Origin: Parcubacteria group bacterium CG1_02_44_31
Lineage (GTDB): Bacteria; Patescibacteriota; Minisyncoccia; UBA6257; Brennerbacteraceae
DNA: 37,408 bases
Reading direction: 5' to 3'
Assembly: GCA_001872485.1 (NCBI GenBank)
Contig: MNWK01000003.1
Span: forward strand, 1-37,408
The notes under the pieces were generated by a model. That model did not search any database. It saw only the letters and a program-made list of their open reading frames with translations, and had not been told where the DNA came from. Shown here one piece after another: positions 1-37,408 of this stretch; positions within the stretch are counted from its first letter, which is position 1, and every line of letters starts with the position of its first letter. Both the position numbers and the translations under genes were made by a program.

Positions 1-40
1 TATTTATTATGTCGCATGTTACAATACATATATTATATTC

Positions 41-1201
41 ATGAAAAAGTCCTTTATCATTATCTGCATGTTTCTTGCTTCGGGCGCGGTTGCATACGCC
101 ACCCAATACCAATGGGAAGTGCCTATGTTGCCTGTTCCTGGAACAGGCCAGCTTCCTGATGTGACTGTTGAAGGTGTGGTAAGTTATATATATTCTCTTG
201 GTCTTGCCTTAGGAGGGTTTTTTGCGTTTATCAGATTAGTTCAAGCAGGTATTGAATGGGGAGAAGCAGGAGGTAATGTTGGTTCAGTCAAGGAAGCGCA
301 GGATATTATGAAAAATGTGGCATTCGGACTCTTGCTCTTGTTGGGCGCGTATGCATTGCTCAATACTATTAACCCGGAGATTGTAAGCCCAGATATTTCA
401 TTTCCTAACAATTCACAATCAGCAGCGCAATCCCGTACCACAGCAGCCACCTTAGGAGGAACAGGAAATAATTCAGTTGGTTCATCAATAACCAAGCTGC
501 TACAAAGTGTAGATATTGGCAATGTGCTGCCAGACACATGGACACAGGTACAACAAAAACTGATAACAGTGCAGGCAGTAGAAAGAAAAACCTTATCAGG
601 TGGTGGGGGTGTAGTGCCTCCTACTGCAGGATGCGCAAATGTTCCATTGACCCCTCCTGCCGCATCTCATCCGATTTCTGGAAATGGATACACTTTTCCA
701 GTAGATGGAGATGCTGGTTATAGTTGCACTCACTGGGGTACTGCACCGCGAGCCGCGGATATGTGGGCCTTTACAAAACCAAATATGCCGGTTCTCGCAT
801 ATAAAGGAGGAATTGTAGAAAGCGCATATTATGACGATTACGGCGGCAATGCGATTATCATTACAGGAACAGACAATAGGACTTATTACTACGCACACAA
901 CTGTATTGCGTATGTTAAGAAGGGTGATACGGTTCAAACAGGACAAGTCATCGGCATAGTTGGAGATACCGGGGTAAACGCACAAGGAAAGGACCCACAC
1001 CTGCACTTTGCCATTAATACTACACACGGAACTAATTTCACTATCCAAAGCGGAAACGGCCCTGGAGGTGGCGACATCTGTCCAGCAAAAGATTTTGGGG
1101 AAAAATTCGGTTCAGCATACCAGGCAACGCGGTGTAGTAAAAACAAGTGGCCAAATATACCAAACAAATGGTGCTGCGGAGAAGCATGTCCGTGGGATTA
1201 A
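41..1201 (+). CDS. Membrane protein with C-terminal M23 (LytM-like) peptidase domain
   Basis: 386 aa. Residues 1-20 look like a signal peptide. Two hydrophobic helices follow at about 46-67 and 90-110, an arrangement like the small pilin/VirB2-type two-helix proteins common in CPR genomes. A Ser/Thr/Gly-rich linker leads to an M23 metallopeptidase domain at about 215-330. Likely zinc and catalytic residues are His231 and Asp240 (a spaced variant of the usual HxxxD, in HWGTAPRAAD), His286 (YYAHN) and the HLH motif at 320-322. The C-terminal 50 residues are Cys-rich (CCGEAC). M23 enzymes cut peptide cross-links in peptidoglycan, so this is probably an envelope-facing wall hydrolase tied to a membrane or secretion structure. 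The start follows an AT-rich stretch without a Shine-Dalgarno. The domain call is strong; the pilin-like reading of the N-terminus is inference. Confidence 0.8.
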   Translation: MKKSFIIICMFLASGAVAYATQYQWEVPMLPVPGTGQLPDVTVEGVVSYIYSLGLALGGFFAFIRLVQAGIEWGEAGGNVGSVKEAQDIMKNVAFGLLLLLGAYALLNTINPEIVSPDISFPNNSQSAAQSRTTAATLGGTGNNSVGSSITKLLQSVDIGNVLPDTWTQVQQKLITVQAVERKTLSGGGGVVPPTAGCANVPLTPPAASHPISGNGYTFPVDGDAGYSCTHWGTAPRAADMWAFTKPNMPVLAYKGGIVESAYYDDYGGNAIIITGTDNRTYYYAHNCIAYVKKGDTVQTGQVIGIVGDTGVNAQGKDPHLHFAINTTHGTNFTIQSGNGPGGGDICPAKDFGEKFGSAYQATRCSKNKWPNIPNKWCCGEACPWD

Positions 1202-1264
1202 TTAATTCAATAACCAGTAATGTATGTAGTAACTGGTAATCATATATAACAATGGTTAAACATT

Positions 1265-2413
1265 ATGAATAAAAAACTTCTTTTGAGTATCGTAAGCGTG
1301 CTTCTCGTTATTACCATCGCTGGCTGGATTTATTTCTTTTTAACGAAAAATAAAAATCTGGAACAGCCAACAACGCTTCCGTCGCCCAGCCCTGTCGTAT
1401 CATTTAATATACCCCCGCAAAAAACCCAGGAACCTCGGTTTGAACAATTATCCGCAGACTGGGCTGTAAAGCCCGCTATTGCGAGTACGTCTGTTATATT
1501 TTTCAACAGAACCAAAGGGGTGCTGAAAAATATTTCGCTCGTTCTCAATACAAAGCAAGAAACCAACCTTTCAGACACAATATTTGACAATATCAATACC
1601 ATCGTATGGTCTCCGAATAAAAAGATGGTTGCGTTTTTATTCACCCAATATGACCAGGAACGAATCAGCGTGTTTGATCTCCTGCAAAGTATCCAGTACA
1701 CGCTCCCCCGATATTTCAAAAACCCGGTATGGAGCGTTGATAGCAAACGTTTGGCAGTGTATCATGACGATCCATTGAAAAACGAACACTTTATCAGTAT
1801 TATCCAACCAGATGGAAGCAAAGAACAAAAACTTGTTTCAATGGTCCTACCTAACCCCACGATCTTGTGGCAAACGCAAGATACGATTGTGTTTTATCAA
1901 AAACCTGCACCACAAACAGCAATTGCAAACATATTTCAATACAACCTTAAAACAAAATCTCTTTCTTCGTTGCCATTAGCAATCAGCGGAGCGCCTGACC
2001 AAACATTCTTTGGATTTGACATGCTTCCTTCACCCAAAAACGATTTTTGGTTTTTTTCCTTTACTGACAAAAACGGTGGCGGACTTATGACGTATATAAA
2101 CCAAGGAAATACTATCATAGAACCACCCATGAAAACATTGGTGCAAAAATGTGTATGGAGTGACAGCGGAGAAAACATATATTGCGCGTATTCAAATGCC
2201 CTAGCTAATGCGTCAAACCTTCCGTTTGACTACTGGAAAGGAAGAATATCTTCCAGTGACTCATTTGCGCGATTCAATGTCAAAACAGGAGAATTCAAAA
2301 TATATGCGGAAAACACCGGGTACGACGCGATTGATTTGGCAATAAGCCCGGATGAAAGCTTTTTGGTATTCGTGAACAGAAAAGACCTATCGTTATACAA
2401 AATGAAATTGTGA
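1265..2413 (+). CDS. Membrane-anchored beta-propeller (TolB/PD40-like) protein
   Basis: 382 aa. One N-terminal transmembrane helix (about residues 4-25) is followed by a Pro/Ser linker and an extracytoplasmic domain. That domain has repeated blade-like motifs of the TolB/WD40-like type, such as VWSPNKKMVAF, VWSVDSKRLAVY, VWSDSGENIYC and AISPDESFLVF. Propellers of this kind usually act as protein-binding platforms; no catalytic residues are evident. It lies 63 bp after the M23 protein in the same direction and is closed by a strong hairpin 18 bp after its stop, so the two may form an envelope operon. The exact function is unknown. Confidence 0.7.
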   Translation: MNKKLLLSIVSVLLVITIAGWIYFFLTKNKNLEQPTTLPSPSPVVSFNIPPQKTQEPRFEQLSADWAVKPAIASTSVIFFNRTKGVLKNISLVLNTKQETNLSDTIFDNINTIVWSPNKKMVAFLFTQYDQERISVFDLLQSIQYTLPRYFKNPVWSVDSKRLAVYHDDPLKNEHFISIIQPDGSKEQKLVSMVLPNPTILWQTQDTIVFYQKPAPQTAIANIFQYNLKTKSLSSLPLAISGAPDQTFFGFDMLPSPKNDFWFFSFTDKNGGGLMTYINQGNTIIEPPMKTLVQKCVWSDSGENIYCAYSNALANASNLPFDYWKGRISSSDSFARFNVKTGEFKIYAENTGYDAIDLAISPDESFLVFVNRKDLSLYKMKL

Positions 2414-2430
2414 AAAGTATCGGGCATAAA

Positions 2431-2460
2431 CAAAAGCGCCGCTTCTTAGCGGCGCTTTTG
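2431..2460 (+). terminator. Strong GC hairpin after the propeller gene
   Basis: Perfect 12-bp stem (CAAAAGCGCCGC / GCGGCGCTTTTG) with loop TTCTTA, starting 18 bp after the stop codon. A-tract and T-tract arms make it usable in both directions. The same stem recurs at 2874-2901 with the loop reverse-complemented. Confidence 0.75.
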
Positions 2461-2759
2461 TTGTGCCATTTGTAAGATTTCCTAACGTTGTTTACGCTTT
2501 AAAATGAAAGAAATTGGTTTCGGAAACACTTTTGGCAGTGAACTGGTACAGTTTTGGACCAGTAAACTATTTCAGTACTTTATCATTTATTCACCTTTTT
2601 TGCATTTTTGTTATATTTGGGTAGTTTATTGATTTTGTTATACCTTTGTTATACCAGAATGGTTTATTAATAATATTTGATTTATCTCTATTTTGAACGA
2701 TCGTCCTAAATACAGACAAATCAAATTTCTTCATACCTTCATGCATGCTATGCATACAT

Positions 2760-2818
2760 GAATTCTAAGCACTAATGTCCTAAGTCTTCGCAAGAACTTT
2801 GTTCTTGCGAAGACTTTA
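2760..2818 (+). repeat. Dispersed repeat with 16-bp hairpin (copy A)
   Basis: Contains a perfect 16-bp stem with a 3-nt loop (2782-2816, AAGTCTTCGCAAGAAC / GTTCTTGCGAAGACTT) plus the flank CTAAGCACTAATGT. The whole stretch recurs in inverted orientation at 15237-15295. The rest of 2461-2759 is AT-rich with no convincing gene. Confidence 0.7.
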
Positions 2819-2844
2819 ATTGTTTAGAGTTTAGAGTTTGAAAT

Positions 2845-2877
2845 GAAGTCCACGGTCTTCTAGCAAGAAGGATAAAA
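2845..2877 (+). repeat. Dispersed GGTCTTCT repeat (copy 1)
   Basis: Short copy of a family with core GAAG-C-CACGG-TCTTCTRGC followed by a GGATAAAA-like end. Related copies are at 20384-20428, 24174-24258, 15131-15167 (reverse) and 35880-36047 (reverse, longest). Function unknown. Confidence 0.5.
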
Positions 2878-2901
2878 GCGCCGCTAAGAAGCGGCGCTTT
2901 T
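2874..2901 (-). terminator. Hairpin downstream of jag
   Basis: 11-bp perfect stem (AAAAGCGCCGC / GCGGCGCTTTT) with loop TAAGAA, 11 bp beyond the jag stop on the minus strand. It is likely the terminator of the rpmH-rnpA-yidC-jag transcript and is the flipped twin of 2431-2460. Confidence 0.7.
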
Positions 2902-2912
2902 GTTGTGTCATC

Positions 2913-3368
2913 TTATATCAACGGCTTAACCACCACGCGCCGATTTGGGTCTTCGCCTTCGCTTTCCGTGTTAATATCCGGCCGCAACGCAAGCTCGGTA
3001 TGCACAATCCTGCGTTCATATCCATTCATGGCTGGAAGTTTTACCGGTTGCCTGGTAAAAATCGCTTCTTTTGCAGCCCTGTGCGCAAGCTCGCGCAATT
3101 GCTGTTCTGCCTGCCACCGGTAATTATTAATATCAATAGTCACGGGCGTAAATGTATGCACAGTATGCGCAATATATTGCTCCAATATTTCCTGCCATGC
3201 GCGCAAGTGTTCTCCGTCCGGACCAATAGCAAGTCCCGCTTCGGGAAGCGAAATATCAACACGGAATCCGTTGAGTCCGTCTTTTCTCACTTCAACGCTT
3301 TTACATTCAAAGCGCGCGCGGCGAAACAATTCCGCACAAAATGTTTGTAACAATTCCTGCATATCCAT
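2913..3368 (-). CDS. jag: Jag/KhpB-like RNA-binding protein (KH-R3H)
   Basis: 151 aa. A type II KH-like region with the GxxG loop GPDG (about residues 49-52) is followed by an R3H domain (about 85-150) that carries the Arg-x3-His signature at 119-123 (ERRIVH) and the usual ESEG-x2-PNRRVVVKP end. Jag binds single-stranded RNA and works with KhpA in controlling cell-wall growth and division in Firmicutes. The N-terminal Jag_N domain of longer homologues is missing, as expected for a reduced genome. It is the last gene of the minus-strand rpmH-rnpA-yidC-jag block, 21 bp after yidC. An internal Met two codons in (3362) is an alternative start. Confidence 0.88.
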   Translation of the reverse strand: MDMQELLQTFCAELFRRARFECKSVEVRKDGLNGFRVDISLPEAGLAIGPDGEHLRAWQEILEQYIAHTVHTFTPVTIDINNYRWQAEQQLRELAHRAAKEAIFTRQPVKLPAMNGYERRIVHTELALRPDINTESEGEDPNRRVVVKPLI

Positions 3369-3389
3369 ATAAAATAAAACATATTTGAA

Positions 3390-4073
3390 TTAGCGCATCC
3401 GTTGCTCAATGAAATACTGTTGACCGATTGACACAATCGTTGTCACTGCCATATATAATGTTATCACGGATGGTAGAGGAATGAGAATCACTATAGTCAA
3501 AATGGGCGACATCCAGAGCATTGCCCGCGACACTGCTTGCTGAGATGATTTTTGAGATGTCTTTTGCTTGCGGGCCATCATAAACACTTGTACCGCAAGC
3601 AAGATGCCTGCAATACCCACAAATGGAGTGCTTGGTTTTGCCAAGTCTACCAACCCTAAAAACATAGTGTTCAAATGGCCTGGGTTTGCGACCCACGCAT
3701 ACAGCCAATCAAACCGCACCTGCCCGATACCTGTAAAAAATACGCGGTATAACGCGAACAAAACAGGAAGTTGAACCAAAAGCGCTGCAAAACTTGCGAA
3801 TGGGTTAAATCCATATTGCTTGTACAGCGCCAAGAGTTCTTGCGTTTGGCGCACCTGGTCACTCTTGAATTCCCGCTGAATTCGCTGGATGTCCGGTTGG
3901 ATTTTTGAAACAAGCAGTTGGGATTTAGTTGCATTTTCGAACAACGGCCACAGCATCAGCCGAACAAGCGCCACAAGCAAAATAACCGCGCCTCCCAAAT
4001 CGTGAGTTGGTATCACATTATACACAAAAATCAAAACATTAAACAGTGGCTGGACGAAAAATTTTTCAAACAT
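3390..4073 (-). CDS. yidC: Membrane protein insertase YidC/Oxa1
   Basis: 227 aa from the ATG at 4073. I preferred this to an upstream in-frame codon because it gives the usual start MFEKFFVQPLFN and overlaps the rnpA stop by 8 bp. YidC inserts and folds membrane proteins, alone or with SecYEG. The sequence shows the 60KD_IMP core: a first helix near the N-terminus, a hydrophobic segment GGAVILLVALVRLMLWPLF with the conserved Arg in the groove, the charged coiled hairpin (KIQPDIQRIQREFKSDQVRQ), NPFASFAALLVQLPVLFALY, and two C-terminal helices. It has the short Gram-positive/CPR architecture without the large periplasmic P1 domain. It is translationally coupled to rnpA. Confidence 0.93.
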   Translation of the reverse strand: MFEKFFVQPLFNVLIFVYNVIPTHDLGGAVILLVALVRLMLWPLFENATKSQLLVSKIQPDIQRIQREFKSDQVRQTQELLALYKQYGFNPFASFAALLVQLPVLFALYRVFFTGIGQVRFDWLYAWVANPGHLNTMFLGLVDLAKPSTPFVGIAGILLAVQVFMMARKQKTSQKSSQQAVSRAMLWMSPILTIVILIPLPSVITLYMAVTTIVSIGQQYFIEQRMR

Positions 4074-4422
4074 GATTGATGATGCCGGCGCGCGCAAGCA
4101 AATCGCAAATCGGTTGTTGCCATGCCGTACGAGTAGACGCTATGTTTGGGAATTTATAAAGCAGCATTGCGCAATCGTATCCCGTATTGCTCGTTTTCGG
4201 ATTCAGAAACGGCTGAACAAGGTCCCGCACAACCCGTTTCCATTGATTTCGCTGAACAGCATGACGAAACACGCGAGTTTTTATTAAAAAGCCGAACCGA
4301 TTTTTTGCCAGTGCGTTCGGCATCCAAAAGAATCGCACATACCCGTTGTCCAGAGTGTTGCCGCGGCGCATGATAATCTCAAAATCGTTGTGCGCCGCAA
4401 TCCGGTGCGCTTTTGGAAGCAT
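4066..4422 (-). CDS. rnpA: Ribonuclease P protein component
   Basis: 118 aa from ATG 4422 (MLPKAHRIAAHNDFEI); a TTG two codons upstream is possible. This is the protein subunit of RNase P, which trims tRNA 5' leaders. It shows the family's N-terminal LPKxxRI and FxxxxRRG, followed by the RNA-binding signature AVQRNQWKRVVRDLV, a conservative version of the RNR motif (residues about 55-69). It lies 6 bp after rpmH and overlaps yidC. Length is normal for the family. Confidence 0.92.
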   Translation of the reverse strand: MLPKAHRIAAHNDFEIIMRRGNTLDNGYVRFFWMPNALAKNRFGFLIKTRVFRHAVQRNQWKRVVRDLVQPFLNPKTSNTGYDCAMLLYKFPNIASTRTAWQQPICDLLARAGIINHV

Positions 4423-4428
4423 AATCAA

Positions 4429-4563
4429 TTACGGCGCTAATCTCTTTCTGCCTTTGCGCATACGGCGCGTAAGCATCTTTTTTCCGGACGCAGAACGTGA
4501 ACGCTTTAAAAACCCGTGCGTGGTACTTCGTTTTCGCTTGTTGGGCTGGTATGTTATTGACAT
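4429..4563 (-). CDS. rpmH: 50S ribosomal protein L34
   Basis: 44 aa, starting [12 protein letters not shown] and ending [11 protein letters not shown]: the complete L34 with its Arg/Lys-rich body ([20 protein letters not shown]). It is the first gene of the minus-strand block and diverges from dnaA, the classic arrangement at bacterial origins. A longer upstream reading frame exists but adds nothing L34-like. Confidence 0.96.
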
Positions 4564-4662
4564 TCCTGTGGGTATAAGAGACAATGACCTCGACTGTATA
4601 TACCCTAACACAGATAAACGCGTTTGGTCAATCGATGATAACAAAGATGCGGCCATCCACAG

Positions 4663-4672
4663 ATTATACACA
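4663..4672. promoter_or_regulatory. DnaA box overlapping a rpmH -10 element
   Basis: TTATACACA (4664-4672) matches the DnaA-box consensus TTATNCACA exactly. The opposite strand at 4668-4663 reads TATAAT, a consensus -10 placed to serve rpmH. No good -35 is visible. DnaA bound here could repress the L34 operon; that is inference. Confidence 0.55.
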
Positions 4673-4715
4673 TGCTATGCACATTTCGCATTGCTTGCGC
4701 AATGGTCATAGTATG

Positions 4716-4731
4716 TGATTGTATACAATCA
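4716..4731. promoter_or_regulatory. 16-bp perfect palindrome upstream of dnaA
   Basis: TGATTGTATACAATCA lies 27 bp before the dnaA ATG. A perfect palindrome of this length in a promoter-sized gap suggests a dimeric repressor operator, though it could also be a small hairpin in the dnaA leader. Confidence 0.4.
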
Positions 4732-4758
4732 TACATAAACTTATTCGCATACAATCGC

Positions 4759-6126
4759 ATGGAACTTCAAGAATTGTGGGAGGCGGCGCTAAACGAAATA
4801 GAACTTTCTATATCGCGGGCAAATTTTGCAACATGGTTTAAAAATTCGTATCCGTCCAAGCGCGACGACGGAACCATCACTATCGCATGCCACAACGGAT
4901 TCACGAAGGAGTGGCTGGAAAACCGGTACAACAAAATCATCTTGCGCTCATTGCGCGCCATTGACCCAAAGGTAAAGAATCTTGAATACGTAATCCAAAT
5001 ACCCGTTAAGAAACCCGAGCGTAAACAACAAGCGCGGCCAGCTATCTCGCTTGAACGCGACATGCAATTGGAACTTGGGGGCATCGCTGTTGACAAAGAC
5101 ACGAATCTTAATTCCCGCTACAGTTTTGAAAATTTCGTCGTGGGGTCCCATAACGAACTCGCTCACGCCGCCGCGCTCGCCGTCACTGAAAATCCGGGCA
5201 CGAAATACAATCCTCTATTTATTTACGGAGGCGTAGGCCTTGGAAAAACCCATTTGATACAAGCAGTTGGAAACGCCCTACGCGAAAAATACGGTAGCAA
5301 AAAACGCATTACCTACATCACATCGGAACAGTTTAGCGAGACGTTGGTGAACGCCATTAGAAAGCAGACTATGAATGAGTTCAAACAAATATTCCGCACT
5401 GTCGACCTTTTGCTCATTGATGACGTCCAATTTTTCGCGGGAAAAGACAAGGTCCAAGAAGAGCTTTTTCATACATTTAACGATTTGCATACGAAAAACA
5501 AACAAATTGTTTTTACATCCGACCGCCCGCCGAAAGCAATTCCATCAATTGAGGAACGTTTACGCTCGCGGTTTGAGGGCGGCATGATCGCCGACATCAG
5601 TTTTCCTGACTTGGAAACGCGCATTGCGATTTTAAAATCCAAGCTCATGCAAAAACAAGCTGATTTGGACGATACGCTACTTGAAACAATCGCGCTCTCG
5701 ATTCAAAGAAACATTCGCGAACTCGAAGGAGCACTGAACCGCATTTTGACCTACTCAAAAATAAAAGGGAAAAACCCAACGCCCAAGGAAGCAGAAAGTA
5801 TTTTATCCGAACTCGTGCATCCAAACGCAAAAAATATCAACCTCAAAACCATTACCAAAGTCATTATGGAATACTATGATATTGACGAACAAGGACTTTT
5901 GAAACAATCACGCGCAAAGGAATTTGTCAGGCCCAGGCAAATCGCAATGTACTTGCTAAGGGAAATTTTAAAAATGTCGTATCCGACCATTGGAAGTAAG
6001 CTCGGAGGCAGAGATCACACAACCGTCATTCATGCGTGTGAAAAAATAGGAAAATCGCTGGCATACGACCTCGAACTTTCACAAGAAATCAGCGCGCTCA
6101 AAGAAAAAATTTATTACGCCGGCTGA
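4759..6126 (+). CDS. dnaA: Chromosomal replication initiator DnaA
   Basis: 455 aa from ATG 4759 (MELQELWEAALNEIELS); in-frame codons further upstream lack homologous sequence. DnaA binds DnaA boxes and melts the origin. Domain I is at about 1-75 (W-F motif region FATWFKNSYP) and domain II is short. The AAA+ domain has NPLFIYGGVGLGKTHL (Walker A, about 152-166), LLLIDDVQFF (Walker B, about 216-225) and a sensor motif ERLRSRFEGG. Domain IV carries the DNA-binding signature GGRDHTTVIHACEKI (about 416-430). It ends with TGA, which supports a standard stop-codon table. The divergent rpmH and downstream dnaN match the classical origin arrangement. Confidence 0.97.
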   Translation: MELQELWEAALNEIELSISRANFATWFKNSYPSKRDDGTITIACHNGFTKEWLENRYNKIILRSLRAIDPKVKNLEYVIQIPVKKPERKQQARPAISLERDMQLELGGIAVDKDTNLNSRYSFENFVVGSHNELAHAAALAVTENPGTKYNPLFIYGGVGLGKTHLIQAVGNALREKYGSKKRITYITSEQFSETLVNAIRKQTMNEFKQIFRTVDLLLIDDVQFFAGKDKVQEELFHTFNDLHTKNKQIVFTSDRPPKAIPSIEERLRSRFEGGMIADISFPDLETRIAILKSKLMQKQADLDDTLLETIALSIQRNIRELEGALNRILTYSKIKGKNPTPKEAESILSELVHPNAKNINLKTITKVIMEYYDIDEQGLLKQSRAKEFVRPRQIAMYLLREILKMSYPTIGSKLGGRDHTTVIHACEKIGKSLAYDLELSQEISALKEKIYYAG

Positions 6127-6390
6127 TGGGGATAGGTCGTGGATAGCTCGGGGACAACATGTGACGCATTTCTGCACACATATGAACAAACTGCAATAAC
6201 CGTGCTCAACTGTCAATGATTATCAGAAATTCAAGCATCCGTTGCGCCTGTTTATACACTTTATATCCATATGCCATGCGCATAAAAACATGAGCGTGTT
6301 ACTCGTAATCAATCACTTATCCCCAGATTTAAATCACATAATAACAATAATAATATAAGATATATAAAGATTTAGTTTTATTACGCGCAT
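6127..6390. other. Probable replication origin (oriC)
   Basis: 264-bp gap between dnaA and dnaN. DnaA-box-like sites: TTATCCCCA (6317-6325, one mismatch to TTATCCACA), TTATACACT (6252-6260, one mismatch) and CGTGGATAG (6138-6146, two mismatches in reverse). It ends in an almost pure A+T stretch (about 6329-6385) suitable as an unwinding element. Gene context supports oriC; the boxes are few and imperfect. Confidence 0.6.
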
Positions 6391-7509
6391 ATGAAATTTA
6401 CAGCGCTTGTCGAACATATTAAGAAAGCATTATTTTTCGCGGAACGCGCGTTAGGCAAAAGTTCGCACCTACCTATTTTGGGAACGTTTTTGGTGCATGC
6501 GGAAAAAAATAAAGTGACAATAAGCGCCACGAACTTGGAAATTGGCATCACCACATCCATTTCTGCAAAAGTAGATACAGAGGGTAAAATCGCTGTGCCT
6601 GCGCACGCATTTACCGCATTTGCAAATCAATTGAATGACGTCAAGGCGATTTTCGAAACGGATAAAAAATCGCTCAAAGCGAATACGGATTCGTACCATG
6701 CGTCGTTTCAGGGATTTGACGCAGAAGATTTTCCTTTGATTCCAAAAGTATCCGATAGCCAGCGCGTGGAGCTTGAAAGCGTGTATTTTGCGCATGCGTT
6801 GGAGCAAGTTATTACGGCAGCGAGTGTTTCTGATTTGCGTCCGGAATTAGTGAGTGCGTGTATGTTCATTGACCCCGATGGCGACATAAAAATCGCGTCA
6901 ACAGATACGTTTCGCTTGGCGGAAAAAACGATTCCGAGGTCTGAAATAAAACTCAATATCACCGAACCGAAAACATGTTTAATCCCTTTGCGAACCGCGC
7001 AAGAAGTCATGAGGGTTGCCAAGGAAAAACTTGAACCAATTGAAATTGCCATTGACGCAAACCAAGTTTTGTTCCGCTGGAAAGAAACCGAGATGGTGTC
7101 GCGATTATTGGAAGGGGAATTTCCTGATTATCAGGCGGTTATTCCCAAGCAGTTTCAAAGCGAAGCAACCATTTCGTATGCGCGATTCTTGGAAGCGTTA
7201 AAAGTCACTGGCATATTCAGCTCGCGCCTTAACGATGTCAAAATCAGGATTGACCCGACTGCAAAGGCCGTGATTTTGCGCGCAGCAGATTCATCTGTGG
7301 GTGAAAATGAGGCGCGCGTGCCGGTTGAGGACGTGAAAGGTAATGACTTAGAAGTGGTTTTTAACTTTAAGTTTTTACTTGACGGAACCAATGCATTTGA
7401 CGCAAAAGACAAGCTTTATATCGGCTTTAGCGACGCTGACAAACCCGCGTTGATTAAGCCGTACGGAGATGCCTCATACTTTTACATTTTAATGCCGCTA
7501 CGGATGTAA
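6391..7509 (+). CDS. dnaN: DNA polymerase III beta subunit (sliding clamp)
   Basis: 372 aa, normal length for the clamp. The three-domain DnaN fold is recognisable from the start MKFTALVEHIKKALFFAERA, the domain 1 segment HLPILGTFLVHAEKNKVTISATNLEIG, the LLEGEFPDYQAVIP signature near residue 235, and the C-terminal YFYILMPLRM, which matches the conserved P-M-R/L ending. The clamp encircles DNA and tethers the replicative polymerase. It follows dnaA across the probable origin. Confidence 0.96.
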   Translation: MKFTALVEHIKKALFFAERALGKSSHLPILGTFLVHAEKNKVTISATNLEIGITTSISAKVDTEGKIAVPAHAFTAFANQLNDVKAIFETDKKSLKANTDSYHASFQGFDAEDFPLIPKVSDSQRVELESVYFAHALEQVITAASVSDLRPELVSACMFIDPDGDIKIASTDTFRLAEKTIPRSEIKLNITEPKTCLIPLRTAQEVMRVAKEKLEPIEIAIDANQVLFRWKETEMVSRLLEGEFPDYQAVIPKQFQSEATISYARFLEALKVTGIFSSRLNDVKIRIDPTAKAVILRAADSSVGENEARVPVEDVKGNDLEVVFNFKFLLDGTNAFDAKDKLYIGFSDADKPALIKPYGDASYFYILMPLRM

Positions 7510-7571
7510 ACTTGATTTTTTGGTTTGTGAACAGCTTCACCCAGCGCTACCAAGAAGCCACGGGCGGAAGT

Positions 7572-7599
7572 CCCTCCCTGCCTGCGCAGGCACGGAGGG
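7572..7599. repeat. GC-rich palindromic repeat
   Basis: Near-perfect palindrome: CCCTCC, mismatch, TGCCTGC / GCAGGCA, mismatch, GGAGGG. It lies between the convergent dnaN and PBP genes. A sister palindrome of the CCTGYCTGC-GCAGRCAGG type is at about 35975-35994. Confidence 0.55.
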
Positions 7600-7665
7600 G
7601 TGGCCGAAATCCCCACAAGGAAATGGACTTGATGCCACTGTTGAAAAACCGTGATGCCGAGTTCA

Positions 7666-7691
7666 CCCAGCGCCACGATGGTGGTGCTGGG
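7666..7691 (-). terminator. Hairpin at the 3' end of the PBP gene
   Basis: CCCAGC-G-CCAC / GTGG-T-GCTGGG with a 4-nt loop, directly after the PBP stop on the minus strand. There is no immediate T-run, so terminator activity is only likely. Confidence 0.45.
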
Positions 7692-7692
7692 C

Positions 7693-10119
7693 TTACATTC
7701 CATTCACATTTTGCGTTACTTGTGTAACAGTTCCGTTTATATCCACTGCTTTAACCGTAACAATATTTGTTTGCAGCACGGCTTTGGGCACGAAGAATAC
7801 GCTGTAGATATTGTCCGGTGTTGGGTCAAACCTGATAACCATTTCATTGTTAAACGAACAGTCCACATATTTTATTGGCATTACTGACGATACGCGCACC
7901 GAAACGCTCAACGCGTTTCCTTGCGCGATGATTTTATTTTGTTGAGGTTCTAAAAATAAAATACTCGGCGCGATTGTTTGGGGTTGGCGTGGTTGATTTT
8001 GCACAAGCGTTTGGCCATTTTGCGCCATCCATTGTGTGAGCCCGTATTCCCAATATGAATACGCAGGGTCATCGTATGGGTTGGTTGGCTCTGGCCCCTG
8101 CGGATTGTCTTTTTGTATCCAGTACAGCGTGTCGTGAATTTGGAGCCCTGCGGGTGTTTGGATTATATGCTGGCCATTGAGAATCGGTTTTGTTGTGGCA
8201 GGATATTCCGGAAGCGTAAACGATTCCTTATCCATTTTTACAAGCGCTTGTTTCATAAAATCATTCCAAATGGGCGCCGCGGCCATGCCTCCGGCACCTC
8301 CGCGCTGCATGGGCGAGTAGTCGTTGTTTCCTACCCATACGCCCGCAACCAAATTCGGACTATAGCCAATAGTCCATGCGTCGCGATAGTCCTGGCTCGT
8401 GCCTGTTTTTGCCGCAACATCATATCCGGGAACAGTCAATGGTCCGTTCATTTGAAATGTGGGAACTCTGCTTGCGTCATCCGAAAGTACATTGGTTAAA
8501 ATTCGTACCGTATTCGCGTCAAACACGCGTTTTTCTTGAGGTTGCGCCTCAAACACAGGAGAACCGCTTGGGTCGGTAATTTTTAAAATGGCAATTTGCG
8601 GATGCACCACGCCTTCTTGCGAAAATACGCTATAGGCGTTGACCATATCAATTAAACGCACGCCGCCACCTCCCAAAATAAGCGACAGGCCGTAGTACAT
8701 CGGATTTTGGTCAAGCGTAGTAATGCCAAAGTCCTTGGCAAGTTGGATTGCGTTAGAAATGCCCACGAGGTACAGCAATTTGACTGACGGAACATTCCTT
8801 GATTGAGCCAAAGCTTGGCGAAGCGTAACAGGACCGCGAAATTGTTCATCGTAATTTTGCGGATGATAGCAATCTTCGGGTTTCATTCCCTGACCAGGAC
8901 TTGAATCAACCGAGCAGCGTAAATTAAATTCTGTCGGCACATCAAACAAGATTGTTTCGGGCGTATATCCTTTTTCAAACGCCTTGAGGTATACAAATGG
9001 TTTGAACGACGAACCGGGCTGGCGCGTTTGAAGCGCCACATTCAAGTTTCCTTGATGGTCGGTGTCAAAGTAATCGCGCGACCCGGCCATGGCAACGATT
9101 TCTCCTGTTTTCGGATTTTGCGCCGCAAGCGCGGCGTTATCTGCGTGCCAGTTTATATCGTTTCTCGCTGCGCCGGCTGCAACAGCCCTTTCCGCGATTT
9201 GCTGTAAATCCCAATCAAGCGAGGTAATAATATTAAGTCCGCTGGTTTCAATAGTTGGTTCGTCATACATATCGCTTAAAAGAGACCTGACATAAAATAC
9301 AAAATGCGGGGCCTTGATGCTTTGCTTGACTTTGGCAAACGCGAGTTTTTCTTTTTTCGCGTTTTGCGCGTCTTGTTTGGTTATCCATCCCAGCGATGCC
9401 ATTTTATTCAAGATGTATTCTTGTCGAGCCTTCATTTCATCCGTATGGCTGCCGAATGGTGAAAGTCGAGATGGGGCGTTTGCAAGAGCCGCAAGCAATG
9501 CGGATTCTGCCACATCAAGGTCTTTGGCTGGTTTTTCAAAAAAACTTTGGCTTGCAGCTTCAATGCCATAAGCGTTTGACCCGTACGGGATTTGGTTCAG
9601 ATACATTTCAAAAATTTTATCTTTGGTATATTGCTGTTCAAGGCGGATTGCCAAAATGAGCTCTTTTATTTTGCGCACAATGGTTTTTTCCGAAGTTAAA
9701 AACGAGTTTTTTGCAAGCTGTTGCGTAATAGTTGAACCGCCCTGAATTGGTCCGCGGCGCAGCACATTGTTGAGTATTGCGCGGGCAATGCTTTTGATGT
9801 CAAACGCTGGGTGGTTATAAAACTCCGCATCTTCAGCTGCGAGTGTCGCTTGTTTCATGGATTGCGGCATATCGGAAAATGAAATCACTGTGCGTTTTTC
9901 TTCTCCATGGATTTCATATAAAAGCACTTTGCCGGTTCTGTCCCATATCTTTGTTGATTGGTTGACCACGCGCGAAGCGAGATTTTGCGGATTGGGGAGT
10001 GTGACAACCAAATACGCAATCCAAAGGCTTAAGGCGACAAAACACACAAAACCAATGGCAAAAAACGCCACTATGTATGATTTTTTAAATAAGCGGAAAT
10101 TAGTTACTCTGCGGCGCAT
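7693..10119 (-). CDS. Class A penicillin-binding protein (transglycosylase/transpeptidase)
   Basis: 808 aa, PBP1A/PonA type. An N-terminal transmembrane helix (about 15-38) is followed by a GT51 glycosyltransferase domain with AAEDAEFYNHPAFD (catalytic Glu) and QGGSTITQQLAKN. The transpeptidase domain has all three active-site motifs: SSFK in RQPGSSFKPFVYL, SRN in LAQSRNVPSVKLL and KTGTS in AAKTGTSQDYRDAW. The C-terminal 130 residues form an Ig/FN3-like beta extension ending in NGTVTQVTQNVNGM. The enzyme polymerises and cross-links peptidoglycan outside the membrane. It is a single gene, convergent with dnaN. The name pbpA or mrcA cannot be chosen from sequence alone. Confidence 0.93.
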   Translation of the reverse strand: MRRRVTNFRLFKKSYIVAFFAIGFVCFVALSLWIAYLVVTLPNPQNLASRVVNQSTKIWDRTGKVLLYEIHGEEKRTVISFSDMPQSMKQATLAAEDAEFYNHPAFDIKSIARAILNNVLRRGPIQGGSTITQQLAKNSFLTSEKTIVRKIKELILAIRLEQQYTKDKIFEMYLNQIPYGSNAYGIEAASQSFFEKPAKDLDVAESALLAALANAPSRLSPFGSHTDEMKARQEYILNKMASLGWITKQDAQNAKKEKLAFAKVKQSIKAPHFVFYVRSLLSDMYDEPTIETSGLNIITSLDWDLQQIAERAVAAGAARNDINWHADNAALAAQNPKTGEIVAMAGSRDYFDTDHQGNLNVALQTRQPGSSFKPFVYLKAFEKGYTPETILFDVPTEFNLRCSVDSSPGQGMKPEDCYHPQNYDEQFRGPVTLRQALAQSRNVPSVKLLYLVGISNAIQLAKDFGITTLDQNPMYYGLSLILGGGGVRLIDMVNAYSVFSQEGVVHPQIAILKITDPSGSPVFEAQPQEKRVFDANTVRILTNVLSDDASRVPTFQMNGPLTVPGYDVAAKTGTSQDYRDAWTIGYSPNLVAGVWVGNNDYSPMQRGGAGGMAAAPIWNDFMKQALVKMDKESFTLPEYPATTKPILNGQHIIQTPAGLQIHDTLYWIQKDNPQGPEPTNPYDDPAYSYWEYGLTQWMAQNGQTLVQNQPRQPQTIAPSILFLEPQQNKIIAQGNALSVSVRVSSVMPIKYVDCSFNNEMVIRFDPTPDNIYSVFFVPKAVLQTNIVTVKAVDINGTVTQVTQNVNGM

Positions 10120-10387
10120 AGAAAATAATCAAATGATAGTATGACATGTATTGTACCGCACCTTTTCTTACAATAAAATAAACACAATACAATAAAAATG
10201 GATATTACATTATGTAACGATCGTTATTTAATGTGATGTTTTCCAAGAGGTATGTGTCTATCAGTATGTTGGGTGAGCACAAGAACCGAGTTGCATAATG
10301 CAAGATACATGTTGCGCTCCTTGAAGCCATAATTTCATGGAGTTTTTTAATCATATTCATTGCAAATGGGCGGTATTATGCATGCGC

Positions 10388-10415
10388 TTGACAAAACCAA
10401 AACATGTCTTATAAT
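10388..10415 (+). promoter_or_regulatory. Consensus sigma-70 promoter
   Basis: TTGACA (10388-10393), a 16-bp spacer, then TATAAT (10410-10415). Both hexamers are perfect. The expected start is near 10422, nine bases before a 28-codon ORF. This is one of the best promoters in the window. Confidence 0.75.
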
Positions 10416-10430
10416 GAACATACTAAAGTT

Positions 10431-10517
10431 ATGAACAGCTTTCAGGACAATTGTAAGTCTTACCGTCATTTTGTTTGGATTCTTTCACAGAAAGCTGATT
10501 TTTCTCGTTACACATAA
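10431..10517 (+). CDS. Possible 28-aa leader peptide
   Basis: ATG to TAA, peptide MNSFQDNCKSYRHFVWILSQ plus eight more residues (KADFSRYT). It starts within about 10 nt of the predicted transcription start, so it would be nearly leaderless. Its last codons form the 5' arm of the predicted antiterminator (10488-10502). This position is what makes it look like a regulatory leader; there is no homology evidence. The stretch could equally be the 5' part of a small RNA. Confidence 0.4.
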   Translation: MNSFQDNCKSYRHFVWILSQKADFSRYT

Positions 10518-10577
10518 AAACACATACGCAATTCTTTTATATAGAAAATCGGCTTTCTGACAAAAGAGCCGATTTTT
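10488..10577 (+). promoter_or_regulatory. Candidate attenuator: antiterminator versus terminator
   Basis: 10545-10577 is a clean intrinsic terminator: AAAATCGGCT / AGCCGATTTT, 10 bp, followed by a T-rich run. Its 5' arm can instead pair with 10488-10502 (CAGAAAGCTGATTTT) through 15 bp with one G-U wobble. The two folds exclude each other, and the 5' antiterminator arm is inside the 28-codon ORF. Known attenuators work this way; the signal sensed here is unknown. Confidence 0.55.
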
Positions 10578-10674
10578 GTTTTTTTTGGGTGTAGCTTATT
10601 GTGAATTTATAAAAGTTCATAAAAAGCCCCACCTGAAAATCGGTGGGAGACAAAAAGGAAAGGAGGTGAAAGCC

Positions 10675-10734
10675 ATGTTCGCAGACCGCGACTGGGATCG
10701 TGATTTCGATCACGACTATGACCACTACGAATAG
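10675..10734 (+). CDS. 19-aa Asp/His/Tyr-rich mini-protein
   Basis: ATG to TAG, MFADRDWDRDFDHDYDHYE. A perfect Shine-Dalgarno (AAGGAGGTGA, 10659-10668) sits six bases before the ATG, striking in a window where such sites are rare. 13 of 19 residues are Asp, His, Tyr, Arg or Trp, and the HDYDHYE end could bind metal. A CCCACC/GGTGGG hairpin lies just upstream (about 10628-10646). I do not recognise the peptide. The ribosome-binding site is the main argument that it is translated. Confidence 0.5.
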   Translation: MFADRDWDRDFDHDYDHYE

Positions 10735-10743
10735 GTAGCGGCC

Positions 10744-10771
10744 ATGTTCGGCAACTTTCGGTAAAGTTGCC
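10744..10771 (+). promoter_or_regulatory. Seven-codon ORF embedded in a 9-bp hairpin
   Basis: GGCAACTTT / AAAGTTGCC with loop CGGT (10750-10771). An ATG at 10744 reads MFGNFR-stop through the hairpin. It looks like a regulatory or terminator-like structure between the mini-genes rather than a real protein. Confidence 0.45.
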
Positions 10772-10787
10772 CCCTAACGGGTAAATA

Positions 10788-10827
10788 GTGAGGGGCGAGC
10801 CAATACTCTCGAGCGCCCGCCCCTCAC
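10788..10827 (+). terminator. 10-bp GC-rich hairpin
   Basis: GTGAGGGGCG / CGCCCCTCAC perfect stem with a 20-nt loop. The following sequence CGATTTTACC has only a short T-run, so it may be a structural or processing element instead of a terminator. Confidence 0.45.
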
Positions 10828-10842
10828 TCCGATTTTACCACA

Positions 10843-10865
10843 ATTTTTCACTGGAGGTGAAAAAT
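10843..10865 (+). promoter_or_regulatory. Hairpin enclosing the RBS and start codon of the 68-aa gene
   Basis: Perfect 9-bp stem ATTTTTCAC / GTGAAAAAT with loop TGGAG. The Shine-Dalgarno GGAGGTGA (10853-10860) lies in the loop and 3' arm, and the AT of the ATG is the end of the 3' arm. Folding would limit access to the start site, which suggests translational control. Confidence 0.5.
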
Positions 10866-11070
10866 GGACGATATGTTTCCAGGGGCTCACGGGAAGTTGA
10901 ACATTGAACTCCCGGAAAAATCTCAAAAACCTCAGCCTAAGCAAGGGAAGGATACACGCTCGTATTCCAACCCTCAAGCCGAGAGTGAGCCCGAGGTGGT
11001 GGGTTCTGTTCACCACCCGCCATTTCCCTTTGGTTGGCTGCACCTTGACCAGCCCCATCCCAAACCATAA
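10864..11070 (+). CDS. Small Pro/His-rich hypothetical protein
   Basis: 68 aa, MDDMFPGAHGKLNIELPEKS at the N-terminus and HHPPFPFGWLHLDQPHPKP at the C-terminus. Gene status rests on the strong Shine-Dalgarno GGAGGTGA four bases before ATG and on the neighbouring mini-gene with the same type of site. It has no transmembrane helix or signal and is probably disordered. I do not recognise it. Base composition is more GC-rich than most neighbours, and several strong hairpins flank it, so it may belong to a recently acquired module. Confidence 0.5.
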   Translation: MDDMFPGAHGKLNIELPEKSQKPQPKQGKDTRSYSNPQAESEPEVVGSVHHPPFPFGWLHLDQPHPKP

Positions 11071-11178
11071 ATTGAGTTCAAGAAACTAACGCAACAGCGG
11101 GAAAACAGACGGCACCCTTATCATTCCTCCGTCGGAAGGAGATGATAAAGGAGAAATTGTTCAAATCCGATAACCCAT

Positions 11179-11214
11179 GGCAAGGGTGAGCGCCCGAGGG
11201 AGCTCACCCTTGCC
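11179..11214 (+). terminator. 13-bp hairpin closing the mini-gene region
   Basis: GGCAAGGGTGAGC / GCTCACCCTTGCC perfect stem, loop of about 10 nt, no T-run after it. A weaker hairpin (TATCAT...ATGATA, about 11118-11146) precedes it. 11071-11178 holds no other gene that I can support. Confidence 0.55.
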
Positions 11215-11268
11215 GAAACTTAATACAATATCCGTGATACTATAATTAAAACTACTATACTAATCTTT

Positions 11269-12471
11269 ATGCCGCAGAATAAATTTATTGCAGGATATTC
11301 AAAAGAAATCCAATTTTTTAATCCAAAGTTGGTTGAAAAAATCGCCTGGGATATGGTAAATACCTCCACAAAAGTAAAAAAAGGAGACAATGTGCTGATT
11401 CACATGGACCCAGGAGGTAGACAATTAGCATTGGAACTTGCGAAATTGTCAGTAGCAAAGGGCGCGCGCGTGTATTATTTGATTCAGGATAGGGAATTAA
11501 ACGCAGCGATAGTTGAACACGAAAGCAAAAAAGACATTGCCCGGTTTTTTTCATTTGATAATGCAAAGTTTTTTGAAGCAGATGTGTCGTTTATTATCCG
11601 CGCCCCCAAAACTGCATTTGCGCTGGAAAATATTCCGAGCATAGTTGTGAATAAACTGAATAGCGCAGCACAACCAGCGCTTATGGAGTATCGAGTGAAC
11701 CATTCGCGCTGGTGCTTGATTTACTGGCCAACAATAAAAGAGGCGAGAATTGAGAAAATGAGTTACGAAGAGTATGTCAAATTGTTTTTCAATTCCTGCA
11801 ACCAGCCATGGAATACAATCCAAAAAGCGCAAGATACGCTCAAGAGCACGCTTGATAAGGGGCGCGCCCTTGATTTGCTTGCTGACCCGCACAATACAGA
11901 CAAACAAAAGCGTACTGAATTACACATGAGTATTCAAGGCATGACGTTTGCAAACTCCACCATTGATAAAAACTACCCCGGGGCAGAAGTATTTTCCGCG
12001 CCAGTCAAAAATTCTGTAAATGGCAGGGTATTTGCACAAGGCATGTATAGCTATAATGGCAAGCGTATGCGTGATATTTCTCTTGTATTTGAAAACGGGA
12101 AAGTTGTGTCAGCCAGCGCGCGTAAGGGAGAGAATCATCTTGCGGATATTTTAAACACCGACGCCGGATCGCGGTATGTTGGTGAAGTTGCTCTTGGCAC
12201 AAACCCAGGACTCAAACAAAGATTGTTTAACCCGCTGTTAAATGAAAAAGTGGGAGGAAGTTTTCACATTGCGCTTGGCAGGTCGTACCAAAACGAGCGT
12301 TATAAAGGTAAGGTTGTAAAATTATTTAATGGCAACGAGAGTGCGATTCACTGGGATATTACGATTCTGATGCGTAAGCCATATGGCGGCGGCGCAGTGA
12401 TTGTTGATGGTAAGATAATCCAGCGCAATGGCGTATTTGTGCCGAGGAATCTTGGTGTATTAAATGGATAA
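11269..12471 (+). CDS. M29 family aminopeptidase (AmpS/PepS-like)
   Basis: 400 aa. Cytoplasmic metallo-aminopeptidase that removes N-terminal residues from peptides. The family pattern is clear: N-terminal domain VKKGDNVLIHMDPGGRQLA, then the metal-binding C-terminal half with YPGAEVFSAPVKNSVNG (Glu), RYVGEVALGTNPG (Glu), GGSFHIALGRSY (His and Tyr) and SAIHWDI (His and Asp). All expected ligands are present, so it should be active. A TATAAT at 11241-11246 gives a short leader. It is followed after 9 bp by an M20 dipeptidase, suggesting a peptide-recycling operon in an organism that likely scavenges amino acids. Confidence 0.88.
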   Translation: MPQNKFIAGYSKEIQFFNPKLVEKIAWDMVNTSTKVKKGDNVLIHMDPGGRQLALELAKLSVAKGARVYYLIQDRELNAAIVEHESKKDIARFFSFDNAKFFEADVSFIIRAPKTAFALENIPSIVVNKLNSAAQPALMEYRVNHSRWCLIYWPTIKEARIEKMSYEEYVKLFFNSCNQPWNTIQKAQDTLKSTLDKGRALDLLADPHNTDKQKRTELHMSIQGMTFANSTIDKNYPGAEVFSAPVKNSVNGRVFAQGMYSYNGKRMRDISLVFENGKVVSASARKGENHLADILNTDAGSRYVGEVALGTNPGLKQRLFNPLLNEKVGGSFHIALGRSYQNERYKGKVVKLFNGNESAIHWDITILMRKPYGGGAVIVDGKIIQRNGVFVPRNLGVLNG

Positions 12472-12480
12472 TTCACATAT

Positions 12481-13803
12481 ATGGCAATGATTGAACAATA
12501 CAAACAACTTTTGAAAGATTTTGTCGCGTTTCAAAGCGTGTCAACAGACACGCAGTTTCAGCCAGAAATTCAGAAAACCGTTGCATGGCTGCAACGCGTA
12601 TTTGGACAGAACGGTTTTTCTGTACGGATCATTACAGGATATGATAATCCCTTAGTCATCGCATCATTCGTCTATGACCCAGCACTAGAAACTGTTTTGA
12701 TTTATGGGCACTACGATGTGCAACCTGCAAAAGTTGACGAAGGATGGGCAAGCGACCCGTTTACGTTGACCGAGATGAACAGGCGGCTCGTTGGGCGCGG
12801 CGCGATTGATAACAAAGGCCAGGTGTTAGTACATATGGTTAATGTATTCGAACACATAAAAAGTAAAACACTTGGATATAATGTCAAATTTATGATCGAA
12901 GGCAATGAAGAAACTGGTTCACCGTTACTTGAACAGTTTATTGCCAGCAACAGCGCTTTGCTTGCAGCTGATTTTGTATTGATATCGGACGGAGAAATTT
13001 CTGGGGGGAAGCCGAATATCGAAGTCGGATTTCGGGGCGGATTGAATAGCGTTTTGACAGTTAAAACGTCAACAACCGACCTGCATTCAGGACTTTATGG
13101 ACACAGCGTACCGAATGCTATTCATGAATTAAGTAAAGTGTGCGCGGATTTATATGACGCGAACAATCGCATTGTGGTTCCGGGATTTTACGACGATGTT
13201 GACTCGGTTTCTGATGATGTGAAAAAAGCTAATCAAGCGATTCCGTTTTCTCTTGAAGAACATAAACGTATCAGCGGTGCAAAAATATTGCTTACAGAGC
13301 CAGGTATTGATTTTTACACGCAGGTTGGATTATTGCCCGCTATTGAAGTTACAACCATTGTTGGTGGATACATGGGGCAAGGATTCCGAAATGGTATCCC
13401 GGCAACTGCAACGGCAAAAATCAATTTTCGACTGGTTGCGCGCCAGAACCCAACAAAAATTGCTAAAGCATTTGAAAAATATGTGCGCTCGATTCTACCC
13501 GCATACGTTGATTTTACTTTCGAGTTTAAAACCCCGTACAACGCCTCAAAGATTGATACGAAAAATAAATACGTTGAGCGCGCCCAAAAAGTGCTTGAAG
13601 TTGCGTATGGAAGCACGCCGATCTATAAATATGTCGGAGGAGGTCTTCCTATGGTAAATAGTTTTGAAAAAGCTTTAAAAATCCCGAGCGTATTGGTGCC
13701 GCTTGCAAACGAGGATTGCGCTATGCATGCGGCAAATGAAAACTTTGCATTGACAAACGTCGAGCAGGCATTGCGATTTAGCGCATTATTTCTTGGAAAA
13801 TAA
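12481..13803 (+). CDS. M20 family dipeptidase (CNDP/PepV-like)
   Basis: 440 aa. Di-zinc hydrolase of dipeptides and similar substrates. Visible ligand motifs are YGHYDVQPA (His), GRGAIDNKGQV (bridging Asp), MIEGNEETGS (catalytic Glu pair) and CAMHAANENF (His). The lid domain (about 185-300) with HSGLYGHSVPNA is typical. Start may be ATG 12481 or the Met two codons later. The gap to the upstream M29 gene is 9 bp and the gap to tyrS is 28 bp, so the three are probably co-transcribed. Confidence 0.9.
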   Translation: MAMIEQYKQLLKDFVAFQSVSTDTQFQPEIQKTVAWLQRVFGQNGFSVRIITGYDNPLVIASFVYDPALETVLIYGHYDVQPAKVDEGWASDPFTLTEMNRRLVGRGAIDNKGQVLVHMVNVFEHIKSKTLGYNVKFMIEGNEETGSPLLEQFIASNSALLAADFVLISDGEISGGKPNIEVGFRGGLNSVLTVKTSTTDLHSGLYGHSVPNAIHELSKVCADLYDANNRIVVPGFYDDVDSVSDDVKKANQAIPFSLEEHKRISGAKILLTEPGIDFYTQVGLLPAIEVTTIVGGYMGQGFRNGIPATATAKINFRLVARQNPTKIAKAFEKYVRSILPAYVDFTFEFKTPYNASKIDTKNKYVERAQKVLEVAYGSTPIYKYVGGGLPMVNSFEKALKIPSVLVPLANEDCAMHAANENFALTNVEQALRFSALFLGK

Positions 13804-13831
13804 AAAAACATTATATACGCATATACACACT

Positions 13832-15061
13832 ATGAATAACAATCATCACCAAACTTTTTTACAAGATTTGGCATGGCGCGGCCTGGTGTACCAAAAAACG
13901 AATGGTATTGAACGGGCATTGCAGCCCGGGACTACGATGTATTGGGGGTTTGATTTGACAGGAGAAAGCTTGCATATCGGACATTTGTTGGGCGTTGTGG
14001 TACTCCGCAGGGCGCTGAATTACGGCATGCGCGTGATTCCTATGCCTGCTGGTGGAACTACGCTTATCGGCGACCCGAGCGGAAAAGACGCCGAACGGCC
14101 GTTGCTGTCAAAACAAATAATTGCGCGCAATCGCCGCATGCTTACCAAACAGCTGTTGCAATTATTGCCTGGAAAGCCGCCTGAAGTGCGTGTAGTTGAT
14201 AACGCTGATTGGCTTACGAAAATCGGATTTATTGAGTTTCAGCGCGAAGTTGGGAAGTATTTTCCCATTAACACCATGCTTGAAAAGGAGTCAGTGAAAA
14301 CTCGTCTGGAACGCGAACAAGGTATGTCATTTGCGGAATTTTCATACCAATTGCTTCAGGCATACGATTTTTTGGTTTTGTTTGAAAAATATAAATGTAC
14401 GGTTCAAATTGCCGGGTCTGACCAATGGGGTAATATGGTTCAGGGCGTTGAACTGATTCGCAAGCGCCTCGGAAAGCAGGCATATGCATTATCATGGCCA
14501 TTAATTGTGAATCCTGTAACAGGGAAAAAGTTCGGCAAAACCGAAGAAGGAGAATCCGTGTGGCTTGACCCTGCAAAAACCCATCCGTTCAAGTTTTACC
14601 AGTTTTTTATCAACTGCGATGATGATATGGCGCCGATGCTTTTGCGGTATTTTTCATTCAAATCAAAAAACGAAATTGAACGCATTGAACAATTATGGAA
14701 TACAGACCGAGGTTCGCGCTTGCTGCAAAAAGAGCTCGCATACGAATTAACTGCGTTTGTTCACGGGAAAATAATCGCGAACCGCGCGCAAACCATTACA
14801 TCCATATTGTTTGAACAAAATGTGAAACAATTAACTCTTGCTGATATTTCATTTGTCAAACAGGCGTTGCCGTATGCGACTATTTCAAGCTCCAATACAT
14901 TTTCTTTAGAAGACGCGCTCGTAACACTTGGATTGTCTTGTTCAAAAAGCGAGAGCAAGCGTCTTATTGCCCAAAATGGAGCGCAAGATACGGTGTTGTT
15001 CGGCACATACCACGTTATCCGAAAAGGAAAACGCGAGTACGGTATTATTGAGATTACATAA
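13832..15061 (+). CDS. tyrS: Tyrosyl-tRNA synthetase
   Basis: 409 aa from ATG 13832 (MNNNHHQTFLQDLAWRGLVYQ); a longer reading frame upstream overlaps the M20 gene and is unlikely. Class I synthetase that charges tRNA-Tyr. It shows GFDLTGESLHIGHLLG (HIGH motif, about residues 47-50), AGGTTLIGDPSGK, the substrate-binding YQLLQAYDF and AGSDQWGN, and KKFGKTEEG (KMSKS equivalent, about 232). The C-terminal 65 residues are an S4 RNA-binding domain (LEDALVTLGLSCSKSESKRL). A good terminator follows. Confidence 0.95.
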   Translation: MNNNHHQTFLQDLAWRGLVYQKTNGIERALQPGTTMYWGFDLTGESLHIGHLLGVVVLRRALNYGMRVIPMPAGGTTLIGDPSGKDAERPLLSKQIIARNRRMLTKQLLQLLPGKPPEVRVVDNADWLTKIGFIEFQREVGKYFPINTMLEKESVKTRLEREQGMSFAEFSYQLLQAYDFLVLFEKYKCTVQIAGSDQWGNMVQGVELIRKRLGKQAYALSWPLIVNPVTGKKFGKTEEGESVWLDPAKTHPFKFYQFFINCDDDMAPMLLRYFSFKSKNEIERIEQLWNTDRGSRLLQKELAYELTAFVHGKIIANRAQTITSILFEQNVKQLTLADISFVKQALPYATISSSNTFSLEDALVTLGLSCSKSESKRLIAQNGAQDTVLFGTYHVIRKGKREYGIIEIT

Positions 15062-15072
15062 CGCATACCCCC

Positions 15073-15126
15073 CGCCCTTTTGGTCAGAAATTCAGATTAC
15101 CCAATACCAAAAGGGCGTGGTTTTTT
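15073..15126 (+). terminator. Intrinsic terminator after tyrS
   Basis: CGCCCTTTTGGT / ACCAAAAGGGCG perfect 12-bp stem with a 21-nt loop, followed by TGGTTTTTT. Confidence 0.8.
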
Positions 15127-15130
15127 GAAT

Positions 15131-15323
15131 TTCTCCCTCGCACCAGAAAACCACGGGCTTCGCTTCAAATCTTGAATCTTGAATCTTGAACAAATTCCAA
15201 TTTTCAAAATACAAAACAGTTTTGAATTTGGAACATTAAAGTCTTCGCAAGAACTAAGTTCTTGCGAAGACAAGAACATTAGTGCTTAGAATTTTCCGCC
15301 ATAGGCGGATCAGCCTCTGGCTG
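15131..15323 (-). repeat. Cluster of three dispersed repeats
   Basis: 15131-15167 is a reverse copy of the GGTCTTCT family. 15237-15295 is the inverted copy of 2760-2818 with the same 16-bp hairpin core. 15296-15323 is a 28-bp GC-rich core (CCGCC...GGCGGATCAGCCTCTGGCTG) shared with 29924-29951 and, in reverse, with 26025-26052 and 31621-31648. Between them, 15170-15236 holds AT-rich half-repeats. No gene is visible in 15062-15410. Confidence 0.7.
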
Positions 15324-15350
15324 AAGGACTTTTTATGTTAATGAGAAGGC

Positions 15351-15385
15351 AAGCCCCCACACCTAATGTATAGGTGTGGGGGCTT
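15351..15385 (-). terminator. Strong hairpin downstream of the acidic gene
   Basis: AAGCCCCCACACCT / AGGTGTGGGGGCTT perfect 14-bp stem with a 7-nt loop, 25 bp past the stop of the minus-strand acidic ORF. It lacks a T-run but is stable in either direction. Confidence 0.55.
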
Positions 15386-15410
15386 CACGGCCCAATGTGG
15401 ACACGAAACT

Positions 15411-15668
15411 TCACAATTCGTTAATCAGATCTTCGTTTTCATCTTCTTCGGGTTTTTCGTTTCCGAATGGGTCAATGGAGATGCCTCCGTTATCCAAGTC
15501 GGGTAACGCCCAATCGTCTTGCGTTTCCTCATCTCCATCTTCTGTGTCAGGCGACGAAGTTTTTTTAGATTTTTTCGTTTCTCCATCTTCTTCTATTTCA
15601 TCTTCGTTTTCACCTCTATCCGAATCCGTATCAATTTCCTTTGCTTCGTCTTCGTTCATTATTGCCAT
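15411..15668 (-). CDS. Small highly acidic hypothetical protein
   Basis: 85 aa from MAIMNEDEAKEID; start at 15668 chosen because upstream codons lack the acidic character. Roughly half of the residues are Asp or Glu, with one KKSKK patch and the C-terminus NEDLINEL. No transmembrane segment or known fold is visible and it is probably disordered. Such acidic tails or small proteins can be nucleic-acid mimics or chaperone-like, but nothing here decides. Low-complexity sequence can create spurious open frames, so gene status is moderate. Confidence 0.5.
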   Translation of the reverse strand: MAIMNEDEAKEIDTDSDRGENEDEIEEDGETKKSKKTSSPDTEDGDEETQDDWALPDLDNGGISIDPFGNEKPEEDENEDLINEL

Positions 15669-15799
15669 ATGCAATATGTGAACGGTTGTTTGTGCGTTTG
15701 TTGTTGTGCGCATATAAATATTTGTTGATAATTAGTAACGCGTTTTGTGCCGCGTTTTCACATTATGGTCAAACATTATTCGTTTGTCAATTGTGCATA

Positions 15800-15934
15800 C
15801 CCCGTAGTGAAATTTCGACAATGTTTTGCTTTAAACCCAATAGCGGTAGGGGTGTTCGCAAGAATTATAGATGCTTTCAGGGTAGTTTATAATTTTGGGA
15901 AACATCGGGAAGCTGTCGAAATTCTACTACTGGG
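15800..15934. repeat. TAGTAG-ended inverted-repeat element M1
   Basis: 21-bp terminal inverted repeats, 15800-15820 and 15914-15934, matching at 18 of 21 positions (core GTAGT...AATTTCGACA). About 93 bp lie between them without a gene. The right end contains the ruvC stop codon. Other family members are listed at 19945, 20018, 20069, 28753 and 28822. Confidence 0.65.
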
Positions 15935-16430
15935 CATAGCGCCCCTGTGTATATTTGTAATATCCCGCGAGCGCGATGGCAAGCGCATCAATTGCATCCT
16001 TTGATTTGACTGACTTTGGGATATTCATGGTATATAAGATGATTTTCCGCACCGCGAGTTTGTCCGCTTTTCCATAGCCGCATACCATACTTTTTACTTC
16101 AAGCGGCGTAAGTTCTACTATGGGGATGCCATTTTTTTCCGCCCCCAAAAGCAACACACCTTTGAGTTCGCTTACGGTCAGCACGCTCGTGATGTTCCTG
16201 CCGAAATAGATTTTTTCAATTGCGAATACATCAGGTTGGTATGTATGGATAAGCGCGTCGAGTTTTTCACTTACCGTTAAAGCGATTTGGGTTTTTGTTC
16301 CCGTGGTGCGCAGCATCCCTGTATCCAAAAACGAAAATCCGCTTCTTGATTTTCTAATCATCCCGTAACCGATCCTCTTGAATCCGGGATCTATGCCTAA
16401 AATAATCGGATTGTTTTTAAAACTCAGCAT
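15927..16430 (-). CDS. ruvC: Holliday junction resolvase RuvC
   Basis: 167 aa from ATG 16430 (MLSFKNNPIILGIDPG), which overlaps the end of yebC by 14 bp. RuvC cleaves Holliday junctions with RuvAB. The four acidic catalytic residues are present: Asp in ILGIDPGFKRIGYG, Glu in VFAIEKIYFG, and two Asp in KDAIDALAIAL. Length is normal. The last codon and stop fall in the terminal repeat of element M1, which may have replaced the original 3' end. It is the last gene of the ruvB-LTD-yebC-ruvC block. ruvA is not in the window. Confidence 0.94.
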   Translation of the reverse strand: MLSFKNNPIILGIDPGFKRIGYGMIRKSRSGFSFLDTGMLRTTGTKTQIALTVSEKLDALIHTYQPDVFAIEKIYFGRNITSVLTVSELKGVLLLGAEKNGIPIVELTPLEVKSMVCGYGKADKLAVRKIILYTMNIPKSVKSKDAIDALAIALAGYYKYTQGRYAQ

Positions 16431-17142
16431 TTGTGTATACTTGTTCAACATCGTCAAGGTCAAATAAGTTTTCCAAAAGGCGCTGGATTTTTGTTTTTTT
16501 CATTTCATCAAAAATAACCACCGGGCTTTTTGCGATGTAATCAATAGTTGTTTGCGGTTCAATGCCCGCGCGTTCCAATACTAATCGGATTGTTTCGGTG
16601 AGCTGTTTTGGAGCGTAGATATATGTTGTTTCGTCATCATGCCGGATGTCTTCAGCGCCCGCATCAATTATTTCAAGTTCCAGCTCTGGATGAGCCGCCC
16701 ACCGCGCTTTTGGGAAAATGATTTTTCCGGTTTCAACGAACATCCAGAGCACCGATCCATTTTCTCCGAGCCTGCCTTCGTTTTTGTTTAGAACATTTTG
16801 TATTTCTCCGCGTGTCCTGTTTTTATTATCCGTAACTGCGTGTATAAGCAACGCAATGCCTCCGGGGCCATACGCCTCACATACGGTTTCTTCAAGTGTC
16901 ACAGTTTCGGTTCCCCCTGTGCCGCGCTTGATAGCTCGGTTGATGTTTTCCTGCGGCATATTTTCCTGTCGCGCCTTTGCAATTGCGTCGCGTAGGATAA
17001 AGTTCATTTTCGGGTCTCCGCTTTTTCCTTTGCGTGCGGCAATGGTGATAAGATTTGCCAAACGGGAAAATATCTTGGATTTTTTTGCATCCGTGGCCCC
17101 CTTTGTATGTTTCAGTTTTGCCCACTTGGAATGTCCAGACAT
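16417..17142 (-). CDS. yebC: YebC/PmpR family regulatory protein
   Basis: 241 aa from ATG 17142 (MSGHSKWAKLKHTKGATDAK), the invariant family start. The family is described as a transcriptional regulator and, more recently, as a translation factor easing ribosome stalling at proline stretches. Other hallmarks are AARKGKSGDPKMNF, ENMPQENINRAIKRGTGG, YEAYGPGG-like CEAYGPGGIALLI and the ending DDVEQVYTNAEF. The yebC-ruvC linkage is common in bacteria. Confidence 0.95.
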   Translation of the reverse strand: MSGHSKWAKLKHTKGATDAKKSKIFSRLANLITIAARKGKSGDPKMNFILRDAIAKARQENMPQENINRAIKRGTGGTETVTLEETVCEAYGPGGIALLIHAVTDNKNRTRGEIQNVLNKNEGRLGENGSVLWMFVETGKIIFPKARWAAHPELELEIIDAGAEDIRHDDETTYIYAPKQLTETIRLVLERAGIEPQTTIDYIAKSPVVIFDEMKKTKIQRLLENLFDLDDVEQVYTNAEF

Positions 17143-17150
17143 GTAAGAAT

Positions 17151-18425
17151 TTAAAAAGTATATTTCCTTTTGGCGACAAGGAAAATATATGCTGCCAAGA
17201 TTCCATATCCTGTGCCCCACACAATTGTTTTCGGCTGTCCAAAAAACGCATATATTCTTTGCTTCCATGAAGGATTGTATGTTGGTTGATATGAAGCAGC
17301 AAGGGAAAATGGCGGAATAACTTCTGCAATTGTTTCTTGCTTGGTTGTTTCTTTAAGCGCGAATATGTTGTCTGTGCCTGGCGTTGGGTTGCTGGACAGT
17401 TTCCATTCGCTTCTGCCGAATCGGCTTGCAGACCAGTCTGATGGTATCGCGCTTGCGTAGGTAACTTCAAATGTCTTCAGTCCGGTCGGGTCAACCAGTG
17501 CGATTGTGTCACCTTGTTTGTTGATGATGAAGTTGTAATCGCGACTGTCAATGATTTTGTAGGAAAGCGGAAGCAGGGTGCCCGAAAGTTGAATCGGTTT
17601 TTTGAATGAGGCAATGATTATTTGCCAATTTGCCAGATTGGCAATTGTCGTTCCGTCGTTTTTAATTTCAATCCATTGAGTTCCTTTATTTTCCGGGGAT
17701 GTAAAAAGCTCATTGATGGTAAGTTCTGTTTTTTTCTGCGTTTGCGGTTGCGGGTTGGAAAAAGGCGTTGGTTGAGCAGTTACCCCCGGATTTATCGATG
17801 GAATAGGGGGAAGAGAAAGTCCTTCCACGGAGTTTTCCAATCCCGGACTTCCATCGGGCCGCAATCCTTCACGGAATGCTTTGTCCGCTGTTGAATATTC
17901 AAGCGTTTTTCCATTTCCAGCTGCCCCCCATGTGTTTGACCAGAACACTTGACTTATTATTTTGCCAGTTCCGTCATGCAGTTGCAGTACATCCTGGTCG
18001 TTGCGAAGACGAATACCGACATCAATGATAGTCCCTTGAAACAATGGATATCTGTCTTTGAATGCGCGCGCGTCTCCGGCAATGATTGCATACGAGTTTT
18101 GCATGACGGACATGGATCCTTGGTATGGCGTTTTGGCAAAATAATGCGTCCCCGCGCTGTCTGAAATCGTCCATGCGTTTTCTTGAACCCCGCCTATAAT
18201 CGTAATGCTTATTTGACTCTGATTGTATAGCTCCACCCATTCCAAATTTTTTCCTCCGGCAATTTCTCCCGGGGGATTGTACATAATTTCGTTTATGCGC
18301 AGCCCCGCCTGCAACGTTGCAGTAACTGCGGGTAGGGTTTGCGTTGCGGCATATACACGAGCAATACCTGCGTATGTGCCCCAGCTGCACAAAACAACAA
18401 TAACAATGGCGAATGCGCGTTTCAT
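17151..18425 (-). CDS. Secreted, membrane-anchored lamin-tail-domain protein
   Basis: 424 aa. Signal peptide at 1-27 (ending RVYAATQ), two lamin-tail-like (LTD) beta domains at about 40-190 (LRINEIMYNPPG...NLEWVELYN) and about 232-350 (LTINELFTSPENKGTQWIEIKN), then a C-terminal transmembrane helix (VWGTGYGILAAYIFLVA) with a short basic tail KRKYTF. LTDs in bacteria are surface or nuclease-associated binding domains. No catalytic domain is visible, so it is likely a surface adhesin or scaffold. Its ATG overlaps the ruvB stop by 4 bp and yebC follows 8 bp after its own stop, so it sits inside the ruv operon, an unusual place for a surface protein. Confidence 0.8.
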   Translation of the reverse strand: MKRAFAIVIVVLCSWGTYAGIARVYAATQTLPAVTATLQAGLRINEIMYNPPGEIAGGKNLEWVELYNQSQISITIIGGVQENAWTISDSAGTHYFAKTPYQGSMSVMQNSYAIIAGDARAFKDRYPLFQGTIIDVGIRLRNDQDVLQLHDGTGKIISQVFWSNTWGAAGNGKTLEYSTADKAFREGLRPDGSPGLENSVEGLSLPPIPSINPGVTAQPTPFSNPQPQTQKKTELTINELFTSPENKGTQWIEIKNDGTTIANLANWQIIIASFKKPIQLSGTLLPLSYKIIDSRDYNFIINKQGDTIALVDPTGLKTFEVTYASAIPSDWSASRFGRSEWKLSSNPTPGTDNIFALKETTKQETIAEVIPPFSLAASYQPTYNPSWKQRIYAFFGQPKTIVWGTGYGILAAYIFLVAKRKYTF

Positions 18426-19507
18426 GGTTTTGTTTTTCCCGACTGCGCAGGCATACCCGACTTGCTTTGCGACTTGCCCGACTTGTTTCGCGAGTCGAAG
18501 CGGGCGGGGACCTGCGCGGACGGGTTCATATTCAAATACCGGTATGTTTCGGGCGTTGCGATTCTGCCCCTTCCTGTGCGTTCAATAAGCCCGAGGCGGA
18601 TAAGATACGGTTCGTGAATTGATTCAATGGTTTCACGTTCTTCGTTTAAGGTCGCGGCAAGCGATTGTACCCCAACAGGCCCGCCGTTAAATGTGTGTAC
18701 AAGCACATGAAGAAGTTTGCGGTCAATATTTTCAAGCCCTATGGAATCAATATTAAGGATTTCAAGCGACTCCTTGACTACAGGAAAGGAAATAGTTGGT
18801 TTGTTCTCTACAATGGCAAGGTCCCATGTGCGTTTCAATAATCGGTTTGCAATGCGGGGAGTTGCCCTGCTTGCATACGCCAAAGCAGAAATAGCGTCAG
18901 AGTCAATGGCAATATGCAAAATGTCGCTCGAGCGCTTGAGAATTTGCTCCATATGGTTGGTTTCGTAATAATCCAAATGATTGATTGACCCGAATCTGTT
19001 GCGCAGCGGATTGGAAAGCAAACTCGGTCTGGTTGTTGCCGCGATAAGCGTAAACGAAGGAAGCTTAAGCTCCAGCGATCGCGCGGATATGCCTTTGCCA
19101 ATGATGAGATGGAGCGTCCGCGATTCCATTGCCGGATACAGCATTTCTTCAATATGTTTGTTTAATCGGTGGGCTTCGTCAATGAACAAAATTTCTCCCT
19201 GTTCCAAGTTGCTCAAAAGCGCGGCTACGTCGCCTGATTTTTGAATCGCGGGACCTGATGTGACGGTAATTTTTGCGCCCAGTTCGCGGGCAATAAGATA
19301 CGCAAGCGTTGTTTTTCCAACGCCGGATGGTCCGGAAAACAAAATGTGGTCGCACGCTTTATGCTGTTTTTGTGCGGATTGAAGCAGAATTTGCAATGCG
19401 CGTTTGACAGCATCTTGCCCGATAAACTCTTTCCATGATTTTGGCCGCAGCGCATTGTCTAATACGGTGTCATCAATATTTTCATTTTTAGAAATTGCTT
19501 GTTCCAT
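18422..19507 (-). CDS. ruvB: Holliday junction helicase RuvB
   Basis: 361 aa. AAA+ motor that drives branch migration with RuvA. The sequence shows LRPKSWKEFIGQDAVKRAL, Walker A GPSGVGKTTL, Walker B ILFIDEAHRL, sensor and arginine-finger region IAATTRPSLLSNPLRNRFG, and the winged-helix domain with GGPVGVQSLAATLNEERETIE and YLIRLGLIERTGRGRIAT. The C-terminus has about 30 extra basic, low-complexity residues (FDSRNKSGKSQSKSG). It is the first gene of the block. A TATACT at 19519-19514 lies a few bases before its ATG, suggesting a very short leader. Confidence 0.95.
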   Translation of the reverse strand: MEQAISKNENIDDTVLDNALRPKSWKEFIGQDAVKRALQILLQSAQKQHKACDHILFSGPSGVGKTTLAYLIARELGAKITVTSGPAIQKSGDVAALLSNLEQGEILFIDEAHRLNKHIEEMLYPAMESRTLHLIIGKGISARSLELKLPSFTLIAATTRPSLLSNPLRNRFGSINHLDYYETNHMEQILKRSSDILHIAIDSDAISALAYASRATPRIANRLLKRTWDLAIVENKPTISFPVVKESLEILNIDSIGLENIDRKLLHVLVHTFNGGPVGVQSLAATLNEERETIESIHEPYLIRLGLIERTGRGRIATPETYRYLNMNPSAQVPARFDSRNKSGKSQSKSGMPAQSGKTKP

Positions 19508-19751
19508 ATGTTCAGTATAGCATCTCCTTTGCTGTTTGGTAAAACTTCAAAACAAATTGTGTAGTTTGGCAAATTTGTGTTGCTCGTTATTTTTTTCGCA
19601 TATACTGCGCGGTTTTGTTGGTATTGTTATCTGTACATGTTCTACCATATTTATTCGTATAGGCGAAATTGGGGATAACCTGTGGTTTTTTCCAAGCAAA
19701 ATACTCATAAAACACTCAATTTTCCTCTTAATACGAAAATTTGACACGGAC

Positions 19752-19779
19752 TTGACAAAGTTTTCTTGTTTGATACAAT
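19752..19779 (+). promoter_or_regulatory. Sigma-70-like promoter in the ruvB upstream gap
   Basis: TTGACA (19752-19757), 16-bp spacer, TACAAT (19774-19779). It points away from ruvB toward the candidate RNA at about 19786. Confidence 0.55.
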
Positions 19780-19785
19780 CACTGC

Positions 19786-19940
19786 TTAGACATTTCGAGG
19801 CAACCCCTTCCTTTAGCTATTCGTTAAGGGGAGGTGTTGGGAAAAGAAAAGGTATCGGCGCTTTGGTTTTGGCTGGAGCGCGCGTATCTTATTTTCCTTG
19901 TTTCTGCGGTGACTCATTGTAGAACGTTTGCCTCGATATG
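19786..19940 (+). ncRNA. Candidate structured small RNA
   Basis: Starts about 7 nt after a good -10. Ends are closed by TCGAGGCAA (about 19794-19802) pairing with TTGCCTCGA (about 19927-19935). Inside are a CCCCTT/AAGGGG hairpin, a GGAAAA/TTTTCC arm and a GCGCT/AGCGC arm. Size and rod-plus-branches shape are compatible with a 6S-like or unclassified RNA. I do not see tmRNA, RNase P RNA or SRP RNA signatures. An open frame across it (19536-19922) looks spurious. Confidence 0.35.
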
Positions 19941-19944
19941 CCTG

Positions 19945-20283
19945 CCCCGTAGTGATTCTGCGACAGAGCCATGCGCAAAAAACTGTATAAAATCTGTCGC
20001 AGATTTATTACGAGGTCCCCCCCGTAGTGATTTTTACTGTTAAAAATTAAAAATCTACTACAGGGCCTGCCCCGTAGTGAAAATGCGACTGCCTTAACAA
20101 AAGAATTCCATGCATGTTACGTATACAACTTGGTAAATTGATATAAGAAAAGCACCAAATCCCAAGCACCAAATTTCAAACAAGCACCAAATTCTAAATT
20201 CTAATGTTCAAAACAGTTTGAAATTTGTATAAAATAAAACCAGAAATACGGCATAAAATTCTGTCGCATTTCTACTACAGGGC
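19945..20283. repeat. Three tandem TAGTAG-ended inverted-repeat elements (M2-M4)
   Basis: M2 19945-20015 (arms CCCCGTAGTGA-TTCTGCGACAGA and its partner), M3 20018-20066 (TAGTGATTTTTA / AAAATCTACTA) and M4 20069-20283 (21-bp ends matching at 18 positions, core AATGCGAC). They abut head to tail with only 2 bp between them. M4 contains a copy of the AT-rich dispersed repeat (about 20155-20235). Confidence 0.6.
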
Positions 20284-20320
20284 CCGCCCATCATTCTTGA
20301 ATGGTGGAAATTCTTGCCAA

Positions 20321-20353
20321 ACAGAAATCACCCCTTCAAGGGGTGATTTCTGT
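20321..20353. terminator. 15-bp perfect hairpin, possibly bidirectional
   Basis: ACAGAAATCACCCCT / AGGGGTGATTTCTGT with a 3-nt loop. It lies about 190 bp downstream of the GspE/PilB stop. T-runs are only 2-3 nt. Confidence 0.5.
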
Positions 20354-20383
20354 TTAACTCATTGCGCATTGTTATGAGCGCAT

Positions 20384-20428
20384 GAAGCCCCACGGACGAA
20401 GCCAGTGGTCTTCTGGTAAGATGGACAA
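20384..20428 (+). repeat. Dispersed GGTCTTCT repeat (copy 2)
   Basis: GAAGCCCCACGGACGAAGCC then GTGGTCTTCTGG and a degenerate GGACAAA end. 20429-20541 shows nothing further that I can name. Confidence 0.5.
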
Positions 20429-20541
20429 ATCTTTATTGCGATTTTCATTATTTTCCAGCTCAATGTTTGTATTGTCGGGAAGAGTGTTTTTGAAATAATG
20501 AATGGTCTGTCAGTGTCACAGTCGTTATAGCGCAGTCAATA

Positions 20542-22176
20542 CTATTCCACTGGCCCAACCGCCTTTTCAACTTCTGCAATATCGGTTAATCCTTGCAATA
20601 CTTTTATAAGCGCATCTGCCATTAGTGATATTGTGCCTTGGCTGCGGCTAAGGTCTTTGATTTTAAGTTCGTCCGGTGAAGCATGGATACATTCCTGCAT
20701 GGTGTCGTTGACGTGAATAAGTTCAAATACTCCGATACGGCCTTTGTATCCTTTGTTGCCGCACGCATCGCATCCCCGCGCCTGTTTGATAGTTTGTGTT
20801 TGAACAAGCGTATCCAGATTTTCAATGTATGGAGCTTGCGTTTTTAAAATGTTTGCAATAACGGTTTTTAACGGTTTTTCAAAAGGAATTTCTTGTGCGC
20901 ATTCCTGGCATAGTTTTCGCACCAGACGTTGGGCAATAATAAGATTGAGCGCTGACGCGATGATTTCCGGCTTGATTTTAAAATCCAAAAGCCGCGGTAT
21001 GGTGCCGCTTGCATCGTTGGTATGGAGCGTGGAGAAAACAAGGTGTCCGGTCAAGGATGCGTGCATGGCGATTTCAGCAGTTTCTTGGTCGCGGATTTCT
21101 CCCACATAAATAATATCCGGGTCCTGGCGTAAAATAGCGCGTAGCCCAGAAGCAAATGTGTACCCTTCTTTGGCATTGATTTGCGTTTGCTCAACCCCCG
21201 AAAGTTTGTATTCAATTGGGTCCTCAAGCGTAATAGCTTTGTTTTCCTTGGTACTTACTTTTTTCAAACAAGCGTACAGCGTTGTTGTTTTTCCAGACCC
21301 GGTCGGCCCCACTGCTAAAATGAGCCCATTTGGTTTTTTCAGTTCTTGCTCAATGATTTTTTTGTCATACTCGCGCAATCCCAATTCCTCAAGCCCGAGA
21401 CCGATGGTGTTGGGATTTAAAAATCGCATCACGATGTTTTCTCCGTCAGGTCCAGGGATGGTTGAAACGCGCATCTCCATTTCGTATGCGCCGCGCCGAA
21501 TGGAGAATCTTCCATCTTGCGGAATATTTTTGATATTGAGGTTGATTTTGGACAAGAGTTTGACACGGTCAATGATTTTGTTTTCAAGATTTTTCGGGAG
21601 GTTAGCAATCGGGTACAGAACCCCATCAATGCGGTATCGGAGCGTCACGGCGTTCGGGGTTGGTTCAATGTGTAAGTCCGACGCGTTGCTGGCAAGGCCA
21701 TATGCTAAAATCCATACAAGCATTTCGCTCGTGTCAAATTCGCTGGTGAAATGAGACTCCAAAAATGTTTTTATATCTTGCTGGTCGCTGCAGGTCTGGA
21801 CATATTTGTCGCCGATTGTCACGCTTCCCACGATCGCTTCGCGCGTCGCGGGAATAAATTGGTAATTTTGCAAAAATTGTTCAAATCCCTGTTCGGAAAC
21901 AACATATATGTGCACGGTTCCGAATTTTTTGATTTCTTTGACTAAATCCTGAACTTCAGGCGAATCCGGACGGGGTGAAGCGATGCTGAACTCGCGCGTT
22001 TTTTTGTCAAACACAAGCGCATGCGCTTGACGCGCCCGAACTTCAGGCATAACGCGCAACGCTTCGATATTGAGCGTTGCTGTTTTCATGTCCAAATATG
22101 GAAGATTGAGTTCTTTTGCTTTTTTTTGCGCGAGGTCTTCTTGCTGTTCCTGCGCGAATGATGAAATTGTTGCCAT
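20542..22176 (-). CDS. Type II secretion / type IV pilus assembly ATPase (GspE/PilB family)
   Basis: 544 aa from ATG 22176 (MATISSFAQEQQEDLAQ); further in-frame codons upstream would run into the divergent tsaE start. Hexameric ATPase that powers pilus extension or pseudopilus assembly at the inner membrane. It has an N-terminal MshEN-like domain, ASDLHIEP, Walker A LAVGPTGSGKTTTLYA, the Asp box ITLEDPIEY, Walker B QDPDIIYVGEIRD, the His box LVFSTLHTNDA, and a four-Cys zinc site (CQEC and CDAC). CPR genomes usually keep a type IV pilus for DNA uptake and attachment. No other pilus gene is next to it here. Confidence 0.93.
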   Translation of the reverse strand: MATISSFAQEQQEDLAQKKAKELNLPYLDMKTATLNIEALRVMPEVRARQAHALVFDKKTREFSIASPRPDSPEVQDLVKEIKKFGTVHIYVVSEQGFEQFLQNYQFIPATREAIVGSVTIGDKYVQTCSDQQDIKTFLESHFTSEFDTSEMLVWILAYGLASNASDLHIEPTPNAVTLRYRIDGVLYPIANLPKNLENKIIDRVKLLSKINLNIKNIPQDGRFSIRRGAYEMEMRVSTIPGPDGENIVMRFLNPNTIGLGLEELGLREYDKKIIEQELKKPNGLILAVGPTGSGKTTTLYACLKKVSTKENKAITLEDPIEYKLSGVEQTQINAKEGYTFASGLRAILRQDPDIIYVGEIRDQETAEIAMHASLTGHLVFSTLHTNDASGTIPRLLDFKIKPEIIASALNLIIAQRLVRKLCQECAQEIPFEKPLKTVIANILKTQAPYIENLDTLVQTQTIKQARGCDACGNKGYKGRIGVFELIHVNDTMQECIHASPDELKIKDLSRSQGTISLMADALIKVLQGLTDIAEVEKAVGPVE

Positions 22177-22266
22177 AACGATATTGTTAGTATACCCTGT
22201 GGGAAATGTATTTTCCACCATTTTAAACGTCTTTTTCGAACCCATGTTCTCGTGTATGATAAGAAT

Positions 22267-22722
22267 ATGCAATCGGTTTTTTTTATCACGTCGTCTGCAT
22301 CAGCAACACGGCGTATCGGAGCGCTTTTTGCACGCGCGCTTGTTTCGCGTATGCCGTTTCCGCGCGCATGCGTATGCGGCCTTGAAGGAAATCTGGGTGC
22401 TGGCAAGACCACATTTATGCAGGGAGTCGCGCAAGGACTTCATATAAATCGGCGTATTATTAGCCCGACGTTTATGCTTATACGCACGTTCCCATTCTAT
22501 TTCAAAGGGCATGCGGGCAAATTGACGCATATTGATTGCTGGCGTATTGGGTCGCGCGACCTTCTAGATTTAGGATTTTCAGATTTAAAAAAAGATTCAA
22601 ACCATATCATATGCCTTGAATGGGCAGACCGTGTGAAAGCGATTATGCCCATAGCGTCAATCCGCATCACATTTTCGCATATCAGCAAGAACAAACGTAA
22701 GATAACATTTTTATTTCCATGA
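22267..22722 (+). CDS. tsaE: tRNA t6A biosynthesis ATPase TsaE
   Basis: 151 aa from ATG 22267 (MQSVFFITSSASATRRIG); an in-frame GTG at 22252 is an alternative. TsaE is the ATPase of the TsaBDE complex that makes threonylcarbamoyl-A37 in tRNAs. Walker A is LEGNLGAGKTTFMQGVAQGL, with the family's SPTFMLIRTF and HIDCWRI (usually HxDxYR) and the end motif CLEWADRV. It is 90 bp from the divergent GspE/PilB gene and overlaps the next gene by 4 bp (ATGA). Confidence 0.9.
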   Translation: MQSVFFITSSASATRRIGALFARALVSRMPFPRACVCGLEGNLGAGKTTFMQGVAQGLHINRRIISPTFMLIRTFPFYFKGHAGKLTHIDCWRIGSRDLLDLGFSDLKKDSNHIICLEWADRVKAIMPIASIRITFSHISKNKRKITFLFP

Positions 22723-23624
22723 CCATTATTATTCTGGATTCATTTTCGTTAATTCATCGCGTGTACCATGCCTTGCCTGCGCTTACTGATTTGAATGGCA
22801 ACCCCACGGGCGCGGTGTACGGATTTTGCTCCATATTAATAAAATTGTTTCGCGAGCAGCGGCCTGATTGCATCTATGCCGCGTTTGATACCAAAGGGCC
22901 AACGTTTCGCGAGCATGAATTTGAAGCGTATCACACAAACAGGCCCGAGATGGCGGATGATTTTCGTTCTCAAATTGAACCAATCAAGGAATTTTTGCGC
23001 ACATGGGATATTCCGGTACTTGCCGCGTCCGGATTTGAAGGAGACGACATTATCGGAACACTCGTGTCTCGTTTGCGCGGGCAATCAGATGCGCGCATTC
23101 GCATCGTGACTGCCGACCGCGATTCATTGCAGTTGGTATCGGATAACGTAACCGCTATGATAATGCGCAAAGGCATTACGGATATTGTTGAATACGACGA
23201 GAAAACATGCCAGGCGTATTTGGGTTTTCATCAGCAATTTATGCCTGATTATAAAGCATTGGCAGGCGACGCGTCTGATAATTTTCCCGGAGTCAGGGGT
23301 ATTGGGCCAAAAACAGCGCAGGCGCTGGTACAAAAATTTGGAACAATTGAAAAAATGTACGCATATTTGGACAGTACAGATGCGCAAGCGTATGAAAAAC
23401 CCGTGACAAAAGCAATTGCTGAAAAACTGCTTATAGGCAGGGCAACCGCACTTCAGGCAAAATATTTGGCAACCATTCGCGCGGATGCGCCTATTGATAT
23501 TGGTGGTGCCGCATGCGCAGCAAAAACACAGCCTACCCAGGCGACAAAAGAATTTCTTATCAAGCGCGGATTTGTTTCATTGCTTAAACGGCTGGATGCC
23601 GCAAGCCAAGGAACGTTGCTGTAA
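22719..23624 (+). CDS. Stand-alone 5'-3' exonuclease (PolA N-terminal type)
   Basis: 301 aa. Matches the 5' nuclease domain of DNA polymerase I with no polymerase part. Visible features are the metal-binding Asp motifs IIILDSFSLIHRVYHALP, YAAFDTKGPTFRE, the helical arch with the Arg/Tyr pair (FEAYHTNRPEM), ASGFEGDDIIGTL, RIVTADRDSLQLV, the HhH region LAGDASDNFPGVRGIGPKTA and VQKFGTIEKMYAYL. It would remove RNA primers and flaps in replication and repair. It is translationally coupled to tsaE, which probably reflects operon packing and not shared function. Confidence 0.92.
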   Translation: MTIIILDSFSLIHRVYHALPALTDLNGNPTGAVYGFCSILIKLFREQRPDCIYAAFDTKGPTFREHEFEAYHTNRPEMADDFRSQIEPIKEFLRTWDIPVLAASGFEGDDIIGTLVSRLRGQSDARIRIVTADRDSLQLVSDNVTAMIMRKGITDIVEYDEKTCQAYLGFHQQFMPDYKALAGDASDNFPGVRGIGPKTAQALVQKFGTIEKMYAYLDSTDAQAYEKPVTKAIAEKLLIGRATALQAKYLATIRADAPIDIGGAACAAKTQPTQATKEFLIKRGFVSLLKRLDAASQGTLL

Positions 23625-23677
23625 TAAGGGAACAATACTATAATAGGTTAGTAGGCGAAATTAAATTTTATATTGGC

Positions 23678-24145
23678 ATGAACATAAAACAGCTTTGTGT
23701 CTTTTTATTAAAAGCGAATCAAGCAGGTTATGCTTCTGGTAATTCCAAAAAGTGGATAAAAGAAAAAGACAAGTCAACCACCATTGTTTTCAAATCAGGC
23801 AATTGGAAAATGCACGACAGTTTTTTCGGAGGTGAGCCGTATGGTGGGCGCGAAGTGGTTTTTTATAAAACCAAGCCGTTTTGGATTATGGTATATTACG
23901 GTCGGGTGAAAAAAAGAATTAACCCCAAAGAAATTTATCCGTTTTTGCAAAAAGCATTGTCGCGTATGCCAAAAAACGCTCCGTATCGCGGTCCGAAATC
24001 ATTAGCGGAAAAACCGTTTCGCTACACGAATCAATGGGAAGGCACCATTGATGGCTTTTCTGGCCAAGAATCAATTTATAAAAATAAAACACAACTGTAT
24101 AGAGCCAATTATATAGGTGGGTTAGTTGACCAGCGAAAAGGATAA
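23678..24145 (+). CDS. DUF5680-like protein
   Basis: 155 aa. The pattern YASGNSKKWIKEKDKS, HDSFFGGEPYGGREVVFY, IMVYYGRV, YRGPKS and YRANYIGGLV matches my memory of the DUF5680 family of small bacterial proteins of unknown function. It is probably a cytoplasmic single-domain beta-rich protein; no catalytic residues are known to me. A TATAAT at 23639-23644 with a weak -35 17 bp before it suggests its own promoter. Confidence 0.65.
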   Translation: MNIKQLCVFLLKANQAGYASGNSKKWIKEKDKSTTIVFKSGNWKMHDSFFGGEPYGGREVVFYKTKPFWIMVYYGRVKKRINPKEIYPFLQKALSRMPKNAPYRGPKSLAEKPFRYTNQWEGTIDGFSGQESIYKNKTQLYRANYIGGLVDQRKG

Positions 24146-24173
24146 GAGATTTTATAAAATAATCGTATGTTCA

Positions 24174-24258
24174 GTGAATGGAGCCTCACGGGCAACAATC
24201 CCGAAACGCCATTCATCCATGGACACAGCTCATGATCTTCTGGCTGAAGGGATAAAAG
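24174..24258 (+). repeat. Dispersed GGTCTTCT-type repeat (copy 3)
   Basis: Begins TGAATGG and holds ATCCCGAAACGCCATTCAT, then TGATCTTCTGGC and GAAGGGATAAAAG. TGAATGG pairs with CCATTCA to give an internal stem. The ATCCCGAAACGCCATTC part also occurs in the long reverse copy at 35880-36047. Confidence 0.6.
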
Positions 24259-24295
24259 GTCGGGATTAAATTAAAAGGATATTAAACGAACTAAA

Positions 24296-24787
24296 ATGAA
24301 ATTGCCTAAAATCGATTTTGAAAAATACAATTATCCATTAAGAACTTTGCTCTTGGGGAATAGCGATACTTGGCAAGCAATGTCAGCGGTTATTGAGGAT
24401 TTAACGCAGAAACAATTTGCTTACCAGTATACGCAAATCAAACAAAGAAGTATTGCCCAAATGCTTGACCATGCCATGGACACCCAATACGGCTTTTATA
24501 CAAAAAAATTGGTAATGGGAGAAGATTTGCCACCAAACTTATACAAGAAGCCAGTAAAAACCGTTAGAGAAGCCCAAAAGAGAATCGCAGAAACATTTCA
24601 AAAAACTGTTGAGTTGTGGGAAAAGCTAACGCCGGAAGATTTTCAAAAAGAAATTCAAACCGAATGGGGTCAGGTTCTCACCGGAGAACTTGCTTTGTTT
24701 CAATCAATTACCCACACCCATTATCACGTCAGCGAAATCTGTTTCTTAAGGGGACTTGGCGGTTTTCCAACAATGGCAATGGGATAA
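24296..24787 (+). CDS. DinB-like four-helix-bundle protein
   Basis: 163 aa. All-helical pattern with the DinB/YfiT-like metal triad: a His in MLDHAMDTQYGFYT (about residue 60) and the late motif THTHYHVSEICFLRG (about 140-154). Family members are often metal-dependent thiol transferases or of unknown function. Only 3 bp separate it from the glycosylase-like gene, so they are likely co-transcribed. A Shine-Dalgarno is not obvious. The pair has AT-rich codon use and lies between repeats, which fits acquisition by transfer, though this is not proven. Confidence 0.7.
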   Translation: MKLPKIDFEKYNYPLRTLLLGNSDTWQAMSAVIEDLTQKQFAYQYTQIKQRSIAQMLDHAMDTQYGFYTKKLVMGEDLPPNLYKKPVKTVREAQKRIAETFQKTVELWEKLTPEDFQKEIQTEWGQVLTGELALFQSITHTHYHVSEICFLRGLGGFPTMAMG

Positions 24788-24790
24788 ACT

Positions 24791-33265: not shown

Positions 33266-34338
33266 AGATCCTGAAATAAGGATCAGTTGTCCTCTTCGCC
33301 AGTAATGGCGAAGTAATAAAGCGGCTTATAACGGTGAAGCGGAAACCGGTCTTCCCCCAAAAAGGGGTTTTAGAGTTTCTGTAATACCGTGGGAAGTCGG
33401 AAGGTTGAGAATTAAAATTCTATGAAATTTACAAAGCGACAAAAAGCAATACTTATTGGAACAATTTTAGGAGATGCTTATTTGCAAAAGACAGGCAAGA
33501 GAAATGCACGATTGTGTTTGGAGCATGAAAATAAACAAAAAGAATATCTTTTGTGGAAAGTAAGCGCTTTTAAAAATTTGTTTCAAGGCAAGCCGGTTTT
33601 TGTAAAACGAGTGCATCCCAAAACAAAAAAAATGTACGAGTATTGGCGTTTTCAGTCAAATTCCACTCCGGAACTTGGCAAGATGCAACGACTCTTTTAC
33701 AAAAATGGCAAAAAAATTATTCCCAGTAATTTTCAAGAATTATTCAAAGAACCTTTGTCTCTGGCAGTTTGGTTTATGGATGATGGGTATTATTATCCTC
33801 GAGATAATAATGCTTATTTGTACCTTGGAAAATTATCTTTGGATGAGACAAAGATTGTTCAGGATACATTGATAAATAATTTAAGGCTTAAGACGAAGAT
33901 ATTAGATAAAAAACAAGAAGGTTTTGTTATTTATTTTTCTCCGTCAGAAACTCAAAAATTAAAAACAATTATTGGTCCTTATATTATTCCTTGTTTAATG
34001 TATAAAATTCCTTCTTGACCCCGTAACGACTGTCTTCTCTTACTGAGAAGCGACCCGATAGTATTTCGGGTAATACGCCGACACCCAGCCCTACTTTTAC
34101 TAATTACGCTACTTGTAAAATCTCAAGTCAAAAACTTCTTAAGCATAAATTTTTGACTAAAACATAATCAGTAAAAGTAGAGCTGGGTGAAGATATAGTC
34201 TAATCGTTTTACTTTGTAAAACACGCGGATTTAAACACTCTTATCGCTAACGCAGATAATTCATCGCTGTTAATCAGCAAAGCGAACGAAAAGAGTTGTA
34301 TCAGCGTAAATCAGCGTGTTCGCGAAGCGAACAGATTG
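33266..34338 (+). mobile_element. Group I intron 2 (23S site about 2449) with LAGLIDADG gene
   Basis: 5' exon ends CCCCGGGGAT; the intron starts AGATCC and ends CAGATTG; the 3' exon is AACAGGCTGG. The U before and G at the end are as expected for group I introns. The core shows GCGGCTTATAACGGTGAAG, CGTAACGACT pairing with the conserved AAGATATAGTC (34190-34200), and a long P8 (CCCAGCCCTACTTTTACT / AGTAAAAGTAGAGCTGGG, 34084-34187). 1,073 bp. After P7 a 120-bp extension contains genome-type repeats. It is homologous to intron 4. Confidence 0.9.
33422..34018 (+). CDS. LAGLIDADG homing endonuclease (intron 2)
   Basis: 198 aa, intact. Two LAGLIDADG helices, ILIGTILGDAYLQ (about residues 10-22) and SLAVWFMDDGYYYP (about 113-126), place it in the LAGLIDADG type 2 group that works as a monomer. 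The acidic residues ending each motif are the metal-binding active site. It would cut intronless 23S genes near site 2449 and spread the intron by repair copying. It sits in a peripheral loop upstream of the P7 5' strand and is more AT-rich than the exons. Confidence 0.9.
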   Translation: MKFTKRQKAILIGTILGDAYLQKTGKRNARLCLEHENKQKEYLLWKVSAFKNLFQGKPVFVKRVHPKTKKMYEYWRFQSNSTPELGKMQRLFYKNGKKIIPSNFQELFKEPLSLAVWFMDDGYYYPRDNNAYLYLGKLSLDETKIVQDTLINNLRLKTKILDKKQEGFVIYFSPSETQKLKTIIGPYIIPCLMYKIPS

Positions 34339-34482
34339 AACAGGCTGGTTCCGTCCGAGCGTTCCTAGCGACGACGGAGCTCGGCACCTCGATGTCGGCT
34401 CACCACATCCTGGGGGTGGAGAAGCTCCCAAGGGTTAGGCGGTTCTCCTATTAAAGTGGTACGTGAGCTGGGTTCAAACCGT

Positions 34483-35056
34483 GAAGCAGCAAAACTGATT
34501 AACGGATAACAAATGACTAATAACTCATAACAAATTTTATTTATATATATTTCGTTATGTGTCGTATGTCATAAGTTGTAAGTTAATTATGTTTGGCTCT
34601 TTCACAGTTTGAATCCAGTATCAATCACACAGAACCAATCCTGAGCGAAGTCGAAGGATTGATAATTGACATCAGGAAAAAACACGGCGGCTTTCGGCAG
34701 TAATGCCGGAATGTATTGCTGACTCATATCGGTGAAATTCGATTGCGTACAACCTGCGCTTAAGAATAATACCGAGGGAATCCCGCCCTTTCTACTTATT
34801 TCTGTATAGAAATATAAAACTAGAAAGGTGCGAAAAACTTTTTCTTTATGTTTTATGACATATAAGGAAAGGCGGAACCTGTAGAGACTACACGTCAGCC
34901 TCCCGAATTAATTCGTAGGGCTTGCCCTGAGTGAGCGAAACGAGTCGAAGGGAGAAGGTATAGTCCATGCCCGTAGTAATACGGAAAAAGTTTCAAAATT
35001 CCGCGAAATCAAGCGTGCAGTCCGCGTTGGTCCGCGGTTTTGCGAAGCAAAACATG
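34483..35056 (+). mobile_element. Group I intron 3 (23S site about 2500), no ORF
   Basis: 5' exon ends GGGTTCAAACCGT; the intron ends AAAACATG; the 3' exon is CGTGAGACAGGTTGG. P7 halves are GACTACA (about 34886) and AAGGTATAGTCC (34955-34966). 574 bp. Peripheral loops are filled by genome-type repeats: AATAACTCATAACAAATT (about 34517-34534) and two CTGAGCGAAGTCGAAGG-like units (34636-34661 and 34924-34952). Confidence 0.88.
34636..34661 (+). repeat. GAGCGAAGTCGAAGG repeat inside intron 3
   Basis: CAATCC / GGATTG arms enclose TGAGCGAAGTCGAA. A related unit is at 34924-34952 (GAGCGAAACGAGTCGAAGGG). Both sit in loops and not in the intron core. Confidence 0.6.
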
Positions 35057-35119
35057 CGTGAGACAGGTTGGTCTCTATCTGCCGTAGGCGTTGGATACTT
35101 GAGAGGAGCTGCCCCTAGT

Positions 35120-35618
35120 AAGAAATTGCTACTTCCCGCAGCAATGCGGGATGACAAGGAACGTCTGACGTTCCAAGCCGGCTCATAACGGTGAAACCTT
35201 ATACTACACGATCTGTTGATAGCCACTTGTGGCGTGGTCCGACACAAGTGGTACAATTTACTTGAGGACCGTGGATACATAAGACAACACCGTGGGAAGT
35301 CGTAGAAATTTAAAGTGCAAAGTGGAAAAAATCAAAATGGCAATGCAGGATTTAAATTTTAAACTGCCATTTTACACTTTGATGTTTACATTTTGAATTT
35401 TTATTGACCCCGTAACGACTGAAGCCATGTGGCCGAGATTTTTCTCTTGTAAGAGAATTATCACACGCCGGCCCCCAGCCCTACTTTTACTGATTATGTT
35501 TTAGTCAAAAGTTTATGCTTAAGAAGTTTTTGACTTGAGATTTCACAAGTAACGTAATTAGTAAAAGTAGAGCTGGGTGAAGGTATAGTCTGCACTTGTA
35601 GTGATACAAGAATACGTG
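35120..35618 (+). mobile_element. Group I intron 4 in the sarcin-ricin loop (23S site about 2656), ORF lost
   Basis: 5' exon ends GCTGCCCCTAGT; the intron starts AAGAAATTG and ends AATACGTG; the 3' exon is ACGAGAGGACCGG. U before and G at the end fit a group I intron. It shares CGGCTCATAACGGTGAA, ACCGTGGGAAGTCG, ACCCCGTAACGACTG and AAGGTATAGTC with intron 2. Where intron 2 has its endonuclease gene, this intron has about 90 bp of AT-rich filler (35310-35400). 499 bp. Confidence 0.88.
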
Positions 35619-35879
35619 ACGAGAGGACCGGGGTGGACGCACCGCTGGTGTACTGGCTTTCCTGCCAAGGGAACCGTCAGGTAGCTATGTGCGGAGTGGA
35701 TAAGCACTGAAAGCATCTAAGTACGAAGCCAACCTCAAGATAAGGTATCCTTATGAGATCCGTTGTAGACTACAACGTTGATAGGCGCTAGGTGTAAGAC
35801 TCGTAAGAGTTTGAGCCAAGGCGTACTAATCGATCCAAGCGAATGCCTATTTAGGTACAAAATATAGTCCAGTAAAGTA

Positions 35880-36047
35880 TTTCGACTTTATCCCTCACGC
35901 TAGAAGACCATCCCGTACGTTGCGGGATGGGCGAATGGCGTTTCGGGATGTCGCGCAAAGGGCGAGAGAGTAGGCCTGTCTGCCGGCAGGCAGGTACCAC
36001 GGGCTTCGCCCGTGCCTGCACACCGAGTAGGCGTGGGGCTCCATAAG
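35880..36047 (-). repeat. Long copy of the GGTCTTCT repeat in the 23S-5S spacer
   Basis: Read in reverse it contains GGAGCCCCACGCC, a GGGCGAAGCCCGTGG hairpin, the palindrome CCTGCCTGCCGGCAGACAGG (about 35975-35994), ATCCCGAAACGCCATTC, CATCCCG/CGGGATG and GGTCTTCTAGC. It occupies most of the 23S-5S spacer, where a tRNA would often be found. Confidence 0.65.
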
Positions 36048-36135
36048 CTGTAGAGCTTGTTGAAATTTTCCTGCTGGGTTCGGTTGCGATATCATGAGTA
36101 ATCAAATAGTTTTCAATTTTTGAGTATATGAAATT

Positions 36136-36247
36136 GACCCGGTGACCACAGACGCGTGTGCCCTACCCGATTCCATTCCGAACTCGGTCGTAAAAGCGCG
36201 CGTCGCCGATGATACTCCGTAAGGGGGAAAGTAGGTATTGCCGGGTC
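36136..36247 (+). rRNA. rrf: 5S ribosomal RNA
   Basis: About 112 nt. Terminal stem GACCCGG (36136-36142) / CCGGGTC (36241-36247), the conserved CCCGATTCCATTCCGAACTC block, GGTCGTAAAAGC, and the GTAGGTATTGCCGGG end. It lies about 290 bp after 23S in the same direction. Confidence 0.95.
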
Positions 36248-36253
36248 TTTTTT
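36241..36253 (+). terminator. Likely terminator of the 23S-5S transcript
   Basis: The 3' side of the 5S terminal stem is followed directly by a run of six T (36248-36253), a common way to end rRNA transcripts. Confidence 0.5.
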
Positions 36254-36350
36254 ATATGTTTTTTCTGGAACTTTGTTACCAAGCTCGTCAAGCTATTGAC
36301 TAAACTCTCGCATCTTGTACAATAAGTGCAAAATATGTTTCCACCTATTT

Positions 36351-36388
36351 ATGTCAGTTTTGACATAAAGTGTGGAACGTGGTATAAT
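36351..36388 (+). promoter_or_regulatory. Consensus promoter with operator-like palindrome
   Basis: TTGACA (36360-36365), 17-bp spacer, TATAAT (36383-36388). ATGTCA-GTTT-TGACAT (36351-36366) is a perfect 6-bp inverted repeat overlapping the -35, suggesting a repressor site. Start expected near 36395, about 43 nt before the next gene. Confidence 0.65.
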
Positions 36389-36437
36389 TGTTCAGTTTTA
36401 AGATAATCAAGATATTAAAGTTTTTAAGTTCAATATC

Positions 36438-36965
36438 ATGAATCCAACAAATCCTAATAATATATTTCAAGCGGCAGGAGGAGTAAAAACAGTAACAGTA
36501 GAAGAAGAAGTAGCGGCAGCAGAAAAAAGAGTAAAAGCAATGAGAGCAAGAGTAGACGAATTAACAGCAGAATCAAAAGAAGCAAAAGCAGAATCAAATG
36601 AAGCAAAAAAAGGATTAATATCAATCAAACGGAAAAGCATGACAGAAGGGGCAACAAAAGAAGAATTAGATGAAGCAGCAGAAGAAGTAACAAAAAAACA
36701 AAAAAAATTAAAAGACGCACAATACGCACAAATGGAAGGAATTGCAAAATTAGCAGTAGCAGTAATGGAATTGGCAGAAAAAAAAGAAGAAGCAAAAAAA
36801 AGAACAGACAAAGCAAAAGAAGCACCAAAAGACATGAATTTAAAAAAGGATAAAGAGTGGGCTGCGCATGTCTTAAAACAAGCGCAACAGCGACAAAAAG
36901 AAAAATTACAGACTTCACAGCCCAAGATACATGAGGGTGCTGCTGAACCAGAACCAGAAAGATAA
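36438..36965 (+). CDS. Coiled-coil hypothetical protein with A-ending codon bias
   Basis: 175 aa. Almost entirely charged helix from about 20 to 155 (VEEEVAAAEKRVKAMRARVD, EVTKKQKKLKDAQY), with no signal or transmembrane segment, so a cytoplasmic coiled coil is likely. From about 36480 to 36835 nearly every codon ends in A, unlike the other genes; the last 40 codons return to mixed usage. The function is not recognisable. It has a strong promoter and probably forms a pair with the following gene. Confidence 0.7.
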   Translation: MNPTNPNNIFQAAGGVKTVTVEEEVAAAEKRVKAMRARVDELTAESKEAKAESNEAKKGLISIKRKSMTEGATKEELDEAAEEVTKKQKKLKDAQYAQMEGIAKLAVAVMELAEKKEEAKKRTDKAKEAPKDMNLKKDKEWAAHVLKQAQQRQKEKLQTSQPKIHEGAAEPEPER

Positions 36966-37013
36966 TCAAAGAATGTTACACCCAATTACAATTTACAAAG
37001 TTGAAATACATTT

Positions 37014-37408
37014 ATGAACGGGCCTAAATCCAAAGAAGGTTCAAACGCAGAGAGACGACAAATAGAAATTGGCGCCAAGCGAGCCGCGTTGAGGGAGTTA
37101 TTCAAAAACCGCGGTATAAATTTAGAGTTAGTTAACCTTGCCACGGACCAGGAAATAGAGGACTTTGTCGGACACCCTGAATTTTCTGAAGACGAAAAAG
37201 AATCTCGAATTAAAGCCATAGTAGATATTTTAAAGCATAAACAGAAAGGAGAGCAAGACGAAAAAGAACCAAAGCAGGTTGACGCGATGGGTGCAATGAG
37301 CGCGGAAGAAGCTGCTGCGTATAAAATAGCAGGAGACCGTGGTGTGTATGATTCTGTGTATGCCAAACCAAAAGAAACAAAATCACGCGTTGTTAAAGAA
37401 AAAAAGAA
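37014..37408 (+). CDS. Hypothetical protein, cut by the window edge
   Basis: Open from ATG 37014 to the window end (131 codons) without a stop. Begins MNGPKSKEGSNAERRQIEIG and continues with RAALRELFKNRGINLELVNL, EFSEDEKESRIKAIVDILK and EEAAAYKIAGDRGVYDSVY. Hydrophilic and helical, with no recognised domain. Mixed codon use, unlike its upstream neighbour 48 bp away. Too little is visible to name it. Confidence 0.65.
   Translation, partial: MNGPKSKEGSNAERRQIEIGAKRAALRELFKNRGINLELVNLATDQEIEDFVGHPEFSEDEKESRIKAIVDILKHKQKGEQDEKEPKQVDAMGAMSAEEAAAYKIAGDRGVYDSVYAKPKETKSRVVKEKK

Follow-up and report, generated by a model that had tools for sequence, protein, structure and literature searches.

The leader and the genes behind it

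The window analysed here is a stretch of 37,408 nucleotides of contig MNWK01000003.1 from Parcubacteria group bacterium CG1_02_44_31, whose genome assembly amounts to 527 kb and is 94% complete. The leader opens with a sigma-70-type promoter (TTGACA-16-TATAAT; 10,388-10,415, + strand) that matches the consensus at 12 of 12 positions; promoters of this quality were found twice in the window and once elsewhere in the same genome (about 530 kb scanned, partly overlapping). Transcription is predicted, by inference from this promoter, to start at 10,421-10,422. An ATG at 10,431, 15 nt 3′ of the -10 hexamer and about 9 nt into the putative transcript, begins a near-leaderless ORF of 28 codons plus stop without Shine-Dalgarno sequence (MNSFQDNCKSYRHFVWILSQKADFSRYT; 10,431-10,517, +), the translation of which is inferred. 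Four arms follow on the same strand. Arm 1 (CAGCTTTC; 10,436-10,443) forms eight perfect pairs with part of arm 2 (10,490-10,497). Arm 2 (10,488-10,502) lies within the ORF and is the 5′ arm of an antiterminator, arm 3 (10,545-10,559) is common to antiterminator and terminator, and arm 4 (10,567-10,576) belongs to an intrinsic terminator that ends, with its T-run, at 10,587; arms 2, 3 and 4 were assigned by pairing and covariation. The antiterminator (10,488-10,502 with 10,545-10,559) comprises 15 pairs, one of them G-U, and the terminator (10,545-10,554 with 10,567-10,576) ten perfect pairs followed by the T-run. With the added first stem, the layout 1:2, 2:3 and 3:4 is like that of the trp leader. 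The codons for F14, V15, W16, I17 and L18 (10,470-10,484, +) are candidates for sensing by their position, a role that is inferred. A preliminary description of this DNA had proposed a perfect promoter, a 28-codon ORF starting about nine bases into the transcript, a 15-bp antiterminator with its 5′ arm in the ORF and a strong terminator; each of these elements was recovered in its place, the transcript start being predicted only, whereas the 1:2 stem and the membership of a class-wide set of leaders were no part of that description.

Folding of the whole leader gave nearly equal energies for the two conformations, -30.7 kcal/mol for 1:2 plus 3:4 and -31.2 kcal/mol for 2:3. Leader RNA left free from 10,489 onwards folded into the antiterminator, and RNA left free from 10,530 into the terminator. 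Of 1000 dinucleotide shuffles of 10,424-10,590, 22 held any terminator, and none combined a terminator 5′ arm with an upstream helix scoring at least 10 (pairs minus G-U pairs), for which the observed score was 14. A scan for promoter, mini-ORF, antiterminator and terminator over 458 kb, most of the genome, returned five matches with the window leader far ahead, and no comparable second copy was found in it.

Two small ORFs lie past the attenuator. The first (MFADRDWDRDFDHDYDHYE; 10,675-10,734, +) is preceded by a strong Shine-Dalgarno sequence and has a counterpart (MFKRDWDYTSDHRDFDHYDDCRE) in G001, Parcubacteria group bacterium GW2011_GWF1_45_5 (LCLB01000037), the closest genome by leader element. 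The second codes for 68 amino acids (10,864-11,070, +) and has no Pfam match; its G001 counterpart has Cys-x-x-Cys pairs, which the window ORF lacks, and the G001 protein gave only sub-threshold zinc-ribbon matches. The first genes behind the terminator are thus tiny ORFs with strong Shine-Dalgarno sequences, and they are no amino-acid genes. A hairpin with 17-nt arms (11,179-11,214, +) closes the cassette, and a similar hairpin stands at the equivalent place in G001. An M29 peptidase gene begins at 11,269 with a -10-like TATACT just 5′, and an M20 peptidase gene lies farther downstream (12,481-13,803); both probably have their own start. Because the hairpin closes the cassette and TATACT precedes the M29 gene, we infer that the unit regulated by the attenuator is the small-protein cassette, not the peptidases. 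The cassette contains two long GC-rich hairpins without T-run (10,787-10,828 and the closing one at 11,179-11,214). Their loops have GCGCCCGAG-type letters in common, and that of the second hairpin is inverted in G001.

Other features of the window were also recorded. A repeat of about 75 bp (10,292-10,367) has copies in C5 and C7 of the same genome (85-88% identical) and four copies in G008, several of them at contig ends, and is possibly a mobile or REP-like element. Between 28,940 and 34,018 the match to 23S rRNA covers 4387 bases for a model of 2925 positions, leaving about 1.4 kb of insertions; the ORF at 33,422-34,018 reads like what we take to be a LAGLIDADG homing endonuclease. In the ORF at 27,429-28,496, presumably an NlpC/P60-like protein, TTCGERSR peptide units are repeated inside the otherwise NlpC/P60-like sequence, which suggests short repeat insertions.

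Related leaders in the family and beyond

A DNA search of 101 genomes returned G001 as the single strong relative, with 72% identity over 10,430-10,872. Its leader ORF (MISFQNNCKSYRHFVWILIQKADFSHDR) has the same length of 28 codons and differs from the window ORF by synonymous changes at codons 11, 15, 17, 21 and 25 and by non-synonymous changes at codons 2, 6, 19, 26, 27 and 28. Near-consensus promoters (11 of 12 positions) were present at the equivalent place in both G001 and G002. Among five family members searched, the M20 peptidase gene was found in G001, G002 and G004. The region 5′ of this gene in G002 has no sequence match to the window and an identical layout: TTGACA-16-TAAAAT, an ATG 7 nt 3′ of the -10 hexamer, an ORF of 40 codons with arm 2 near its end, and a terminator, the residues FVFNFVAI preceding arm 2 in this syntenic leader. 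In G004 a contig boundary falls within the cassette, and G003 and G005, two of the six genomes of the family, showed neither the M20 gene nor a confident match to the leader model. When 244 genomes of the order were searched with a pattern for the conserved peptide core, the window and G001 were the sole matches; the pattern matched no viral contigs, and G001 alone among genome contigs. Sequence search alone therefore stops at the family.

For more distant relatives, models were built. A sequence-only model (R1) yielded one true new leader, in G155 (E 6.6e-7, 150 genomes), amid many chance matches, and a DNA search in the family of G155 (27 genomes) found another, in G153. On these four leaders (window, G001, G155 and G153) a model with arms 2-3-4 and 2:3 pairs was built (R2), for which 34 matches in 30 genomes were listed among 244 genomes of the order at E≤0.05. 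When 30 R2 loci were examined, L129, L131, L132, L134, L139 and the four seeds had a mini-ORF ending over arm 2, as did the near copy L130; the remaining loci were mostly without one. The next model (R3), built on nine leaders, matched at least 29 of 383 genomes of the class (E≤0.02), at least 24 of 243 genomes of the order (E≤0.005) and at least eight of 327 genomes of the phylum (E≤0.005), four of these outside the class. The R3 counts are lower bounds, since strict filters were applied and no more than the 10-19 best candidates of each genome were scored. Altogether 74 loci (4 + 26 + 29 + 15) were considered; a leader ORF was assigned by eye in 50, and 24 were dropped, one as a near-copy and 23 for want of a credible leader. 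As judged from these matches, the leader elements of the window belong to a class-wide set of putative leaders.

As a yardstick, R3 was run on an 82-kb sample of E. coli K-12 sequence holding thrL, leuL, trpL, hisL, pheL, pheM and ilvL. Up to E 5 the model gave four matches, the best being pheL (L203:1641-1725, 21.8 bits, E 0.05) and the third trpL (16.0 bits, E 0.92); these E-values are weak, and five of the seven known leaders escaped it. Leaders of Patescibacteria reach 28.8-94.6 bits in the same model. The model detects a shared layout and is no universal signature.

Conservation of stems, ORF placement and codon clusters

Both alternative stems were found conserved by comparison. In the alignment of four sequences 2:3 was 91.7% paired and 3:4 100%, with three double-changed pairs in each; with nine sequences, double changes were seen in 9 of 15 pairs of 2:3 and 3 of 10 pairs of 3:4. 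In alignment A10 (51 leaders) 91.2% of 736 cells were paired in 2:3, with double changes in 14 of 15 pairs (168 cells), and 83.6% of 470 cells in 3:4, with double changes in 9 of 10 pairs (52 cells). None of 500 shuffles matched the paired cells, the changed cells or the covariation score for either stem, and in slid structures pairing dropped to 39-58%. In the alignments A8 and A10 the fit was made to the 2:3 stem and not to 3:4, so the covariation of 3:4 is the less biased; the counts are inflated by relatedness among the sequences. The preliminary description had pointed to covariation across relatives as a check on its two competing stems, and both were indeed kept with compensatory changes.

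Comparison likewise showed conservation of the ORF and of its placement with respect to arm 2. A placement rule absent from the model (start codon, -10-like hexamer close 5′, stop just past arm 2) was met by 22 of the 29 class loci, by 13 of the 15 further ones and by 8 of the 26 order loci found with R2; among random positions, 123 of 2800 met it. A stricter rule (ATG, promoter of at least 9 of 12) was met by 20 of 29, 7 of 15 and 3 of 26 loci, respectively, and by 53 of 2360 random positions. In 46 of 49 hand-assigned leaders (a set that omits L160, whose ORF ends 5′ of arm 2) the stop codon followed the first base of arm 2 at a distance of 15-35 nt, so that a ribosome finishing the ORF must sit on arm 2.

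Codons for one residue were clustered ahead of arm 2 in many leaders. Within the 11 codons up to arm 2, one residue accounted for at least four codons in 22 of 49 leaders, as compared with 10 and 7 leaders when the two alternative frames were read and with 11.4% of the 3576 background windows taken from long ORFs; at least five were present in 11 of 49 (2 and 1 in the other frames; background 2.6%). With automatic ORF calling, clusters were found in 13 of 20 leaders of the class set, whereas the other sets gave 2 of 7 and 0 of 3. Examples are FFFFF, FNFFFAFF, MMMAMM, VMMVMM, LLLSLLTLLL, TTVTTTTTTRT, LLLLLL, KKMKK, QNQQQ and WPWW. The residues before arm 2 in the window ORF, SYRHFVWILSQ, contain HFVWIL and no run, the top count of a single residue being 2. 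This ORF has one Cys codon and no Cys run, whereas Cys clusters are present in the relatives L183 and L194. By its codons, the window leader may be an aromatic/hydrophobic sensor (Y, F, V, W, I, L) with no residue favoured, and our confidence in any one of them is low.

Several clusters precede genes for the same amino acid. FFFFF in L155 is followed by prephenate dehydratase (NF008865, above cut-off), SPVPP in L165 by a ProC-like gene (TIGR00112, 1.8e-15, below cut-off), CSCGSS in L168 by a HisJ-type PHP phosphatase and then the N-terminal part of phosphoglycerate dehydrogenase (SerA), MMCCMC in L183 by cysteine synthase (TIGR01136, above cut-off), and QNQQQ in L198 by a LysE-type exporter and then GatC (above cut-off) and part of GatA; in these five loci the amino acid putatively sensed is made, charged or moved by the downstream genes. 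MMMAMM in L166 precedes a protein with a SAM hydroxide adenosyltransferase C-terminal domain. Recognisable first genes thus often appear to fit the codon cluster of their leader, a count over 50 loci without comparison to chance, and this agreement of clusters with downstream enzymes would explain why a ribosome stalls in the leaders. The Met cluster of L161 precedes a small Cys-containing ORF and PurE, with no match of residue to gene. A HAD hydrolase lies behind the leaders of G188 and G189, and many other leaders precede small ORFs without family. Aromatic leaders (YWFSF, YFWF) in L134, L158, L159 and L193 precede, in four genomes, a GCS2-type carboxylate-amine ligase gene pair of unknown product, and so are not counted as matches.

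A DAHP synthase gene at L173 was rejected as target of an aromatic leader, as it has a terminator and its own -10 hexamer in front, and a SAM-hydroxide-adenosyltransferase-type gene after L156 was not counted, not being the first gene.

Leaders with stretches that contain Asn, in L185 (NNSIHN) and L187 (NHTN), stand before two proteins that look alike and resemble distant relatives of GCS2; the protein behind L187 had no Pfam or NCBIfam match. At L156 (G455) two attenuators about 740 nt apart (2249-2338 and 1501-1597, both on the - strand) carry an Ile cluster (VITIIAIIISS) in one case and a Leu/Ile cluster (ILIVLLNLL) in the other, which indicates that cassettes can be stacked. BLASTP among 123 short ORFs found seven similar pairs, only pieces of GCS2-type and LemA-like genes; as the small proteins of different families are unlike one another, no protein family explains the cassette. 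In L132, L139 and L117 (G144, G148 and G155, one family) a region GTTCCG...GGATCAA...CCCACC, about 700-900 nt past the leader and behind the cassette, resembles a structured RNA, without Rfam match.

Proposed mechanism, alternatives and meaning

On this comparative evidence, which is strong for the family of leaders, and without transcript data, we consider it very probable that the window leader is a near-leaderless, ribosome-mediated transcription attenuator. RNA polymerase would start near 10,422, and a ribosome would load onto the mini-ORF almost at the 5′ end of the RNA. Were it to stall before the end of the ORF, with F14-V15-W16 giving the best geometry, arm 2 would stay free and pair with arm 3; that stalling at V15/W16 leaves arm 2 free rests on an assumed size of the ribosome footprint. 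With 2:3 paired no terminator would form, and transcription would continue into the small-protein cassette (10,675-11,214). A ribosome reaching the stop codon would cover arm 2, 3:4 would pair, and the transcript would end near 10,578-10,587. If no ribosome loaded, arm 1 could trap arm 2, and termination would follow too. The 1:2 stem had a p value of 0.055 in the window (dinucleotide shuffles of the 5′ part of the ORF), 0.03 in G001 and 0.005 in G155, and reached p≤0.05 in 11 of 50 leaders, with 2-3 expected; because it is significant in only 11 of 50, the default state without ribosome may differ between leaders. The signal would most likely be a shortage of one or more charged tRNAs. Stalling, the direction of regulation and the amino acid sensed in the window are inferences. 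The proposal of the preliminary description, that a ribosome on the ORF decides which stem forms, gained support from the covarying stems, the ORF kept in G001 and the codon clusters before arm 2.

The same RNA could respond to translation rate and report that translation has slowed in general, or that an antibiotic has stalled the ribosome, instead of the supply of one amino acid, as has been proposed for Erm/Msr-type leaders. The lack of a single-residue run in the window ORF would suit such a leader, as would cassette proteins that are no amino-acid enzymes and a peptide whose conservation between the window and G001 extends outside the arms and in part involves synonymous sites. However, no resistance or efflux gene was recognised downstream in the window, and single-residue clusters occur in 22 of 49 relatives, several of them before a matching enzyme; we regard this explanation as unlikely, though it cannot be neglected. 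Alternatively, the peptide itself might matter, as an arrest peptide or functional small protein, with the stems regulating something else. Its 28 residues are kept between the window and G001 with five synonymous changes, but the middle sequences are wholly different between families and arm 2 is read in differing frames (EKAGF in G155, GRLVF in G188), which indicates that the RNA, not the peptide, is kept at arm 2. This makes a selected peptide quite improbable. A ligand-binding riboswitch or T-box with an accidental ORF would also place a terminator/antiterminator pair 5′ of genes, yet no Rfam family reached gathering score, sub-threshold matches being at chance level, no conserved aptamer was seen, and the position of the ORF is tied to arm 2 in 46 of 49 leaders; we give it very little weight. 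That a chance terminator lies beside a chance ORF, a concern since model matches are dominated by terminators and 24 of 74 loci were not accepted, is contradicted by the comparative data (none of 1000 shuffles, covariation, independent ORF features) and can practically be discounted.

The attenuator that we favour resembles E. coli pheL and trpL in its leader ORF, in an antiterminator and terminator with a common arm, and in ribosome position as the proposed control. In E. coli the ORF is preceded by a longer 5′ leader that has a Shine-Dalgarno sequence; in the window, by contrast, the ORF lies near the RNA 5′ end, arm 2 falls in its last codons, and tiny unknown proteins follow downstream. 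Known amino-acid attenuators usually precede genes for the sensed amino acid, although the mechanism does not require it.

Near-leaderless arrangements are known elsewhere. In Sinorhizobium meliloti trpL the start codon of the leader ORF, ATG, stands at the very 5′ end of the attenuator RNA (PMC7298713), and the window RNA is likewise predicted to start almost at this codon; trpL differs in its Trp codons, its target trpE(G), its alphaproteobacterial host and the absence of a small-protein cassette. Leaderless polycysteine short ORFs of mycobacteria have been described as amino-acid-responsive attenuators (Canestrari 2020, cited in PMC13236596), and as translation attenuation of cysteine genes in the citing paper (PMC13236596), whereas here the output would be an intrinsic terminator and many residues are used. 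The same paper gives LVVI codons and a choice between antiterminator and terminator for the Mycobacterium tuberculosis ilvB1 uORF (PMC13236596), and a uORF attenuator is reported for Corynebacterium ilvBNC; these are alike in uORF and in the antiterminator/terminator choice, but differ in being actinobacterial, with long leaders and branched-chain amino acid biosynthesis genes.

According to a paper of 2010, leader-peptide systems were known only in Proteobacteria and Actinobacteria, plus a new Firmicutes case (PMC2965389). Searches of the open-licence literature (subscription papers and preprints being outside its scope) for leader-peptide or transcription attenuation in Patescibacteria, Parcubacteria, CPR or Saccharibacteria found none, the papers matched being judged mostly by their titles (RiPPs, genomes, isolation, arginine deiminase), and the string "attenuat" was absent from the available portion of a review matching Patescibacteria and riboswitch. 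The remark in the preliminary description that no such attenuation was described for this lineage agrees with this outcome. The attenuator is thus of a classic, known kind, and the lineage (Patescibacteria/CPR) would be new for it, as far as the open-licence literature shows.

Almost nothing is known of regulation in the candidate phyla radiation. In 2024 a review (PMC11665869) described the control of cell state in CPR as unknown, with translation expected to be central. We tentatively suggest, with somewhat less than even confidence, that Patescibacteria share one near-leaderless scaffold (arms 2-3-4) in which sensing codons are swapped between leaders (Phe, Trp, Leu, Ile, Met, Thr, Pro, Cys, Ser, Lys, Gln or mixed aromatic), and that these cells, which depend on a host, sense amino-acid supply directly by way of the ribosome. 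The output would in large part be fast-evolving tiny proteins, often with Cys pairs, which may represent an unrecognised amino-acid-starvation response that includes the window cassette. The codon clusters would label genes of unknown function, and the leader, which is genetically testable, would offer experimenters a native inducible element. An amino-acid sensor in CPR would reveal how biosynthesis-poor cells sense the supply of their host.
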